This document shows, piece after piece, positions 1-64,000 of a stretch of DNA of 64,000 bases. How positions within the stretch are numbered: the stretch's first letter is position 1; every line of letters starts with the position of its first letter. The notes under the pieces are model-generated. The model had not been told where the DNA came from. It did no database searches and saw only the letters and a list, made by a program, of their open reading frames with translations. The DNA comes from Halosolutus amylolyticus (GTDB lineage Archaea; Halobacteriota; Halobacteria; Halobacteriales; Natrialbaceae). Where the stretch lies: NCBI RefSeq assembly GCF_023566055.1, contig NZ_JALIQP010000005.1, forward strand, positions 62,001-126,000. The letters are read 5' to 3'. The position numbers and the translations under genes are program-made.

Positions 1-58
1 CGCGATCGCATCGGCAGGTGATCTCGCACACTCGACCCTCGCCGGGGTGATCCGATAG
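1..58 (+). CDS. 3' end of an upstream gene, possibly a second ba3-type oxidase subunit I (partial)
   Basis: The first 58 bases read open on the plus strand and end in a TAG stop at 56-58. The last residues are AIASAGDLAHSTLAGVIR. The stop shares its final G with the GTG start of the next gene, a CbaC-like subunit, so the two are probably co-translated. At 24.9-28 kb the CbaC-like gene directly follows oxidase subunit I, so by analogy this tail may belong to another subunit I. That is inference; the tail alone is too short to identify. Confidence 0.4.
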   Translation, partial: AIASAGDLAHSTLAGVIR

Positions 59-288
59 TGCGCATCTCGAAGGGCGGACTCCTCGTCGTGCTCGCACTGC
101 TCGCCCCGCTCCTGGTCGAGCTCCGGACGGTGCTCGCCTGGGTCAATATCGAACTGAGCGTGGGCCAGACGGCCCTGGTCGGCCTCGTCATCGTGACCGC
201 GATCCTCGTCTGGGCGTTCCTGCCCGAAGACGAGAACGGTGGCGCCGAGGACGACTCGCCCGCTCGCGACCTCACGAACGGCGACTGA
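58..288 (+). CDS. CbaC-like small membrane protein (76 aa)
   Basis: A GTG-start gene overlapping the upstream stop by one base. The product has two hydrophobic segments (about residues 6-28 and 37-55) around a VELRT motif, then an acidic tail. It aligns over almost its whole length with the 63-residue protein at 24937-25128, which closes the cba oxidase operon: both share VELRT followed by LA, a short polar loop, a Gly/Val-rich helix and a P-x-D/E-D end. It is therefore probably a small accessory subunit of a second ba3-type terminal oxidase whose main genes lie left of the window. The exact role of CbaC is not well defined in the family. Confidence 0.6.
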   Translation: MRISKGGLLVVLALLAPLLVELRTVLAWVNIELSVGQTALVGLVIVTAILVWAFLPEDENGGAEDDSPARDLTNGD

Positions 289-711
289 TCAGTCGTCCGC
301 GAGCGACGCGCCGGATCCGCCCCGCTCGCCGGTCCCTTCTGCTGGCTGGACCGCCGACTGCCACGACATAATCGCCATCGCCAGCACCAGCAGGAGTCCC
401 CAGAGGAACGCGGTCGGGTGGAGGAACTCGAGTTCGAACCCGGCGGCGAGCCACACGGTCAGCGGGAGCGCCCACTGGCCCACGACGAACGCCCACGTCA
501 CGATCCGCTCGATCGACGCTCCCATTCCGAACGTGGGGAGCACGACCCCGAGGGCGATCGCCAGGATCGAGAGGACGCCGAGGTGTGCGTGCCCGCCGAT
601 CAGCCACTGCGGGACCGTCCCGCCGGCCGCGATGAGGTAGTTCTGGTACAGTCCGACGACCATCATAACGGTCAGTCCGAGGAATCCGGACGTCTTGAGG
701 ATCCGTGACAT
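289..711 (-). CDS. Polytopic membrane protein with GGHAHLGVLS motif (140 aa)
   Basis: About four transmembrane helices (roughly residues 8-28, 42-62, 70-90 and 98-118) and a short charged tail. Helix two carries GGHAHLGVLS. A His-x-His at a helix start is typical of small heme-oxidase-like or styrene-oxide-isomerase-like membrane proteins and of heme-copper oxidase relatives. Its stop codon abuts, tail to tail, the stop of the CbaC-like gene, and a good TATA box lies about 29 bases upstream of the ATG. The neighbourhood suggests a respiratory or heme-linked role, but no function can be assigned. Confidence 0.6.
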   Translation of the reverse strand: MSRILKTSGFLGLTVMMVVGLYQNYLIAAGGTVPQWLIGGHAHLGVLSILAIALGVVLPTFGMGASIERIVTWAFVVGQWALPLTVWLAAGFELEFLHPTAFLWGLLLVLAMAIMSWQSAVQPAEGTGERGGSGASLADD

Positions 712-730
712 ATAGGATCAAATGATAATT

Positions 731-741
731 CACTTTATTTA
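731..741 (-). promoter_or_regulatory. TATA box for the GGHAHLG membrane protein
   Basis: On the minus strand an AATAAA-type box is centred about 26-29 bases upstream of the ATG at 711. The surrounding 30 bases are strikingly AT-rich compared with the window. The spacing fits a leaderless archaeal transcript. The rest of the gap to 949 shows nothing coding. Confidence 0.55.
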
Positions 742-949
742 GATTTTCGGGCCGGATGTCGGACTCAACCGATCGTTGCGGCTCTTCCGAGCGCTCGGTT
801 CCGTCGGTGAATCCCTCGTGACGAACTTCGGGGACGTCCCCGACCGGCGCCTCGCGAGGTCTCCGAGTTCCGTGAGACCACGCAATCGGTCCCTCGCGGA
901 CAGAAAACCAGCAGGAACGCGTCGGTTTCATCGAATCGCTGGTGACGTC

Positions 950-1261
950 TCACCAGGTCTCGATCCGGCCCTCCCGGACGTCTTCCGCACACCCCTCGCA
1001 GTCGGGGTGGCCCGCCTCGTAACAGGCCGGTCGGTACTCGTCGTCCAGCATTGCCGCCCGCCGTTCGGCGTAGCGCCGGCAGACGATCTTCGTCCGCCCC
1101 TCCTCGTCCGACGGCAACTCGCGGGCGTTTCTCGCCACCCGGTAGGCCTCGCGGGCCTCGTCGAGTTGCGCGTCGGTCGACGTGCGTAGCTCCTCGTACT
1201 GCTCGCCCGCCTCCCGGAGTTTCGATCGCAGGAACCGCTCGAGTCGGCGACGATCCGCCAT
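950..1261 (-). CDS. Haloarchaeal cysteine-rich hypothetical protein (103 aa, DUF7091-like)
   Basis: A charged, mostly helical protein. The C-terminal third carries four cysteines in C-R-R-Y-A-E...C-Y-E-A-G-H-P-D-C-E-G-C, a probable zinc or metal-binding knuckle. The first 60 residues look like a coiled coil. It resembles a small family restricted to haloarchaea (I recall DUF7091, unchecked). It lies 72 bases downstream of the amidohydrolase on the same strand, so the two may be cotranscribed. No activity can be inferred. Confidence 0.7.
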   Translation of the reverse strand: MADRRRLERFLRSKLREAGEQYEELRTSTDAQLDEAREAYRVARNARELPSDEEGRTKIVCRRYAERRAAMLDDEYRPACYEAGHPDCEGCAEDVREGRIETW

Positions 1262-1333
1262 TGGGATCGTGTTGGGTCGCCGATCACATAGTCCCGTCGC
1301 CGACGCCGCGAGTCGAGCGACGGCTCGATCGGG

Positions 1334-2932
1334 TCACCGGTCGTCGTAGACGACGTCGCCGTCGACCAGCGTCAGCGCCACGTCGATCGCGTCGATCTGA
1401 TCGGTCTGGTTCCACGGCGACGCCTCGAGGACGACCAGGTCGGCCCGTTTCCCGGCCTCGACCGTCCCCAGGCGGTCCTCGTCGAAGCCGGCGTAGGCCG
1501 CGCCACGCGTGTAGGCCCGGAGCGCCTCGGTAACCGACAGTCGCTGGGCGTCGACGGGCGCGTTCACCGCGTGGTGGATCCCGAGCAGGGGATCGAGCGG
1601 CATGCAGTCCGACCCGAACGCGAGCGGGACGTCGTAGTCCAGCGCGCGCCGGAACCGGTTCGTCCGTTTCCGCCGCTCGACGCCGAGGCGCTGGTCGTAG
1701 AGGCCGCCCTCCTGAGCCCAGCGGTGGAAGTTCGGCTGCATCGAGGCCACGATGCCGGTCTCGGCCATCCGCTCGAACTGGTCGTCGGTCGCCAGTTCCG
1801 CGTGCTCGATCCGGTGGCGGCTCCCGGCGGGATCGTCCGTCTCCGCGAGCGCCGACAGCGTCTCCTCGATCGCCTCGTCGCCGATCGCGTGCACGGAGAG
1901 CTGGAAGTCGTTGCCGTCGGCCCGATCGACGAGCGACGCGAGGGCCTCGGGATCGACGACCCACTGGCCGCGGTTGCCGTCCGCGTCGCCGTCGCCCGTC
2001 GCGGTCCCGTCGCTGTCGTCCTCCCCGTCGGCCCCGACGTAGGGTGCGCTCAGCTTCGCCGTCTCGCTCCCGATGCTCCCGTCGGAGAAGGACTTGATCG
2101 CGCCCGTCTGGACGCGCGCGTCCGCAGTGCCACCCTCGGCGTCGGTCGCCAGTCCGACCTCCGCGAGGGCCTCGAGATGATCGCTCCAGTAGTCGATCCG
2201 AACGCGCAGGGGTAGATCGCCCGCGGCGGCCAGTTCCCGATACACGCGCGGGGCCATCGAGCCCCGGACCTTGTCGTGGACGCCGGTGACGCCCAGGGCG
2301 ACGGCGTGACCCGCCGCGGCCGCGAGCACCTCGCGCATCTCGGATCGATCGGCCGTAATCTCGCGCCGGACCACTTCGGCGGCGTCTTCGACGGCGACGC
2401 CGGTCGGTTCGCCGTCCGCGGTCCGGAGGTCGGCGGCGGGCATCTCGTCCCGGAGCCGTTCCAGTGCGATCGAGTTCAGCGAGGCGGTGTGCAGGTCGAC
2501 CCGCATGGCGACGACCGGGCGCTCCTCGCTCACCCGATCGAGGTCATTGTGGGTGAGAGTTCGGGACTCGCCCCACTCGCTCTCGTCGTAGCCGAACCCG
2601 AGGACCCACTCGCGATCGGGGTCGCTCGCCGCCTGTTCGGCCAGCAGGTCGAGGCTCTCGGCGCGGCTCTCGGCGGCCGAGAGGTCCGCGTGCACGAGGT
2701 GCTGGCCCAGTTGCTCGAGGTGGGTGTGGGCGTCGATGAAGCCCGGCAGGACGACCCGCCCCTCGCAGTCGATCCGATCGGTCTCGACCCCCTCGAGGAA
2801 CGCGATCTCGTACGTGTCGCCCACGCGGACGATCTCGCCGTCCCGGATCGCGACGGCCTCGTGGGTCCGATCGGGCTCCGTCAGGGTGTGTAGCTCCGCG
2901 TTCGTCAGCAGGAGATCCGCAGCCGCGGTCAT
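1334..2932 (-). CDS. Amidohydrolase, YtcJ-like metal-dependent hydrolase (532 aa)
   Basis: Amidohydrolase-superfamily enzyme of the YtcJ/amidohydrolase_3 type. It begins with the usual beta-sandwich start (LLLTNAELHTL) and has the metal-binding motif DAHTHLEQLG. Later come a GVTGVHDK segment, SVHAIGDEAIE, a RIEHAEL motif and a final FGSDCMPLDPL metal/catalytic Asp region. A typical adenosine/cytosine-deaminase-like TIM barrel is expected. The frame is open further upstream to 3115, but the ATG at 2932 starts exactly at the conserved domain. An acidic insert near residues 300-320 is a haloarchaeal adaptation. The substrate is unknown. Confidence 0.85.
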   Translation of the reverse strand: MTAAADLLLTNAELHTLTEPDRTHEAVAIRDGEIVRVGDTYEIAFLEGVETDRIDCEGRVVLPGFIDAHTHLEQLGQHLVHADLSAAESRAESLDLLAEQAASDPDREWVLGFGYDESEWGESRTLTHNDLDRVSEERPVVAMRVDLHTASLNSIALERLRDEMPAADLRTADGEPTGVAVEDAAEVVRREITADRSEMREVLAAAAGHAVALGVTGVHDKVRGSMAPRVYRELAAAGDLPLRVRIDYWSDHLEALAEVGLATDAEGGTADARVQTGAIKSFSDGSIGSETAKLSAPYVGADGEDDSDGTATGDGDADGNRGQWVVDPEALASLVDRADGNDFQLSVHAIGDEAIEETLSALAETDDPAGSRHRIEHAELATDDQFERMAETGIVASMQPNFHRWAQEGGLYDQRLGVERRKRTNRFRRALDYDVPLAFGSDCMPLDPLLGIHHAVNAPVDAQRLSVTEALRAYTRGAAYAGFDEDRLGTVEAGKRADLVVLEASPWNQTDQIDAIDVALTLVDGDVVYDDR

Positions 2933-3114
2933 GCGAGAGTGCGCGCGGGCGAGGAGCAAAACAGTTGGGTTCGATCCGCGTGCTCCACCTGACCGGACGG
3001 TCAGACTCCCGGTTCGTGCCCGTGTCGGGGACGGTTCGGACGTGATGACCGTCACGGCGGCCCCAGAACTGGTAGATTCATGATGGGTGATGACATACCA
3101 TTGGCCATCCGGCA

Positions 3115-3309
3115 ATGGCGAGCAGAGACGACGTGACCAGAGTTCTCGCGTCCTGTGACGAGTGTGGCTCCGTCTACGCCGCGCGGCAGTGGCCCGACGG
3201 ATCGGTCAAACTGATCGGACAGGAGGGGTGCAGTTGTGGCTCGACCGCGTTCACCGTTCTCGACGACGCCGACGACTCCGATTCGACACCGATATCGGAT
3301 GCCGAGTGA
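3115..3309 (+). CDS. Small zinc-ribbon protein (64 aa)
   Basis: A 64-residue acidic protein with two cysteine pairs, C-D-E-C near residue 14 and C-S-C-G near residue 39, plus the fold pattern of a single zinc ribbon (SVYAARQWPDGSVKLIG between them). The tail is very acidic. It is divergent from the amidohydrolase. Haloarchaea encode many such stand-alone zinc fingers, often regulatory; this one cannot be named further. Confidence 0.7.
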   Translation: MASRDDVTRVLASCDECGSVYAARQWPDGSVKLIGQEGCSCGSTAFTVLDDADDSDSTPISDAE

Positions 3310-3501
3310 TCGTTCAGGTATCGTCGCGCAAGCGGCCGGCGATCCCCACCATCGCCGGATCGCGTCTCCGGTAGCCGTCCGGTACGAGGTCTTCGCCGGC
3401 ACCCGGGCGTCGCGAGCGGTCGAGGCACGCCTCGATTCCGATCGCCGCCGTCCCGGGACGGATCAGCAACTGTTAGGACCCGTGACCGTCTTGGCCAACC
3501 C

Positions 3502-4728
3502 ATGACAGACCCGCAGGACCTCGCCGATCGCGTTCGCGAGGGCGACCTCCGGATCCACGAACTCGAGGCGCACGCCGACGCAGACGTCGCAGCCGAGGCT
3601 CGACGGCTGTTCGTCGAACAGGAGACCGGCACCGATCTCGACGCGATCGGCGACTACGGCTTCCCCGCCGAGGTCGCGGAGTCGGCCATCGAGAACATGA
3701 TCGGCGCGGCCCAGGTGCCGATGGGCGTCGTCGGGCCCGTCCAGGTCGACGGCGGCGCTGCCGACGGCGAGCACTACCTGCCGCTCGCGACCACCGAGGG
3801 CGCGTTGCTCGCGTCGGTCAACCGCGGCCTCTCGGTGATCCGCTCGGCCGGGGGTGCGGACGCTCGCGTCACGAAGAACGGTATGACCCGCGCCCCGGTG
3901 TTCCGGGTCGACGGCGTGGCCGAGGCCGCCGAAACCGTCGAGTGGGTCGACGACAACACCGGAGCGCTCAGGGAGGCCGCGGAGTCCACCACGAACCATG
4001 GCGAACTGCTCGGCGTCGAACCCTACGTCGTCGGCGACTCCGTCTACCTGCGCTTCGCCTACGACACCAAGGACGCGATGGGGATGAACATGGCCACGAT
4101 CGCGACCGAGGCGGCCTGCGAGGTCGTCGAGCGCGAGACCCCCGCCTCGCTCGTCGCCGTCTCGGGCAACCTCTGTTCGGACAAAAAACCCGCCGCGATC
4201 AACGCCGTCGAGGGTCGGGGCCGCTCCGTGACGGCGGACGTCGTGATCCCCGGCGAGGTCGTCGCGGACCGACTCCACACCACGCCCGAGGCGATCGTCG
4301 AGGCCAACACCCGCAAGAACCTGATCGGGAGCGCTAAGGCCGGAAGTTTAGGGTTCAACGCGCACGCGGCGAACGTCGTCGGCGCGGCCTTCCTCGCGAC
4401 CGGCCAGGACGAGGCCCAGGTCGTCGAGGGCGCGAACGCGATCACGACGATGGACACCCGGGAGGGAGAAGACGGAACCGACGATCTCTACGCGAGCGTC
4501 TCGCTCGCCTCGCTCGAGGTCGGCACCGTCGGCGGCGGGACGAAACTCCCGACGCAGTCGGAGGCGCTCGAGGTGCTGGGTCTTCGCGGTGGCGGCGATC
4601 CGGCTGGATCGAACGCCGACGCACTGGCCGAGATCATCGCCGTCGGCGCGCTCGCCGGCGAACTCTCCCTGCTCGCCGCGCTGGCCTCGAACCACCTCGC
4701 GAGCGCCCACGAGGATCTCGGCCGGTAG
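3502..4728 (+). CDS. hmgA: Hydroxymethylglutaryl-CoA reductase, class I (408 aa)
   Basis: Makes mevalonate from HMG-CoA with NADPH, the committed step to archaeal isoprenoid lipids. The family length (about 400 aa) is complete. Recognisable blocks are ENMIGAAQVPMG at 64-75, TTEGALLASVNRG with the catalytic Glu at 99, the DAMGMNM cofactor motif, the SDKKPAAIN block with the catalytic Lys, GTVGGGT, and a C-terminal SNHLASAHEDLGR with the catalytic His near 403. It stands alone with its own upstream gap. In haloarchaea this enzyme is the target of mevinolin. Assignment is secure. Confidence 0.97.
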   Translation: MTDPQDLADRVREGDLRIHELEAHADADVAAEARRLFVEQETGTDLDAIGDYGFPAEVAESAIENMIGAAQVPMGVVGPVQVDGGAADGEHYLPLATTEGALLASVNRGLSVIRSAGGADARVTKNGMTRAPVFRVDGVAEAAETVEWVDDNTGALREAAESTTNHGELLGVEPYVVGDSVYLRFAYDTKDAMGMNMATIATEAACEVVERETPASLVAVSGNLCSDKKPAAINAVEGRGRSVTADVVIPGEVVADRLHTTPEAIVEANTRKNLIGSAKAGSLGFNAHAANVVGAAFLATGQDEAQVVEGANAITTMDTREGEDGTDDLYASVSLASLEVGTVGGGTKLPTQSEALEVLGLRGGGDPAGSNADALAEIIAVGALAGELSLLAALASNHLASAHEDLGR

Positions 4729-4739
4729 TCGTCGTACTG

Positions 4740-5096
4740 CTAGCTCGGCGCATCGCGTCCCTCGCGGCGGGCACGAACCGTCACGACCGCGACGTACGAC
4801 CCGCCGGCGACGAGCAGGAGCAAGCCGCCGGCGACCTGCTGGCCGCTGGCGGCGATCGTGACGAGGAGGAGTCCGGTACCTGCGAGGGCATACGCACCGG
4901 CGAGATCCCGCCGACCGTAGGCGCCGTGGAGGACGGCGATCGCGAGGGCGGTCAGCGCGACGATTCCCGTCGCCAGCGCCGTCGTCTCGACCCCGAGTAG
5001 CGTTCGGCTGACGAGCGTACCGTAGGCGAGGGCGGCGACGGCGGCGACCGTCCCGACGCCGATCGTCACTTCCTGCACGTCGACCGTTTCGTCCAT
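4740..5096 (-). CDS. Small four-helix membrane protein (118 aa)
   Basis: Starts at the ATG at 5096 (MDETVDVQE); nine further upstream codons in the open frame are probably not used. Four hydrophobic helices (about 10-30, 38-57, 65-83 and 87-105) follow a short acidic N-terminus, and the tail is basic. It is convergent with hmgA, with 11 bases between stops. No homology beyond haloarchaeal hypothetical membrane proteins is recognised. Confidence 0.65.
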   Translation of the reverse strand: MDETVDVQEVTIGVGTVAAVAALAYGTLVSRTLLGVETTALATGIVALTALAIAVLHGAYGRRDLAGAYALAGTGLLLVTIAASGQQVAGGLLLLVAGGSYVAVVTVRARREGRDAPS

Positions 5097-5178
5097 GGCT
5101 GACCCTGTTCTGCGCCGAGCCAAAGCCCTGCCGTTCGATCGGTCCGGGACCGACAGGCCTTCGACCCCGAGACGGGGA

Positions 5179-5703
5179 CTACAGGCGACGGTATCGGCCG
5201 CGGCTCTCGCTCACCTCGCCGCGTCTCACGAGTTTCTCGAGGGCCTTCCTGACGTACTCGGCCGAGACGCCGCGATCGCCCGCGTAGTCGACGATCTCGT
5301 CCTCGCTCGGCCGATCGAGGTCCGAGAGCGCCGCCTCGACGATTTCCTTCTTGCTGCCGCTTCGGGTCGGCCCGCGCGGGTCCCGCTCGCCCGCGTCCGC
5401 GACCTCGTCGACGTCGAGACCCGATTTCGCGAGGTACTCGTCGTCGTCGACGACGCCGTCCGCGACGTCGCCCTCGAGGGCCGCGAAGGAATCCAGTTCG
5501 GCGAACGTCTCGCCTTCGCCCTGCCGGTTCGCCAGCATCGAGGCACGGACCTCGCGGGCCTCGTCGGCGTCGTCGGTCTCGACGAACTTCTTGCGCTTCT
5601 CGTAGTCCTTCCGCGAACCGCAGCGGGGACACTGCGTCGTCTCTGATCGGCCCTCGATGAGCCAGAGGTGCGAGCACTCGCTACAGCCGACGACGGCGTA
5701 CAT
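5179..5703 (-). CDS. Zinc-ribbon plus winged-helix protein, DUF5817-like (174 aa)
   Basis: The N-terminus (MYAVVGCSECSHLWLIEG...CPRCGSRKDYEKR) is a two-knuckle zinc ribbon. The middle is an acidic helical linker. The last 65 residues (SKKEIVEAALSDL...YVRKALEKLVRRGEV) form a clear winged helix. This matches the haloarchaeal DUF5817 architecture, thought to bind nucleic acid. It is divergent from the next gene. A transcriptional or RNA-related role is likely but unproven. Confidence 0.75.
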   Translation of the reverse strand: MYAVVGCSECSHLWLIEGRSETTQCPRCGSRKDYEKRKKFVETDDADEAREVRASMLANRQGEGETFAELDSFAALEGDVADGVVDDDEYLAKSGLDVDEVADAGERDPRGPTRSGSKKEIVEAALSDLDRPSEDEIVDYAGDRGVSAEYVRKALEKLVRRGEVSESRGRYRRL

Positions 5704-5789
5704 GATACTACCTGGTGACGCGATCCTGTTTAAGGGCTCGGAGTGATGCGAGAGTAACGTTTCTGACCCGGCCGGCCCAGGGTGCGTGT

Positions 5790-6614
5790 ATGGGTGAAGA
5801 CGAGATCGAAACGCCGGACGACATCACCGGTGTCAATCACGCCAGGACGATGCTTGGGATCGATCGAGAGGCGAGCGACGATGCGATCGACGCCGCCTTC
5901 GAACGGATTGCCGCCGACACCGGCGGCGAGCGGTACTGGGCGGGGGTCAAGGCCCGCGAGATCGCCCGACTGGATTCCGTCCCCGACGGCACGGTCGTCT
6001 ACACCGTCCTCCGGTCCGATCCAGCGCCTGCCGATCTCGAGGCGCTTACCGACGCGACGGACCTGCTTTCCTGTGCGCCACCGCCGGCCGATCGGCGGAG
6101 CCGAAACTCCTACGAGCGCGGTCTCCGTCGCACGCTCGAGACCGCTCGCGATCGGCTCGATGCACTCGCATCCACGGACGGGTACGACGTTTCGAAACCG
6201 AACGTTCGCTCACTCGAGGTCGCGTTTCACGCCTTGCGACAGGAGGATCTTGCGGCGGGAAAACGGTGGGTCCTCGGTCCCGACGACGGGTCCGGATCGC
6301 GGACGCGGGGCGACGATCGGAACCGGAATCGGGAATCGCAACGCGACGGAGACGCCAGGCCACGCCCTGAAGACGATCTCGTTCGCGGCTGGAAATACAG
6401 CGTCACGTCCGACGGCGCGACCGAGTACTACGTCTCGCCGGATGGTGAAACGTTCCTCCGCATCTCGACGTCTGACGCACCCGACGGACCGGAAACCGGA
6501 TGCACGGTTGTCCGACGGGAGAGCGGCGACGTTGTTGAGACCCACACCGGCCGATACGGCGAGCTACAGCGGCTGATCAAGCGGTGGATCCTCGAAGACG
6601 GGTCCGGCCGGTGA
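5790..6614 (+). CDS. Uncharacterised protein with J-domain-like N-terminus (274 aa)
   Basis: The start at ATG 5790 (MGEDEIETPDD) is preferred over an upstream in-frame start at 5715 because the acidic start looks native. Residues 15-45 (ARTMLGIDREASDDAIDAAFERI) resemble the first helices of a DnaJ domain, but no HPD motif follows, so chaperone function is not supported. The middle is helical, residues 185-215 are low-complexity Arg/Asp/Gly/Asn, and the C-terminal 80 residues look like a small beta-rich domain containing YYVSPDGETFLRI. No family is recognised. Confidence 0.6.
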   Translation: MGEDEIETPDDITGVNHARTMLGIDREASDDAIDAAFERIAADTGGERYWAGVKAREIARLDSVPDGTVVYTVLRSDPAPADLEALTDATDLLSCAPPPADRRSRNSYERGLRRTLETARDRLDALASTDGYDVSKPNVRSLEVAFHALRQEDLAAGKRWVLGPDDGSGSRTRGDDRNRNRESQRDGDARPRPEDDLVRGWKYSVTSDGATEYYVSPDGETFLRISTSDAPDGPETGCTVVRRESGDVVETHTGRYGELQRLIKRWILEDGSGR

Positions 6615-6672
6615 TCCGGCTACGCTCACCGCGATCGATGTCCCTTTGCCTGCGCTCGTCGAGGCCTCGGGT

Positions 6673-7026
6673 ATGGGATTCGAACGCGTACCACTTGCCG
6701 ACCTAGATCCGTCGGAAGCCGCCGACGGCGTCCACCTGGCACTGATGGCCGGCACCGACTCGATGAACGTCCAGCACTTCGAGATCGAACCCGGTGCGGC
6801 CGTCGAGGAACACAGCCACCCCCACGAGCAGACGGGGTTCATCTACGAGGGCGAACTGGTCTTCCTGTCGGACGGCGAGGAGATCGTCTGCGAGCCCGGC
6901 GACTCCTACGCGATCCCGGGCGAGCAACCCCACGCGGCCGAGAATAGGGGCGACGAGACGGTCCGCGGCGTCGACATCTTCAGCCCGCCGCGCGAGAACC
7001 CGAGCTGGCAGGAGAGTAGCCGCTGA
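6673..7026 (+). CDS. Cupin domain protein (117 aa)
   Basis: A single small beta-barrel cupin starting at ATG 6673 (MGFERVPLADLD). Cupin motif 1 is visible as HSHPHEQTGFIYEGEL (two His, one Gln, one Glu for metal) and motif 2 as PGDSYAIPGEQPHAAEN (His). Such proteins may be dioxygenases, isomerases or sensors; the substrate is unknown. Its TGA stop is the first three bases of the palindromic repeat at 7024-7109. Confidence 0.85.
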   Translation: MGFERVPLADLDPSEAADGVHLALMAGTDSMNVQHFEIEPGAAVEEHSHPHEQTGFIYEGELVFLSDGEEIVCEPGDSYAIPGEQPHAAENRGDETVRGVDIFSPPRENPSWQESSR

Positions 7027-7109
7027 TACGGTTTACTGTACGTCATTTCCGGCGCAACCGCGATCCGGGCGGCGGTTGCGCCGGTACATCGGTACAGCAA
7101 TCCGTATGA
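7024..7109. repeat. Palindromic intergenic repeat, copy 1
   Basis: A nested inverted repeat of about 86 bases. Outer arms are TGATACGGTTTACTGTAC (7024-7041) and its imperfect complement at 7092-7109 (15 of 18 match). The inner stem CCGGCGCAACCGC (7049-7061) pairs perfectly with 7072-7084. The first TGA is the stop codon of the cupin gene. A second element with the same TGATACGG ends lies at 55751-55835. It sits between convergent genes, so it could terminate transcription from both sides or be a REP/MITE-type repeat. Confidence 0.75.
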
Positions 7110-7117
7110 AACCGCTC

Positions 7118-7154
7118 ACACGTCGATCGTACGGCCGTCGTGCGATCGATGTGT
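7118..7154. terminator. Hairpin between convergent genes
   Basis: ACACGTCGATCG (7118-7129) pairs with CGATCGATGTGT (7143-7154), 11 of 12 positions, with a 13-base loop. It lies just downstream of the regulator stop at 7163 on the minus strand and after the palindromic repeat. A bidirectional terminator is possible; there is no clear T tract. Confidence 0.4.
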
Positions 7155-7162
7155 AACTAGGT

Positions 7163-7558
7163 TCAGTGGCTACTGTCGCTGTACTCCTCGAGCGCGTCCC
7201 ACTCCCGGCGCATCAGTTCGCGGACGCCGTGCTCGAGAACCCCCTCACCGAGCGACGTCGCCCGATAGTACGAGTAGAGGCCGTCGGCGTCGGGTTCCTT
7301 CCGTTTTCGATTTTCGACGAGTCCGACGTCGACGAGTTCGTCGAGGTGGTAGTGGAGGACGTTCGACTCGACGCCGAGTCGGTCACGCAGTTCGCTGGCG
7401 CTTTGCGGTCCCGCTTCGACCAGCGCGTTCAGGACGCGAAACCGCGTCTCGTTCCCGATCGATCGCTGCATCGCGAGGTACTCCTCGAGTGACAGGACGC
7501 TGTGTTCGGGCGGACAGGAAGTTCCGTCTCGTCTCCTCGGGTGCTCTGGTTCACCCAT
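7163..7558 (-). CDS. Winged-helix transcriptional regulator, ArsR-like (131 aa)
   Basis: Residues 25-100 are a typical archaeal winged helix (LAMQRSIGNETRFRVLNAL...SASELRDRLG...LHYHLDELVDVGLVENRK) with the ArsR/HTH_20 pattern; the wing is YSYYRATSLG. The N-terminal 20 residues are disordered with one Cys. It probably acts as a homodimeric repressor. Its target is unknown; the divergent neighbourhood at 7559-7679 has no gene on the plus strand, so autoregulation is the simplest guess. Confidence 0.8.
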   Translation of the reverse strand: MGEPEHPRRRDGTSCPPEHSVLSLEEYLAMQRSIGNETRFRVLNALVEAGPQSASELRDRLGVESNVLHYHLDELVDVGLVENRKRKEPDADGLYSYYRATSLGEGVLEHGVRELMRREWDALEEYSDSSH

Positions 7559-7679
7559 GGCGGCGTATCGTGACGCCGACTGATAGCCGTTGTCCGACTC
7601 AGCGATCGCTGAAATCGTCCCGATTAATACGAGCGAGTCGCAGTTCCGCGCGGACCGCTGACGGCTTGGCGACCGAAGC

Positions 7680-8111
7680 TCACTCGAGGGACTTTCGCAT
7701 CTCGACGTGGGGAATCCCCGCCTCCTCGAACTCCTCGCCGCGGCGTTCGTAGCCGAGTCGACGGTAGAACGCGGCGGCCCGGGTCTGGGAGTGCAGTTTG
7801 AGTTCGGTCAGGTCCCGGTCGCGCGCCGCGTCCTCGACGGCGGCCATCAGCTCCCGACCGATCCCCTCCTCCCGTCGCGACTCGAGGACGGCGACGCGTT
7901 CGACCTTGCCGAGTCCCGGGTTCGGCTCGCGGAGTCGGGCGGCCCCGATCGGCTGGCCGTCGTCGTAGGCGACGAAGTGGACGGCCTCGTCCTCGTGCTC
8001 GTCGTACTCGATCGCCTCGTCGACGCCCTGTTCCTCGACGAACACCGTCTGCCGGACGTCGAAGGCGTCCGCCCGCTGTGCGTCCGAATCGACTTCGCGT
8101 ACCTCGGCCAT
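7680..8111 (-). CDS. GNAT family N-acetyltransferase, ElaA-like (143 aa)
   Basis: A complete single GNAT domain. The N-terminus (RADAFDVRQTVFVEEQGVD) is characteristic of the ElaA/YkkB-like branch, the core strand is VHFVAYDDGQPIGAARL, the acetyl-CoA loop is ERVAVLESRREEGIGRELM (R/Q-x-x-G-x-G/A type), and the C-terminal helix-strand is AAAFYRRLGYERRGEEF. It transfers acetyl from acetyl-CoA to an unknown amine. It lies 36 bases downstream of the NUDIX-like gene and may be cotranscribed with it. Confidence 0.85.
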   Translation of the reverse strand: MAEVREVDSDAQRADAFDVRQTVFVEEQGVDEAIEYDEHEDEAVHFVAYDDGQPIGAARLREPNPGLGKVERVAVLESRREEGIGRELMAAVEDAARDRDLTELKLHSQTRAAAFYRRLGYERRGEEFEEAGIPHVEMRKSLE

Positions 8112-8147
8112 CGGGCGGGTGTAGGCGACGGCGTGCCGAGAGCGTTA

Positions 8148-8666
8148 CTATCGCGCCGCCGACCGATCGCGGAGCGCTCGCACGTCAGCCGCGACGCCGG
8201 CCGCTCCGTCTTCGGGAATCCGATCGGCCCAGAGGAGGCCCGCCACGTCCTCGCCGTCGAGGGTCGGTTCGTCCGCGATCGGTCGGCCGGCGACCGTGGC
8301 CCGGACGAGCACGTCGGTCGTCGTCACTGTTCGATCGTCGTCTTCGAGTTCGAACGCGACGCGGCGAAGGCGAACTGGATCGTCGAGGGTCGCGTCTACC
8401 CCGGTCAGCGCGCCGGCCACGCGACGGGCGGCCTCGGCCCAGTCAGTGTCGGTGTCGACGGGGACAGCGGGAAGCGTCCATCCGCGAGGGCCGTCGCTCA
8501 CGACGAGGACATCGCCAGCGTCGTTCGTGAGCCCGACGGTCACGTGGCTCTCGAGACCGCGGGCCGTCTCGAACTCCGATCGCGTCACGGTTCGCGTTTC
8601 GGTCTGGACGGCGACGTCGTCGCGATCCTGCAGGGACTGCGGATCGAGGTCGAGTGTGGACTCCAT
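8148..8666 (-). CDS. NUDIX-like protein with degenerate Nudix box (172 aa)
   Basis: The fold pattern is that of haloarchaeal NUDIX proteins: VTVGLTNDAGDVLVVSDG strand pair, WTLPAVPV, a helix with EAARRVAGALTGVDA, then RRVAFELEDDDRTVTTTDVLVRATV. The catalytic REx2EE glutamates of the Nudix box are absent: the helix reads WAEAARRVAGAL. It is therefore probably not an active diphosphatase and may bind a nucleotide or act as a scaffold. It precedes the GNAT gene on the same strand. Confidence 0.6.
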   Translation of the reverse strand: MESTLDLDPQSLQDRDDVAVQTETRTVTRSEFETARGLESHVTVGLTNDAGDVLVVSDGPRGWTLPAVPVDTDTDWAEAARRVAGALTGVDATLDDPVRLRRVAFELEDDDRTVTTTDVLVRATVAGRPIADEPTLDGEDVAGLLWADRIPEDGAAGVAADVRALRDRSAAR

Positions 8667-8766
8667 GCGTGAGAGACTGGACTGCCCGGCCGAAACGGTG
8701 CCGGTTTCGATCGCAGTGATGCAGAGAGCGCAAAAAACGAGACAGGCGATGCGTTTGCCGCCAGTG

Positions 8767-8830
8767 GCTGTCTACGACAGCTTTTCGAGAGCGTCAGAAC
8801 GCATCGCGTTCTGACTGCCCGAAAAACTCT

Positions 8831-8846
<16 letters not shown>
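8767..8846 (-). terminator. Cluster of three perfect hairpins at the 3' end of icd
   Basis: Stem A: 8820-8830 pairs with 8836-8846 (11 bp, 5-base loop) and contains the icd stop codon. Stem B: GTCAGAACGC (8793-8802) pairs with 8806-8815 (10 bp, ATC loop). Stem C: GCTGTC (8767-8772) pairs with GACAGC (8776-8781), followed on the plus strand by TTTT. The 17 bases at 8772-8788 repeat the icd 3' end at 8831-8847 with two mismatches, so part of this array arose by duplication. Likely termination or 3'-end processing region. Confidence 0.55.
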
Positions 8847-10108
<1,262 letters not shown>

Positions 10109-10417
10109 CTCGTCTGTACGGTGCCCCGATGGGGGTAAAAGGTCTACCATTTCCATCGACGGCGGCAAAAGTTGTTCGCAAACGTATCGGCGATATTCGG
10201 CCGCTGAGGACGAATCGGTGCGGGTGAGTGGCTGTGTGTGCCGAACTCGTTCTGCGGATTGTATATAAACGATCGTCATATAGCGGGTCTGTTACTGGCG
10301 AAAACTGCCGCTCTCATCAGTCTAATTACCATTCTTGGACTGATCGACGTGCGGGTTCCCACCCGGCCGAAGGGACGGGCTTCGGACGCCGATCGGGACG
10401 GCCACTCCGGCGGTCGG
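10109..10417. other. Non-coding gap upstream of icd
   Basis: A 309-base gap. It holds the icd promoter region and a conspicuous TATATAAA-like patch at about 10261-10268 embedded in AT-rich DNA that continues to 10340. No convincing gene is present on either strand; the patch could serve either direction and is about 150 bases from the icd start, so its target is unclear. Confidence 0.4.
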
Positions 10418-10696
10418 TCAGGACGAGTACTCCGGCGACCGGTCCAGATAGCGAAACAGCAGTACCACGCCCGCGACGACGAGGACGCTGCCGACGCCTG
10501 CGAGCGCGAATCGGCCGATCGTCAGCAGCCAGGATTCCGTGAGGGCCGCCCACAGGAGTGCGAGCGACGTGCTACCGACGACGATCAGGGCGACCCCGAC
10601 GTCGACGGGATCCCGTTCGTCGCGGAGGGCCAGCCGAGCGATTGCGATCGCCGCCATCGTGGCACAGAACGCGACGAGCAGGAGGGCCGTCGTCAT
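10418..10696 (-). CDS. Small three-helix membrane protein (92 aa)
   Basis: Three hydrophobic helices (about residues 3-22, 33-53 and 61-82) and short polar ends; DERDPVDVG lies in the first loop. It is divergent from the isoaspartyl peptidase gene. Length and composition fit many haloarchaeal orphan membrane proteins; no motif gives a role. Confidence 0.6.
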   Translation of the reverse strand: MTTALLLVAFCATMAAIAIARLALRDERDPVDVGVALIVVGSTSLALLWAALTESWLLTIGRFALAGVGSVLVVAGVVLLFRYLDRSPEYSS

Positions 10697-10812
10697 CGTC
10701 GTCGCGGTACTCGGGCCCCCATCGTAAGTCCCGGTGGTTCGGTTGCGACGGCAGGCCCGGCACGGACCCGGGGTAGAAAGTCACAAGGCTCGCCGCGCGA
10801 GAGAGAACGCGC

Positions 10813-11760
10813 ATGCAGGTACTCGTCCACGGTGGTGCAGGGAGCGACCCCGACGACCCCGATTCGCGGCGGGAGATCCTCGAAGCCGCGGCCGAAGACG
10901 GTGCGGCGGCCCCGTCGCCCGTCGACGCGGTCGAGACGGCCGTCAATCGGCTCGAGTCCTCGCCGCGGTTCAACGCCGGCGTCGGGAGCGCGGTCCAGAG
11001 CGACGGCCGGATCAGGACCGACGCGGGGCTCATGACCGACGACCGATCGGTCGGGGCGGCGTGTTCGATGCCGGACGTCGAGCACGCTGTCAGCGTCGCC
11101 CGAATCGTGATGGAAGAGACGCCACACGGCTTCGTCTCGGGCGGCCACGCCGTCTCGCTGGCCGAGGCGTTCGGCGTCGAGACGGGGGTCGACTGCTGGA
11201 GCGATCGGACGCGCGAGCAGTGGGCGGAACTCGACCCGCCGACCGGGAGTACCCGCGAGGAACTGGCGTGGATCCGCGACCGGTACGGCCGATCGGATCC
11301 CGACGGGCGAGACGAACGGACGGACGAGCGCGGACAGGAGGCCGACGATCGCAGAGCAGGCCCGATCGACGAGCACGACCACGACACGGTCGGGGCGGTC
11401 GCGTTCGACGGGGAGTCGCTCGCCGCGGCGACGTCGACGGGCGGGCGCTGGCTCGCGCTCGCGGGCCGGGTCGGTGACGTGCCCCAGGTCGGGGCTGGCT
11501 TCTACTGTTCGCCCGCCGCCGCGGTCAGCGCGACGGGTGCCGGCGAGGACATCGCCCGCGTCACGCTCTCGCGACGCGTCGCTCGGCACGTCGAACGGGG
11601 ACGTGACGCGTCCGCGGCAGCGGAACTCGCGATCGAGGAGTTCGCGGAACTAACTGGCTCGACGGCCGGGGTGATCGTTATCGACGCGCGTGGAACCCTC
11701 GGCTCGGCGTACAACAGTGCCGCGATGCAGACCGCTCGCGCGACGTCGTTCTCGGGGTAA
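10813..11760 (+). CDS. Isoaspartyl peptidase/L-asparaginase, Ntn-hydrolase (315 aa)
   Basis: Plant-type asparaginase (asparaginase_2). Starts MQVLVHGGAGS, the family signature. The autocleavage site is DHDTVGAVAFD, making Thr192 the N-terminal nucleophile of the beta chain, with the STGGRWLALAGRVGD binding loop and AVSATGAGEDIARV following. The alpha chain ends in a highly charged linker (about residues 162-190) that should be lost on maturation. It degrades isoaspartyl peptides or asparagine. Catalytic residues look intact. Confidence 0.93.
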   Translation: MQVLVHGGAGSDPDDPDSRREILEAAAEDGAAAPSPVDAVETAVNRLESSPRFNAGVGSAVQSDGRIRTDAGLMTDDRSVGAACSMPDVEHAVSVARIVMEETPHGFVSGGHAVSLAEAFGVETGVDCWSDRTREQWAELDPPTGSTREELAWIRDRYGRSDPDGRDERTDERGQEADDRRAGPIDEHDHDTVGAVAFDGESLAAATSTGGRWLALAGRVGDVPQVGAGFYCSPAAAVSATGAGEDIARVTLSRRVARHVERGRDASAAAELAIEEFAELTGSTAGVIVIDARGTLGSAYNSAAMQTARATSFSG

Positions 11761-12055
11761 GGCCCTCGAGACCGGTGTCACCCGCCGGGTACAGTGCCGT
11801 CGGTCTCGAGGGATCCCCTCGCGTGGACGGCCCGGAAACGGATCGAACGAGGGCTGTGGCGTCTCTCACGCCACTCGGACCCGAGGCGTTCGACGGGGAT
11901 AATCGGACACGACTGTTTCACGGAATTCGGTCCCGTTACGAGTCGTTTCCGGAAGAAACGGTCGGCGGCGGGTTTACCGGGGCGGCTCTCGTTCCAGTCA
12001 GTTCGACGATCGTCGTCACATAGTTTTATTATCGTCGTGACCATCACGAGAACTG

Positions 12056-12181
12056 ATGCTCGAACCCCCGCATCACGCGGCACGACGGTGTCCGGACTGC
12101 GCGGCGACGCTCTCGAACGTCCAGGGCCTCGCCGCCTGTTCCGACTGCGACTGGGTCGACGATCGGCGGGCCGACCGCTGA
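12056..12181 (+). CDS. 41-residue zinc-finger microprotein
   Basis: A short gene with ATG at 12056 and TGA at 12179-12181. The protein has two cysteine pairs, C-P-D-C at 12-15 and C-S-D-C at 28-31, followed by DWVDD, with [10 protein letters not shown] between them: the layout of a one-finger zinc ribbon. A TATA-like TAGTTTTATTA lies about 25-35 bases upstream, suiting a leaderless transcript. It lies 57 bases before map and could be cotranscribed. Haloarchaea have many such proteins under 70 residues; the exact family is not recognised. Confidence 0.7.
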
Positions 12182-12238
12182 CTGCACGCGTCGGCCGGAG
12201 GCGGAACCTCTTTTTGTCGACCGATACAACCCCGTCGC

Positions 12239-13135
12239 ATGGCCGAATCCGACGTGGACCTGGAGTCCGAGCAGTACGAGAAGCACCGTGAAGCCGGCGA
12301 GATTCTCGCGCAGGTGCGCGAGGAAGCGGCCGATCGCGTCGAGGTCGGCGCGAGCCACCTCGAGGTCGCCGAGTACGCAGAAGACCGGATCCGCGAACTC
12401 GGCGGGAAGCCGGCGTTTCCGGTGAACATCTCGATCGACGAGGAGGCGGCCCACGCCACGCCGTCGATCGACGACGAGTCGACCTTCGGCGAGGAGATGA
12501 TCAACCTCGACATCGGCGTTCACGTCGACGGCTGGCTCGCCGACACGGCGATCACGGTCGACCTCTCGGGGAACCCGGAACTCGCCGAGGCCTCCGAAGA
12601 GGCCCTCGCAGCGGCGCTCGAGGTCGTCGAACCGGGCGTCGAGACCGGCGAGATTGGCGCGGAGATCGAGGACGTCATCGACGGCTACGGCTTCAACCCG
12701 GTCGTCAACCTCACCGGTCACGGGCTGGGCCACTGGGAGCAACACACCAGCCCGAACATCCCCAATCGTGCGGTCTCGCAGGGGACCACGCTGGAGGTCG
12801 GCGACGTCGTCGCCATCGAACCGTTCGCGACCGACGGCGGCGGGAAGGTCACCGAGGGCGCGAGCGAGGAAATCTTCGCCCTCGAGCGCGAGGGGAGCGT
12901 TCGGAACCGGCAGGCTCGCGACGCGCTCGACCAGATCACCGAGGAGTTCCGCACGCTTCCCTTCGCGACGCGCTGGCTCGAGACCGGTCGGGCCGAGATG
13001 GCGCTTCGCCGACTCAAGCGCAACGACATCGTCCACGGCTACCCGGTGCTCAAGGAGGACGACGGCTACCTCGTCAGCCAGAAGGAACACACGCTCATCG
13101 TCACCGAGGACGGCTGTGAAGTGACGACGAGGTAG
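12239..13135 (+). CDS. map: Methionine aminopeptidase, type II (298 aa)
   Basis: Removes N-terminal Met from nascent proteins. Archaeal type II length and insert. Metal ligands are recognisable in INLDIGVHVDGWLADTAITVDL (two Asp), NLTGHGLGHWEQH (His), VVAIEPFATDG (Glu) and the final SQKEHTLIVTEDG (Glu); FPVNISIDEEAAHATPS carries the substrate His. Start at ATG 12239 follows TTTTTGTCGACC. A very acidic N-terminus is typical of halophiles. Confidence 0.97.
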   Translation: MAESDVDLESEQYEKHREAGEILAQVREEAADRVEVGASHLEVAEYAEDRIRELGGKPAFPVNISIDEEAAHATPSIDDESTFGEEMINLDIGVHVDGWLADTAITVDLSGNPELAEASEEALAAALEVVEPGVETGEIGAEIEDVIDGYGFNPVVNLTGHGLGHWEQHTSPNIPNRAVSQGTTLEVGDVVAIEPFATDGGGKVTEGASEEIFALEREGSVRNRQARDALDQITEEFRTLPFATRWLETGRAEMALRRLKRNDIVHGYPVLKEDDGYLVSQKEHTLIVTEDGCEVTTR

Positions 13136-13230
13136 GGAGGAGAACGGGGACCGAACGTCGGTTCGTCCGCGATCGCACCCCGGGAGGGGCCGATCGGGAT
13201 CGGTTCGCTACCGGATCGACGGGTACGCGA

Positions 13231-13431
13231 TCAGGCGTTGTTCATCCGCTGACTGGTCCGGTTCCCACACCGCTGGCACTCGGCCACGCGGTAGGGCTCG
13301 CGGGAGAATTCGGCGTTCTCGTTTTTGAGGCTCTCGGTCCGGATCTGGACGGACACCTCGTGGAGGGTTTCCAGCTCGCAGTCGTCACAGCGTTCGGTCA
13401 TCCCGTTGAATGAGTTGTCTGTCGTTGCCAT
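13231..13431 (-). CDS. Zinc beta-ribbon protein, DUF7835-like (66 aa)
   Basis: Two cysteine pairs, C-D-D-C (about 15-18) and C-Q-R-C (about 53-56), flank a conserved central block (LETLHEVSVQIRTES...REPYRVAECQ). The protein ends in RTSQRMNNA. It looks like a widely conserved haloarchaeal zinc-ribbon family that I recall as DUF7835 (name unchecked). Starts at the ATG at 13431. Probably nucleic-acid or protein binding; role unknown. Confidence 0.8.
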   Translation of the reverse strand: MATTDNSFNGMTERCDDCELETLHEVSVQIRTESLKNENAEFSREPYRVAECQRCGNRTSQRMNNA

Positions 13432-13811
13432 TACTGGATCCGTAAGAATAGTGTCCTCTTAAACCCCTGCTTCATTTCGAAACGTGAGTTTAGAAAATCG
13501 CAAGACGGTATTACCATCCGTATAAAACGATCTGAGAGCGTTCATTACTGTTTAGTGACGTCTCTTGAGGCGTATTCAACGATCGGTCGATAATGGTGAC
13601 AGTATGGTTACTTTTCATTATCGGCTTCTAGCGTGTCGTCCGATCGCATGTGTCGTCTCGGCCGACCGCATGGGCCGTCTCGTCTGGACAGGGGTCCGTA
13701 TCGTACGATACGCGAGGGCCTTCCTGGGCGTCCGCCACTCCAGTCGCCGGCGAGTCCGGTCCGTCGAACCAGTGGCGAAGACGACTTATCGCAGTGGGAA
13801 TACCCGCGAGT
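13432..13811. other. Divergent intergenic region with two promoters
   Basis: 380 bases without a gene. The left third is AT-rich and must hold the promoter of the zinc-ribbon gene (several TTTAGAAAA and TATAAAA-like patches between 13480 and 13530). On the right, ACTTATCG at 13784-13791 lies about 25 bases before the HIT gene ATG, a good leaderless TATA placement. Nothing else recognisable. Confidence 0.45.
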
Positions 13812-14351
13812 ATGGACCAGGTGTTCGCACCGTGGCGGATCGAGTGGATCGAACGCGAGGACAAGAACCCCGATATCGAGGCGTGCGTCTTCTGTGAACT
13901 CCCGGCGCTTGACGCCGATCTGGACAACCTGATCGTCGCGCGGAGCGACCACGCGTTCGTCATGCTGAACAACTACCCGTACAACCCGGGCCACGCGATG
14001 GTGATTCCCCACGCACACACCGGCGACTACCGGGACCTCGACGACGAGCACCTGCTCGATCACGCCCGCCTGAAACAGCGGACGTTCGACGCGCTCGAGA
14101 CGGCGCTCGATCCGGACGGCTTCAACGCCGGCCTCAACCTGGGCGAGGGGGCCGGTGGCTCGATCGGGGACCACCTCCACACGCACATCGTTCCGCGCTG
14201 GCAGGGCGACACGAACTTCATGCCCGTCCTCAGCGACACGTCCGTGATCGTCGAGGCGCTCGCGGACACCTACGATCGGGTCCACGAGGCGTTCGCCGAC
14301 CAGGCGGAGACGAGGGTTCCCGGCGAGGACGCCGCGGTCGTCGTCGAGTAG
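13812..14351 (+). CDS. HIT family hydrolase (179 aa)
   Basis: Histidine-triad nucleotide hydrolase/transferase. The ATG at 13812 (MDQVFAPWRIEWIE) is chosen because the family begins here and a TATA box is well placed. Seen: a CVFCEL zinc Cys pair near residue 25, MLNNYPYNPGHAMVIPHAH, and the catalytic triad in GDHLHTHIVPRW. This is the Ap4A-phosphorylase-like HIT branch common in archaea and actinobacteria; the likely substrate is a dinucleoside polyphosphate or adenylated compound. Confidence 0.92.
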   Translation: MDQVFAPWRIEWIEREDKNPDIEACVFCELPALDADLDNLIVARSDHAFVMLNNYPYNPGHAMVIPHAHTGDYRDLDDEHLLDHARLKQRTFDALETALDPDGFNAGLNLGEGAGGSIGDHLHTHIVPRWQGDTNFMPVLSDTSVIVEALADTYDRVHEAFADQAETRVPGEDAAVVVE

Positions 14352-14405
14352 CGTACGTGTCGCCGAGCGGTGGGAATTTTGGTCGCTCCCGCACTACGCC
14401 TATCC

Positions 14406-15173
14406 GTGACAACCGACGAGGCCCTCGCGTCCGCTGCACGGACGATTCGCGACGCCGACGAGATCGTCGCCCTGACCGGTGCGGGCGTCTCCACCGCGTC
14501 GGGCATCCCCGACTTTCGGGGAGAGGACGGCCTCTGGCAGCAGTACGACCCGGCTGACTTTCACGTCGATCGGTTCCGGGCGGATCCGGCCGGCTACTGG
14601 GACCAGCACCTCGACCTGTACGACGAGTTCTTTGACGGCGACGTCGCCCCGAACGCCGCCCACGACGCGCTCTCCGACCTCGAGGCCGCGGGCCACCTCG
14701 ACACGCTCGTCACGCAGAACATCGACGGCCTCCACGCCGAAGCGGGTTCGGATTCAGTCGTTCGCCTCCACGGGACCGCGGCCAACACGGTCTGCCAGTC
14801 GTGTCGGGAGCGCTACGACGTCGAACCGATCCTCGAACGGGCCCGTGACGGCGACGTGCCGCCGACCTGCGACGAGTGCGATGGAACCCTCAAACCGGAC
14901 ACCGTCCTCTTCGGCGAACGGCTCCCCGAACGCGCGCTCATGCGATCGCAGGCCGCCGCTCGGTCGGCCGACGTCTTCCTGGCGATCGGGTCCTCGCTGA
15001 CCGTCGAACCGGCCGCGTCGCTGCCGCGGACGGCCGCCGATCGCGGCGCGACGCTCGTGATCGTGAACCTCGACGAAACGCCGCTCACCGATCGCGCGGC
15101 CCACGACTTCCGGGCGGACGTGACCGACGTCGTGCCGCGGCTCAGGGACGCGATCGTCGGCGACGCGGAGTGA
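14406..15173 (+). CDS. NAD-dependent protein deacylase, Sir2 family (255 aa)
   Basis: Sirtuin with all core motifs: GAGVSTASGIPDFRG (NAD binding), TQNIDGLH with the catalytic His region in VVRLHGTAA, two zinc CxxC pairs (CQSC, CDEC), and GSSLTVEPAASLP. The GTG at 14406 is preferred over the GTG at 14370 because the family starts about there and an AATTTTGG box lies about 26 bases upstream. It removes acyl groups from lysines such as those of Alba or metabolic enzymes; the target here is unknown. Confidence 0.93.
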   Translation: MTTDEALASAARTIRDADEIVALTGAGVSTASGIPDFRGEDGLWQQYDPADFHVDRFRADPAGYWDQHLDLYDEFFDGDVAPNAAHDALSDLEAAGHLDTLVTQNIDGLHAEAGSDSVVRLHGTAANTVCQSCRERYDVEPILERARDGDVPPTCDECDGTLKPDTVLFGERLPERALMRSQAAARSADVFLAIGSSLTVEPAASLPRTAADRGATLVIVNLDETPLTDRAAHDFRADVTDVVPRLRDAIVGDAE

Positions 15174-15272
15174 GGGGCCGAACCCGCGGGATCGAACAGT
15201 TCGATCCAGCGGACGGTGGAAACCTTGATGAGTGTTATCGTGGCACGTCACAACGTAGCAAGGGTGGTACAC

Positions 15273-15506
15273 ATGACCGACGCATACGTCAACATCCTGG
15301 TCGATCCGGGTGCCGTCACAGACGCCGCGAACGAGATCGGTGATCTCGACGCGGTCAGCACCGTCCACGTCGTTACCGGGGAATACGACGTCATCGCCCA
15401 ACTCGATCTCGACGATTCCGACGACCTGCCCCGCGTCGTCGCGGACGAAATCCACGGCGTCGCGGGCGTCGTGGATACGGTAACCAACGTCGCCTTCGAG
15501 CCCTGA
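15273..15506 (+). CDS. Stand-alone Lrp/AsnC effector-binding domain (77 aa)
   Basis: A single dimeric alpha/beta (RAM) domain without a DNA-binding part: YVNILVDPG..., VHVVTGEYDVIAQLDL, and a final VVDTVTNVAFEP. The ATG at 15273 is preceded by AAGGGTGGTAC, a fair Shine-Dalgarno. Such SraM-like proteins oligomerise and bind amino acids, sometimes modulating full-length Lrp regulators. No HTH gene is adjacent. Confidence 0.88.
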   Translation: MTDAYVNILVDPGAVTDAANEIGDLDAVSTVHVVTGEYDVIAQLDLDDSDDLPRVVADEIHGVAGVVDTVTNVAFEP

Positions 15507-15672
15507 CCGACGGGCGGCGTCGCGGGGGCAATGTCCTCGTCTCGCCTCTCCAGGCCGATCCAGCGCCCGGTCCGGCCGTGGGCTCGATCGGCGGCGTCAC
15601 CGATTCGTAAGCCAGCAAAACGGTCCGCCTGCCCGTACGCTTTTGAGCGAATGGGTCGTGTTCCCGATCGAC

Positions 15673-16080
15673 ATGGAGTACGAAGTCGTCCATACGGAGG
15701 ACGTCCCGATGACCGACCTCTCGGAGATCGACGAGGTACCTCCGGACCTGCAGATTCGGGCGCTCGACGAGGTACTGCCGACCGAGAACGTCCAGCTCAA
15801 GCTCTGGTACTTCGACCCCGGCGAGGAGATCCAGTATCACGCCCACGCCGAACAGGAGGAACTGTACTTCGTCCTCCAGGGGGAGTTCTCGGTCAAACTC
15901 GGCCGCTCGGGCGAGGAAGAGTACGTCGAGGCCGGGCCGGGCACGGTCTGGATGGCCCGGCCGGAGATCGGCCACGGCCACCGCAACGTCGGCGACGAGG
16001 AGGGGGTCGTCCTCGCGATCGGCGCGCCGGCCGTCGAGGACGCGGGCCTCGATCCGCACAGCCTCGGCGACGGCGAGTAG
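15673..16080 (+). CDS. Cupin domain protein (135 aa)
   Basis: Starts at ATG 15673 (MEYEVVHTEDVP). Cupin motif 1 is YHAHAEQEELYFVLQGEF (His, His, Glu) and motif 2 is GPGTVWMARPEIGHGHRNVG with His. A TATA-like TACGCTTTTGAG lies about 30-38 bases upstream. A one-domain sugar- or small-molecule-binding cupin; substrate unknown. It converges on the glutaredoxin-like gene with 35 bases between stops. Confidence 0.85.
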   Translation: MEYEVVHTEDVPMTDLSEIDEVPPDLQIRALDEVLPTENVQLKLWYFDPGEEIQYHAHAEQEELYFVLQGEFSVKLGRSGEEEYVEAGPGTVWMARPEIGHGHRNVGDEEGVVLAIGAPAVEDAGLDPHSLGDGE

Positions 16081-16115
16081 CGCCCGACACCGACCGATCG
16101 TAGCCGATGTACGTC

Positions 16116-16352
16116 TCAGGCGTACGTCGCGTCGAGATAGTCCAGGATCCGTTCCGATTCGGCCATCGTCACGCCGTAGTCGTCGTCGACGACGACTGGG
16201 ACCTGCCGCTGACCGGAGAGCCGCCTGACCTCGTTCCGTTTCGAGTGGAGTCCCTCGACCCAGACGCTCTCGTAGTCGACGCCGAGTTCCTCGAGCCGAT
16301 CGACGACGACCTCGCAGTACGGACAGCCTTCGAGGCGGTACAGGGTGACCAT
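16116..16352 (-). CDS. Glutaredoxin-like protein (78 aa)
   Basis: A minimal thioredoxin fold beginning at ATG 16352 (MVTLYRLEGCPYC). The active site CPYC is at 10-13, the cis-proline is in RQVPVVVDDD, and the end is SERILDYLDATYA. This is the glutaredoxin/GST-N branch found in haloarchaea, which lack glutathione and use gamma-glutamylcysteine or other thiols. It is divergent from a redoxin-like gene across a tandem-repeat-bearing gap. Confidence 0.88.
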   Translation of the reverse strand: MVTLYRLEGCPYCEVVVDRLEELGVDYESVWVEGLHSKRNEVRRLSGQRQVPVVVDDDYGVTMAESERILDYLDATYA

Positions 16353-16381
16353 GCCCCGTCGTTCGCACCCGACCGGCAAAA

Positions 16382-16468
16382 GCGTGGGTGGGCAGTTCCG
16401 GTCGGTGGAAGCGTGGGTAGGGCGGTTCCGGTCGGTGGAAGCGTGGGTAGGGCGGTTCCGGTGGCCGG
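16382..16468. repeat. Three tandem 29-30 bp repeats
   Basis: The unit GCGTGGGTAGGGCGGTTCCG plus GTCGGTGGAA repeats at 16382, 16411 and 16441; the first copy has a one-base deletion and a substitution and the third ends after about 23 matching bases. It occupies the divergent promoter region of the glutaredoxin-like and redoxin-like genes. There are no spacers, so it is not a CRISPR array. Confidence 0.8.
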
Positions 16469-16500
16469 ACGTTTTTGGTCCCCGGGCGAGAGTCCCGCGT

Positions 16501-16980
16501 ATGCCACCGACAGCAGGGGAGCGGCTTCCCGACTTCGAGGCACCGCTGTGCGACGGCGAGACGTTCCGATCGACGGCCCTCTCCGCGGCGCTCGGCGATC
16601 GGGGTGGCGTCGTCGTCTGCACCGGCTTCGCGTTCAGCGCGATCGCCCAGAACTGGTGGAAACGGTTCGTCCGGGCCGGCTGGGAGGAGTTCGATGGCGT
16701 TTCGGTTCTCGGCGTGAGCCGCGACGGCCCCTACGCCCAGAACGAGTTCCTGCGCTGGCTGGACCGGCCCGACTTCCGGTTCTTCGCGGACGTGAACGGC
16801 GCGGTGAGCGAGTCGCTCGACCTCCTCGCCGATCGCGATCACATGGCGACCGTCTCGACGCCGTGGCGATCGGCGTTCGTCGTCGATTCCGATCGGGAGG
16901 TGCAGTACGCGTTCGTCGCGGACGACTGGATCTCGCCGCTCCCGCGATCGGATATCGAAGCCGCTGTCGAGGCCCTCTGA
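16501..16980 (+). CDS. Redoxin (AhpC/TSA-like) protein without peroxidatic Cys (159 aa)
   Basis: Thioredoxin-fold redoxin starting at ATG 16501 (MPPTAGERLPDFEAPL). The strand-loop that normally reads F-x-F-S/T-x-x-C here reads FAFSAIA, so Ala49 replaces the peroxidatic cysteine. Only Cys17 and Cys40 remain. The rest fits the family (SVLGVSRDGPYAQNEFLRWL, WRSAFVVDSDREVQYAFV). It is probably not a classical peroxidase, perhaps a redox partner or sensor. A TATA-like TTTTTGG lies about 30 bases upstream. Confidence 0.75.
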   Translation: MPPTAGERLPDFEAPLCDGETFRSTALSAALGDRGGVVVCTGFAFSAIAQNWWKRFVRAGWEEFDGVSVLGVSRDGPYAQNEFLRWLDRPDFRFFADVNGAVSESLDLLADRDHMATVSTPWRSAFVVDSDREVQYAFVADDWISPLPRSDIEAAVEAL

Positions 16981-17091
16981 TCGACGGCTGCGTCTCGCGT
17001 AGGCGCTGAAGAACGGCGTACTCACGTACGAAACGGGGAGCGATCGGCGATCGGAGTCGGAGCCGCGAACGCGTTTCGTTACGAACAGCCT

Positions 17092-17460
17092 TTACTCGGG
17101 TTCACACCAGAGGGTCGTCCCGCTGCGGGAGCACTCGATCCGGAGGGGATCGTCGTAGGTCACCGAGACGGCGTCCATCGACTGGATGTAGTGTGCCGGC
17201 AACCCGCCCTGGGAGCGTTCGTTGAGCTGGCGGAGCAAGCCGGCCTCCTGTAACTCCTCGACTTTCCGGTAGGCGGTCGATTGTGGCAGGTCGAGTTCCT
17301 CGGCGATTTCGGGAACCGTCACCGGCTCCGTAGCCTGCAGATACACCTCGCGCGAGTCGTCGGTGGCGAGCAGTTCGATTATCGCCTGCGGGTTACACCC
17401 CATCGGACCGTCCCGCTCGGCGTACGTACACCGCGGCTGGTCGTCGACTGTCTCGCTCAT
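17092..17460 (-). CDS. Winged-helix transcriptional regulator (122 aa)
   Basis: The core is an IclR/TrmB-like winged helix at residues 25-85 (AIIELLATDDSREVYLQAT, TVPEIAEELDLPQSTAYRKVEELQEAGLL). Cysteines near residues 11 and 22 (CTYAERDGPMGC) and at the C-terminus (IECSRS, WCEPE) might bind metal or sense redox. The ATG at 17460 has a TATATA-type box close upstream. It lies beside the decayed permease, but a regulatory link cannot be shown. Confidence 0.78.
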   Translation of the reverse strand: MSETVDDQPRCTYAERDGPMGCNPQAIIELLATDDSREVYLQATEPVTVPEIAEELDLPQSTAYRKVEELQEAGLLRQLNERSQGGLPAHYIQSMDAVSVTYDDPLRIECSRSGTTLWCEPE

Positions 17461-17569
17461 ATATACCCGTTGTACGTCCGCAAAGGAGTACCTCGTCCCT
17501 CCCTCCCAGTCCGTGGGAATTGATCGCGAAACCGGTCGGCCGCCGACGTCGATGGTCAGCCGCTACACC

Positions 17570-18166
17570 GGCTCTCCGAACGCGTACATCGTCTATCGGC
17601 AGCCAGTCCAGGGCGGTCACGCCGATGACGGCCACGACGAGCCCCACCGCGATCGGAATCTTCGAGCGATCGTAACTGGCGGGCCCGTGCTCGTTGACCA
17701 CCATCGTTCGATTCTCGACGAGCCGTTCGAGCGCCCGATAGCCGGCCTAGACGAGCAACGCGTCGCCCGGCGCCCGGTTGCAGTCGCAGTTGGCCCATTC
17801 GTGTGCGGACGACGCTATCGCCGCGCCTGACCGCGACGACGGTCACGTCGAACCGCTGTCGGACGCCAGCGCTGGAGAGCGTCTCGCCCACTAACGGCGA
17901 TCCGCGGAGGAGGACCACCACGTGAACATCGCGAGCACCGTCAGCGTCGCCGAACTCGCGAACTCCGAGAGGCCGTCGGCGGACGTCACGCCGGTCCAGG
18001 GTTCGAGGATCACCAGCGTCACGAGCAGCCCCAGCGCGGTCACGTCCACGGGCACAGGTTCGAGGACGAAGAGCGCGAGGACGACCGTGACGATCGCGAA
18101 GACGACGGTGATCTCGGGGGTCAGCGCCGTCTCCGCCTGCAGGAGCACCGTCGGGCCGGCTGTCAC
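17570..18166 (-). pseudogene. Decayed SLC13/DASS-type permease with TrkA-C domain
   Basis: The N-terminal 80 residues are normal for the family (VFAIVTVVLALFVLEPVPVD, VTALGLLVTLVILEPWTGV, ATLTVLAMF). The frame then jumps: after 'TVLAMFT' the next frame resumes at a TrkA-C-like segment (VVLLRGSPLVGETLSSAG, DVTVVAVRRGD), so the central hundreds of residues are deleted. Near 17770-17790 a short GGGCG duplication shifts the frame, a TAG follows GDALLV, and the next frame carries MVVNEHGPASYDRSKIPIAV before homology stops. The promoter and GTG start are still present. A truncated 91-residue peptide could still be made. Confidence 0.75.
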
Positions 18167-18186
18167 ACTCTCGTCTTCTCAGGAGT

Positions 18187-18197
18187 CGTTTAAAAAT
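18187..18197 (-). promoter_or_regulatory. TATA box of the decayed permease
   Basis: On the minus strand TTTTTAAAC is centred about 26 bases upstream of the GTG at 18166, the expected distance for a leaderless transcript. Retention of the promoter suggests the gene decayed recently. The rest of 18198-18366 holds nothing recognisable. Confidence 0.5.
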
Positions 18198-18366
18198 CGT
18201 TCAACAGCGATTTGAAGCCTCCTCGATCGACCGACGTCCTCCCCCGATAGCCTGCGCGTTTTCCCGTCGTGGTCTTCCGGCACACCCGACTTGGTGACCA
18301 TCTACGCGGCCCGCTGAGCGACCGTCGGGTGGAAAGACTCGAGCCTTGTCGATACTGCGATCCGAC

Positions 18367-19218
18367 TCAGAGAAGGATCCCGTGCAGCAGCTTGTTCGTA
18401 TAGATGATCGCGGGATAGGTAGCCGGAAATCCGATCAGGAAATTGTTCAACCCCATAAAAACCGCGTTGAACACGTGGAAGAGAACTCCGGCGCCGAGGA
18501 CGAGGGTCAGAACGGCATCGTTTCCGAAGAGGACGACCGGGAACGCGGTCTCGAATCCGATAACCATCCACGCCCCCGCGAACTGTAGTTTCGGAAACCG
18601 AGTCAGGAGACGATAGACGGTCCCGTTACCGTACATCTCCGTGGAGAAGATACTCCCGAGCGCTGTTCCGGTCTGCCACTCCCTGGAGACGAGTTTGCTG
18701 ACTCCCGCGACGAAGTACGAAAGGACGATTTGAGCCGCGATAAACGCGATCGCTGCGGTTTGCGCAACGCTTCCGTCGGGAAACCACACTGCTACAGCCA
18801 GTGCAGGAAGCGTAATCATCGAGACTTGAAACGTTCCGGTAAGGCCGCCAAGGAACCGATACGTGAGGGCGACGTTGGTCGCGAACAACAACCCGAGCAG
18901 GAGGACGGAGACGTGGCCGAGGACGGCGAGGGCTACGAGAAGGACTGCGATCGCCACCCTGGCGACTAAAATACCCTGGAAAAACGGCCGCTGCAACACC
19001 CGTTCCATGAGCGGCGGGAGCACCCTCCCAGTACGAATGTAGAGTTGCGTGATTTTCCAACTCAGCAATCCGTCGTCCCCGAATCGATCGCGGGTCGCGA
19101 AGTGTTCTAACGACGTCACTATCGCGAGCGCCCCGATCAGTACGGTTATTACCCTGATGACCAGCGCCGAGTTAGTCCCCAACTCAGAAAGATACGTTCC
19201 GGTTTCTAGTCCGACCAT
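18367..19218 (-). CDS. SdpB/HTTM-like integral membrane protein (283 aa)
   Basis: Seven or eight predicted transmembrane helices. The overall pattern, including GVSKLVSREWQTGTALGSIF, is that of the HTTM (vitamin K-dependent carboxylase-like) superfamily that contains Bacillus SdpB. SdpB acts with SdpA to mature the SDP peptide toxin. Its ATG is two bases after the stop of the SdpA-like gene, so the pair is translationally coupled. It is the last gene of a five-gene minus-strand cluster with an ABC transporter. Base composition is clearly less GC-rich than the flanks. The exact reaction is unknown. Confidence 0.7.
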   Translation of the reverse strand: MVGLETGTYLSELGTNSALVIRVITVLIGALAIVTSLEHFATRDRFGDDGLLSWKITQLYIRTGRVLPPLMERVLQRPFFQGILVARVAIAVLLVALAVLGHVSVLLLGLLFATNVALTYRFLGGLTGTFQVSMITLPALAVAVWFPDGSVAQTAAIAFIAAQIVLSYFVAGVSKLVSREWQTGTALGSIFSTEMYGNGTVYRLLTRFPKLQFAGAWMVIGFETAFPVVLFGNDAVLTLVLGAGVLFHVFNAVFMGLNNFLIGFPATYPAIIYTNKLLHGILL

Positions 19219-19220
19219 CG

Positions 19221-19796
19221 CTACAAGTTATGAAACCGTGACACGAAATGCGGTTCGTGTCGGTCCATGGCGCGCGAATGCTGCATCACCATAAACTGCG
19301 TTTCCGTGTCTATCTCGGAGTGCGGTCGTTCGGTAACGTAATTCAGTAGCGTCAAGTAGTATACCGAGAGTTCGTTCGAACCCAACTCTATCGTCTGTAG
19401 TCCACCGTCCCCGCACTCACGTTCCGTCCCTTCGAGACGGATCGCGTCGATATTCTCGTTTTTTACGTTCGTTCCGAGATTCACCACGATGTCGAATATC
19501 AGCTTCGTCCGGTAGATCTCGGGGTTCCAGATGCACTGGGTCTTTCTCCCCGATCTATCGAAGAGTTCGATCTGTTTCCAATCGGTTACGGAGTCATCGA
19601 CGCGACGGTCTCGGTAGAACAAGTGGTAGTCGTACTGCCCCGGATGCGGTGAGAAAAAGTTCCACTTCGGGACGAGCGTGTTCATCGGCCCGAGAATCCG
19701 CGCGAGAACCGTACTCCCCCGGTTCGTCGAGTTGATAACCGTGAGGCCGAACCACACTCCGAAGACCGAAACTACGAGTATATCTACTACTCTCAC
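19221..19796 (-). CDS. SdpA/DUF5819-like membrane-anchored protein (191 aa)
   Basis: One N-terminal helix (residues 5-22), then a soluble extracytoplasmic part. The motif PKWNFFSPHPG (43-53) followed by YHLFYRD (57-63) is the hallmark of the small partners of HTTM proteins, SdpA and DUF5819. Two cysteines lie in QCIWNPE and RECGDGG. The GTG start at 19796 lies behind a 57-base AT-rich gap carrying TTTAATATA about 30 bases upstream, so the sdpA-sdpB-like pair may have its own promoter. It is coupled to the HTTM gene. Confidence 0.65.
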   Translation of the reverse strand: MRVVDILVVSVFGVWFGLTVINSTNRGSTVLARILGPMNTLVPKWNFFSPHPGQYDYHLFYRDRRVDDSVTDWKQIELFDRSGRKTQCIWNPEIYRTKLIFDIVVNLGTNVKNENIDAIRLEGTERECGDGGLQTIELGSNELSVYYLTLLNYVTERPHSEIDTETQFMVMQHSRAMDRHEPHFVSRFHNL

Positions 19797-19853
19797 ACCA
19801 ATAATATAGAAGATACTATATTAAATTTATCGGTGATACTTGGGTGTTCGATC
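19797..19853 (-). promoter_or_regulatory. AT-rich promoter-like gap before the SdpA-like gene
   Basis: 57 bases that are mostly A and T in their right half on the minus strand, with TTTAATATAG centred about 27-33 bases before the GTG. It could drive the SdpA/SdpB-like pair separately from the exporter genes. AT content contrasts sharply with the GC-rich window. Confidence 0.45.
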
Positions 19854-21458
19854 CTACGAGGTAATTTCGAGGTCCCCGATCGCCGCGACGCCGTAGCGGA
19901 AGGAGGCCCAACCGATAGCCGAACCGAGAAGTACGGTTGCGATCGGTCCGGCTAACAGAGCGAACGATAGCTCACCGCGCGTACCCGCGTCGTACAGACC
20001 GAACGCAGCCGGAACGCCGATCACGACCAGACTGAACAGAAAGACGAGCACCGCTTCCAGACGAGGGATTTCGACGGCCGCGCTGTCGGTCGGGTCAGTC
20101 CCGCTAAACTTTGGCAACGCCGTTCCGATTCCGATCGATATGAACGGTGAAAGGAATCCGAGGACACCTCCCAATACGGTGAGAAGTGACTGGGTAAGCA
20201 AGCTCGTTCCCACCGTTACGGCAGTACCGAGCGTTGCGATGCCCACGAGGAGTCCGCCGGGAATGGCGGCCGAGAGCGCGTATCCGGTCAACAGTATCTC
20301 GCCGCCGCGACGCGTGGTAAGCGCGGCCGTCAGCGCTGGTCCCTCGTTCCCCAGTGGATTGAGGGTCGCTCCGACGCCGACCGCCACCGCTCCGTAGATC
20401 GCGACGATCAACGGCGCGCTTGCGGGGAACTCCCTCACAGCAGTGATTCCGGCCCCGCCAGTAAGGACGACTACCAATCCTCCGTATAGGAATACTCGAG
20501 GCTGACGACTGATTCGCATCCAGTTCATCAGGACGGCGGCGAAAACGGGGCACGAAATAATCCGTTCGAGACCTCTCGCCCCTCGGAATCGTCTCCGGTT
20601 CGATAGCGTCGGGTCGCTTCGCTGGACTCGGTCCGTCAGCCAGAGTCGGTTTCCGATCCGTCCGACGACGAGGAGACTCAAACCGGCGGCAACTGGACCG
20701 GAGAACAGGGCCAGAAGTGCGTTCGTGATCGATGCCTCGTCGAGATGGGCCAGCAAAGCGATATCAGCGTACCAGCCTATCGGCATCGTCGACAGCAGCG
20801 AGATCGATTGACGAAACTCGAGAAACATCACGAACATCAACAGAACCAACGGCACGGTCACGAACGACCGCTTTCTCCTCGTTTGGAGGACCGTATCCGT
20901 AAGGAGACGGGCGGCGAGTATACTGGGATACACCAGTGCAACGACCGTGAGTACGAGAATCGAACTGGCAGCGATCACCGCGATCATCGGGAAGACCGAC
21001 CCCGAACCCAGTCCGAAACTAACCGCGCCGATCAGTACCGGGGCTCCGAGCAGTCGGATACTGTACGCGGTCAGTGTGAGCATATCGGAGACGGCGAGGG
21101 TCCGCGGTGTCGCTGCGGAGAGAATCGCTTCGCTCTCTCGTTCGAGGTGCTCTCCGTTAGAGATCATCTTGAACGTGACAAAATACGTCGTGATGAGGAA
21201 TACCACTCCGGCCATCCCGCGCACCGTCTCGAGGACTTCTCGGTCGCTCGCCGTCGATAACCGGGTTCCGTAACTGTACGCGCCTGGTTCCGACCACAGC
21301 GTCTCGTACACGGGCGGATGACCGACGATCGCGGGAGCGACCAGGAGAATCACCCCGAGCTGAATACCGATTATTGTCGGTTGTGATTTGATCTGCCGAT
21401 ACTGTGCCCGCATTCGCGTTCGAAAGAGAGCGAAACTCTTGCTTATCCAATCGAGCAT
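19854..21458 (-). CDS. ABC transporter permease (534 aa)
   Basis: A large polytopic protein with about 10-12 transmembrane helices and no nucleotide-binding domain. Starts with a short charged amphipathic segment (MLDWISKSFALFRTRMRAQY). The ATG at 21458 is 12 bases past the ATPase stop; a TTG four codons upstream is an alternative. The size and arrangement fit ABC-2-like exporter permeases that pair with a separate ATPase. A loop near 255-290 is Arg-rich (SNRRRFRGARGLER). With the ATPase and the neighbours it probably exports a peptide or gives self-protection. Confidence 0.75.
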   Translation of the reverse strand: MLDWISKSFALFRTRMRAQYRQIKSQPTIIGIQLGVILLVAPAIVGHPPVYETLWSEPGAYSYGTRLSTASDREVLETVRGMAGVVFLITTYFVTFKMISNGEHLERESEAILSAATPRTLAVSDMLTLTAYSIRLLGAPVLIGAVSFGLGSGSVFPMIAVIAASSILVLTVVALVYPSILAARLLTDTVLQTRRKRSFVTVPLVLLMFVMFLEFRQSISLLSTMPIGWYADIALLAHLDEASITNALLALFSGPVAAGLSLLVVGRIGNRLWLTDRVQRSDPTLSNRRRFRGARGLERIISCPVFAAVLMNWMRISRQPRVFLYGGLVVVLTGGAGITAVREFPASAPLIVAIYGAVAVGVGATLNPLGNEGPALTAALTTRRGGEILLTGYALSAAIPGGLLVGIATLGTAVTVGTSLLTQSLLTVLGGVLGFLSPFISIGIGTALPKFSGTDPTDSAAVEIPRLEAVLVFLFSLVVIGVPAAFGLYDAGTRGELSFALLAGPIATVLLGSAIGWASFRYGVAAIGDLEITS

Positions 21459-21470
21459 GAATGGGGTCAA

Positions 21471-22199
21471 CTACGGTTCGGTGATCTCGATGAACACGTC
21501 TTCGAGCGTCTGGTCTTCGGGCGACGTCACGCGATTTTTCAACTCTTCCGGTGTGCCGGTAGTGATCAATTCGCCCTGATGTAACACGCCAACGGCGTCA
21601 GCCAGCGTATCGACGACCGGAAGGATATGCGTCGAGAGAAAAACCGTCGATCCGTCGCTCACGAACTCTCGAAACGTTTCCTGTACGGTTCGAACGGCGT
21701 TGGGGTCCAGTCCTGACGTCGGTTCGTCGAGAAATAACACCTCGGGTTCGTGAAGGATCGACTGAATGAGTCCTACTTTTTGCTGCATGCCTTTCGAGTA
21801 CGAGGAAATCCGCTTGTTCGCGTGCTCGGTTAGATCGAATCGATCGAGGAACAGTTCGATTCGATCGTCTGCGTACTCCGGATCCATACCGCGAAACCCG
21901 GCCCAAAATTCCAGCTGCTCCAGTCCGGTGAGTTCCGGATACAGGGGCGGCTCTTCGGGTAAGTATCCGATCTTTTCGGTGACTGCGTCTCGATTCGCGA
22001 TGGATTCTCCCGCCACCGTCGCCGATCCAGCGGTCGGTTTCAGGAGACAGGTGAGGATCCGCATCACCGTCGTTTTTCCCGCTCCGTTCGGGCCGAGAAA
22101 CCCGTAGATGTCCCCGGATTCAACGACGAAAGATAGATCACGAATCACGGGAACATCGCCGTATTCTTTTCGGAGACTTGTTGTATTAATCGCAACCAT
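21471..22199 (-). CDS. ABC transporter ATP-binding protein (242 aa)
   Basis: A complete single ABC ATPase: Walker A GPNGAGKTT (Lys42), Q-loop GYLPEEPPLYPELT, signature SYSKGMQQK (133-141), Walker B VLFLDEPTSGLD (Glu159) and the switch His in FLSTHIL. The sequence is of the drug/bacteriocin exporter type (CcmA/NatA-like). It powers the adjacent permease. Codons and base composition are more AT-rich than the core genes nearby, as for the rest of the cluster. Confidence 0.93.
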   Translation of the reverse strand: MVAINTTSLRKEYGDVPVIRDLSFVVESGDIYGFLGPNGAGKTTVMRILTCLLKPTAGSATVAGESIANRDAVTEKIGYLPEEPPLYPELTGLEQLEFWAGFRGMDPEYADDRIELFLDRFDLTEHANKRISSYSKGMQQKVGLIQSILHEPEVLFLDEPTSGLDPNAVRTVQETFREFVSDGSTVFLSTHILPVVDTLADAVGVLHQGELITTGTPEELKNRVTSPEDQTLEDVFIEITEP

Positions 22200-22380
22200 G
22201 AGATATAAGATAATTCACAAGGCGTTCACTTAAGTATTTCTTCCCGACAACGCCCATCGTTTTCGCCCGATGCGGGCGGCAGAGATCGAAAGACGAATCG
22301 CGCGACTCTCCGGGCCTCACCGTCGGGTCACGCCGCACGGTCGGGGAGAACACGAGCAGTTTTTTCAGACCCCCTAGAAG

Positions 22381-22410
22381 TGAGACGAGAGTGAACGATG
22401 CCTCGTCTCA
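22381..22410 (-). terminator. Hairpin between the precursor-like gene and the ABC genes
   Basis: TGAGACGAG (22381-22389) pairs perfectly with CTCGTCTCA (22402-22410) around a 12-base loop, 21 bases after the stop of the 262-residue protein gene. On the minus strand it would follow the upstream gene and precede the exporter. It may attenuate readthrough or stabilise the upstream mRNA. There is no T tract on the minus strand after it. Confidence 0.45.
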
Positions 22411-22431
22411 ACGATCGTTGCTCGGTGACCG

Positions 22432-23220
22432 TTATCCGTGCAGTTGCTTTCGTGTGTCGACGAGCGCGTCGACCGACGCCCCCTCCTCGACAGCCGCGAC
22501 ACTTCTCGAATCGAGTTCGTTGACGGCGTTGTCTGCGGATCCGCTACTGTAGACGGCGGCGGCGCCCAGAACTGCGCCGGCGGCGACGAGCGTGACGGCC
22601 GACGCTTCCGATGGTTGGACTTTGAGCGACGGTTCCTGGACGGTTTCCGGTGCCAGAGCGGCGGCGTCTCGCTCGGCCTCGGACTTGGTCGGTGAGACGA
22701 CAACTACCTGGTACTCGTACTCGGCGTCGTCCGTCGCGGCGTACTCGCGGACTTCGAACGCGTCGCGATCGAGGTCACCACCGGTAAACGCTGCGAAGTC
22801 GGCGGCGACTGCACTCTCCGTTTCGAGTCCGAGTTCGCTGATAACCGGTTCGCTGTGGTAGGTCAGATCAGCCACCGCACCGCTATCCTCGTTTTCGGTT
22901 CGTGCGGCAGTTTCCAGTCGTTTGTGAACGCGTCGGATCCGATCCGGATCGGCATCGCGGACGGCGCGTTCGAACTCCTTGATGAGGTCCGAGTCTTCCT
23001 CGGCGCGGAGCAGTCCGATTACCCCTTCGAAATCGTCGAGGTCGTCGGGGAGTTCCTCTCCGTCGAGTTCGAGAATCCGTGGCGAACGACGGCGCTCGGT
23101 TCGCTTGTCCCGGTCTACACCGGAGGCGGGAGTTCGGTCGTCTGGCGTCTCTCCGAAGGAGAACGCAGTTCGAGCGTGCGATACAAGTCGGGTCGAAACT
23201 TCGAGTGGATATCGAACCAC
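22432..23220 (-). CDS. Cysteine-free protein with hydrophobic C-terminal segment; candidate peptide precursor (262 aa)
   Basis: Not recognised by family. A GTG start sits 21-30 bases behind a strong TATA box. Residues 1-50 are basic/polar, 51-120 acidic and helical, and 121-200 form a mixed alpha/beta part (YEYQVVVVSPTKSEAERD). Residues 207-225 (SAVTLVAAGAVLGAAAVYS) are strongly hydrophobic and Gly/Ala-rich. The last 37 residues are polar. There is no cysteine. A leader domain plus a Gly/Ala-rich C-terminal core resembles the layout of a processed peptide precursor such as pro-halocin C8, but the cysteine-rich halocin core is absent. As first gene of the cluster it is the best candidate substrate. 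Confidence 0.5.
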   Translation of the reverse strand: MVRYPLEVSTRLVSHARTAFSFGETPDDRTPASGVDRDKRTERRRSPRILELDGEELPDDLDDFEGVIGLLRAEEDSDLIKEFERAVRDADPDRIRRVHKRLETAARTENEDSGAVADLTYHSEPVISELGLETESAVAADFAAFTGGDLDRDAFEVREYAATDDAEYEYQVVVVSPTKSEAERDAAALAPETVQEPSLKVQPSEASAVTLVAAGAVLGAAAVYSSGSADNAVNELDSRSVAAVEEGASVDALVDTRKQLHG

Positions 23221-23337
23221 GAAAATGTATTCTACCCAACTATATATAAATATATTGTAAATGAGAAATATAGTTATATATTAATCTAGGGGTATAGAAT
23301 ACATTATTGGCAAGATTGTATTTTAATACGCGAGCGT
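23221..23337 (-). promoter_or_regulatory. Very AT-rich promoter region of the island cluster
   Basis: About 117 bases that are mostly A/T, unlike anywhere else in the window. On the minus strand TTTATATATA (23241-23250) ends 20 bases before the GTG at 23220, ideal for a leaderless transcript. Several additional TATAT/ATATA runs lie at 23250-23285. This looks like a strong promoter for the candidate precursor gene and possibly the whole cluster. Confidence 0.65.
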
Positions 23338-23494
23338 CATTCCTGAAGTTCCACCGGAAAATCCGATTCGGATGGGTTTGAACGTCTAGCGGTCCGGCCA
23401 GCGACGAGAGTTACCGGAAGGCAGAAGGCACGATCGGTCGGTCTCGACGCGGCGGGCCTCGACGAGCGCGAATCTCGGCTTCGGATCCGCGATC

Positions 23495-24751
23495 CTACGA
23501 GCGCGGCTTCCCGAACGCATACATCGTCTCGTGGGCCGTGATCTCGAGATCGACGAAGTCGCCGGGCTCGATGCCATGATCGCTCGCGTTCCGGACGATG
23601 ATCTGCCGGTAGGCCGAGTCGCGACACTTCACCGAATCGGCAGTTCCATCCTCGACGACGAGACAGTCCTCGCGACGCTCGCCGACCATGTCGGCGTAGG
23701 CCTCGCCGACGATCTCGCGCTTTTCCGCGCTCATTTCCTTCGATCGCTCCTTCTTGATCGTGCCGCCCAGCCCCTTCATGTCGGCGGCGTCGGTGCCCGG
23801 CCGCTTCGAGAAGCGGGTGACGTTGAGCTTCTCCGGTCGGGTCTCCCGGAGGAGTGCCATCGACTGTTCGTGATCGTGGTCGGTCTCGGTGGGGAAGCCG
23901 ACGATGAAGTCCGTCGAGAGCGTCCAGTAGTCGAGCGCCTCGTCGAAGGCGTCGACGACCTCGAGGTATTCCTGGACCTGGTGCTGGCGGCGCATGTCGC
24001 CGAGCACGTCGTCGCTGCCCGACTGGACCGGCGCGTGCAGGAAGTCGTACAGTTCCTCGTTCTCGGCGAAGACCGCGGCGAGTTCCTCGCGGATGCCGTG
24101 GACGCCCTTGGGGTTGGCCATCCCCACGCGGACCCGGAAGTCGCCCTCGATGTCGCAGATCCGATCGAGCAGCCGGTGGAGTTTGCGCTCGCCCTCGTCC
24201 CAGCCGTAGACGCCGGTGTCCTGGCCAGTGATCCGGATCTCTTTCGCGCCGGCGTGGATCAGCGCCCGGGCCTTCTCGACGTTCTCCTCGATCGACGGCG
24301 AGTCGATCTTGCCCGTCGCGTGCTTGGTGATGCAGTACGAACAGTCGGACATGCAGCCCCGCGCGATCGGCAGGATGCCGACGACGCCGTCGAGGACGGG
24401 TTCGGCGTCGGGCGTCGTCGTCGGACACTCGCCGTTGGTGACCGCTTCCGGCACCTCGTCCCAGTGGAGGATCCGCCCGTCGACGTCGGCCTTCGCGAAC
24501 TCCTCGCCCTGCGCGAGGGCCATACAGCCCGTGATGAACAGATCGGCGGTCTCCTCGGCCAGTTCCTCGGCCCGGCGGAGCATGTTCCGTTCGGTCTTCT
24601 CGACGACGGTACAGGTGTTGAGGATGGCGACGTCGGCCTCCTCCGCACCGTCGACGCGGTAATGGCCCGCGTCGCGGAGCCGTCGCTCGATCTCGCGGCT
24701 CTCCCCGCGGTTGGACGTACAGCCGTACGTCTCCATGTGGTACCGGGCCAT
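23495..24751 (-). CDS. tRNA t6A37 methylthiotransferase, MtaB/CDKAL1-type radical SAM enzyme (418 aa)
   Basis: Adds a methylthio group to N6-threonylcarbamoyladenosine 37 of tRNAs. UPF0004 domain cysteines are Cys11 (METYGCTSN), Cys47 (LNTCTV) and Cys76 (ITGCMA), binding one cluster; the radical SAM CxxxCxxC is Cys133/137/140 in GCMSDCSYC. Later motifs GQDTGVYG, PVQSGSDDVL and FIVGFPTET are canonical, and a C-terminal TRAM domain ends the protein. ATG 24751 (MARYHMETYGC) is the likely start. This is an archaeal core gene flanking the island on the right. Confidence 0.95.
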   Translation of the reverse strand: MARYHMETYGCTSNRGESREIERRLRDAGHYRVDGAEEADVAILNTCTVVEKTERNMLRRAEELAEETADLFITGCMALAQGEEFAKADVDGRILHWDEVPEAVTNGECPTTTPDAEPVLDGVVGILPIARGCMSDCSYCITKHATGKIDSPSIEENVEKARALIHAGAKEIRITGQDTGVYGWDEGERKLHRLLDRICDIEGDFRVRVGMANPKGVHGIREELAAVFAENEELYDFLHAPVQSGSDDVLGDMRRQHQVQEYLEVVDAFDEALDYWTLSTDFIVGFPTETDHDHEQSMALLRETRPEKLNVTRFSKRPGTDAADMKGLGGTIKKERSKEMSAEKREIVGEAYADMVGERREDCLVVEDGTADSVKCRDSAYRQIIVRNASDHGIEPGDFVDLEITAHETMYAFGKPRS

Positions 24752-24936
24752 TCGTCGTTGCACAATCGTCGGGTCCGGGAGGGCAAAAGCCCGACGGATC
24801 CCGGTTGGACCGCGGGACTGTCGGCCGACGGGGACTCGTCCGCCGGTCGCACGCGAGCGGTCATCGCCGTCGGCGACGGTTCAGGGTGCGAGCGGGCGGT
24901 CTCCGACCGCCGGGGCCGGTGACCGGCAGCCACCGT

Positions 24937-25128
24937 TCACCCTCCCGATCGATCGTCGGTCGGAATCACAGCCCAGAGGACGACCAGGCCTGTCACGACG
25001 ACGCCGGCGACGATCGTCGTCGTAAACGACACCTGCACGCCGAAGAACGCGAGCGCAGTCCGGAGTTCGACGATGAGCACGACGAGAATCGCGATCACGA
25101 GAAACAGCCGGGGGAGCGTAGTCCGCAT
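24937..25128 (-). CDS. cbaC: CbaC-like small subunit of the cba oxidase (63 aa)
   Basis: Two hydrophobic helices (about 8-26 and 36-54) around VELRTALAF, ending in PTDDRSGG. It follows oxidase subunit I by 15 bases on the same strand, completing the operon. Homologous to the 76-residue protein at 58-288. The role in the complex is not established; probably assembly or stability. Confidence 0.7.
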   Translation of the reverse strand: MRTTLPRLFLVIAILVVLIVELRTALAFFGVQVSFTTTIVAGVVVTGLVVLWAVIPTDDRSGG

Positions 25129-25143
25129 CGATCGATCACTGGG

Positions 25144-26892
25144 CTAGCCGACGCTGGCGAGGCTACTCTCGACGGTCCCACGGAGGAACGATACGAAACT
25201 CGACGGGTCGATCAGGACGGGGAACGGGCCGACGTCCGGCCCGAACAGGCCGCCTCTCGCGACGATGCTGGCCAGCGGGAACCCGTACGCGAGCACCAGC
25301 AGGACGATCGCGATGCCGGCCCACAGCTTCAGGTTGTCGAGCACTCGCGGCGAGTCCTCGGGGCCCGACAGCGGTCGCGGGATCCGGTGATCGTCGATCG
25401 GCTCGCTGTCCCCGTTGAACGCCGTCAGGAGCATCAACGCGAGGAACAGCATCGCCGAGATGAACAGCAGGGTGCCCCCGATCGCGAGCTGGGCGTCGAG
25501 TTCCCCCATCGAGCCGACGACGGTCTCGTACTCGAACCCCTCGTACTGCGGTTCGGCCGTTCGGCGGGGCATCCCGGCCAGTCCGCCGCGGTACATCGAG
25601 TTCGTCATGAAGACGATGCCGATGAACCAGAGGAGGACCTGGACCAGTCCGAGCCCCCGTCCGACGAGGCGGTTCCCGGTCAGTTGCGGGACGAGCCAGT
25701 AGGAGCCGGCCATGAACGTCAGCGCGGCCGCGGTTCCCACCTGCGTGTGGATGTGGCCGGGGATCCAGAGCGTGTTGTGGACGAGGTAGTTGATGTTCAT
25801 CCCGGCGTTGACGATGCCGGTGAACCCGCCGAACGCGAAGACGGCACCGGCCAGCGCCATCCCGGTGAACGCCGGCTCCCGCCACGGTAACGCCGTCAGC
25901 CAGCCGAGGTAGCCCTCGCCGCCGCGCTGGCGGGCACCGTGTTCCATGCTGGCGACGATCGTAAACGCCGTCAGAAAGCTCGGCAGGAGGAGAAACATCG
26001 TGTTCGTCATCGCGATGAACTTGAACCCCTCAGCGATTCCGGGGTCGAGATACTGGTGGTGGATCCCCACGGGGGTCCCCAGCAGGACGAACAGGATGAA
26101 GACGACGCGAGCGAGCGGGTCGCTGAACAGCCGTCCCCCGGAGAGCTTCGGTAGCAGGATGTACCACAGCAGGTACGCCGGCAGGAGCCAGAAGTAGACG
26201 ACGGAGTGGCCGAAGTACCAGAACAGCGTCCGCGTCAGCAGCGGGTTGATCGACTCGACGATGCCGAGCGACCACGGCAGGATGAACGCGAGAATCGACA
26301 CGGCGACGCCGATCGACGAGACGTACCACATGATCATCGTCGTCAGTACCATGAACGTCGGCAGCGGGATCCGCTGGCCGGGATGATCACCCTTCCAGGC
26401 CCACCACGAGCGGAACCAGTCGACGCCCGCGAGCCACGTCCCGACGACGAAGACGACGAGGCCGACGTAAAAGATCGGGTGGCCCTGCAGCGGCGCGTAG
26501 AACGTAAAGAGCGTGTCCGAACTCACGTCGATCGCCTCGACGAAGCCGGCCAGGATCGCGAACGCCGCCAGGAGCGTCCCGGTGACCATCAGCCCGTACC
26601 AGCCCCACGTGAGTCGCATGTCGACGGGACCGCGCCCGAGGCTGTCGGTGACCGCCCACTGATAGACGCCCACGAGGAAGAAGATCGTGAACGTAACCAC
26701 GAGAAAGACGCCGTGGCCCGTCAACACGGTGTAGTAGGCCTCCGACTCGATGAACCGGTAGATATCGGTCCGGTGAAACGCCTGGATGAGACCGAAGAAC
26801 GCGCCCACGCCGAACGCGACGAACGAGGAGGTAAACACCAGCCGAACGAGACGCGCCTGATCCGGGTACTCGTCGGCGAACGTCTCACGCAT
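25144..26892 (-). CDS. cbaA: ba3-type cytochrome c oxidase subunit I (582 aa)
   Basis: Reduces O2 at a heme-copper centre and pumps protons. Ligands are all present: His60 (TGHG) and His382 for the low-spin heme, His380 (PGHIH) for the high-spin heme, and His229 with Tyr233 (GHSVVY) plus His278/279 (GIHHQ) for CuB, matching the B-type ba3 pattern. About 13-14 helices. The start at ATG 26892 (MRETFADE) or two codons upstream overlaps the end of subunit II by eight bases. An upstream Arg/Pro/Thr-rich extension of the frame is not used. Confidence 0.95.
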   Translation of the reverse strand: MRETFADEYPDQARLVRLVFTSSFVAFGVGAFFGLIQAFHRTDIYRFIESEAYYTVLTGHGVFLVVTFTIFFLVGVYQWAVTDSLGRGPVDMRLTWGWYGLMVTGTLLAAFAILAGFVEAIDVSSDTLFTFYAPLQGHPIFYVGLVVFVVGTWLAGVDWFRSWWAWKGDHPGQRIPLPTFMVLTTMIMWYVSSIGVAVSILAFILPWSLGIVESINPLLTRTLFWYFGHSVVYFWLLPAYLLWYILLPKLSGGRLFSDPLARVVFILFVLLGTPVGIHHQYLDPGIAEGFKFIAMTNTMFLLLPSFLTAFTIVASMEHGARQRGGEGYLGWLTALPWREPAFTGMALAGAVFAFGGFTGIVNAGMNINYLVHNTLWIPGHIHTQVGTAAALTFMAGSYWLVPQLTGNRLVGRGLGLVQVLLWFIGIVFMTNSMYRGGLAGMPRRTAEPQYEGFEYETVVGSMGELDAQLAIGGTLLFISAMLFLALMLLTAFNGDSEPIDDHRIPRPLSGPEDSPRVLDNLKLWAGIAIVLLVLAYGFPLASIVARGGLFGPDVGPFPVLIDPSSFVSFLRGTVESSLASVG

Positions 26893-27772
26893 CGGCATCA
26901 CCCTCGCCGTCGGTCCCGGTCTCGTTCCCGTCGTCGGCCTCGGTTTCGTTCCCATCGTCGGTCTCGGTCCCATCGCCGCCGTCGTCGCCCTGCTCGCCCT
27001 CGTCACCGGCTTCCGCCACCGTCAGGGTCCCGGTCTCCTCGTAGTCGTCGACGGTGACCGTCCAGTCGTGGTCGCCCTCGCCGAGATCGGCAGTATCGAC
27101 CGTGAACGTCACCGTCTCGCTGTCGTCGCCGCCGACCGTCACGTCCTCCTCGAACGTCTCGTTGCCGATCTCGAGCGCGACCGTCGTCTCGAGGTCCTCG
27201 AGTTGCCCGTTCTCGACCGTGACCTCGAACTCGGTTTCGTTGCCGGGTTCGACCTCGTCGGGAGCCTCGACCGACAGTTCGGTCATGTCGAACTCGTCCT
27301 CGGGAACGACGTTGAGTTTCCCCTCCATGGTGTGGTGCTGGGAACCGCAGTACTCGTGACAGATCACCCCGTACTCCCGCGCCTCGTCGAACTCGACGGT
27401 CATCGTCGACACCTCGCCGGGAATGACCATCGTGTTGGTGTTCGTCCCGACGACGCTGAAGCCGTGGATCACGTCCGGACTCGTCACGTAGAACGTTACC
27501 TCACTGTTCGCGGGCACCTCGATCGGGTCGGGCTGGAAGATGAACGTCCGGGCGACGACGTACGCCTCGTACTCGTTCTCGCCGACCTGCTCGACGCGCG
27601 GTTCGCCGAACCGATCGTCCTCGCTGATGTCGCCCGGTGACATCACCTCCTCGCTGTCGTCGATCATCGAAATGCCGAGTCCGACCGAGCCGTAGGTGAT
27701 CGTCACGATGAATCCGACGATCAACACGAGCGCCGCGGCGAGCCAGGCTTTCTCGTAGGTGTGGATGTTCAT
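26885..27772 (-). CDS. cbaB: ba3-type cytochrome c oxidase subunit II with C-terminal CARDB-like extension (295 aa)
   Basis: One N-terminal helix (11-30) anchors an outward cupredoxin domain. CuA ligands are complete: His103 (VIHGFSV), Cys138, Cys142, His146 and Met149 in CHEYCGSQHHTM. From about residue 157 an extra domain follows (SVEAPDEVEPGNETEFEVTV... TVTFTVDTADLGEGDHDWTV), a CARDB-like beta sandwich, and then a 45-residue acidic repeat tail with DDGNETE units. Family members are often about 170-200 residues, so the extension is unusual. It receives electrons from halocyanin or a similar donor. Confidence 0.93.
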   Translation of the reverse strand: MNIHTYEKAWLAAALVLIVGFIVTITYGSVGLGISMIDDSEEVMSPGDISEDDRFGEPRVEQVGENEYEAYVVARTFIFQPDPIEVPANSEVTFYVTSPDVIHGFSVVGTNTNTMVIPGEVSTMTVEFDEAREYGVICHEYCGSQHHTMEGKLNVVPEDEFDMTELSVEAPDEVEPGNETEFEVTVENGQLEDLETTVALEIGNETFEEDVTVGGDDSETVTFTVDTADLGEGDHDWTVTVDDYEETGTLTVAEAGDEGEQGDDGGDGTETDDGNETEADDGNETGTDGEGDADA

Positions 27773-27778
27773 GCGAAC

Positions 27779-27982
27779 TCACCCGATCAGCAGCGGCGTC
27801 GGGGCGTTCCCGAGAAACTCGACGAAGTACGTGAACAGCCACAGCAACACGAGCACCAGAAAGTACAGCGCGATCAGTACCAGCGTTCCCACCGGATCGT
27901 ACTCCTCGTGGCTCAGCGATCGATCCGGTGCCGCTAGCTCGTGGGCGTTCGCGTCCGACATGGTGGTGTTCGCGTCTGACAT
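27779..27982 (-). CDS. cbaD: ba3-type oxidase small subunit (subunit IIa-like, CbaD) (67 aa)
   Basis: A single transmembrane helix in PVGTLVLIALYFLVLVLLWL preceded by HEEYDP, typical of the one-helix subunit IIa of ba3 oxidases. It leads the operon, six bases before cbaB. The N-terminus begins with a duplicated MSDAN (MSDANTTMSDANAHE), so a second ATG at about 27961 is a possible alternative start. Confidence 0.82.
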   Translation of the reverse strand: MSDANTTMSDANAHELAAPDRSLSHEEYDPVGTLVLIALYFLVLVLLWLFTYFVEFLGNAPTPLLIG

Positions 27983-28287
27983 ACTTGCCTCCCGACCACG
28001 CCAGGGCGTATAAATCGGTAGCCCGATTTCACCGCTATCCCGACGCTACCGCCAGCGATCGTCGGCGCGTGTCCGGTTTTGGGTCGCGAGACGCGTCCGG
28101 CCGTGCCGGCGGTAATCGTGACGTTGTCGACGCGATAGTAGTCGTTGAGTCGGCTACGCCACGACTCAGTGCGACCGCGTCACCGACCAGCGGCGCGTCT
28201 CTCGGTCTCTCCGTCGCGACCGAGACGCGAGCGGTCGGTCACCGAAAATTTTTGTCCTGCCGACAAGAAGACGAATCCAATCCCTCC
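27983..28287. other. Divergent promoter region between cba operon and M48 peptidase
   Basis: 305 bases. Near the right end AAAATTTTTG (about 28244-28253) lies 35-44 bases before the M48 ATG and is its best TATA candidate. GAGTCG/CGACTC arms at about 28150-28170 could form a small hairpin. No gene is seen on either strand. Confidence 0.4.
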
Positions 28288-29373
28288 ATGACCCTCCGGT
28301 TGCGTATCTGTGCCGTCCTCGGGGTGTTCGTCGCGGTGAACGCCCTGTTCGTCTTCGCGATCCTGTGGGCCTACGGCGTCTTGCTCCCCGGGGTTGTCGC
28401 CGGGACGCTCGTCTACGCCCGGCACGGCACCGTCGGGTTCGCCCTCCTCCAGACCCCGGTCTCGTGGCCCGCGTTCCTGGTCGTGGTCGCGGTCTTCCTC
28501 GCGGCCCAGACGTACTACGGCTATCGGCGCGTCCTCTCGGGAACCAGCGGCGAGACCGGCGACGCGGAGCACGCGGTCGCGCGGATCGTCCGCCGGCTGG
28601 CGATGACCGCCGACGTCCCCGAACCGGCCGTTCGCGTCGTCGACGACGAAAGGCCGAGCTGTTACACCGTCGGCCGCCTCACCGACGCGACGATCGTCGT
28701 CACAACGGGACTGGTCGATCGGCTCGACGCCGACGAACTCGAGGCCGTCCTCGCCCACGAGATCGCCCACGTCGCGAACCGGGACGTGACGCTGATGACG
28801 ATCACGACCCTGTTCGTCGAGATCGCCGATCGGGCCGCGCACGCGGCACGGCTCGCCCGCCGGGCGCTGGCCGATCCGGACGAACTGTCGTCCCGGGGGA
28901 CCGTCGCGATCCAGTGGTTCCTGCCGCTGGTCGCGCTGACGTACGTCTTCGTCGCGCCGATCCTGTGGGCGTTCCCCCCGATCGCCGACCGGGCGACCCG
29001 GTCCCTCTCGCACGCCCGAGAGTTCGCCGCGGACGCGGCCGCCGCGCGGCTGACGGGCGATCCGCTCGCGCTCGCGACCGCGCTGGTGACCCTCGCGGAG
29101 ACGACGCCCACGCCGGAGACGGACCTCCGGACGCCGGGGCTCCCCGCGCTGAGTATCGTCCCCGCGGCGCCCGTCACCGGCGCTGAACCGACGGCGGTTC
29201 CCGACCCGGATCGCACCGTCGACGCGGCGCGACGGCGCGAGCGCGTGACGTCGTGGCTCGAGGGGGCGACGCCGTCGACGTCCGCCGACGCGGGAACCGA
29301 CACGCACCCGCCGATCGACGCCCGCGTCCGGCGACTCCAGGACCTGGCCGCCGAACTGGAGGGGGTATCGTGA
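28288..29373 (+). CDS. M48 family membrane metalloprotease (361 aa)
   Basis: HtpX/Ste24-like zinc peptidase. Two N-terminal helices (8-30, 60-82), then the catalytic HEIAH motif (His167, Glu168, His171) in VLAHEIAHVANRD, two further helices (about 212-245), and the third ligand Glu in SHAREFAADAAAARLTG. The ATG at 28288 gives a clean N-terminal helix; a longer open frame upstream is not needed. Its stop overlaps the GTG of the DUF4129 gene by four bases. Probable envelope protein quality control. Confidence 0.92.
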   Translation: MTLRLRICAVLGVFVAVNALFVFAILWAYGVLLPGVVAGTLVYARHGTVGFALLQTPVSWPAFLVVVAVFLAAQTYYGYRRVLSGTSGETGDAEHAVARIVRRLAMTADVPEPAVRVVDDERPSCYTVGRLTDATIVVTTGLVDRLDADELEAVLAHEIAHVANRDVTLMTITTLFVEIADRAAHAARLARRALADPDELSSRGTVAIQWFLPLVALTYVFVAPILWAFPPIADRATRSLSHAREFAADAAAARLTGDPLALATALVTLAETTPTPETDLRTPGLPALSIVPAAPVTGAEPTAVPDPDRTVDAARRRERVTSWLEGATPSTSADAGTDTHPPIDARVRRLQDLAAELEGVS

Positions 29374-31013
29374 CCGGGACGCGACGGGTGCTGTTCGCCC
29401 TCGGCTGTGTCCTGTGTCTGCTCGCCGTCGCCACCGCGCTCCCCGCGGCCGACCCGCGACTCGACCCACCCGGCGACGCGGGCGGAGAGCCGACCGCCGG
29501 CGACTGGGACTCGATCGACGGGACGCCGGAGTTCGACGCGGTGCCGTCGGACGATCGAACCGACGAGAACGAGGCGGACGACGGGCCGGTCTCCCCCGAC
29601 ATCGAGATCGAGGGCGCGATCGAACCGGGCAACGAGGTTCGGGTCGATCTCGACGCGTTCGGCCCGCGGGCCACGAAGACCATCCACGTCAACGGCGACG
29701 CGGTCGCCGAAACCGACGAGTTCGGCCGTGCCGACGTCGTCGTGCCGTACGCCGAGGAGATGACCGTCACGGTTCCCGAGGACGACGTCTCGCGCACGAT
29801 CGACGTCGAGACGGACGCGACGATCGAGACGCACGACGGAGCGGTCCCGGACCGCGAGTTCGAGCTCTCGGCCGCGGTCGGTTCGACGCCGGTCACCGAC
29901 GCGACGGTGTTCCTCGACGGCGAGTCCGTCGCGACCACTGACGAGGACGGGCGGGCCACCGTGACCCTCCCCGAGACGGCCGGGCCGGCGGCCCTGCGCG
30001 TCGAGCGTGGCCCGGTCGAGGGGGAGCACACCGTCGACGTCGCCGAACCGACGGTCCGGTTCGTCTCTCCACTGCTGTTCCCCGGCTCTCCGGCACCCGT
30101 GCAGGTGTCTGCCGACGGCGACAGGGTTCCGGACGCGACGGTGTCGCTCGCCGACGGGGAGCCGACCACCACCGGCGACGACGGTCGGGCGCGGGTGTGG
30201 CTCCCGATCGAGGACGAGGCGACCGTGACCGCCGAGGTCGGCGCCGAAACGGCGACGGCGACCGTCGGGAACCTCTACCGCCGGCTGGCGGCGCTGGTCG
30301 TGCTCGTCCCGGGGTTCGTCATCGGGGGCTCGGTGACGTACCTGCGGTTCGTCGCGTCTCGCGAACGCCGTCGAGGGGCGGCTCTCGCTGGGCTGTTCGT
30401 TACGCTCGCGGACCTCCTCGCCGGGCTCTCCGACGCGTTCGCGACGATCGCCGACCTGCTTCGCGGACTCGATCGACCGTCGCTATCGCTCCCCGGGTTC
30501 ACGGTTCCGCAGCCGGGCTTCGGGTGGACGGTCCCGTCCGTCGGCCCGGCCCTCGCGTCGTTCGGGCGCGCCCTCGGCACGCTGCCCTCGCTCGGATCGC
30601 TCCTCCGTTCGTCGGGTCGAGACGGCAGTTCACCGCTCTCACCGCCGTCGATCGGAACCGCGTTCGGACGTGACGACGCCGAGGCCGACGACCCGTCCGA
30701 TGCCGCGGCGGCCGGTCCCGAACTGGCCTCCGAACCGCTGGCACCCCGCGGGCCGCGCGCGGAGATCAGGGCGGCGTGGCACGCGGTTCTCGATCGGCTC
30801 GCGGTCGAGGACCGGGAGACGGCGACGCCCGGGGCGGTCGCCCGCCGCGCTCTCGGGGAGGGGTTCCCGGCCGAACACGTCACCGCACTCGTCACCGTCG
30901 TCCGCGAGGTCGAGTACGGCGGCCGGGAGCCGTCGCCGGAGCGGGTCGCACGAGCACGGGCGGCGGCGAGCGAGTTGCTGGACCACGACCCGGACACGGA
31001 GGGATCGACGTGA
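29370..31013 (+). CDS. Secreted/membrane protein with DUF4129 domain (547 aa)
   Basis: GTG start overlapping the M48 stop (GTGA). An N-terminal signal-like helix (6-24), a long outward region with repeated beta-sandwich modules resembling carboxypeptidase-regulatory/Big folds (VFLDGESVATTDEDGRATVTL; VSLADGEPTTTGDDGRARVWL), a transmembrane helix near 310-330, then a cytoplasmic DUF4129-like end (AEIRAAWHAVLDRLAVED...TPGAVARRALGEGFP). In bacteria and archaea DUF4129 proteins accompany DUF58 and MoxR, as here; the process is thought to be assembly or surveillance of envelope proteins. Confidence 0.85.
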   Translation: MTGTRRVLFALGCVLCLLAVATALPAADPRLDPPGDAGGEPTAGDWDSIDGTPEFDAVPSDDRTDENEADDGPVSPDIEIEGAIEPGNEVRVDLDAFGPRATKTIHVNGDAVAETDEFGRADVVVPYAEEMTVTVPEDDVSRTIDVETDATIETHDGAVPDREFELSAAVGSTPVTDATVFLDGESVATTDEDGRATVTLPETAGPAALRVERGPVEGEHTVDVAEPTVRFVSPLLFPGSPAPVQVSADGDRVPDATVSLADGEPTTTGDDGRARVWLPIEDEATVTAEVGAETATATVGNLYRRLAALVVLVPGFVIGGSVTYLRFVASRERRRGAALAGLFVTLADLLAGLSDAFATIADLLRGLDRPSLSLPGFTVPQPGFGWTVPSVGPALASFGRALGTLPSLGSLLRSSGRDGSSPLSPPSIGTAFGRDDAEADDPSDAAAAGPELASEPLAPRGPRAEIRAAWHAVLDRLAVEDRETATPGAVARRALGEGFPAEHVTALVTVVREVEYGGREPSPERVARARAAASELLDHDPDTEGST

Positions 31014-31702
31014 GTCGTCGCTCGTCCGGCGGACCGGGAGTGTTCGCCCGGTTCTTCGGGACCGATCCGGATCGGCTCGCGATCGCGGTGGTCCTCGGTG
31101 GGACCGCGCTGGCGATCGGCGCGGTGCTCCTCGGCGGCTTCGTTCCGGCCGGGCGAGTGCTCGTCGGGTTGCTGTATCCGCTGGCGGCGCTGTTCCCGCT
31201 TCTCGGGGTCGCGATCGCGGGCTATGCGATCTGGTGGCTCTGGCTCGCCACCCCGTCGAGCGACGCCGCGATGGTCGAGGGCGACCCGCCCGAGGCGGGC
31301 GTAACGCGTACCGACCGACGGGTCGGTCGCGAGACCGATCTGCTCCTCGACGACGCGGCGAACGACTGGTACCGGTGTCAGCCGACCGACTCGACCGCGG
31401 CGGTTCGACGCCGACTCGCCGACGGGGCGACTCGCGTTCTCACCACGAAACGCGGCTTCGCGCCGACGGCGGCCCGCGAGGCCGTCCAGTCGGGAACGTG
31501 GACCGGGGATCCGGTCGCGGCCGCGTTCCTCGCCGAGGACCTGCGCCAGCCGCCTCGCGAACGCCTGCGCGCGGCGATCGACCCCGGGGCGGCGTTCCGG
31601 CGACGCATCCGTCGGACGCTCGCGGCGATCGAGGCGATCGACGACCCGGCCGTCGAACCGGTCGATGCGGGCTCGCGGGACCGGTCGGAGGTGGCTCGAT
31701 GA
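31010..31702 (+). CDS. Two-helix membrane protein of the MoxR/DUF58 cluster, DUF7269-like (230 aa)
   Basis: GTG start in a four-base overlap with the previous stop. Helices at about 25-45 and 50-75, then a cytoplasmic, acidic/basic helical part (AANDWYRCQPTDSTAAVRRRLADGA...LTTKRGF). Known to me as a haloarchaeal family found only in this cluster (recalled as DUF7269, unchecked). Its fixed position between DUF4129 and DUF58 genes implies a shared complex. Confidence 0.8.
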   Translation: MSRRSSGGPGVFARFFGTDPDRLAIAVVLGGTALAIGAVLLGGFVPAGRVLVGLLYPLAALFPLLGVAIAGYAIWWLWLATPSSDAAMVEGDPPEAGVTRTDRRVGRETDLLLDDAANDWYRCQPTDSTAAVRRRLADGATRVLTTKRGFAPTAAREAVQSGTWTGDPVAAAFLAEDLRQPPRERLRAAIDPGAAFRRRIRRTLAAIEAIDDPAVEPVDAGSRDRSEVAR

Positions 31703-33018
31703 CCGATCGCGCCGTCGACAGGCTCGATTCGGGCGAGTGGGCCGTCGCCGCGGCGCTGGCGCTCGCGGGCGTCGGGATCTCCGTCGGAAGCCAGTTCCTC
31801 GTCGTCGCCGCGACGCTGCCGCTGTGGTACGTCGCGTCGGCGGTCCTCGGCAGTCGCCAGCGGGCGATGGTCCGGGTCGGTCGAGAGGTCGGCGACGACG
31901 GGGGCCCGGAATCCGCCGTCGACGGCGACCCCGGTGACACGGTCACGGTGCGGACGACCGTTCAGAACGCCGGTTCGGACCCGATCGTCGACCTGCGCGT
32001 CGTCGACGGCGTCCCCGAGGCGTTGCCGGTCGTGTCGGGCACGCCGCGGACGTGCGTGACGCTCGATCCGCTCGAGACGGCGACCCTCGAGTACGCGGTC
32101 GAACTCCGGCGCGGCGAGCACCGCTTCGAGGACCCGACGATCCGCACGCGGGACCTGACGGGAACGGTGGCCGAAACGAGGTCGGCGACCGTGACCGGTG
32201 CGGAGACGATCCGCTGTTCGCCGGTCGTCGAGTCGGTGCCGCTCGGGGGCGGCGCCAACGACTACGCGGGCGAGGTGCCGACGGACGAGGGCGGGAGCGG
32301 CGTCGAGTTCTACTCCGTCCGGGAGTACGAACCGGGCGATCCGGTCGGCGCGATCGACTGGCGGCGCTACGCCGGAACCCGGGACCTGGCGACCGTCGAG
32401 TACCGCGCCGAACGGGCGACGCGGATCGTCTGCGTCGTCGACGCCCGACCGAGCCAGTTCAGCGCGGCGACGACCGCGGATCCCCCCGCGGTCGACCTGT
32501 CGGCCGACGCCGCCGACCGAACGATCGAGACGCTGGTCGACGCGGGCCACCCGACTGGCGTCGCCGGCATCGGTGTCGGCGGCAATGGAGACCGGCGACT
32601 GGCGACGGTTCCGCCGGGGACCGACCCCGAGACGCGACGGCGCGTGACGGACTTGCTGGAGGCGGCGCGTCGATCGGGTAGGCTCAGCGGAAAATCCGTC
32701 CGGAACTGGATATGCGACCCGTTCGACGAGCTCCCCCGAACGCTCCCCGGCGAGGCGCAGGTGTACCTCTTCTCCGCGTTCGTGGACGACAACCCGGTCA
32801 ACCTCGTCGAACGGCTCCGATCCCGCGGCTACGCCGTTCGCGTCGTCTCCCCGGACGTCACCGCTACCGACGACGCCGCGACGCGACTGGCGGCGCTCGA
32901 TCGCGATCGGCGACTCGCGAGGGCTCGCGCGGCCGGGGCCCGCGTCGTCGACTGGGATCTCGACCGCCCGCTCGGGCTGGTACTGAACGACGCAATCGGG
33001 GAGGTAGGCGATCGATGA
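31699..33018 (+). CDS. DUF58 domain protein (439 aa)
   Basis: Two N-terminal helices (15-30, 34-48), a beta-rich outward part with DTVTVRTTVQNAGSDPIVDL, then the DUF58 signature FYSVREYEPGDPVGAIDWRRYAGTRDLATVEY followed by a vWA-like domain (IVCVVDARPSQF; VYLFSAFVDDNP). ATG at 31699 overlaps the previous stop by four bases. DUF58 proteins work with MoxR AAA+ ATPases as von Willebrand-type adaptors. Confidence 0.92.
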   Translation: MTDRAVDRLDSGEWAVAAALALAGVGISVGSQFLVVAATLPLWYVASAVLGSRQRAMVRVGREVGDDGGPESAVDGDPGDTVTVRTTVQNAGSDPIVDLRVVDGVPEALPVVSGTPRTCVTLDPLETATLEYAVELRRGEHRFEDPTIRTRDLTGTVAETRSATVTGAETIRCSPVVESVPLGGGANDYAGEVPTDEGGSGVEFYSVREYEPGDPVGAIDWRRYAGTRDLATVEYRAERATRIVCVVDARPSQFSAATTADPPAVDLSADAADRTIETLVDAGHPTGVAGIGVGGNGDRRLATVPPGTDPETRRRVTDLLEAARRSGRLSGKSVRNWICDPFDELPRTLPGEAQVYLFSAFVDDNPVNLVERLRSRGYAVRVVSPDVTATDDAATRLAALDRDRRLARARAAGARVVDWDLDRPLGLVLNDAIGEVGDR

Positions 33019-34394
33019 GCGCCCCAGACGATCGACTGCCGGCGACGACGGCGCGGACGATCGCGCTCGCCGCCCTCGTCGGGACGCTCGCGATGGCCGC
33101 CCAGGAACCGTCGGCCGCCGCCGGGGCCCTCTTCGGGATCGCGGCCGTGGTCGTCACGCGCTGGTTCGACGGGTCCTATCGCCGCGTGACGGTCGCGGCC
33201 GCGCTCCTGCCCGTCCCCGTCCTCGGCGCGATCGCCGTCGCCGCCGTCGGAGCCGATCCGGTCGGCGGCGTCCTAACGATCCTGAGTGCGATCGTCGGCA
33301 TCGGCGTCGCGGTGGTCGTCGGCCGGCCGACGCCGGTCGCGATCGAGCGCGCGGGATCGGCCGCGCTGTACGCGGGGGTCGCGGCCGGCGGCGTGGCCGT
33401 ACTCGCGTTCGGCGTCTCCACGGCGGGGACCCTCCGATCGGCGCTCGCGTCGGCGCTGTGGGTCACCGGCGACGGCGTCGTCGGCTTGCTCGTCGGGAGT
33501 CTCGTCGCCGCGGTCGCCGTGGCTGGCGGCCTGTTCGCCGTCCCGCCCGCCGCGTTCGCGACGCCCGCCGATCGCGATTCGTACGCGAGGACCCGGGCCG
33601 CGATCACGTGGACGATCGGATACGCGACGCTGCTCGTATTCGTGCTGGTGGTGGCGGCGACAGTCCTGGCGTGGTTCGTCCCCCCGACCGACGGCATCGC
33701 CGCGGTGCTCGCCGACAGCGCCCTCGTTCGCGGGCTGATCGCGGCCCTGACCGGTGGCGGCGTCGTGACCGCGGCCGTCGGAACGATCGTCCGCGCGTCG
33801 TGGTTCGGGACGACCGGCCGGAGCAACGCCGTCGTTCCCCTCCTGGCCGGCGCGGTCTGTGGGGTCGTCCTGATCGCGCCGATCGCGATCGGGGCCAGCG
33901 GGGGCAGGATCGCCCTCGTGGCCGGGCTCTTCGGCGCGGCGACGATCGTTCTCGGCCTGAGCTATGCAGCGGTGCGAGTCGCTCTCGAGACGACGGTGAC
34001 GGACGGCGAGTCCGATTCGGCGACCGCGATCGCCGCCGCACTCGTGGGCGGTGGCCTCGTCGGTGGTGCGACCGTCGACGCCGCGTCCGGCCTTGCGACG
34101 ATTCGCGTCGGGGCAGGACCCCTCGTCGCGATCGCGACCGGGCTGTTCGTCTACGACGTCGGCCGGTACGGACGGACGCTCGCACGCGAGGTCGGCCGTG
34201 AGGGGGCCTCGCGACGGGCACAGTTCGTCCAGCTCGGCTGGCGCGGCGCGGTCGCGGCCGTCGGCGTCCCCGTGGCCGCCGTCGGCTTTCTGGGCGCGAC
34301 GGTGCTCGCGCCGACGCTATCGGTTCCGGCGACGGTGGCCGTCCTCGGCGGCGTCGCCGCGATCGTCGCCGGGGCCTGGCTACTGTTCCGCTGA
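33015..34394 (+). CDS. Polytopic membrane protein of the MoxR cluster, DUF7519-like (459 aa)
   Basis: Twelve or so hydrophobic helices separated by very short loops and rich in Ala/Val/Gly; no catalytic motif. ATG at 33015 overlaps the DUF58 stop by four bases. The last 15 bases overlap the 3' end of the convergent moxR gene. Recalled as the haloarchaeal DUF7519 family. A membrane scaffold or transporter for the cluster is possible. Confidence 0.8.
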   Translation: MSAPDDRLPATTARTIALAALVGTLAMAAQEPSAAAGALFGIAAVVVTRWFDGSYRRVTVAAALLPVPVLGAIAVAAVGADPVGGVLTILSAIVGIGVAVVVGRPTPVAIERAGSAALYAGVAAGGVAVLAFGVSTAGTLRSALASALWVTGDGVVGLLVGSLVAAVAVAGGLFAVPPAAFATPADRDSYARTRAAITWTIGYATLLVFVLVVAATVLAWFVPPTDGIAAVLADSALVRGLIAALTGGGVVTAAVGTIVRASWFGTTGRSNAVVPLLAGAVCGVVLIAPIAIGASGGRIALVAGLFGAATIVLGLSYAAVRVALETTVTDGESDSATAIAAALVGGGLVGGATVDAASGLATIRVGAGPLVAIATGLFVYDVGRYGRTLAREVGREGASRRAQFVQLGWRGAVAAVGVPVAAVGFLGATVLAPTLSVPATVAVLGGVAAIVAGAWLLFR

Positions 34395-35348
34395 CGGCGA
34401 TTCCATCGCCGGCACCTCGACGTCGTCCAGCACGGCGTCGATGACCGCGCGCCGGGAGATCCCGTCGACGCTGGCCTCGGGCGTGAGGACGAGCCGGTGG
34501 GCGAGCGCGGGGGCGGCGATGCGCACGACGTCGTCCGGCACGACGTAGTCCCGGCCCTCGAGGACGGCTCGCGCCCGGCTCACCTCGAACAGCCGCTGGA
34601 CGCCGCGGGGCGAGACGCCGACGTCGACGCGGCCGTCGGTCCGCGTGGCGCGACAGACTGCGCCGATGTAGTCGCGCACCGGTCCCTCGACCGTGACGTC
34701 CTCGGGGACGCGCTGGAGGTCCCGAACCGTCTCGCGATCGACGACCGGGTCGACGGTCGGGTCCGGTCGATCGCGATCGGCCCGGCGATCGATCAGTTCG
34801 CGCGTCCCGTCGGCGTCGGGGTACCCGAGCGAGGTCTTGATCATGAAGCGATCGCGCTGGGCCTCGGGGAGTTCGAACGTGCCCTCCTGCTCGACGGGGT
34901 TCTGCGTCGCGATGACGAGGAACGGGTCCGGGAGGTCGTGAGTCTCGCCGTCGACCGTCACCTGCCCCTCCTCCATCGCCTCGAGCAACGCGGACTGCGT
35001 CTTGGGCGGCGCACGGTTGATCTCGTCGGCGAGGACGACGTTGGCGAACACGGGTCCGGGCGTGAAGTGGAACTCGCCGGTCTCCTCCTCGAACACGTAC
35101 GACCCGGTGACGTCGGAGGGCATGAGGTCCGGCGTGAACTGGATCCGGGAGAACTCCAGTCCGAGGGCGGTGGCGAGCGATCGGGCCGTCAGCGTCTTGC
35201 CCGTTCCGGGAACGTCCTCGAGAAGTATGTGACCCCGGGCGAGGATGCCGGCGGTGACCTCCTCCAGGACGGATCGATCGGCGACGACTGCGGAGAGGAC
35301 TTCGTCGACGACGGCCGTCGCCGTCGACGCGGTGTCTGCGACTGACAT
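34380..35348 (-). CDS. MoxR-type AAA+ ATPase (322 aa)
   Basis: Walker A DVPGTGKTL (Lys51), the MoxR-typical GRIQFTPDLMPSDVTG-like block (SRIQFTPDLMPSDVTGS), Walker B with ANVVLADEINRAPPKTQ, sensor 1 FLVIATQNPVEQEGTF, and the arginine-finger segment LPEAQRDRFM. The C-terminal lid has VSPRGVQRLFEVSRARAVLEGRDYV. MoxR ATPases remodel vWA/DUF58 partners. It is unusual in being convergent to its partners, sharing 15 bases with the end of the last gene. Confidence 0.95.
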   Translation of the reverse strand: MSVADTASTATAVVDEVLSAVVADRSVLEEVTAGILARGHILLEDVPGTGKTLTARSLATALGLEFSRIQFTPDLMPSDVTGSYVFEEETGEFHFTPGPVFANVVLADEINRAPPKTQSALLEAMEEGQVTVDGETHDLPDPFLVIATQNPVEQEGTFELPEAQRDRFMIKTSLGYPDADGTRELIDRRADRDRPDPTVDPVVDRETVRDLQRVPEDVTVEGPVRDYIGAVCRATRTDGRVDVGVSPRGVQRLFEVSRARAVLEGRDYVVPDDVVRIAAPALAHRLVLTPEASVDGISRRAVIDAVLDDVEVPAMESPSAEQ

Positions 35349-35476
35349 ATCGGGTACGCGGTCGCCGGAAACTTATAGTTCTCGTGAACCGACGCGTCGG
35401 ATCGATCGTCGGCGGGGCCGGCGAACCTCCCGATCGACCCCCGCGATCACCGATCGGGCCCGTCACGTGAGGGCCG

Positions 35477-36496
35477 TCAGATCGCGTCCGACTCGTCCCC
35501 GAGCCGATCGTAGTTGTCGTCGACGACGGTGACTGTCGCGATCAGCGCCCCGGCGATGACGGGCCCGAAGAACAGGCCCATGACGCCGAACGCGTAGATC
35601 CCGCCGAGCACGCCGAGCATGATGACGGCGGGGCTGATCTGGGCGTACCGGTCGACGACGATCGGCCGCAGGTAATCGTCGGAGATCCCGACGACGATAG
35701 TGCTGTAGACCCCGAGCGCCAGTGCGAGGAGCGGTTCGCCCATCAGGAAGAGGTAGATGACGGCGGGGATCCACACCAGCGGCGCACCGACCAGCGGGAT
35801 CAGCGAAAGGATCACCATGATGAACGTCCAGAACGCCGCGTTCGGAATCCCGGTGGCGAACAGCCCGAGTCCCGCGATGACGCCCTGGATGATCGCGATC
35901 AGGACGTGACCGGCGAGTACGGCCCACATGACCTCGCTCAGTTCGTCGTAGAGGTCGTTCTGGACGTCGTCGGGCAGCGGCGTCACCGACCTGATCCAGG
36001 CCATGAGGTTGTTCCCGTCTTTCAGCAGGTAGTACAGCAGAAAGAGCATGACGCCGAGGCCGACCAGGGCGTGGGTGAGTGCGCTGACCCACATCGTCGT
36101 CTGGTCGAGCAGGATCGACCCGATCTGCTCCGCCGATCCGGCCAGTTGTCCCGCCAGATCGACCTCTCGTCCGGTCTCTTCCGCGATCAGTCGCTCGAGT
36201 TCCGTCAGCTGGAGCGCTTCGGGCTCTATCCCCTGGAGGAGCCGGGCGACGTCGCCGGCGATCGCCGTCGCCACGACGACGAACGGGACGACGAAGCCGA
36301 CGAGCGCGAGGACGAGGAGCGCGAACGCGGCGATCGTCGGCGACACGTGGTTCTCGAGTCGCTCCTGGACGGGAAAGAGGACGAACGCGAGGAGGAGGGC
36401 GCCGAGGACGTACTGGAGGAACGGCAGGACCAGTTGCAAGGAGAGATACGCGAAGATGCCGACGAGTGCGAGGAGGTACCCCTTGCTGAGGTTCAC
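35477..36496 (-). CDS. AI-2E family transporter / PerM-like permease (339 aa)
   Basis: Eight predicted helices with the family's long amphipathic loop after helix 3 (DVARLLQGIEPEALQLTELERLI). Conserved C-terminal blocks are recognisable: LIPLVGAPLVWIPAVIYLFL, DYLRPIVVDRYAQISPAVIMLGVLGG and GLFFGPVIAGAL. GTG start at 36496 with a TATA box about 26-30 bases upstream; the promoter is tandemly duplicated. Substrates of archaeal members are unknown; some act as Na+/H+ antiporters. Confidence 0.9.
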   Translation of the reverse strand: MNLSKGYLLALVGIFAYLSLQLVLPFLQYVLGALLLAFVLFPVQERLENHVSPTIAAFALLVLALVGFVVPFVVVATAIAGDVARLLQGIEPEALQLTELERLIAEETGREVDLAGQLAGSAEQIGSILLDQTTMWVSALTHALVGLGVMLFLLYYLLKDGNNLMAWIRSVTPLPDDVQNDLYDELSEVMWAVLAGHVLIAIIQGVIAGLGLFATGIPNAAFWTFIMVILSLIPLVGAPLVWIPAVIYLFLMGEPLLALALGVYSTIVVGISDDYLRPIVVDRYAQISPAVIMLGVLGGIYAFGVMGLFFGPVIAGALIATVTVVDDNYDRLGDESDAI

Positions 36497-36510
36497 ACGG
36501 GGAATAACGA

Positions 36511-36577
36511 CGGTCAGCCGGATAAAATCGACCCAGACGTGTGACGGTCAGCCCGATACAACCGACCCAGACGTGTT
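36511..36577 (-). repeat. Tandem duplication of the AI-2E gene promoter
   Basis: Two copies of a 33-34 base unit (36511-36544 and 36545-36577) share CGGTCAGCC, GATA, A, and CGACCCAGACGTGT with only a few changes. On the minus strand the proximal copy provides GATTTTATCC as a TATA box about 26-30 bases before the GTG; the distal copy reads GTTGTATCG at the same relative place. Confidence 0.75.
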
Positions 36578-36645
36578 CCCAGTCAAGACTGTCGTAGGGA
36601 GTCGCCACACGTCTTCAAGGGTTTGCCTGGCGAATTCACGACCGA

Positions 36646-37374
36646 ATGTCGACCCAGCTCGATCCCCTCTCGCTCTCGGCCGATCTCCTGTACACGGTCA
36701 AGACGGAGGGCGACACCGACTGGTTGCGATCGCGGCTCGCGTCGCTCGATCGATCGCAGCTCGGGCGAGCCCTCTCGACGCGGGAGCGCAAACTCTCCTT
36801 CTGGCTCAACTGTTACAACGCCTACACCCATCTCCTGCTGGAGGAGGACGACGACCGGGCGTTGCTCGAGGGCGGCCTCCTCGATCGCTGGCGGTTCGTC
36901 GCCCGCGATCGGATCCCGGTCGGCGGCGCCTGGCTCAGCCTCAACGACATCGAGCACGGGATGCTCCGCAGTTCGAAGCACCCCTGGGGATTCGGCTACG
37001 CCCCCCGGCTGTTTCCCTCGGCGTTCGAACGCCGGTTCCGACTCGCGGAGTGTGACCCGCGGGTCCACTTCGCGTTACCCCGGAGCGCCGAGCACTGTCC
37101 GCCGATCACCGTCTACTCCCCCGCCGACGTCGACGAGGATCTGGACATCGCGATCGAGTGGTACCTGGAGGAGAACGTCCACTACGACTCCGACCGGCGC
37201 GTCGCGACGATCCCCCGGCTCTTTCGGCGCTACCGCGGCGATTTCGGCGGCAGACGCGGCGTAATCCGGTTCCTGCGGGAGTACAACGCGATCCCGGACG
37301 ACGCGACGCCGTCGCTCGACTACGAACGCGGCGGCCGGACCTCGCCGATCGACGCCGAGGTGCTCCGACACTGA
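36646..37374 (+). CDS. DUF547 domain protein (242 aa)
   Basis: The DUF547 hallmark is clear: RKLSFWLNCYNAYTHLLL, later SLNDIEHGMLR, RVHFALPRSAEHCPPI (the usual 'HFALNCGA-S-CPP' block with Cys changed in context), and EWYLEENVHYD. The family is widespread and its members are suggested cysteine-peptidase-fold proteins; here the Cys before P-P remains. No partner gene. ATG at 36646. Confidence 0.88.
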   Translation: MSTQLDPLSLSADLLYTVKTEGDTDWLRSRLASLDRSQLGRALSTRERKLSFWLNCYNAYTHLLLEEDDDRALLEGGLLDRWRFVARDRIPVGGAWLSLNDIEHGMLRSSKHPWGFGYAPRLFPSAFERRFRLAECDPRVHFALPRSAEHCPPITVYSPADVDEDLDIAIEWYLEENVHYDSDRRVATIPRLFRRYRGDFGGRRGVIRFLREYNAIPDDATPSLDYERGGRTSPIDAEVLRH

Positions 37375-37458
37375 TCGTCGGTTCGGCCGTCGACCGCCTC
37401 GCCTGGCGAGCGCGGGCGACGGCTCGCGGTCCGCGATCGGCCCCGCGACGCGCGGTCG

Positions 37459-37980
37459 CTACGACTCCGTCTCCTCAATCGTCGCGGTCGGTACTGCCCG
37501 CATGACGCCCCTGACGGCGCGTTTCGCGTTCGATCGCGAGGTGTACCCCTCGCCGCTGTCGGCGAGGATGTTGCCGTTCCAGTGGACCAGCCGCCAGCGC
37601 CACTCGTCGGCCCGGTCCTGGTACACCTCGAAGCGACTGGTTCGGTCGGTCCCGGACGACTGCCCCTCGATCGGCTCCCCGGGCTCGTCGGTCGGGTCGT
37701 CCGCCGCGACGGTCTCGACGCGGACGCTCGACCCGTCGGGATCGTCCCACTCGAGTCCGAGTTCGAGCGCGGCCGTGGCGGGGTCGGCGTCGTCGTCCCG
37801 ATCGGCCCTGAGGTCGGCGACCAGCCGGTCGGGAACGTCCACGTCGAGCCGTCGCTCCGCCGTGTGCAACTGGAGCGTGTGCCCGCCCTCGAGGGCGGCC
37901 GCCATCTCGTCGACGACGACGGCCAGTTCCTCGCGATCGTACGCCTGCTCGAGTTCGAACTCCGGATCCGGCTCCGACAT
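37459..37980 (-). CDS. Amphi-Trp domain plus DUF1508 (YegP-like) protein (173 aa)
   Basis: Start at ATG 37980 (MSEPDPEFELEQ). Residues 13-85 form an amphi-Trp domain (YDREELAVVVDEMAAALEGG...LELGLEWDD). Residues 120-165 form one YegP/DUF1508 unit (SRFEVYQDRADEWRWRLVHWNGNILADSGEGYTSR in part). This two-domain architecture matches haloarchaeal HVO_2922-like proteins. The role is unknown; DUF1508 proteins are small dimers. The open frame extends further upstream but that part lacks the domains. Confidence 0.85.
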   Translation of the reverse strand: MSEPDPEFELEQAYDREELAVVVDEMAAALEGGHTLQLHTAERRLDVDVPDRLVADLRADRDDDADPATAALELGLEWDDPDGSSVRVETVAADDPTDEPGEPIEGQSSGTDRTSRFEVYQDRADEWRWRLVHWNGNILADSGEGYTSRSNAKRAVRGVMRAVPTATIEETES

Positions 37981-38155
37981 GGTCCCGTCTACGTGACGGG
38001 ACAGGTTAGGATTGTGGTCGATCGGCCCCAGCCGCAGTCGGACGCGACCCGGGCTGGCCGACTCACGGACGTCCGAGCGCGCGTCCCGCGAGTTCGTGTC
38101 AGCGGTACCGAGTGCTGTCGGAGCGTTTTTGACGCCCCGCTGTGATCCACTGGCC

Positions 38156-38992
38156 GTGACTTCCCGCGAGCGGCGTGACGATCGGCGAGTCGTGTTCGAA
38201 CGAGACGAGTACGCGTGTCGCAACTGCGGTGCGATCGGCGGCGACGACGAACCGACGACCGTCCGGACGTATCCGGTCGGCGACGTGTCACTCGAGGGGA
38301 CGGCCCACGAGAGTTCGCTCGTGACGGTCTGCGAACGGTGTTTCACGGCACTACAGGAGTCGGACGCGCTGTCGAACCTGTCTGTCGATCGGGACGAACT
38401 GTTCCGACTCGTCCGCGAGACGACCCGTACGCAGGGGGCGACTATCTCCGACGTGGCCTCGTTCGCGTCGCTCGTGACGTCGTTGCCGACCGCCCTCGCC
38501 GAGACCGAACCGGGCGACGAATCCCGCGACTACGCCGCCGAGTACGTCGAAACCCGCCGTGACGTCCTGCTGGCGATCGACGTCGTCGATACCCGACTCG
38601 ATCGGCTCGGGGCGGTCGAGACGACCGATCTGGGGCCCGAGGTGGCGACGCCGCTCGAGACGGTGACGGAGACGGCGACGACCCTCCAGTCGGACCTCCG
38701 CGAGGTCGTCGAACTCGGCGAGACGGTCGTCACAGGACTCGATCGGTGCCACGGCTGTTTCGAGCCGCTCGAAGGGGCCGCTGCGAGCGAAAGCGGGTCC
38801 GGAACCCGCGCGTGCGGGACCTGCGCCCTCGAGCCGCGATCGACCGACGACTGGCGTCGATCGGCGGGCGACGGCGTGGCGTTCGAACGGCTCTTCTCGA
38901 CGATCAACGATCGGCTCCGGGGCACCTCCACGACGACCGAGGCGCTGACCGATCGGACGATGGCACTCGCGGAGACCCTCCTCGAGGAGTGA
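38156..38992 (+). CDS. HNH-like zinc-finger protein with helical C-terminus (278 aa)
   Basis: GTG start at 38156 (then TSRERRDDRRVVFERDEY). The N-terminal 60 residues look like an HNH endonuclease finger: CRNCGAIGG..., then VCERCF, but the HNH histidines are not clear (TYPVGDVSLEGTAHESS). The middle is a helical coiled region and the C-terminus has a second Cys cluster (CHGCFEPLEG...CGTCALEP). A haloarchaeal family annotated as HNH-like. Nuclease activity is doubtful. Confidence 0.7.
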   Translation: MTSRERRDDRRVVFERDEYACRNCGAIGGDDEPTTVRTYPVGDVSLEGTAHESSLVTVCERCFTALQESDALSNLSVDRDELFRLVRETTRTQGATISDVASFASLVTSLPTALAETEPGDESRDYAAEYVETRRDVLLAIDVVDTRLDRLGAVETTDLGPEVATPLETVTETATTLQSDLREVVELGETVVTGLDRCHGCFEPLEGAAASESGSGTRACGTCALEPRSTDDWRRSAGDGVAFERLFSTINDRLRGTSTTTEALTDRTMALAETLLEE

Positions 38993-39020
38993 GAGAACGG
39001 GATCGTTGCGACGGGAACCG

Positions 39021-39749
39021 TTACAGTTCCGTCGCGGCCGCGAGCGAGATGTCGATCGCGCGCCCGACGTTGTTCTTCGCCTTCTCGGGGAGTTCGTCGT
39101 CCTCGGTGTCGGTCCCCTTCTGGGTGCCCTCGACGAGGTTTCCGTCGACGGTACAGATCGCCCCTGCCCTGAGTCCCCGCCGGCGAGCCAGCGAGAAGAC
39201 GGCGGCGGCCTCCATCTCGACCGAGAGCAGTCCGGCCTCCTCCCAGTCCGCGACGTATTCGTCGGTCTCGGCGTAGTAGGCGTCGTCGGAGGCGATCGGG
39301 CCGACGTGTACGTCTTCACTATTCGCTTCCGCCGAATCGACCAGCGCCGATAGCACGTCGTAGTCCGGCACGGCGGGGTACTCGACTGCTTCGTAGCGCT
39401 TCGAGGTCCCCTCGTTCTTCGCGGCGCCGGTCGCGACGATCATGTCGCCGATCTCGATCCCCGACTGGAGGGCCCCGGTCGTCCCGACGCGGATGACCGT
39501 CTCGACGCCGACGTTCGCCAGTTCCTCGATCGCGATCGCGGCCGACGGACAGCCGATTCCCGTCGAACAGATCGTCAGCGCTCGCCCCTCGTAGGTGGCG
39601 TTGACGACCTTGTACTCGCGGTTCTGGGCGATCGTTTCGGCCTCGTCACAGTGTCCGGCGATCCGATCGACGCGTCCGGGATCCCCCGGAATGAGGGCGA
39701 TGTCTGCGACGTCCCCGTCGTCGACCAGCAGGTGTGGTTGCGTTGCCAT
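39021..39749 (-). CDS. udp: Nucleoside phosphorylase, uridine phosphorylase family (242 aa)
   Basis: Cleaves a ribonucleoside with phosphate to base and ribose 1-phosphate. Seen: the phosphate loop IPGDPGRVDRIA, the GIGCPSAAIAIEEL motif, VIRVGTTGALQ, and the ribose-binding SVEMEAAAVFSLA. Haloarchaeal relatives include guanosine and uridine phosphorylases feeding the pentose bisphosphate pathway. The PfkB kinase and R15P isomerase nearby on the same strand support that role. Base specificity cannot be fixed by eye. Confidence 0.92.
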   Translation of the reverse strand: MATQPHLLVDDGDVADIALIPGDPGRVDRIAGHCDEAETIAQNREYKVVNATYEGRALTICSTGIGCPSAAIAIEELANVGVETVIRVGTTGALQSGIEIGDMIVATGAAKNEGTSKRYEAVEYPAVPDYDVLSALVDSAEANSEDVHVGPIASDDAYYAETDEYVADWEEAGLLSVEMEAAAVFSLARRRGLRAGAICTVDGNLVEGTQKGTDTEDDELPEKAKNNVGRAIDISLAAATEL

Positions 39750-39884
39750 ACCCCCGCGTTCCGGCGGCGACGAGAAAAAAGGTTCTACTGCCGGACACCG
39801 ATCGGCGACGTCGATCCGCGACTCGCGATCGGGCCGTCACTGATCTGCGATCCATCCCGCCCCGTAGTTCCCCCGGTCCCGCCG

Positions 39885-40187
39885 TCAGTTCGTCGGTCGC
39901 ACCTCCACCCGATCGGGTGTGATCGTCATCGTCAGGTCGTCGGCGTCGATTTCGACGGATCCGGTCGATCGGGCGCTCCCGTTGCAGGTGTCGGCGAAGA
40001 GGGCGTCGAGCGCTTCCGGATCGACGTAGTCGTAGAGTCGCGTGCTGGCGGCCGTGACGTCTTCGTCGTGATAGCGTGCCAGCGCCGTCGCGGCGGCGAT
40101 ACTCGGCGGTTCGTCTGGACTCGGCTCGTAGCGGATGCGGCGACCGAACGCGCACCCGTGGGACGTGCTTCTCCTTCGTTCCGTCAT
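39885..40187 (-). CDS. HalOD1 output domain protein (100 aa)
   Basis: Residues 25-97 match the HalOD1 pattern (PPSIAAATALARYHDEDVTAASTRLYDYVDPEALDALF...VEIDADDLTMTITPDRVEV). HalOD1 domains are haloarchaeal, often fused to or next to bacterio-opsin-activator-like regulators, and are thought to pass on signals. It stands between two metabolic genes on the same strand, so it may regulate them, but there is no direct evidence. Confidence 0.85.
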   Translation of the reverse strand: MTERRRSTSHGCAFGRRIRYEPSPDEPPSIAAATALARYHDEDVTAASTRLYDYVDPEALDALFADTCNGSARSTGSVEIDADDLTMTITPDRVEVRPTN

Positions 40188-40323
40188 GTCTCTCTGTCAC
40201 GTCTCCGTGACGTTCTACTCGAGTGAGCAACGGCGCAGCTGATATAAGTGTCGTCAGACAGCAACCCCTGAGAACCGCCAGGAGGCGACGGAATCTCCTA
40301 TTCCGATTTCGGTACCCGTCCCT

Positions 40324-41226
40324 TCAAAACCGATCGGCCAGGAACGCCTCGACGTCCGATCGCGTCGGGGCGCTGCGAGCCCCCTCCTGCGCCGCGGTGA
40401 GCGCCCCGCAGGCGTTCCCGAACTCGAGCGCTCGCTCGACGTCGGCGCCGGCGAGGTCCTGCCCGCCGTCGCCCAGTACGGTTGCGATGAATCCCGCGGC
40501 GAACGCGTCACCCGCCCCGGTCGTGTCCCGGGGATCGACGTCGAACCCCGGATGGGCGTACGAGCCGTTCGGCGTGTGCACCGCCGCACCGTCGCCGCCG
40601 TACTTGACGACGACGATCCGATCGCTGAAGTCCGACTCGACGTACTCGCCCTCGAGCACCGCCTCGGCCTCGCGATCGTTCGCGAAGACGACGTCGGCCG
40701 CCGCCAGCGCCTCGCCGTAGTTGCGGTCGCCGAGTCGTCGGCCGGGATCGAAACTGACGGTGACCCTGGCCTCGCTGGCGATCCGGGCGATCGCGGCGGC
40801 GGTGTCCGGCCGCTGCCCGGTGAGGTGGACGAGGTCGACCGATCGGATGCGCTCCCGATCGAGATCCGCGGGGCCGACCGCCTCGTTGACGCCGTCGTTT
40901 CCCAGCACGGCGACCTCGCCGTCGTCGTCGACCAGCAGGTACTTGACGGCCGTCGAGGCGTCCTCGACGATCCGGACGCCGTCGAGCGAGACGCCCGCGT
41001 CCTCGAGTTCGCGTCGCGCCAGCAGGCCGTTGTCGTCGTCGCCGACGCTCCCGATCAGCCCGGCCTCGACGCCGAGTCCCGCGAGGGCGGCCGCGACGTT
41101 CGCGGCGCTACCGCCGCCGGACTGGTGCTGTGAGCGGATCGCCGATTCGCCGTCGGCGACCGGGAGTCGATCGACGCGCAGCGTCACGTCCCAGTTGACG
41201 TGACCCGCAGTGAGCACGGAGAGCAT
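40324..41226 (-). CDS. PfkB family sugar kinase, probable ribose-1-phosphate kinase (300 aa)
   Basis: Ribokinase fold: GGGSAANVAAALAGLG near 37-52, SFDPGRR, and the anion-hole/catalytic motif DTTGAGDAFAAGF with base Asp240. In haloarchaea a PfkB kinase of this context phosphorylates ribose 1-phosphate to ribose 1,5-bisphosphate in the non-carboxylating pentose bisphosphate pathway. The phosphorylase (39.0-39.7 kb) and R15P isomerase (42.2-43.2 kb) on the same strand favour that over ribokinase. The start codon is ATG 41226. Confidence 0.85.
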   Translation of the reverse strand: MLSVLTAGHVNWDVTLRVDRLPVADGESAIRSQHQSGGGSAANVAAALAGLGVEAGLIGSVGDDDNGLLARRELEDAGVSLDGVRIVEDASTAVKYLLVDDDGEVAVLGNDGVNEAVGPADLDRERIRSVDLVHLTGQRPDTAAAIARIASEARVTVSFDPGRRLGDRNYGEALAAADVVFANDREAEAVLEGEYVESDFSDRIVVVKYGGDGAAVHTPNGSYAHPGFDVDPRDTTGAGDAFAAGFIATVLGDGGQDLAGADVERALEFGNACGALTAAQEGARSAPTRSDVEAFLADRF

Positions 41227-41262
41227 AATAATATCGGGACGTCGACCTCCGGCGGGAAAAGT

Positions 41263-42084
41263 CTAGCCGAGCGTAAACAGCAGGAGGTTGTGGACGCCCG
41301 GTCCGAGCCCCACCGCGGCGATCAGTCCGAGGATCGTCCGTCCCTGCCGGGGCGTTTCCTGGACGTACTCCTTGAACAGGCCGAGGATCAGGAGCGAGAG
41401 CACCACTTTCACGAGGACGAACAGCCAGCCGCTACCGATGTACGCGGCCGTCGGGAGGCTCCCGCCGGCCTCGAGAAGCAGTCGGGACAGCGGGACGGTC
41501 TCTGCGGTGCCGAGCACGTCGTAGCCGATCGCGGTCGAGACGCCGTCCAGGGTGTGGCTGAAGACGACGAGCGCCCCGGTGATGCTCGTGACGGCGGCGA
41601 CCTCGGTGAACCAGAGGCTGAGCGCGAGCCACGCGATCGCCGTCACGATGCCGGTGACGACGACCGCGATGACCGGCCAGAACGGATCGAGCACCCCCTC
41701 GCCCCACCGACTGACGACGGCGAACGTCGCGAACGCGACGAAAAACGCCGTCCCGGTGACGCCGACGAACCGGGCGATCGATCGCTGGAGGCCGGCCGCG
41801 TAGAGGAACGACCCGAGCAGCCAGATCCCGCCCGCGAGGGTCGCCGTCACGAGGTAGACGCTCGGCGTAGTGAACAGGACCGCGATCCCGTCCGGGTACG
41901 CATCGATCTGGTAGAGGACGTGGAGCGTCGACCCGAACATCATCCACGGCGCGAACGCGAGCACCGTCAGGTCGGTCACCGGTGGATCGACGGTCCACAG
42001 CAGCGTGACGACACCCCCCAGTACGACGAGAAGCGGCACGAGAAAATACCACGGCGGGAGCGCGAATCCCTCGGGCAATACCAT
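41263..42084 (-). CDS. DUF63 family membrane protein (273 aa)
   Basis: Eight predicted helices with the archaeal DUF63 pattern: MVLPEGFALPPWYFLVPLL start, APWMMFGSTLHVLYQ, GALVVFSHTLDGVSTAIGYD and GLGPGVHNLLLFTLG. Conserved His residues in helices hint at heme or metal binding; the function is unknown. It is 36 bases upstream of the kinase gene and 100 bases downstream of the R15P isomerase gene, possibly one operon. Confidence 0.88.
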   Translation of the reverse strand: MVLPEGFALPPWYFLVPLLVVLGGVVTLLWTVDPPVTDLTVLAFAPWMMFGSTLHVLYQIDAYPDGIAVLFTTPSVYLVTATLAGGIWLLGSFLYAAGLQRSIARFVGVTGTAFFVAFATFAVVSRWGEGVLDPFWPVIAVVVTGIVTAIAWLALSLWFTEVAAVTSITGALVVFSHTLDGVSTAIGYDVLGTAETVPLSRLLLEAGGSLPTAAYIGSGWLFVLVKVVLSLLILGLFKEYVQETPRQGRTILGLIAAVGLGPGVHNLLLFTLG

Positions 42085-42184
42085 ATCCCATACGACCTCA
42101 GACCAGTAACTAACACGTTTCGATTATCACCGACTCGGTGATACGACGCGGCCAATCGTCCGGAGCGATCGGTATCTGTCGGGG

Positions 42185-43165
42185 CTACGGCTCCCACGGC
42201 TCGCCGGTCGTCTCGCCGAACAGGTCCCGCATCAGCGTCACGATACTTTCGGGCGGGAACTGCCCCCGCTCGGTGACGATCGCGTCGACGTACCGCGGCG
42301 GCGTGACGTCGAAGGCGGGGTTCTCGACGACCAGTCCCTCGTCGTCCGATCGCTCGCCGGTGACGTCCGCGCGCTCCGCGTCCGGGAGCACCTCCGACTC
42401 GTCGCGCATCTCGATCGCGACGGTGTGGCCGGTCATCGTGTCGGGGTGGAGTTTGATCGTCTGGGCGGCGACCATCACCGGGACGCCGCGTTCGCGGGCG
42501 TTGACGGCCAGGCCGCTGGTCCCGATCTTGTTGATGACGCCGCCGTCGGCGGCGATGCTGTCGGCCCCGACGAGGACGTGATCCGCGTCGTCCAGGTACC
42601 GACGCGCCGCGTTGTCGACGATCAGCGTCACCGGCACGCCCCACTCCCGGAGCTGGCGGGCCGTGATGTGGCCCTGCTTTCGCGGTCGGGTCTCTTTGAC
42701 GATCGCCTCGACGTGTTTGCCGGCGTCGAGCGCGGCCTCGATACACGAGAGCGCGTCCGTCGAGTGACAGTGGGTCATCACCACGTCGCCGTCCCGGAGC
42801 CGGTTGGCCCCGACCTTCCCCAGCTGGTCCTGGGCCTGCTCGAGTTCGGTCCTGAACTCCTCGGCACGGGCGATCGTCGAGGCCCGGAGTTCGGAGACGG
42901 TGTCACCCGCCATCCCGCGGAGGACGTACCGGAGGGCGTTCGGGAGGCTGACGGCGGTCGGGCGGGTCTCGTAGAGTACCTTCGCGGCGGCCCGCAACTC
43001 ATCCCGGAAGGCCGCCGGATCGGCGGCGTCGGTCCGATCGGCCTGCGTGGCGAGCGCGTCGGCCGCCGCGTCGGCGATCGTCGCCGCGCCGCGGATCTCC
43101 ATCGTCGCGATGTCCTCGGCCGTCTCGGCGACGACGGGATCGACGGCTGGCTGGTCCTCGTCCAT
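42185..43165 (-). CDS. Ribose 1,5-bisphosphate isomerase, eIF2B-like (326 aa)
   Basis: Converts ribose 1,5-bisphosphate to ribulose 1,5-bisphosphate. eIF2B/MtnA fold with EIRGAATIADAAADAL at the start, MTHCHSTDALSCIEAAL with the catalytic Cys, VKETRPRKQGHITA, the catalytic Asp in HVLVGADSIAADGGVINKIGTSGLA, and FDVTPPRYVDAIVTERG. The ATG at 43165 (MDEDQPAVDP) is chosen; 11 upstream codons are less likely. The genome need not have RuBisCO: haloarchaea can dephosphorylate the product to ribulose 5-phosphate. Confidence 0.92.
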   Translation of the reverse strand: MDEDQPAVDPVVAETAEDIATMEIRGAATIADAAADALATQADRTDAADPAAFRDELRAAAKVLYETRPTAVSLPNALRYVLRGMAGDTVSELRASTIARAEEFRTELEQAQDQLGKVGANRLRDGDVVMTHCHSTDALSCIEAALDAGKHVEAIVKETRPRKQGHITARQLREWGVPVTLIVDNAARRYLDDADHVLVGADSIAADGGVINKIGTSGLAVNARERGVPVMVAAQTIKLHPDTMTGHTVAIEMRDESEVLPDAERADVTGERSDDEGLVVENPAFDVTPPRYVDAIVTERGQFPPESIVTLMRDLFGETTGEPWEP

Positions 43166-43307
43166 GCGAGCCAGTAGCAGGTCGCGATCAATAAGCATCC
43201 GGGCGGCGATCCGCAGGGCTCGTCGATTCGACGGGGAACGCTCGGAATCCGACTCCGGGCGGTGAACGACCGATCGGATTTTTGAGGGCGGGACGAGTCC
43301 ACCCCGT

Positions 43308-43949
43308 ATGGACCGGAGCGAACTCGCGCCGCTGATCGATCACACCGTGCTCGGCCCCGAGACGACCCCCGGAGACGTCCGGCGGGTGCTCGACGAGGCC
43401 GCCGAGTACGGGATGAACGCCTGTATTCCGCCCTACGCCGTCGAGGAGGCCGCGGGCTACGCACCCGAGGTGACGATCGCGACCGTCGTCGGCTTTCCCC
43501 ACGGCCAGCAGAGCCACGACGTGAAGCGACGCGAGGGGGTCCTCGCCTGGAAAGCGGGGGCCGACGAACTCGACGCCGTGATCAACGTCGGCCGTCTCAA
43601 GGCCGGCGAGGACGACGTCGTCCGGGCCCAGATCGCGGAACTCGTCGCCGCCGTCCCGATCCCGGTCAAGGTCATCATCGAAACCGCTCTCCTGACCGAC
43701 GCGGAGAAACGTCAGGCCTGCGAGGCCGCCGTCGAGGCCGACGCCGCGATGGTCAAGACTTCGACGGGATTCGCCGACGGGGGTGCGACGATCGCGGACG
43801 TCGAACTCATGAGCGAGTTCCTCCCCGTCAAGGCAAGCGGCGGCGTCGGCAGCTACGACGAGGCGATCGCCATGCTCGAAGCCGGGGCCGAGCGGATCGG
43901 GGCCTCGAGCGGCGTCGAGATCGTCTCCGGGGCACCGACGAGGGAGTAG
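43308..43949 (+). CDS. deoC: Deoxyribose-phosphate aldolase (213 aa)
   Basis: Splits deoxyribose 5-phosphate into acetaldehyde and glyceraldehyde 3-phosphate. The Schiff-base lysine is Lys150 in [10 protein letters not shown]; the second Lys lies in [15 protein letters not shown] and the proton-relay Lys in [11 protein letters not shown]. Starts [18 protein letters not shown]. Divergent from the R15P isomerase gene. It extends the nucleoside-salvage theme to deoxynucleosides. Confidence 0.96.
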
Positions 43950-44109
43950 GGCCCGAAGCCGGATCCGGTACAGGGGCGAGACCGAACGCGGAACCGACTG
44001 TGGGATCGCGGTACTGGTCGCTCCCGGATCGATCGCGGAACCGGACGATCCCGGCAGGATCGCCCGCGGAACCCAACGGTTTTTCTCCGAACGTGGTCAC
44101 TATGAGCCT

Positions 44110-45522
44110 ATGCTCGATCCGGTTCGAGTGCGGGTTCGCGCACTCGCCGATCGTCTCCGGCGGTTCGAGCGGCGGGAACTCGACGCGTTCGTGCGGTGGA
44201 TCGAACGCACGGGGAACCTGCTTCACCTCTCGGTGCTCGTGTTCGTCCCGCTATTGATCGCCGTGGTCACCTGGCTGTCGAACGTGACGGTCGCGGTCTC
44301 GTTTCTCCTGTTCCCGCCGCTGGCCTCCGGAACGTACACGCTCTTTGCCGATCCCGAGGGCCGGTACTCCACGCCCGGGAAGTTCGTCGGCGGGATGACC
44401 GTGGGGGCACTCTGTGGCTGGTTCGCCCTCGAACTGGCGGCGGTGGTGGGCCTGAACGGCGGCCCCATCAGCGCGTCCGGTGCCGCCCTGAGCGTCTTCT
44501 TCACCGGCGTCGCGACCTGGGCGCTCGACCTGGAGGAACCCACGGCGTTTTCGACCGCACTGCTCGTCCTCGTCACCGGCAACGCGAAGATCGCGTACGT
44601 CCTCGGGATCGTCGTCTCGAGTGCGTTCGTCGCGGCCACCTTCGCGCTCTGGCGCGATCGCTTCTACCAGCAGCGGGCCCGCTATCTCTACCAGACGACC
44701 AACGCCGACGATCACGTGCTCGTCCCGATCGACGACTCGGGAACTGTCGCGCGGTTCGCGGCCGAACTCGCCGGCGCACACGAGGCCGGCAAGGTCGTCC
44801 TCTTCGGCGTCGCCGGGGCGGTCCGGGCCGACGACCCCGACCCCGAATCCGACACCGGCGAAGCGGAGACGACCGCCGAACGCGAGGCCGACGACACGGT
44901 CCAGGAACTCGAGTCGCTCGCGGACGACCTCCGGGCCGAGTACGACGTCCCCTGCGAGGTCGTCGTCGCGGAGGGCGATCGACGCTCGTCGGGGCTCGTT
45001 CTCCGGACCGCCCGACAGAACAACTGTGACCTCATCGTCGCGCCGTACGAGGAGGGCGATCGAGGCGGGCTCTCGTCGTTCATCCGCGGCCTGTTCGACA
45101 GCGAGATCGACGTCATCGCGTTCCGCTCGAGCGACGATCGCCGCCGGTGGCGACGCGGGCTGGTCGCGGTCCGGGGCGCCGGCGACACCGCTCGCACGAT
45201 GGTCGACTTCGCGTTGCGACTCACCGAACCCGGCTGGCCGACCAGCGTCGCGACTTGCATCGACGACGAGTCGCGCCGGCGGAGCGCGGAGAACACCCTC
45301 GCAGACCTCGTCGATGCCTTCTCGGGTCGGTTCGAGACCCACGTCGTCACCGAGTCGGTCGAGGCGTACCTCTCGCGCGTGGCACCCCGGTACGACGTGC
45401 TCTTCGTCGGCTCGAGCACCGACCGATCGGCGGCCTCGCGGTTCGTCTCACCGCCGACGTTCCGGAACCTCGGGGATCTCGACACCGACGTCGCGATCGT
45501 TCACCGGGGTCGGCGTCGGTAG
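44110..45522 (+). CDS. HPP family membrane protein fused to universal-stress (UspA-like) domains (470 aa)
   Basis: Residues 38-190 contain five or six helices with the HPP family signature (LLFPPLASGTYTLFADPEGRYSTPGKFVGG; GLNGGPISASGAALSVFFTG). Residues 205-350 form a Usp-like nucleotide-binding domain (DHVLVPIDDSGTVARFAAELA; CDLIVAPYEE) and 350-470 a second one. The HPP-Usp arrangement is common in haloarchaea and resembles nitrite or ion transport proteins under stress control. It opens a run of K+/stress-related genes. Confidence 0.85.
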   Translation: MLDPVRVRVRALADRLRRFERRELDAFVRWIERTGNLLHLSVLVFVPLLIAVVTWLSNVTVAVSFLLFPPLASGTYTLFADPEGRYSTPGKFVGGMTVGALCGWFALELAAVVGLNGGPISASGAALSVFFTGVATWALDLEEPTAFSTALLVLVTGNAKIAYVLGIVVSSAFVAATFALWRDRFYQQRARYLYQTTNADDHVLVPIDDSGTVARFAAELAGAHEAGKVVLFGVAGAVRADDPDPESDTGEAETTAEREADDTVQELESLADDLRAEYDVPCEVVVAEGDRRSSGLVLRTARQNNCDLIVAPYEEGDRGGLSSFIRGLFDSEIDVIAFRSSDDRRRWRRGLVAVRGAGDTARTMVDFALRLTEPGWPTSVATCIDDESRRRSAENTLADLVDAFSGRFETHVVTESVEAYLSRVAPRYDVLFVGSSTDRSAASRFVSPPTFRNLGDLDTDVAIVHRGRRR

Positions 45523-45561
45523 CCGCTCACGGGCCGCGTGTCGCATCGGAGGGAGCTGCTT

Positions 45562-46749
45562 TCACTCCGTGCCCATGATCCGATCGATCAGGTCCGTCTC
45601 GTCGCTCCCGAGCGCCGATCGGACGAGCAGGTGACCGCCCAGCACCGCCGGACTGATGACCGTGTCCGCACCCGCCCGATCGAGCTTTCTGGTGTTCTCG
45701 CGATCGGTCGCGGCGGCGACGATCCGGGCGTCGGTCGACAGTTGACGAGCAGTGAGAATCGCCAGCGCATCCTGTGCGTCGTGTTTCGTCGCGACGACGA
45801 CCGCCGAGGCCCGCTCGATCTTCGCGCGCTGGAGGGGTTCCTCGTCGCTCGGGTCGCCGGTGACGACCGGTAGATTCCGATCGGTGAGGTCAGTCGTCGC
45901 GTCGCGATCGTTCGTCACGACGACGAACTGCTGATCGCTGCGTGCGAGTTCGTCGACGATCGGTTCCGTCAGGTCGCCGTAGCCGAGGACGAGGATGTGA
46001 TCCTCGAGGACTTCGAGTTCTGATTCGGTCATCTTTCCGAGTGTTTTCGAGATTTTGGCCTGGATCGCCGGGCCGACGAGGGCTCCGATGGCGATACCGA
46101 AGCTGGCGACGCCGAGGACGAGGACGGACATCGTGAACAGCATCGCCTCGGTCGACGTCGGGTCCGGCGTGATGTCTCCGTAGCCGACCGTACTCGACGT
46201 GATCAGGGTGAAGTAGAACGCGTCGAGGATGTTGGTGATCCCCTCGAAGTCCTCGCGGAGCGCGTAGCCGCCGATGGTGCCGTACAGCTGGACCCCGATG
46301 AGGGCCGATCCGGCGGCGATCTGGGTCGTCGAGAGGGACAGGGAGTTGTCGAACCGATCGCGAGTGAGCAACAGGACGGGGATCGAGACGATCGAGAGGA
46401 CGATCAGCGGCACGGAGTACTCGCTCGTCTGGAGGAGCCCCTGCGCCGCGGTCAGCGGCAACAGCAGGAGCGACGCCCACCAGCCGACGCGGAGGCCGCG
46501 CCTGAGCGCGAGCGCGCTCCCGACCATCAGGAACCCGGTGAGCGCGCCGGTAAAGCCCGCGGCCTCCTGGACGGCGTCGGGGACGTACCCGGCCCAGGGG
46601 CCGTAGACGGTATCGATCCCGATGTTGACCACCGCAGTGGCGACCGAGAGCAGGGCGACCGTCAGGACGAGCAACACCGCCGCTCGCACCGTGAGCACTC
46701 GTGGCCAGTTGTCCGGGAGACGCGATCGACCCGGCCGCTCGTCGTCCAT
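45562..46749 (-). CDS. Potassium channel with TrkA-N (RCK) domain (395 aa)
   Basis: Six helices in the first 215 residues; the last pair is a pore with selectivity filter STVGYGDITPD. From about residue 240 a Rossmann RCK domain follows (HILVLGYGDLTEPIVDEL; VVTNDRDATTDLTDRN; VVTGDPSDEEPLQRAKIERASAVV in part) that senses NAD(H) or ligands. The last part shows TARQLSTDARIVAAATDRENTRKLDRAGAD, typical of Kch-like channels. It is divergent from two TrkA-C proteins. Confidence 0.93.
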   Translation of the reverse strand: MDDERPGRSRLPDNWPRVLTVRAAVLLVLTVALLSVATAVVNIGIDTVYGPWAGYVPDAVQEAAGFTGALTGFLMVGSALALRRGLRVGWWASLLLLPLTAAQGLLQTSEYSVPLIVLSIVSIPVLLLTRDRFDNSLSLSTTQIAAGSALIGVQLYGTIGGYALREDFEGITNILDAFYFTLITSSTVGYGDITPDPTSTEAMLFTMSVLVLGVASFGIAIGALVGPAIQAKISKTLGKMTESELEVLEDHILVLGYGDLTEPIVDELARSDQQFVVVTNDRDATTDLTDRNLPVVTGDPSDEEPLQRAKIERASAVVVATKHDAQDALAILTARQLSTDARIVAAATDRENTRKLDRAGADTVISPAVLGGHLLVRSALGSDETDLIDRIMGTE

Positions 46750-46937
46750 ACACGCCGGTGGGCGATGCCGTCAGTTAACTCTTTCAAACCCGTCTCCGGT
46801 CGAACGGAACGCACGATCGACCCTCGACGGGGGACGAGGCCATCCGCCCCACGACCGGCCCGACGACTGCCGTCGAGACCGGGCCGGGACCGGGACCTGC
46901 CGGTACTGGTTTACCCGTCCCGGTCCACCTGCCCACA

Positions 46938-48185
46938 ATGACGCTCCCAGTCGAGATTCTACTCGGCGTCTATCTCGGGCTGCTGACCGGCATCGTCCCG
47001 GCCCTGGTCGCCGGCTCGCTCGGCTTTCTCGTCCGGTACTTCAGCGGCGTCACGCTTCCCGGGTTCGGTGTGGTCGTACTCGCACTGTCGATCGCCAGCG
47101 TCCAGGGCGGGCTGCTCGGCCTCGTCGAGCCGAGCATTGCGCAATCGCCGCGACTGCTGGTCGCCGTGCTGGTCGTCCTGATGCTCGCGCTGTACGCGCA
47201 CAATCAGGGCGACAAACTCGGTGCCGAACTGCCGCGACGACTCTCGCTGACCGCGCTCCGCCAGCGGACGCTCTCGGCGGACGTCGTCGAACTCGTCGGG
47301 ACCGTCGGCCAGGTCACGATCCGGCCGACGGGCGAGATCCGCGACATGGAGGGGTATCCGCCGCTCCCGGCGGCTCTCCGGCAGACGCTCAAGACCGGGT
47401 CGTGGAAACTTCCCGCCGACCTCCCGCTGTCGGAACTCGAGGTCCGCCTCGCGGAACGGCTCCGCACCGACCACGACCTCGCGGACGTCGACGTCTCGAT
47501 CGACGAGCAGGGTCGGGCGACGATCGTCGCCGCACCCCCATCCGGGAGCCTCTCGCGGCGCGTTCCGGCGGGAACGCGGGCGGTCTCGATCGAGACGCTC
47601 GTCCCGACCGGGCTGGCCCGCGGCGACGAGGTGGTCGTCCGGACGGTCGAGCGGTCGATACGGGGGACGGTCCTGAGCGTTCGGACGGCCGCCGACGCCG
47701 AGGACACCGCGGCCGGCGACGGTGACGACCCCGTGTCGGGCGAGACGACGCTTCCGGACAGCGGGACGGAGTCTCCGGTGGAGGTCCCCGTGCGGCGTTC
47801 CGGAGCCAGTCCCGGCGGAATCGGTCGCGTCACGATTGCCGTCGCCCGGCGCGACGTCGACCCGTTGCTCGCGGCCGACCGACCGCGACTCGTCGTCCGA
47901 TCGCGAGGGACGAACCGCGAGTTCGAGGCGTTCGCCCTGGCCAAACGGGCCGGGTACGCGATCCGACGGATCACTGTGGGAGCGGACGGGGCGTCCGCGG
48001 ATCCGCGATCGGCAGCGAACGTGACGGTCGTCGCGGTCCGGCGACAGGGAAGCGAGACCGGCGGTCGTCGACACGGCTGGGTGTTCGGTCCCGGGATCGA
48101 ACGATCGCTCGGGGCCGGCGACGAGGCGTTCGTCGCGGGTCCCGAGACGCTCGTCGAGGAGTTCGCGGAGGCGACCGGCCGATGA
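46938..48185 (+). CDS. Membrane protein with TrkA-C-like domains (415 aa)
   Basis: Three or four N-terminal helices (5-28, 32-50, 55-85), then soluble domains of mixed alpha/beta: TLSADVVELVGTVGQVTIRPTGEI, a RCK/TrkA-C-like stretch (AGTRAVSIETLVPTGLARGDEVVV), an acidic linker near 255-280, and a C-terminal part with SLGAGDEAFVAGPETLVEEFAEA that matches a TrkA-C strand-turn. Haloarchaeal relatives are annotated as potassium transporter TrkA. It is followed through a micro-ORF by a second such gene. Confidence 0.8.
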   Translation: MTLPVEILLGVYLGLLTGIVPALVAGSLGFLVRYFSGVTLPGFGVVVLALSIASVQGGLLGLVEPSIAQSPRLLVAVLVVLMLALYAHNQGDKLGAELPRRLSLTALRQRTLSADVVELVGTVGQVTIRPTGEIRDMEGYPPLPAALRQTLKTGSWKLPADLPLSELEVRLAERLRTDHDLADVDVSIDEQGRATIVAAPPSGSLSRRVPAGTRAVSIETLVPTGLARGDEVVVRTVERSIRGTVLSVRTAADAEDTAAGDGDDPVSGETTLPDSGTESPVEVPVRRSGASPGGIGRVTIAVARRDVDPLLAADRPRLVVRSRGTNREFEAFALAKRAGYAIRRITVGADGASADPRSAANVTVVAVRRQGSETGGRRHGWVFGPGIERSLGAGDEAFVAGPETLVEEFAEATGR

Positions 48186-48235
48186 GCAGTCCCGCCGTCG
48201 TCCTGGGTACGACTGCTGGGGGTGATCCCGCGTGA
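48182..48235 (+). CDS. 17-codon micro-ORF bridging the two TrkA-C genes
   Basis: ATG at 48182 overlaps the stop of the upstream gene (ATGA), and its own TGA at 48233-48235 overlaps the GTG start at 48232 of the downstream gene (GTGA). It encodes MSSPAVVLGTTAGGDPA. The exact overlap at both ends suggests a translational coupling device; alternatively the start of the downstream gene has been moved by a frameshift. Whether the peptide matters is unknown. Confidence 0.35.
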   Translation: MSSPAVVLGTTAGGDPA

Positions 48236-49452
48236 TCGCGGTCGTCGCCCAGGCGATCTCCCCGGAGGCGCTGCTGGACGTGCTCGGTCGCCTCCTCGGC
48301 TTCGCGATCCTCGCGGGCGGCACGGCGGCCGTCGCGGCCGTCGGATTCCGGTGGTACAGCGCCGACGAACTCCCGGAGGGCGTCGGCGTCCTGCTCGGCA
48401 TCTCGACGGTCGCGATCTGGCTGAACACCAAGACCGCCCTCCAGGACGCGATCATCGGCTCGACGCCGCTTCTCGACCCCGAGACGGCCATCTACACGGT
48501 CGTCACCTTCGTCGTGAGCGCGATCGCCGCGGACGGCGGCCGGCGGATCGGGGACCACCTCGCCCGCGACGTGTTCGCGCTCGCGGCGCCCCGGTCGATC
48601 GACGACGTGACCGAACTCGTTCGATCGGCCGGCCGGGTGGTGACCCTCGAACTCCCCGACGAGATCGAGGACGTGGACGGTTACGACCCCGTCGACGACG
48701 CGACGAAGGCGGATCTCGCCGGCCAGACGGTTCACTTTCCGCGCCGACTCGACGTCGACAGGCTCCGGGAGCGACTCGTCGATCGACTCGCGCGCGACCA
48801 CGGCATCGGCCACGTCGACGTCGAATTCGCCGCCGACGGCTCGATCGAGTACCTCGCGCTGGGGAGTCGGCCGGCCGGGATCGGGCCGACGCTCGCGCCA
48901 GGGACCGTCGCAGTCGCACTCCGCGGCGATCCGGCAGCCGACGCGAGTCCCGGTGATGCCGTCCGCCTCTGGCGTCGCGACGGCGACGCCTACCGGCGGG
49001 TCACTCGCGGCGAACTCCGGGGCACCGCCGACGACGTCGTGACGGTCGCCGTCGACGCCGACGACGCGGTCGAACTCGACCCCGACGCCGACTATCGGCT
49101 CGTGACCCTCCCCGGAAACCCGGGCGCGGAACGCGATCTCGTCTCCCTGCTCCGGGCCGCCGACGAGACGGTGACCACGTTCGCCGTCGACGAGGGAGAC
49201 CCGCTCGCGGGCGCGGCCGTCGGGTCCCTCCCGGCGCTCGTGCTCGCAATCGACCGGGACGGCGACCCGATCGCACTGCCGGCCGACGACACCGCTCTGG
49301 AAGCGGGCGACGTCGCCTACGCTCTGGCGCGGCCGGCGGCCCTGCGACGGCTCTCGACCGACTCGACCGACGGAGCGGGCGGGACGGTCTTCGGAGCCGA
49401 CGGGGCGGTCGACGGGGACGCGGCGGCCGTCGATCGTCGGCCGGAGCGGTAG
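48232..49452 (+). CDS. Membrane protein with TrkA-C domains, second copy type (406 aa)
   Basis: Three helices (about 15-38, 45-62, 80-100), then SIDDVTELVRSAGRVVTLELPDEIEDVDGY and two RCK/TrkA-C-like parts, the last with LPADDTALEAGDVAYALARPAALRRL, the usual 'L-x-x-GD-x-hhhh' TrkA-C end. GTG start at 48232. It is analogous in layout to the preceding gene, and the two may form a heteromer gating K+ or another ion. Confidence 0.8.
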   Translation: MIAVVAQAISPEALLDVLGRLLGFAILAGGTAAVAAVGFRWYSADELPEGVGVLLGISTVAIWLNTKTALQDAIIGSTPLLDPETAIYTVVTFVVSAIAADGGRRIGDHLARDVFALAAPRSIDDVTELVRSAGRVVTLELPDEIEDVDGYDPVDDATKADLAGQTVHFPRRLDVDRLRERLVDRLARDHGIGHVDVEFAADGSIEYLALGSRPAGIGPTLAPGTVAVALRGDPAADASPGDAVRLWRRDGDAYRRVTRGELRGTADDVVTVAVDADDAVELDPDADYRLVTLPGNPGAERDLVSLLRAADETVTTFAVDEGDPLAGAAVGSLPALVLAIDRDGDPIALPADDTALEAGDVAYALARPAALRRLSTDSTDGAGGTVFGADGAVDGDAAAVDRRPER

Positions 49453-49483
49453 CTACTTGGCCTCGGCACCGATAGCGCCATCT

Positions 49484-49768
49484 ATGCCCACGGAGTGGAA
49501 CCTGTTCGCCGATCTCGCCGAACGTGCGGGCGACAAACACGTCACCGTCGACGCCGACGCCGGCGACACCGTCGGCGACGCGCTCGACGACCTGCTCGCC
49601 GCCGCGCCCGAACTGGAGGGCCGAGTGCTCGACGGCGACGGCGACCTTCGATCGCAGATCAACGTCCTCCGCAACGGGACGAACGTCCTCGTCGAGGAGG
49701 AGGGTCTCGAGACGGAACTCGAGGAGGGCGACGAACTGGCCCTGTTCCCGCCGGTGAGCGGCGGTTGA
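49484..49768 (+). CDS. samp1: Small archaeal modifier protein 1, ubiquitin-like MoaD family (94 aa)
   Basis: Beta-grasp protein ending in FPPVSGG, the diglycine that is adenylated by UbaA and linked to lysines (sampylation) or thiocarboxylated for molybdopterin synthesis. The internal INVLRNGTNVL block and MPTEWNLFADLAERAG start match Haloferax SAMP1 closely. The ATG at 49484 fits the family; an in-frame start at 49457 is less likely. It acts in protein modification and molybdopterin biosynthesis. Confidence 0.93.
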   Translation: MPTEWNLFADLAERAGDKHVTVDADAGDTVGDALDDLLAAAPELEGRVLDGDGDLRSQINVLRNGTNVLVEEEGLETELEEGDELALFPPVSGG

Positions 49769-49896
49769 GTCCGCGGCGGCAGACCGCGATCGGCGGGCGA
49801 TCGATCGCCAGCCCCGGGCGGGTCGCGACTGTCGATCGATTTTGCGACGGGCAACGGCGGGCCGGGACGATGGGTCGGCCCACAGGCCGCTGACGT

Positions 49897-50679
49897 TCAG
49901 TGGCTCCTGTCGGCGGTGCGAGCCGTGAGCGAGATGCTCTTCACGCCGTACTTCTGGCACGCCCCCTGTGCTTGCTCCGAGATGAAGTCGTACTGCGGGT
50001 TCTCCCTGACCTCGAGGTCGCGGAAGCCGGCCGCTTCGATCATCGCGGTGTAGTCGTTGATCTGTCTGGCGCCGCCGATACACGCCGCCCAGAGATCCGC
50101 GTTCGTCTTGATGCTGTCGGGCATCTGGGTCTCGCTGATGATGTCCGAGAGACCGAGTCGTCCGCCCGGCCTGAGTACCCGGTTTACCTCCCGGAAGACG
50201 CGCTCTTTCTCCGCGGAGAGGTTGATGACGCCGTTCGAGATCACGACGTCGAACGACTCGTCCGCGAACGGAAGGTCTTCGACGTAGCCCGGTTCGAACG
50301 AGACGGCGTCGAAGCCGCCCTCGTCGCGGAGCTGGCGTGCGTTCTCCAGTTGCTCCTCGGTCATATCGAGTCCGGTCACGCTTCCGGTCTCGCCGACGTG
50401 ACGCGCCGCGACGAACGCGTCCATGCCGGAGCCACTCCCCAGATCGAGTACGTCGTCGCCCTCCTGGACGTCGACGAGTTCGAAGTGATAGCCGACGCCT
50501 GCGAAGGACTCGACCGCGGCCTCCGGAATCGCATCGAGATCCGCGTCGGGATAGCCGAGGCGCGACGCCAGCGGGCGCCCCATCTCGAAGTGGAACTCCT
50601 CGTCGGGGGACTCGGCGACGGCACGGTACACGCCCTTGACCTCCCGTTCGAGTTTGTCGACGTCGAGCGATTCACTCAC
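49897..50679 (-). CDS. SAM-dependent methyltransferase, ArsM-like but lacking one key Cys (260 aa)
   Basis: Class I methyltransferase: DDVLDLGSGSGMDAFVAA (75-92), GLDMTEEQLENAR, LPFADESFDVVISNGVINL, VLRPGGRLGLSDI. It resembles arsenite methyltransferase throughout, but the position of the conserved catalytic Cys (SNCVINL in ArsM) is Gly150; only Cys200 and Cys241 are present and no N-terminal Cys pair. It is probably not an arsenite methylase as such. GTG start at 50679, overlapped by a 22-codon micro-ORF. It shares an upstream control block with the DUF1059 gene. Confidence 0.82.
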   Translation of the reverse strand: MSESLDVDKLEREVKGVYRAVAESPDEEFHFEMGRPLASRLGYPDADLDAIPEAAVESFAGVGYHFELVDVQEGDDVLDLGSGSGMDAFVAARHVGETGSVTGLDMTEEQLENARQLRDEGGFDAVSFEPGYVEDLPFADESFDVVISNGVINLSAEKERVFREVNRVLRPGGRLGLSDIISETQMPDSIKTNADLWAACIGGARQINDYTAMIEAAGFRDLEVRENPQYDFISEQAQGACQKYGVKSISLTARTADRSH

Positions 50680-50740
50680 GTTCGATCACCGCCTGCAGTC
50701 TGTGCCTGTCTGAACCGTGCAATCTGTCTGATGCTGTCAT
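50672..50740 (-). CDS. 22-codon micro-ORF overlapping the methyltransferase start
   Basis: ATG at 50740, TGA at 50672-50674, eight bases inside the methyltransferase gene. It encodes MTASDRLHGSDRHRLQAVIE plus two residues. Its upstream region is the duplicate of the DUF1059 gene's upstream region, and its ATG holds the same relative place as the DUF1059 ATG (context ACCCATGAC in both). It may be a leader peptide that couples translation, or the relic of a DUF1059 copy. Confidence 0.35.
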   Translation of the reverse strand: MTASDRLHGSDRHRLQAVIERE

Positions 50741-50767
50741 GGGTTCGTTTCGCCTCCGTGTGAGAGT

Positions 50768-50857
50768 CGCTACGCTCGTCCGGGATAGATAGGTATCCCG
50801 TGGCGGTTTCCCGGGCACTGCCCTCCTTGCAGCCGGTGACCGTCGGTCACCGGCTGC
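50768..50857 (-). promoter_or_regulatory. Duplicated control region, copy 1 (methyltransferase)
   Basis: The 35 bases at 50768-50802 match 51141-51175 in 32 positions. They contain GGGATA-6 bases-TATCCC (50782-50799), a likely operator overlapping the promoter. Further upstream a perfect 13-bp hairpin, GCAGCCGGTGACC (50829-50841) with its complement at 50845-50857, shares GTCACCGG-TGC with copy 2. A common regulator is likely; the FilR1-type gene at 51.3-52.1 kb is the obvious candidate. Confidence 0.6.
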
Positions 50858-50947
50858 GGGCTGGCCCGGTCGCTGTACCGCAGGTCGAACCGGCTCCGAA
50901 CGGGTGGCCCGTCTCGGAACCGATCGCCGAACTCCGTCGAGCGTCGC

Positions 50948-51121
50948 TCACACGACTTGCAGGTGTTCCTCCTGGAGTTCCTCGTCCGTGTACTCCTGTC
51001 CGTGGACCTCTTTCATGTGGTTCCTGGCCAGTTCGATCGCTTCCGTCTCGTCTTCCGATTGGATGATGAACCGGCAATCCGCCGCCGCCGATTCGCAATC
51101 GAGTTTGTGTGCGTCAGTCAT
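50948..51121 (-). CDS. DUF1059 small protein (57 aa)
   Basis: ATG at 51121, preceded by GGGGGAGACCC. The sequence begins MTDAHKLDCESAAADCRF, continues through EDETEAIELARNHMKEVHG and ends EEHLQVV. The Cys-x6-Cys plus the A-x-x-H-x-x-x-x-H-G block is typical of DUF1059, a short archaeal and bacterial family of unknown function. It lies between the methyltransferase and the regulator and shares the upstream control block with the former. Confidence 0.8.
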   Translation of the reverse strand: MTDAHKLDCESAAADCRFIIQSEDETEAIELARNHMKEVHGQEYTDEELQEEHLQVV

Positions 51122-51140
51122 GGGTCTCCCCCGCAGACAT

Positions 51141-51230
51141 CGCTACGCCCGTCCGGATTAGATAGGTATCCCGTGAGCGCCGTGCAGGGGCTGCTGTCTG
51201 GTCACTCAGTGACCGACAGTCACCGGTTGC
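51141..51230 (-). promoter_or_regulatory. Duplicated control region, copy 2 (DUF1059)
   Basis: The block at 51141-51175 differs from copy 1 at three of 35 positions; two of these break one half of the GGGATA/TATCCC palindrome, which may alter regulator affinity. Upstream, GGTCAC (51200-51205) and GTGACC (51209-51214) form a small hairpin next to GACAGTCACCGGTTGC, the counterpart of the copy 1 hairpin. It sits 20-55 bases before the DUF1059 ATG. Confidence 0.6.
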
Positions 51231-51312
51231 AAGCCGTGGTCGCTGGTGATCCCCGGCGTCCGCCCACGGTCGCCCGGCGATCGTCCCCGGAGCGGTGGTA
51301 CCGCGAGCGGAT

Positions 51313-52122
51313 TCAGGAGACGGGTGTCTCGAGGCTGAGCGTCGGAACCGTGCGCCGGTAGGACTCGTACGTCGACTCCGCCCACTCGCGTGCCGCCGGG
51401 TCGTCGGTGTCGATCACCGCCTGGACCGTCCCGCTGGCGGGATCGGTGCCGCTGATCGCGATTCGATCGTCGAAGATCCCGACCCCGTAGGACGGCAGGT
51501 CGTCGCGCAGGCGGACCGTGAGATTGCCGTTTTCCAGGGCCGCGGCGAACTGCTCGGGATCGGTCGATCGGATGTACGCGGCGACGGTGGGTGAGGTGAT
51601 GATCTCCGCGGGCATCCCCGCGACGATTCGCTCACAGAGTTCGTCCCGGCACGGTTCGAGCAGGGCCACGTCGAACCCGACGACCCGGAACCGGTCCGTC
51701 TCCCGAAGCAGGGACGTAAAACGGTTCACCGGGCGGTACGGGTCGTCGGCCGCGGCGACCGTCACGACCGCGTCCGTGACCATCTCGATCGAGAACCCGT
51801 CCGCGTCGTCCGGGAGACACTCCCAGACGTCCCGAAGCGTCTGCTCGGTCTCGAATCGGTCGAGCAACTCCTGCATCCCCGCTGCGACGAAGGCACCCAG
51901 TTGCGTCGCCTCGTAGTGTCGCCCCGCTCTGGTGATCCAGCATCGCTCTTCGAACGCGCGGAGCGTGCGCCCGATCGTGGACCTCGAGACGCCGGTCATG
52001 GCCCGGAGGTCGGCCCGACTCTGGGGCCGCCTGGCCAGGGCGGCCAGCGCGGTCACCCGATGCTCCGAGCGCGCGAGGAACTCGACGTCGTCGATCGGCG
52101 AATTCGTGGCACTCGTTAGCAT
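51313..52122 (-). CDS. Transcriptional regulator with winged helix and FilR1-like domain (269 aa)
   Basis: Residues 12-80 are a winged helix (FLARSEHRVTALAALARRPQSRADLRAMTGVSRSTIGRTL in part). Residues 110-265 match the FilR1/methanogen-regulator effector domain (FSIEMVTDAVVTVAAADDPYRPVNRF; LTVRLRDDLPSYGVGIFDDRIAISG). Haloarchaea have many such single-gene regulators. It is transcribed toward the DUF1059 and methyltransferase genes and may control them through their shared operator-like block. Confidence 0.88.
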   Translation of the reverse strand: MLTSATNSPIDDVEFLARSEHRVTALAALARRPQSRADLRAMTGVSRSTIGRTLRAFEERCWITRAGRHYEATQLGAFVAAGMQELLDRFETEQTLRDVWECLPDDADGFSIEMVTDAVVTVAAADDPYRPVNRFTSLLRETDRFRVVGFDVALLEPCRDELCERIVAGMPAEIITSPTVAAYIRSTDPEQFAAALENGNLTVRLRDDLPSYGVGIFDDRIAISGTDPASGTVQAVIDTDDPAAREWAESTYESYRRTVPTLSLETPVS

Positions 52123-52239
52123 GGTTCTTACTACATAATCCAGCGGTATAGCTATTCGTTCACCGATCCTGGAACGATGTCGAGAAGCGAACGTCAGAAC
52201 GGGGAGCAGAACCCGATCGGCCGCCCGATAGTCCGTAAT

Positions 52240-53229
52240 TCACTCGATGCGATCGTCGAACGCCCTCGCGTCCGCGGCGAGGTCGATCCCGAGCACGAAA
52301 TCCGGTTCGTCGGACACCTCGCTCCCCGCAGCGGACGCGTCGCTGACGACCGCGACCGTCTCGGGAATCAGCACGCGGGTCCGATCGGCCCCGAGGTCGG
52401 CGGCGTCGCGCGCGATCGCCGCGAACAGCGACCGGGTCGCGTCGACGTCCTCCCAGGCGGCGACGCCGTACTCGGCCCACGTCTCGGTGGCGTCGCCGTC
52501 GTCGCCGTCCGTCGATCGCTCGACCGACCGGGTCCGGTAGGCCGCACCCGCGAGTCCGTCCGCGCTCTCGACCGCGAAGACGGCCGTCTCGTCGGCGAAG
52601 CGATCGAAGTCGTCCCGCACGAGTTCTCGCACGGCCCACGTCTCCTCGGGGGCGAGGCCGAGTCCGTCGAGGTGGGTTCGCGCGTCGCTGTGGGTCCAGT
52701 ATCGCCACGCGGCGGCGGGGTCGTTCGTCACCCGGTGCGTTTCGGGGGTGTCGATCGCCGCCCCGTCCGACGTCGGCTCGGGGTGTGCCCACCGGAACTC
52801 CGTCACCGGCCCGTAGCCGCCCGCGCGGGCGGCCCCGAGGCCGGCCGTGTTCCACGAGAACACCATGATCCGGCCGACGGTCGCGCCCCGGTCGCGGGCC
52901 CACGCGAAGCCGGCCTCGTTCAGCCGGGTGCTGACGCCCAGTCGCCGGTAGTCGGGGTGGACGCGCATCCCCTGGAACCACGCCTCGTCGGCCGAGACCA
53001 TGACGCCCTGGACGAGTCCCACGACCGTCCCGTCGACCGCGGCGACGAACGTCTTCTTCGGCTCGTCGTTGTCCTCGAGCCACTCGTGGTAGATCCGCGG
53101 GATGTAGTCGCCGCCCCGATCGCTCCAGAGGTCGCCCGTGAACGCGAGGACGTCGTCGTAATCGTCGTGTCTCGCGCGGCGGATCTCGATTCGCCCGTCG
53201 CTCCCCGACCGCTCCCCGTCAGCGCTCAC
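52240..53229 (-). CDS. GNAT family N-acetyltransferase (329 aa)
   Basis: The N-terminal GNAT domain has IRRARHDDYDDVLAF, TVVGLVQGVMV, the acetyl-CoA motif RVHPDYRRLGVSTRLNEAGFAWA, and FSWNTAGLGAARAGGYGP. A C-terminal part (about 200-329) may be a second, degenerate GNAT-like domain. GTG start at 53229, six bases after the gatD stop, so translation is probably coupled to gatD. The substrate is unknown; a similar two-part protein is commonly found next to gatD in haloarchaea by my recollection (unchecked). Confidence 0.8.
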   Translation of the reverse strand: MSADGERSGSDGRIEIRRARHDDYDDVLAFTGDLWSDRGGDYIPRIYHEWLEDNDEPKKTFVAAVDGTVVGLVQGVMVSADEAWFQGMRVHPDYRRLGVSTRLNEAGFAWARDRGATVGRIMVFSWNTAGLGAARAGGYGPVTEFRWAHPEPTSDGAAIDTPETHRVTNDPAAAWRYWTHSDARTHLDGLGLAPEETWAVRELVRDDFDRFADETAVFAVESADGLAGAAYRTRSVERSTDGDDGDATETWAEYGVAAWEDVDATRSLFAAIARDAADLGADRTRVLIPETVAVVSDASAAGSEVSDEPDFVLGIDLAADARAFDDRIE

Positions 53230-53235
53230 GGTCGA

Positions 53236-54480
53236 TCACTCCCAGGGGACCGATCGGTCCTGCAGTTCGCCGGCCAGCGACGTCCGCATGGCTTCCTCGA
53301 CGTCGTCGGCGTTCGCCAGCGCCCACATCAGCTTGCCCTTCGCGGTGCCGGGCAGCGTGTCGCCGGCCTCGATCACGCCCGCGTCGAGGAGATCCCGGCC
53401 GGTGTCGTAGACCCGATCGCAGACCCGTCCTTCGAGGCACTGACTCGTCATGACGACCGTCGTCCCGTTCTCGATCAGCTCCTCGATTCGCGGGACGAGA
53501 TCGGTGTGGACGTGACCGAGTCCCGTTCCTTCGAGGACCAGTCCCTCGCTCCCCTCGACGACGTCGAAGAACGCGGGATCCATTCCGGGGGTGAACTTCA
53601 GGAGTTCCACGTCGCTCTCGAGGTCGGGTTCGATCGCGAGGTCGGCCGCGCCGCGTTCCCGATAGTCGCGGCGGAAGCTAACCACTTCGGTGTCGTAATC
53701 GACTTCGCCGAGCGGCTCCGCGCCGATCGTCTCGAACGCGTCCCGCCGGGAGGTGTGGTTCTTGCGAACCCGGGTGCCGCGGTGGAGCGCGCAGGCGTCG
53801 TCGCTCTCGGAGGCGTGCATACAGACCAGCACCTCCGCGCAGTCGCTCTTGGCGGCCTCGACGGCGCAGACGGCGTTCATCACGTTGTCCGAGGAGGGCC
53901 GATCGGCCGATCGCTGGCTCCCGGTGAAGACGATCGGGACCGGGGTGTCGAGCATGAACGAGAGCACCGACGCGGAGTACTGCATCGTGTCGGTCCCGTG
54001 CATGACGACGACGCCGTCGGCACCGGCCTCGATCTCCTCGTGGACCGCCTCGGCGAGGTCCTGCCAGATCGGCGGCTCCATGTTCTCCGAGAGGATGTTG
54101 GCGACGACGCGCCCGCGATAGTTCGCACGCCCCGCGAGATCCGGCACCGCACGGAGGACGTCCTCGGCGTCGAACTGCGCCGTCACGGCGCCGGTCCGGT
54201 AGTCGACGGTCGAGGCGATCGTCCCGCCGGTCGAGATGAGGGCGATCGTCGGCAGGTCGTCGTCGAACTCGACGGTCGACTCGCTCTCGTCGGCGCTCGT
54301 GCCATCGATCTCGTAGACGTCCTCCTCGAGGACGGTGACGTCGGCGTCGGCCCGATTGACGCCGACGTTGTAGCCGCCCTCGAGTTTCACCACGAGGTGG
54401 TCGTCCGTGCTGGAGGGGAGCACCACGCCGTCGTACGTGCGGTCCGCGCGATCGACGCGGACGCGGTCGCCTGGGTTCAT
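53236..54480 (-). CDS. gatD: Glu-tRNA(Gln) amidotransferase subunit D (414 aa)
   Basis: With GatE it converts Glu-tRNA(Gln) to Gln-tRNA(Gln); GatD supplies ammonia as an asparaginase-like amidase. N-terminal GatD-specific beta-barrel (DRVRVDRADRTYDGVVLPS) then the asparaginase core: ISTGGTIAS (nucleophile Thr84/87 region), VVMHGTDTMQYSA, and SQCLEGRV. ATG at 54480 follows the family; a longer upstream reading frame is spurious. gatE is not in this window. Confidence 0.96.
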   Translation of the reverse strand: MNPGDRVRVDRADRTYDGVVLPSSTDDHLVVKLEGGYNVGVNRADADVTVLEEDVYEIDGTSADESESTVEFDDDLPTIALISTGGTIASTVDYRTGAVTAQFDAEDVLRAVPDLAGRANYRGRVVANILSENMEPPIWQDLAEAVHEEIEAGADGVVVMHGTDTMQYSASVLSFMLDTPVPIVFTGSQRSADRPSSDNVMNAVCAVEAAKSDCAEVLVCMHASESDDACALHRGTRVRKNHTSRRDAFETIGAEPLGEVDYDTEVVSFRRDYRERGAADLAIEPDLESDVELLKFTPGMDPAFFDVVEGSEGLVLEGTGLGHVHTDLVPRIEELIENGTTVVMTSQCLEGRVCDRVYDTGRDLLDAGVIEAGDTLPGTAKGKLMWALANADDVEEAMRTSLAGELQDRSVPWE

Positions 54481-54536
54481 GCGTGGCCGTTGCGCAGCAG
54501 TCGACTTGAAGGCACGCTTTCCCCCGCGGCGTCGGG

Positions 54537-54752
54537 TCACCCGAACAGTCCGACGAGGACCAGCCCGACGCCGGTCAGCAGGAGGACGGCGGCGATCAGC
54601 GCCGTCAGCAGTCGGATGGTCGACAGCGCGTCCTCCGCCAACTCGAGCCGCGGATAGAAGCGTCGAGCGGCGGACAGTAACCCCACCCCGAGCAGGATCG
54701 CGACGGCCCCGAACACGATCAACTCGGTACTCACTGCGTACCGGTACCACAT
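54537..54752 (-). CDS. Small two-helix membrane protein (71 aa)
   Basis: Helices at about 9-28 and 46-68 with a charged loop (ARRFYPRLELAEDALSTIR). Starts at ATG 54752; a GTG six codons later (STELIVFGAV) is an equally good start. Lies just upstream of gatD on the same strand. No recognised family. Confidence 0.55.
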   Translation of the reverse strand: MWYRYAVSTELIVFGAVAILLGVGLLSAARRFYPRLELAEDALSTIRLLTALIAAVLLLTGVGLVLVGLFG

Positions 54753-54836
54753 CAGGTGTGAAAAAGACGTGCCCCGTGGCTCGCACAGTGGAACGCCGCT
54801 CTCCGGACGCGTAGCCCGTGTAGGTGGCCCTCGTGG

Positions 54837-55046
54837 TCAGCCCGTATAGGCGGCCCCCGCGGCGAGGAGAAACGCCGCCCCGATCGCGATCCCACAGAGC
54901 CCGATCGCCGCCCCGATCAGCCGCACCAGGTCGGTCATCAGCGTCGGATACTCGGGCTGGGGCTCGATGTTCGCGACCAGCACGAGGACGAACGCGCCGG
55001 TGCCGGCGATGAACGTCCCGACCGCAGCCGCCGTCAGCCAGCCCAT
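54837..55046 (-). CDS. Small two-helix membrane protein (69 aa)
   Basis: Helices at about 5-26 and 42-65 separated by NIEPQPEYPTLMTDLVR, ending in AAYTG. Divergent from the next gene. Resembles many haloarchaeal orphan membrane proteins of DUF-type with a central conserved polar loop; no function can be given. Confidence 0.6.
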   Translation of the reverse strand: MGWLTAAAVGTFIAGTGAFVLVLVANIEPQPEYPTLMTDLVRLIGAAIGLCGIAIGAAFLLAAGAAYTG

Positions 55047-55126
55047 GCTGGCCGTGTGCGGCCGAGTTTCCTATACCCTGTGGCCGATGGGAAAGGTCCT
55101 TGCCGCCGGCCCACGTCACCTCGATC

Positions 55127-55753
55127 ATGAGCGATCGCTCGGACGAGGTGACCGCGTCCCGGGAGGGCGATGCCCGGTCGACCGACGACCTCCTCGAGGA
55201 GACGGAGGAGTTGCTCTCCGGTTCGGGTGCCGACGCGGGGCCGTCGTCGACGCCGGCGCGGGATCGATCGACGGGCCAGGATGCGCCCGTCGACGAGTCG
55301 ACGGAATCCGGCTCGTGGTGGCGATCGAGCGACGCCGAACCGGACGCGGCCGCTGAGACGGACATCGACACCTCCCGCCTGTCCCGACTCGCGCCGTCTC
55401 ACTCGCTCGGCGAGTACTTCTCCCCGAAAGCGTTCCTCGCGCTCGTGCTCGCGCTCGGCGCTGGACTGTTCGTCGGCGATACGATCCTCCCGATCGGCGG
55501 TCGGATCGCTGGCATGTTCGCCGTCGCCTTCGCGATCGGGCTCGTCGCGTCGAAACGGCGCTACCTCGAGACGACGGCCGCCGGGGTCTCCGTCGGTGCG
55601 CTGGCCGCGCTGGCAAACCACGCCGTTATCGCCGTCGCCGGGTCGAGCCGAGCGATCGTGGCCGTCGGCGCGACGGTCGGCCTGCTCTCGTGTGTCGGTG
55701 GCTACTACTTCGGCCGTGACCTTCGGGACGGACTGCGACGCGACATCGATTGA
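55127..55753 (+). CDS. Membrane protein with disordered acidic N-terminus (208 aa)
   Basis: Start at ATG 55127 (MSDRSDEVTASREG). About 90 polar, acidic, Ser-rich residues, then four helices (about 104-121, 124-141, 148-168 and 171-190) and a charged end (FGRDLRDGLRRDID). Typical of haloarchaeal DUF456-like or orphan membrane proteins. Its TGA stop is the first three bases of the palindromic repeat copy 2. Confidence 0.65.
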   Translation: MSDRSDEVTASREGDARSTDDLLEETEELLSGSGADAGPSSTPARDRSTGQDAPVDESTESGSWWRSSDAEPDAAAETDIDTSRLSRLAPSHSLGEYFSPKAFLALVLALGAGLFVGDTILPIGGRIAGMFAVAFAIGLVASKRRYLETTAAGVSVGALAALANHAVIAVAGSSRAIVAVGATVGLLSCVGGYYFGRDLRDGLRRDID

Positions 55754-55835
55754 TACGGTCTGTCGTGATTCTTCACCGCCGATCACCAGGGCGGGATCGA
55801 CGATCGGCGGTACTTGACTACAGCAGTCCGTATCA
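55751..55835. repeat. Palindromic intergenic repeat, copy 2
   Basis: Begins TGATACGGTCTGTCGTGATT at 55751 and ends with the inverse GACTACAGCAGTCCGTATCA at 55835. An inner perfect stem is CCGCCGATC (55776-55784) with GATCGGCGG (55802-55810). The left TGA is the stop of the plus-strand gene and the right TCA is the stop (TGA) of the minus-strand regulator gene, so the element exactly fills the space between two convergent genes. Outer arms match copy 1 at 7024-7109. Confidence 0.78.
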
Positions 55836-56513
55836 GTCCTGTTCCGGTTCGGGGTGGGGGTTCGTCGCCAGCTCCCAGCCCCGTTCGGTTCGTCGAACGA
55901 CGCCGTTGTCGGCCATCACCTCGAGCAACTCCGCGACGACCTCGCGGGGTGCGCCGACGTCCTCGCTGAGGGCGCCGACGGACTTGGGCTCCGATCGGAT
56001 GCTCGCGAGCACGTCGGCGTAGATGCGGCTCTCGGGGCCGGCACCGATTTCCTCCGAAATCCGATCGAGGACCTCACAGAGCTGTCCCTGGACCCACCGC
56101 TGGGCCAGCGAGAGCTCGTTTTCCAGCTGTTCGAGGTCCTCGAGGGACGCGAGCAGGTCGTCGAGGTCGTCCGTCTCGTCCCACGAGACGTCCAGCGAGA
56201 GGTGCCGACAGGTCGTGATGTCGAAACTGCTGTTCGCAGGATAGGCGCTCTTGCTCGCGTAGCCGTAGGGCGAGACGTTCACCTCGAGCCTGACGTTCCG
56301 GGCGATGTGAAAGTACTTCCGGCGCTGGTCGTCGACCCGGCTCTCGATCAGTCCCGCCTCCTCGAGCTTCCGGAGGTGTTCGATGACCGCCTTGGGACTC
56401 ACGCCGAGGTACTCCGAAATTTCGGTCACGTAACAGGGTTTTCGGGCGAGTAGCCGGAGGATTCGCCTCCGATTTTCGTTCCCGAGTAAATCGAGTAACG
56501 CGGCGGAGTCCAT
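55833..56513 (-). CDS. ArsR-like transcriptional regulator with C-terminal second winged helix (226 aa)
   Basis: Start at ATG 56513 (MDSAALLDLLGNENRR). Residues 5-70 are a clear ArsR winged helix (RRILRLLARKPCYVTEISEYLGVSPKAVIEHLRKLEEAGLI). The middle holds a beta-rich part (FHIARNVRLEVNVSPYGYASKSAYP) and an acidic coiled helix. The C-terminus (ADVLASIRSEPKSVGALSEDVGAPREVVAELLEVMADNGVV in part) is a second winged helix. This matches a conserved haloarchaeal/euryarchaeal ArsR-family regulator. Target unknown. Confidence 0.88.
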   Translation of the reverse strand: MDSAALLDLLGNENRRRILRLLARKPCYVTEISEYLGVSPKAVIEHLRKLEEAGLIESRVDDQRRKYFHIARNVRLEVNVSPYGYASKSAYPANSSFDITTCRHLSLDVSWDETDDLDDLLASLEDLEQLENELSLAQRWVQGQLCEVLDRISEEIGAGPESRIYADVLASIRSEPKSVGALSEDVGAPREVVAELLEVMADNGVVRRTERGWELATNPHPEPEQD

Positions 56514-56626
56514 CGGGTGATCGTAAGCGGTCACCGCTGAAAAGCGTGTCTTCTCTCCGCAGGTCGTCGGGGCGCGACCGCAGGTCGGCTCGCGGTCGCG
56601 CCGGCAACTCGGTACAGGGGACCGCG

Positions 56627-57412
56627 TCAGTCGGCGTTCCCGTCGCCGTCGTTCTCCGGTTGATCGCGGTCGTCGTTCTCAGTTCCCGACTCGGCCTCCT
56701 CGCCGTCGTCCTGGTTCGAGCCGGGGGTATCGTCCGGCGGGCTACCGCCCGAGCCGTCCTTCCCGGTATCGCCCGTCTGGCCCGGTGGCTCACCGTTTCC
56801 CGGGTTCTCCTGGGAAGACTGGTCGTTCCCCGTCGGCGACCCGGCCCCACGATCGTCCGGCGGTCCCTGGCCGGGCACTCGATCGGTGCCGGGCATCCCG
56901 CGGGCCATCTCCGCGACCTCCGGGCCGACGAGGTCCGAGGCGTTCTGCTGGAGGGTCTCGAGGCGTTTCTCGTCGACGCCCGCTTCGGCGGCCCGGGGAC
57001 TGGTTTGCTCGATCGATCGTTCGAGTCCGGCGATCTCGACCGTCAGTTTCGCCATCCGGGCCCGGTACTGTCCGTTCGAGAGGTCGTCGCGCTGGTCGCG
57101 GAGCGTCTGGCGTTCGTCCTCGAGGGCCGCGAGTTTGGCCTCGAGTGCGTCGGTTCGCTCCGCGACGACCGCGGCTTTTCGCTCGTCGTCGGCGGCCTCG
57201 TACCTGGCCTCGAACATCCCCTCGTCGACGGTGTTCTCGGCGTCCGCCGTACTCGCCTGCATGAACGTCGAGACCGTCGTGTTCGACGCCGTCTCGTCGG
57301 CGGTGTCGGTCTCGGTGATCGACCCCACGACGGCCCCGCTCCCGATGGGGGCGATCGTGAGGCCGACGACGGTTGCCAACACCAGGAGGGCAACTGCCCG
57401 TCTGGAACTCAT
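56627..57412 (-). CDS. Secreted coiled-coil protein with low-complexity C-terminus (261 aa)
   Basis: N-terminal signal peptide (7-28), a conserved block FMQASTADAENTVDEGMFEARY, a long coiled coil (75-145: ALEAKLAALEDERQTLRDQRDDL...), a short conserved part (TLQQNASDLVGPEVAEMARG) and a disordered Gly/Asp/Pro/Asn-rich tail from about 175. It resembles haloarchaeal DUF7096-like exported proteins (recollection). A TATA-like TCTTTTTAG lies about 28 bases upstream of the ATG. The role is unknown, perhaps at the cell surface. Confidence 0.75.
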   Translation of the reverse strand: MSSRRAVALLVLATVVGLTIAPIGSGAVVGSITETDTADETASNTTVSTFMQASTADAENTVDEGMFEARYEAADDERKAAVVAERTDALEAKLAALEDERQTLRDQRDDLSNGQYRARMAKLTVEIAGLERSIEQTSPRAAEAGVDEKRLETLQQNASDLVGPEVAEMARGMPGTDRVPGQGPPDDRGAGSPTGNDQSSQENPGNGEPPGQTGDTGKDGSGGSPPDDTPGSNQDDGEEAESGTENDDRDQPENDGDGNAD

Positions 57413-57766
57413 TGCACCAGCGTACTGCCCAACGTCCTAAAAAGACGGACCTTCGTTCGCACCGTTCAATCGATCCTCTCGACGGCTGAGATTCGTTTGG
57501 AGTGTTTACAACGATTGCAGGTGCCGTCGATCGGGAGTTCCGGAACGGTCGATCGACAGCCCTCGATCGCCGGTTCAGGCATCCATTGATGCGCACGCCC
57601 GAACAGTTAGCTTACCCTGAACCTCTCGATAGTCGATTATTTGACGCGGTCAGATCGTCGCGTTCGGTGTCACGACGCGAGAGGCCGTGAGTCGGATCCG
57701 ACTGGCGGTCGGGGCGAACGCGAGTGCGCTGATAGCACTCGGATTTAAACTTGTCTGCCAACAGTT
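57413..57766. other. Divergent intergenic region
   Basis: 354 bases without a gene. It holds a TATA box for each flank: TCTTTTTAG on the minus strand near 57440 and GGATTTAAAC on the plus strand at 57741-57750, 17-26 bases before the DUF5802 ATG. Two moderately AT-rich patches lie between; nothing else is recognised. Confidence 0.45.
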
Positions 57767-58186
57767 ATGTCGTTCCGCCCCGTGTCACTAGATGGCATGT
57801 TCGAGGTGTTTTCGCGGAGCTACTATCTCGGACGACTCTACGTGACGCCGACCGAGAGCGATCGCGCGCTCATGCAGCGCGACCAGCACGAGCAAATCAA
57901 CGAAGAGGTGTACGCGAGCGGCGAGGGACTCGAACGGCTCGACGCACCGCTCGTGATGAAACTCGAGTCGAGTCACTTCCCGGTCCACGGCGACGACGCC
58001 GTCCCGGCGAACACGCTGGCGCTTCCCGAGTCGATGCTCGAGGGGACCGACGTCCGGAATCCCCCGTCGCTCCGGGAGGTGTTGCTCGCCCGCCGCGAGC
58101 GCGCCCAGCAGTTGCTCGAGTTCGCCGGCGGCTGGGAGGCGCCCCGTCCCGACCTCGACGACGACTTCCCCGGTGCCGGAACCTAG
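57767..58186 (+). CDS. DUF5802 family protein (139 aa)
   Basis: Haloarchaea-specific family I recognise from MFEVFSRSYYLGRLYV and MQRDQHEQINEEVYASGEGLERLDAPLVMKL (part). Start at ATG 57767 because the TATA box ends about 17 bases upstream of it; an ATG ten codons later is an alternative. The protein is soluble and acidic with a proline-rich end. It lies 30 bases before the Vms1-like gene and may be co-expressed with it. Confidence 0.8.
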   Translation: MSFRPVSLDGMFEVFSRSYYLGRLYVTPTESDRALMQRDQHEQINEEVYASGEGLERLDAPLVMKLESSHFPVHGDDAVPANTLALPESMLEGTDVRNPPSLREVLLARRERAQQLLEFAGGWEAPRPDLDDDFPGAGT

Positions 58187-58215
58187 AAGTACTCCCGCTT
58201 CGCGTATGTCGCCAG

Positions 58216-59139
58216 ATGCTCGACGAGTTGCTCGGCCGCGCCTCGCTGAAAGAGCGCATCGACGACTTAGAGGAGGAAAACGAGCGGTTGCGAAAGCGGT
58301 ACGAGGCCGAATCCGATCGCCGGGCCGACGCCGCGACGGACAGACAGGAGGCCGAGGCGGAGGTGAACCGGCTCGAAGACCGCATCGCGCAACTCGAAGG
58401 CGAACTCGATCGGGTCGAGGCCGCCGACTCCGGCCCGACGGTCCGTCGTCGCGAACACCTGCGCGGGCCGCGCCTCGCCGAGGTTCTCGATCGGCTGGCG
58501 TCGGTCCGAACCGGTCCCGAGGGGGCGCTCACCGCCGCCATCGGGGAGGCAGGACCGAACACCGTGCGAGACGATCTCGAGGACGTCCTCGGCGATCGAG
58601 TCGCGCTCGTCGACGACGCCGCGCCCTGTCTCTGCTGCGTCGACGACGCGGGCCTCGTGTCGGCGACGCTCGACCCCCCGGTTCAGCCCGATCGCGATCC
58701 GACCTGGGACGACCGATTCGCGCTCGAGCGCGAGTGGTTCCTGCCGACCGGCCGGTACGCGTTCGCGCTCGTCCGGGCCGACCTGTTCGCCGCCGGCGTC
58801 TACCGGGGCGACGATCGCGTCGACTACCGCGGCTTCGAGAGCGACGTCAAGGGAAGCCACTCGAAAGGCGGCTTCTCGCAGGCCCGGTTCGAGCGCATCC
58901 GCGACGAGCAGATCGACGCCCACCTCGATCGGTGCCGGGAGGCGCTGACCGCGACGGTTGAGGACGCCGGCACGGACCGGCTCTACCTCGTGGGCCAGCG
59001 CGGCGTCGTCGAGACGCTCGCCGCGGAGGCCGCCCTCGACCCCGACGCGACGGCGGCCGTCGACGCGACGGGCGACCCCGAATCGGCGCTTTCTGACGCC
59101 CACCGATCGTTCTGGACGACGGAGTTGCGGGTGCTCTGA
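58216..59139 (+). CDS. Vms1/ANKZF1-type peptidyl-tRNA hydrolase candidate (VLRF1 domain, 307 aa)
   Basis: N-terminal coiled coil (8-70), then an eRF1-like VLRF1 domain. The catalytic loop GSHSKGGFSQARFERIRDEQ places the key Gln at 222, equivalent to the Gln of eukaryotic Vms1, which releases nascent chains from stalled 60S subunits. A conserved CLCCVDDAGL strand (138-147) and FALVRADLFAAGVY precede it, and YLVGQRGVVETL follows. Archaeal homologues are known by sequence. Probable ribosome-rescue factor; activity untested. Confidence 0.78.
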   Translation: MLDELLGRASLKERIDDLEEENERLRKRYEAESDRRADAATDRQEAEAEVNRLEDRIAQLEGELDRVEAADSGPTVRRREHLRGPRLAEVLDRLASVRTGPEGALTAAIGEAGPNTVRDDLEDVLGDRVALVDDAAPCLCCVDDAGLVSATLDPPVQPDRDPTWDDRFALEREWFLPTGRYAFALVRADLFAAGVYRGDDRVDYRGFESDVKGSHSKGGFSQARFERIRDEQIDAHLDRCREALTATVEDAGTDRLYLVGQRGVVETLAAEAALDPDATAAVDATGDPESALSDAHRSFWTTELRVL

Positions 59140-59226
59140 TCGCGGGCCGGTCGTCGACCTTGCGGCCGAATCGCGCGATCGGCCGCGGGTCTTCAGGATT
59201 AAATACTCCCTCGACTACCATCCGGT

Positions 59227-60246
59227 ATGCGCGTCGCAATTCTCGCACACGAGAAGTTCCCCGATCGGGCCAAGACGGCCCTCGGGGTGCTCAGATACGC
59301 CGACTACGATGCCGCCGCGGTCCTCGATCGAGAGTCCGCCGGCGATCGCGTCTCCGACTACGTCCCGGACGTCCAGGACGCCCCGATCGTCGAGGGGATG
59401 GCCGACCTCGAGGCGGACGACCTCGACGCTCTGCTGATCGGCATCGCGCCGATCGGCGGCGACTTCGACGAGAGCTGGCGCGAGGACGTCCGCACGGCGC
59501 TGGAGTACGGCTGTGACGTCATCTCCGGGCTCCACTACTTCCTCGAAGACGACGAGGAGTTCGCCGCCCTCGCCGCCGAGAACGATTGCGACCTGTGGGA
59601 TGTCCGCAAGCCGTCCGACGACCTGACCGTCGCGGACGGCGTCGCCGGCGACGTCGACGCCGAAGTGATCCTCACCGTCGGCACCGACTGCTCGGTCGGC
59701 AAGATGACCGTCTCGATGGAACTCGCCCGCGACGCCCGCGAGGCGGGCTACGACGCCGCCGTGATCCCCACGGGCCAGACCGGGATCATGATCGAGGGCT
59801 GGGGGAACCCGATCGATCGGGTCGTCTCGGACTTCACCGCGGGCGCGGTCGAGGAGATGATCGTCGAGAAAGGCGACGAGTACGACTACCTCTTCGTCGA
59901 GGGACAGGGAAGCATCGTCCACCCCGCCTACTCGGCGGTCACCTGCGGCATCCTCCACGGCGCGATGCCCGACAAGCTGGTGCTCTGTCACGTCGCCGGG
60001 CGCGAGGCTATCCACGGCTACGAGTCCTTCCCGCTGCCGCCGATCGAGAGCTACGTCGACCTCTACGAGGATCTCTCGGCACCGGTCAGCGAGGCTCCGG
60101 TCGTCGCCGGCGCAATAAACACCGCCCATCTCGAGGACGAGGGGGCCCGGCAGGCGGTCGACGAGTACGCCGACGACCTCGGCGCGCCCGCGACGGACGT
60201 CATCCGGTACGACACCGACGACCTGCTGGAGGCCCTGCTCGAATGA
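59227..60246 (+). CDS. dgcN: DUF1611 protein, N-acetyltransferase-type DgcN (339 aa)
   Basis: N-terminal Rossmann-like domain (MRVAILAHEKFPDRAKTALG) and a P-loop-like second half: VGTDCSVGKMTVSMEL, IPTGQTGIMIEGWG, and VEGQGSIVHPAYSAVT. The pair DgcN-DgcA degrades D-glutamate in marine bacteria and some archaea: DgcN acetylates D-Glu with acetyl-CoA and DgcA converts the product. Its stop overlaps the dgcA start (ATGA), so they are coupled. Confidence 0.85.
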   Translation: MRVAILAHEKFPDRAKTALGVLRYADYDAAAVLDRESAGDRVSDYVPDVQDAPIVEGMADLEADDLDALLIGIAPIGGDFDESWREDVRTALEYGCDVISGLHYFLEDDEEFAALAAENDCDLWDVRKPSDDLTVADGVAGDVDAEVILTVGTDCSVGKMTVSMELARDAREAGYDAAVIPTGQTGIMIEGWGNPIDRVVSDFTAGAVEEMIVEKGDEYDYLFVEGQGSIVHPAYSAVTCGILHGAMPDKLVLCHVAGREAIHGYESFPLPPIESYVDLYEDLSAPVSEAPVVAGAINTAHLEDEGARQAVDEYADDLGAPATDVIRYDTDDLLEALLE

Positions 60247-61283
60247 CGCTCGCCACCGACTTCGAGCGCCGCTCGCTGCCGCTCGAGTACCCGTTCACGA
60301 TTGCCCGCGGGACGCAAACGGAGTCGGCGGTCGTGACCGTCCGCGTCGAAGCCGACGACGGAACGATCGGCGTCGGCGGCGCCGCGCCGTCGTCCCACTA
60401 CGGCGAGACCGTCGACACCGTGACGGCCGTCCTCCCCGACCTGCTCGCGGTCGTCGAGGACGTCGGCGATCCGCACCAGCTCGAGCGGATCGAACGGCGG
60501 ATGCGCGAGACCGTCCGGCGGAACCCCGCGGCCCGCTGTGCGGTCAGCATCGCGCTCCACGACTTCGTCGCGAAACGGCTCGACCTCCCGCTGTACCGGT
60601 ACTGGGGGCTCGATCCGTCCGAGAGCCTCGAGACGTCGTACACGATCGGCCTCGACGACACCGAGACCATGCGCGAAAAGACCGAGACGGCCCTCGACCG
60701 CGGATTCTCCACGCTGAAGGTCAAACTCGGCACCGATCGCGACGTCGAAATCGTCGAGACGATCCGATCGGTCGCCCCCGACGTCAGCCTGTTCGTCGAC
60801 GCTAACGAGGCCTGGACGCCCCGCGAGGCCGTCCGGAAGATCGATCGCCTCGCCGCGTACGACCTCGCGTTCGTCGAACAGCCCGTCCCCGCCGAGGATC
60901 CGGCGGGACTGCGCTACGTCTACGAGCGGGCGGCGCTCCCGATCGCCGCCGACGAGTCCTGCGAAACGCTGTCCGACATCCCGCAGATCGCGGACCGGTG
61001 TGACATCGCGAACCTCAAACTCATGAAGTGTGGCGGCCTGCGGGAGGCCAAACGGATGATCCACGCCGCACGCGCCCACGGCCTCGAGGTGATGTGCGGC
61101 TGTATGACCGAATCCAACGCGTCGATCGCGGCGGCCTGCCACCTCGCGCCGCTGCTCGACTACGCCGACCTCGACGGGTCGCTCCTGCTGGCCGAGGACC
61201 CCTACGACGGCGTCCCGATGTCCGGCGGGGAGATCGACCTCGCGGGGCTCGATCGGGCGGGAACCGGCGCCGTCACGGAGTAG
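60243..61283 (+). CDS. dgcA: Dipeptide epimerase / N-acetyl-D-glutamate racemase-type DgcA, enolase superfamily (346 aa)
   Basis: Muconate-lactonizing-subgroup enzyme. Catalytic lysines lie in FSTLKVKLG, the metal acids in LFVDANEAW, AFVEQPV and IAADESCE, and the second Lys in IANLKLMKCGG; the end is GVPMSGGEIDLAG. The ATG at 60243 overlaps the DUF1611 stop. The family includes Ala-Glu epimerases and DgcA; adjacency to DUF1611 favours N-acetyl-D-Glu epimerisation in D-glutamate use. Confidence 0.9.
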   Translation: MTLATDFERRSLPLEYPFTIARGTQTESAVVTVRVEADDGTIGVGGAAPSSHYGETVDTVTAVLPDLLAVVEDVGDPHQLERIERRMRETVRRNPAARCAVSIALHDFVAKRLDLPLYRYWGLDPSESLETSYTIGLDDTETMREKTETALDRGFSTLKVKLGTDRDVEIVETIRSVAPDVSLFVDANEAWTPREAVRKIDRLAAYDLAFVEQPVPAEDPAGLRYVYERAALPIAADESCETLSDIPQIADRCDIANLKLMKCGGLREAKRMIHAARAHGLEVMCGCMTESNASIAAACHLAPLLDYADLDGSLLLAEDPYDGVPMSGGEIDLAGLDRAGTGAVTE

Positions 61284-61444
61284 CCGACCGGCGGCGTCGA
61301 CGACCGATCGCGGTTTCCGCTCGGCGTCTGCGGTCGCTTGCCGTACGGCGTCTGCGATCGCGATGTTGTAAATAGTAGTGACCGATCCTCTAGAACTGAT
61401 CCCAACTGTCGTTTACGGTCGTGGCGTCCGTGGGGAATCACGTC

Positions 61445-62377
61445 ATGCAAGACGGGCACGAGGACGGACGCGATTCCTCGCGGCTGTCCCGGCGGATGGT
61501 TCTGCAGGCGACGAGCGGTGCGGTCGCGCTGTCGGCCGTCGGATCCGCGCGGGCCAGCGAGGGCGAGGGCGAAGCGCGCGGAGCGCGGATCGATCGGCGC
61601 TGTCCCGAGGCGACGATCGAGCCGAGTCACGGTCACTGTGCGGGGGCCAGCCTGGAGGGCTGTGCCGACGACCACCCGGTGACGATCGACCTCCAGGAGG
61701 CCGTCGCGGAGACGCTCTCGGGCCGGTACCCGGACGTCGGGTCGTTGCTCGACGACGACTACAAGCCGTACTTCGACACCCTGGCTGGAGACGGCGGCTA
61801 CTCCCACTGGCTCAGCCCCGAACACATCGGCGACGGGACGCTTCTGGACCCGGATCGGCCGGAATCCGTACTCGTCGATAACGAGTCCTGGCGACCGATC
61901 GGCGTCATGTTCGTCGCGACCGTCGACGGCGACCCGGTCTCGCCGCCGCCCGTGGTCTACGACGCGACCGCCGACGTCACCTACGAGGACGGGGTTTCCC
62001 CCGCCGTTCCCGAGTCGGAGACCGGCGACGACGGCGAGTCTCCGGATCGCTGCTCCCCGTGGCACTACCACGCGGGACTCCCCTCGCGGTTCGCGTGGTG
62101 GTACTACCGGAAGGTGTACGAAGGGGACTACGAGGACGGCGCGGTGCAACTCCCCTGTCGCACGCCCTGTCTGCTCCACGTCTGGACAGTCGACCATCCC
62201 GAGAGCGTCTACGCCCACGACGCGCCACCGCCGGAGTACCGCGATCGAGACCCCGCGGACGAGGCCAGTTTCGAGACGGACGCGGACCCCGGCGAGGACG
62301 TGCTCGGCTGGGACGTGCTTCCGGACGAGGCGACTCCCGATCTGCTTCCGGGCGAGTTCTCCGTTCTCGGGCCCTGA
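61445..62377 (+). CDS. Tat-exported protein of unknown function (310 aa)
   Basis: Twin-arginine signal: SRRMVLQATSGAVALSAVGSARAS, with cleavage likely after ARA. The ATG at 61445 (MQDGHEDGRDSS) is preferred to that at 61421. The mature protein has several cysteines (residues about 53, 66 and 73; CRTPCLLHVWT later) and Trp/Tyr-rich segments (SPWHYHAGLPSRFAWWYYRK). No family is recognised; an extracellular or surface-bound folded protein in high salt. Confidence 0.7.
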   Translation: MQDGHEDGRDSSRLSRRMVLQATSGAVALSAVGSARASEGEGEARGARIDRRCPEATIEPSHGHCAGASLEGCADDHPVTIDLQEAVAETLSGRYPDVGSLLDDDYKPYFDTLAGDGGYSHWLSPEHIGDGTLLDPDRPESVLVDNESWRPIGVMFVATVDGDPVSPPPVVYDATADVTYEDGVSPAVPESETGDDGESPDRCSPWHYHAGLPSRFAWWYYRKVYEGDYEDGAVQLPCRTPCLLHVWTVDHPESVYAHDAPPPEYRDRDPADEASFETDADPGEDVLGWDVLPDEATPDLLPGEFSVLGP

Positions 62378-62393
62378 ACACACTCCTGTGGAC

Positions 62394-62858
62394 TTACTCG
62401 GCGGCCGCGTCGAGCCAGCCCCACGCCGCCAGCGCGGCCACGACCCGGTCGACCGCTTCCGTCACGGTGCAGTCGTCGGTGTCGATCACGACGTCGGCGT
62501 CCGGGTCGTCGAACTCCCGGTAGACCACGTGGACGCCCTGCTCGTCGATCGAGTCCGGCCGCGATCGATTGCGTTCGAGGCAGGTCCCGAGGCTCGCCGT
62601 GACGTGGACGAACCGGACGTCCTCGAGGGTGCGAAACTGCGTCTGCCACTCGCGCCGGTAGAACGTGCCATCGACGAGGTGGACGGCGTTCTCGGGTCCC
62701 TCGGAGACCCGTTCGTAGAGTCGTTCGTACGTGCGACTGGAGAACTCGTCGGAGTGGTGGCTCTCGACGCGTACGCCCTGGCGGGCGAGACGGTCTCGAA
62801 CCCGGTTCGTGATCGTCGTTTTGCCGGCACCGGGCGGACCGCAAACGACGAGTATCAC
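62394..62858 (-). CDS. P-loop kinase, APS-kinase/PSTK-like (154 aa)
   Basis: Walker A GPPGAGKTT at 7-15, a Walker-B-like strand and lid in VHLVDGTFYRREWQTQF, and VRFVHVTASLGTCLERNRSR. The fold pattern (RESHHSDEFSSR; DDPDADVVIDTDDCTVTEAVDRV) is that of the adenylylsulfate-kinase-like small P-loop kinases (zeta-toxin/PSTK group) common in haloarchaea. Substrate unknown. It is convergent with the Tat protein gene. Confidence 0.82.
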   Translation of the reverse strand: MILVVCGPPGAGKTTITNRVRDRLARQGVRVESHHSDEFSSRTYERLYERVSEGPENAVHLVDGTFYRREWQTQFRTLEDVRFVHVTASLGTCLERNRSRPDSIDEQGVHVVYREFDDPDADVVIDTDDCTVTEAVDRVVAALAAWGWLDAAAE

Positions 62859-62918
62859 GGTCGCTCACTCGTCGTCGAACGGTGTAATCCCTTCCGTTTC
62901 GACCTCCCTCGCCGATCG

Positions 62919-63959
62919 CTACTGCTCCCAGTCGATCTCCTCGCCGCGGCCCGACTCGCGGAGGATGAACGGCCCGATCGCCAGCGTTCGCTGGGCCATC
63001 GTCGCGATCCGCAGGATGAAGGCGATCAACAGGAGAAACGGGGTGACGGCGATCGTCGCCGCCAGCGCGACGATCCAGACGAGGAGATCCACGCCCAGGA
63101 ACACCCCTATCACGGCGTTCGAATCGAAAAAGAGCAGCATCGACATCGTCACGATCAGGGAGGGCACGGCGACGTACATCATCGCCCGCGAGAGATTGAT
63201 CAGTTCCCACTGGAAGTACAGCGTCTTGAAGTGCTCGCGGGCGAGGCCGAACAGCTTCAGCGACTCGAGCAGGTCGTCGTAGGCCTCGCGAGCCTCGTCG
63301 GTGAACGAGTCGGCGTGGGTGTTCCGGATCCGCCGGGTCCGGAAGATCTTCCAGGAGTAGTTGTAGTCGAGCGCGGCCTTGACGACCTCGTAGGTGCCGA
63401 ACTGGGCGTCGTCCAGGTCGGCGCGGACCGACTCGGCGTGCGTCGTGAGGTTGTCGACGAAGTCGTCGACCCGTTCCTGAAGGTCCGCATCCTGGCTATC
63501 GGAGACGGCCTCCCGGAAGTCGAGCGCCCGCTCCTCGGAGGCGGCGACGATCGCCTGCACGAACGAGGCCGGTTCCGGCGGACTGATCGGCGCGTCGATC
63601 GATCCGCCGACGTTCTCGCGAAACTCGAGTGCCCCCTCGAGCCGCGTTCGCTGGTCTTCGACCGCACCGATCTCCTGGGAGAGCACCAGCGAGTTGATCG
63701 TGACCACGAGCGTGACCCCGGTGATCAGCGCCGTCGTCAGCGCCTGGAAGAGCGTCCCGATCGGATCCGACGTCCCGACGAGCGCCCTGAGCGAGACGGG
63801 ACTGAGTCGGGCGACGACGAGCAGTCCGACGAAGACGAACGCCATGAGGCCGACCGTGACGACCCACCGGTTCGCGTTCAACAGGAGCTGGTGTTTCCAC
63901 GTCGAGGCCGCGCTACGTTCGGCCATCGTATCGCTGGGCTGGGACCCGTCGCCGCTCAT
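62919..63959 (-). CDS. Haloarchaeal integral membrane protein (346 aa)
   Basis: Start at ATG 63959 (MSGDGSQPSDTMAERS); a further ATG 11 codons on is possible. Helices at about 30-50, 70-95, then a long soluble helical part (95-240, SQEIGAVEDQRTRLEGALEF...), and helices near 258-280 and 285-310. The last part ends RESGRGEEIDWEQ. The layout resembles bestrophin-like or haloarchaeal DUF-type channel proteins, but I cannot assign a family. The right window edge leaves its upstream region unseen. Confidence 0.65.
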   Translation of the reverse strand: MSGDGSQPSDTMAERSAASTWKHQLLLNANRWVVTVGLMAFVFVGLLVVARLSPVSLRALVGTSDPIGTLFQALTTALITGVTLVVTINSLVLSQEIGAVEDQRTRLEGALEFRENVGGSIDAPISPPEPASFVQAIVAASEERALDFREAVSDSQDADLQERVDDFVDNLTTHAESVRADLDDAQFGTYEVVKAALDYNYSWKIFRTRRIRNTHADSFTDEAREAYDDLLESLKLFGLAREHFKTLYFQWELINLSRAMMYVAVPSLIVTMSMLLFFDSNAVIGVFLGVDLLVWIVALAATIAVTPFLLLIAFILRIATMAQRTLAIGPFILRESGRGEEIDWEQ

Positions 63960-64000
63960 CGGTCGGCCCGGACGATACCACATCGCCCGGGAAATAGCTA

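What the first reader, a model, noticed from the sequence alone, without database searches (positions are those of the whole stretch)
22432..23220. Cysteine-free 262-residue protein as possible peptide precursor
The first gene of the cluster has a strong leaderless promoter, a long polar leader-like part, a hydrophobic Gly/Ala segment at 207-225 and a polar 37-residue end. Known SDP and halocin C8 cores are cysteine-rich; this one has none. A Gly/Ala-rich C-terminal core recalls membrane-active or circular bacteriocins. It could also be a plain membrane protein or immunity factor.
Basis: inference. Interest (0 to 1): 0.7.

Follow-up and report, generated by a model that had tools for sequence, protein, structure and literature searches.

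The report
Archaeal SDP-like peptide precursor, cysteine-free core
This salt-loving archaeon carries a small gene cluster whose first protein most likely holds a short membrane-active peptide between two conserved flanking helices, matured by relatives of the Bacillus cannibalism-toxin machinery; the same three-gene set occurs in soil actinobacteria and matches no catalogued family.

Summary
The ORF is real (minus strand, GTG start, 262 aa, no Cys, hydrophobic Gly/Ala stretch at 206-224, polar end of about 37 residues, TATA box 26 nt upstream). It heads a low-GC island: ABC ATPase, permease, a 191-aa SdpA-like and a 283-aa SdpB-like protein. No Pfam, NCBIfam or PDB relative was found. Profile searches found 19 further homologous genes in haloarchaea and actinobacteria. 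All 20 genes, in 18 loci, lie upstream of an SdpA-like/SdpB-like pair. Conservation has a precursor pattern: folded domain (45-175, 20% mean identity), leader helix (176-192, 32%), variable core (193-244, 14%), conserved C-terminal follower (245-259, 37%, 'ASVxELxxxR'). Three haloarchaeal SdpAB-type loci without the domain instead lie near short 92-196-aa peptides built as leader helix, Cys/Gly/Ala core and the same follower. One of these is a tandem double unit. Their profile finds the C-terminus of two close homologues of the window protein (E 2e-5; profile-profile P 5e-7). The precursor idea is therefore supported. The variable part lies in the middle, not in the last 55-60 residues, and this is not SdpC, halocin C8 or a circular bacteriocin. 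Cleavage, export and killing are untested.

The parts
22432..23220 (-). Gene of the 262-aa precursor-like protein (P262), GTG start
23243..23250 (-). TATA-like box about 26 nt upstream of the GTG (putative leaderless promoter)
   Evidence: position only, inferred
22651..23100 (-). Predicted folded alpha/beta domain, residues 41-190, no known fold match (its last helix is the leader helix below)
   Evidence: AlphaFold2 model, block pLDDT about 60-85; no PDB match with E<=0.001; no PDB sequence relative
22645..22695 (-). Leader helix, residues 176-192 (SPTKSEAERDAAALAPE region), motif ExxxAxxxxPx[DE]-like, shared with the short precursors of sibling loci
22489..22644 (-). Variable core, residues 193-244, proposed source of the peptide
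   Evidence: lowest conservation of the module (14% identity)
22549..22605 (-). Hydrophobic Gly/Ala stretch of the core, residues 206-224
22435..22488 (-). Conserved C-terminal follower, residues 245-262 (EEGASVDALVDTRKQLHG)
   Evidence: 37% mean identity over residues 245-259; motif in 18/20 homologues versus 0.06 expected by shuffling
21471..22199 (-). ABC transporter ATPase (drrA/lantibiotic-protection-like), candidate export or self-immunity
19854..21470 (-). 538-aa membrane permease partner, no family match, related proteins in several sibling clusters
19221..19796 (-). SdpA-position protein, 191 aa, N-terminal hydrophobic segment then VPKWNFFSPHPG motif
   Evidence: no SdpA (TIGR04034) model match
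18367..19218 (-). SdpB-like membrane protein, 283 aa
   Evidence: TIGR04033 at 27 bits, E 2.6e-6, below the curated cut-off; tree

Best explanation
P262 is the precursor of a ribosomally made, probably membrane-active peptide. A folded N-terminal domain is followed by a leader helix, a variable Gly/Ala hydrophobic core without cysteine, and a conserved follower helix. The SdpA-like/SdpB-like membrane pair most likely recognises the two conserved helices and releases the core, as SdpA/SdpB are needed to turn pro-SdpC into SDP in Bacillus subtilis. The ABC ATPase and permease would export the peptide or protect the producer. Shown: gene linkage, conserved flanks around a variable core, and homology of the C-terminal module to short stand-alone peptides near sibling SdpAB-type genes. 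Inferred: recognition, cleavage, export, killing of relatives, and the exact ends of the peptide (within residues about 193-244).
For: (1) All 20 homologous genes in 18 haloarchaeal and actinobacterial loci lie upstream of the SdpA-like/SdpB-like pair; no significant homologue was seen elsewhere. (2) Conservation by segment: domain 20%, leader helix 32%, core 14%, follower 37% identity; the flanking helices stand far above shuffled columns. (3) Three haloarchaeal SdpA-like/SdpB-like loci without P262 carry, 2-7 kb away, short 92-196-aa peptides with leader helix, CxxxC or Gly/Ala core and the same follower; one is a tandem double unit. (4) A profile of those short peptides alone, run on 382 genomes, finds the C-termini of the P262 homologues in G197 and G181 (E about 2e-5); the reverse search gives 2.8e-7; profile-profile P = 5e-7. 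(5) In the SdpB-like tree the short-peptide loci nest within the haloarchaeal clade (99/97) whose other members are mostly P262 loci, so the domain was probably lost and the C-terminal module kept. (6) The core changes type (hydrophobic, CC-containing, polar with Thr/Cys) while the flanks stay. (7) Tandem P262 paralogues occur in two genomes. (8) Related HTTM/SdpA-like pairs sit in linaridin-like and lanthipeptide clusters and near YcaO/SagB genes, and HTTM proteins are assumed to mature linaridins (PMC9927463). (9) SDP lies internally in SdpC (C141-S182 of 203), with a C-terminal tail, and needs SdpA and SdpB (PMC6818787).
Against: No peptide, activity or cleavage has been observed. P262 has no Sec or Tat signal, unlike SdpC and halocin C8. 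SdpC and SdpA models do not match the genome, and SdpB is below the curated cut-off. The window protein itself was not hit by the short-peptide profile at E<=0.01; only its homologues were. Among haloarchaeal relatives the core is only modestly less conserved than the domain (23% vs 27%), and it is under purifying selection between close orthologues. The AlphaFold model is low-confidence in the core.
Confidence: 0.68

Rival explanations
1. P262 is an accessory or immunity protein of the cluster, for example tail-anchored by residues 206-224, and the true precursor is another gene.
For: Long folded domain; hydrophobic stretch near the C-terminus of the window protein; halocin C8 shows that a precursor's N-terminal part can be an immunity protein (PMC11509114).
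Against: No other precursor-like small ORF with the follower motif turned up in the part of the window scanned (10-36 kb). The hydrophobic stretch is absent in several actinobacterial homologues while the flanks are conserved. The C-terminal module occurs as stand-alone short peptides.
Confidence: 0.2
2. P262 is a divergent SdpC, that is, an ordinary archaeal member of the SDP family.
For: Same gene partners in kind, internal hydrophobic segment plus C-terminal tail; SdpB-like protein matches TIGR04033 weakly.
Against: TIGR04032 (SdpC) and TIGR04034 (SdpA) give no match in the genome at E<=1; no signal peptide, no cysteines.
Confidence: 0.07
3. P262 is an ordinary cytoplasmic or membrane protein whose linkage to the cluster is incidental.
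For: No annotated function; no signal peptide.
Against: Linkage in 18 of 18 loci across two domains of life; uneven conservation.
Confidence: 0.03

Closest known systems
Bacillus subtilis SDP/YIT cannibalism toxins (sdpABC, yitPOM)
   Same: Precursor gene grouped with SdpA- and SdpB-type genes; toxin lies in an internal hydrophobic segment followed by a C-terminal tail; toxin part varies between homologues while the rest is conserved (PMC6818787)
   Different: No Sec signal, no cysteines, different folded domain, no SdpC/SdpA model match, conserved follower motif, ABC pair instead of a recognised SdpI
Halocin C8 (ProC8/HalI/HalC8)
   Same: Haloarchaeal, precursor of similar length (283 aa), peptide from the C-terminal part, possible immunity role of the N-terminal part (PMC11509114)
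   Different: ProC8 goes through Tat; its peptide is 76 residues (Cys-rich from general knowledge); here no Tat signal, no Cys, conserved C-terminus, no family match
Linaridins (corynaridin, cypemycin type)
   Same: HTTM-domain membrane protein (crdG) in the cluster, assumed to take part in maturation (PMC9927463); an HTTM/SdpA-like relative sits beside a weakly linaridin-like precursor in Streptomyces californicus
   Different: Short precursors, alpha/beta hydrolase present, no long folded domain, no follower motif
Archaeal lanthipeptides
   Same: Haloarchaeal ribosomal peptides with anti-archaeal activity (PMC12144867)
   Different: No lantibiotic synthetase among the genes of this cluster

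Membership tests
SDP system (sdpABC) | Precursor matches SdpC model TIGR04032 | tested here: not met
   No match in own genome at E<=1; control rings in B. subtilis
SDP system (sdpABC) | SdpA partner, TIGR04034 | tested here: not met
   No match in own genome at E<=1; the 191-aa protein is SdpA-like by position only
SDP system (sdpABC) | SdpB partner, TIGR04033 | tested here: inconclusive
   27 bits, E 2.6e-6, cut-off 178; 38-41 bits in relatives: distant homologue
SDP system (sdpABC) | N-terminal secretion signal on the precursor | tested here: not met
   No hydrophobic N-terminal segment (KD19 max 0.19 in the first 70 residues)
SDP system (sdpABC) | Internal hydrophobic segment followed by a C-terminal tail | tested here: met
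   Residues 206-224, tail 226-262
SDP system (sdpABC) | Release of the internal peptide, dependent on SdpA/SdpB | not testable with these tools
   Needs mass spectrometry and gene deletions
Halocin C8 | Tat signal and Cys-rich C-terminal peptide | tested here: not met
   No N-terminal hydrophobic signal, zero Cys; no NCBIfam/Pfam match at E<=1
Circular bacteriocins | Family match of the precursor | tested here: not met
   No match in NCBIfam or Pfam at E<=1
Leader-core-follower peptide precursor (RiPP-like) | Conserved flanks around a variable core | tested here: met
Leader-core-follower peptide precursor (RiPP-like) | Processed, modified product | not testable with these tools
   No product data

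The most novel reading that the evidence does not exclude
A previously undescribed class of peptide natural products shared by haloarchaea and actinobacteria: a ~150-residue folded domain acts as carrier (and perhaps immunity or chaperone) for a variable core held between two conserved docking helices, processed by an SdpA/SdpB-like membrane complex that also serves linaridin-like and lanthipeptide clusters. In haloarchaea the class gave rise to domain-less short precursors, including a tandem two-core one.
Probability: 0.4. Interest if true: 0.78.

Novelty: new variant of a known kind. Interest (0 to 1): 0.62.

Why it matters
To my knowledge, what SdpA and SdpB (and the HTTM proteins of linaridins) recognise and cut is not settled. 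This family offers two short conserved helices flanking a swappable core, in natural full-length, short and tandem forms, which makes the recognition question directly testable. It would also extend SDP-type peptide warfare to archaea with cysteine-free cores.

Tried and rejected
Pfam, NCBIfam, PADLOC and PDB searches gave no relative of P262, and Rfam gave no RNA family in the region. Foldseek against PDB gave no significant match. The protein scan of genome contigs with P262 alone found nothing; the plasmid tblastn scans with P262 and an actinobacterial homologue found nothing; the viral scan with the SdpA-like alignment found no relative, and the viral scan with the P262 alignment could not be run. 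Weak hits (E about 1e-3, mostly in long unrelated frames) and G170 were treated as chance because a family profile did not return them or matched only 66 residues of an 827-aa frame. Circular bacteriocin and halocin C8 membership rejected (Membership tests).

Full report
Observation. The start agrees with the ATG starts of close homologues. The hydrophobic stretch is A206-Y224 with 37-38 polar residues after it. A TATA-like box lies 26 nt upstream of the GTG. The gene heads a same-strand cluster: ABC ATPase (21471-22199), a 538-aa permease (19854-21470), a 191-aa protein (19221-19796) and a 283-aa membrane protein (18367-19218) that matches SdpB model TIGR04033 weakly (27 bits, E 2.6e-6). The cluster is a GC island (54-60% against 64-69% in the flanks), so it was probably acquired horizontally. 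P262 itself matches nothing in NCBIfam, Pfam or PADLOC.

Homologues. A single-sequence search of 391 halobacterial genomes and then a family profile gave significant relatives in 6 other genomes besides the window's own; one weak extra hit (G170, E 1.5e-4, 66 residues inside an 827-aa frame) was set aside as chance. A search with the neighbouring 191-aa protein found it in 11 of 391 genomes and, in a named collection, in Haloferax prahovense, Natronorubrum texcoconense and four actinobacteria. Actinobacterial P262 genes were then found in those four, in a Rhodococcus plasmid and in 5 further genomes reached by group searches. In total there are 20 genes in 18 loci. In every one the gene lies upstream of the SdpA-like and SdpB-like genes, directly or, in the window, G197 and G181, with transporter genes or a second P262 copy in between. 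Two genomes carry tandem P262 copies, and G197 has a second cluster as well.

The precursor test. Over 15 non-redundant members the mean pairwise identity is 20% for the domain (45-175), 32% for the helix at 176-192, 14% for 193-244 and 37% for 245-259 (similar split). Shuffling residues within the three last segments drops them to 7-10%. So a variable core sits between two conserved short helices. The C-terminal motif (S/T/A)(V/A)x(E/D..)(L)(L/V/M)xx(R) occurs near the C-terminus of 18 of 20 homologues against 0.06 expected from shuffled C-terminal residues; the two exceptions keep near-matches (PSVDELVAEC, ASMTRLLALR). The pattern was written after seeing the sequences, so the shuffle count is descriptive; the independent tests are the profile searches below. 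The core's character changes: Gly/Ala hydrophobic in the window and most haloarchaea, CC-containing and hydrophobic in Diaminobutyricibacter and Granulicoccus, polar with Thr and Cys in Streptomyces-type genomes. A membrane anchor would not be expected to be replaced this way. Between very close orthologues the core is under purifying selection, so it is functional, not drifting.

Short sibling precursors. Three haloarchaeal sets of SdpA-like/SdpB-like genes (Natronorubrum L058/L063, G211 L064, G193 L066/L067) do not carry the P262 domain. Near them (2-7 kb) lie 92-196-aa peptides without any family match: an ExxxA...P(D/E) leader, then a CPPVC/CKKVC or a cysteine-free Gly/Ala core, then DASIEELIEARK-type ends. 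One (L067 13632-14222) is two leader-core-follower units in a row, the arrangement of a two-core precursor. A profile built only from these six short units, searched in 382 genomes, found besides themselves the C-terminal regions of the P262 homologues of G197 and G181 at E about 2e-5, with the next hits at 8e-4 or worse. The P262 profile finds the double short precursor at 2.8e-7. Profile-profile comparison aligns leader helix, core and follower end to end with P = 5e-7. A tree of the SdpB-like proteins puts all haloarchaeal ones in one clade (99/97), with the short-peptide loci nested inside it and a P262 locus (L065) branching first under midpoint rooting. The economical reading is that the domain was lost and the C-terminal module retained.

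Structure. An AlphaFold2 model from the five sequences that the tool admits has a folded alpha/beta domain at 41-190 (block pLDDT mostly 60-85), no confident structure at 190-247, and a C-terminal helix at 250-260; the leader helix is at 181-189. Foldseek against PDB finds no significant match, and no PDB sequence relative exists.

Mechanism. Shown: linkage, conserved flanks around a variable core, module homology with stand-alone short peptides. Inferred: the two helices dock to the SdpA/SdpB-like membrane pair, which releases the core; the hydrophobic core acts on membranes; the ABC ATPase and permease export it or protect the producer. SdpA and SdpB are needed to process SdpC into SDP (C141-S182 of 203 residues; PMC6818787). 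HTTM proteins, with an alpha/beta hydrolase, are assumed to mature linaridins (PMC9927463). Relatives of the pair lie next to a weakly linaridin-like precursor in Streptomyces californicus, lantibiotic dehydratase and LanC-like genes in Streptomyces atratus, and within about 10 kb of YcaO/SagB genes in Haloplanus. So the pair looks like a general peptide-maturation module.

Known or new. It works like SDP but fails SDP membership on the SdpC and SdpA models and on the secretion signal. It fails halocin C8 (no Tat signal, no cysteine). No circular-bacteriocin family matches. The archaeal RiPP paper checked does not mention Sdp or HTTM (PMC12144867); Brevibacterium carries SDP-like genes of weak homology (PMC5719810). 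I therefore call it a new variant of a known kind, with the possibility of a new precursor class.

Limits. No product, activity or processing is known. The window protein itself is linked to the short peptides through its family profile, not by a direct single-sequence hit. Genome samples are partial, and the paper library covers open-licence papers only, so prior description elsewhere cannot be excluded.

Noticed in passing
L067 13632-14222 (-), G193: 196-aa ORF made of two leader-core-follower units in tandem (CKKVC and CPPGC cores): a likely two-core archaeal peptide precursor with no family match.
   Followed up: partly
L058/L063 6361-6690, 6831-7109, 14764-15090 (-) in L063 coordinates, Natronorubrum texcoconense: Three short CPPVC/CPHVC Gly/Ala peptides near SdpA/SdpB-like genes; the third lies about 5 kb from the pair.
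   Followed up: partly
window 17393-18166 (-): Fragments resembling an SLC13-type transporter in different frames downstream of the SdpB-like gene; probably a broken gene.
   Followed up: no
L026 and L027 (G197, G181): Clusters keep the permease but no ABC ATPase was recognised between P262 and the SdpA-like gene.
   Followed up: no
L087 5148-12519, Haloplanus sp. GDY1 plasmid (G233): SdpA-like/SdpB-like pair on a plasmid within about 10 kb of YcaO, SagB-type dehydrogenase and TOMM leader-binding genes.
   Followed up: no
L060 6982-7998 (+), Rugosimonospora: P262 homologue with an RR-containing, hydrophobic N-terminal segment resembling a Tat signal, the only member seen with one.
   Followed up: no
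G000:C2:436182-436793 (L080): A second weak SdpB-model match (E 3.4e-6) in the same genome, in a 553-aa frame, apart from this cluster.
   Followed up: no
L064 6168-6671 (+), G211: DCC1-like thiol-disulfide oxidoreductase next to a cysteine-free short precursor.
   Followed up: no
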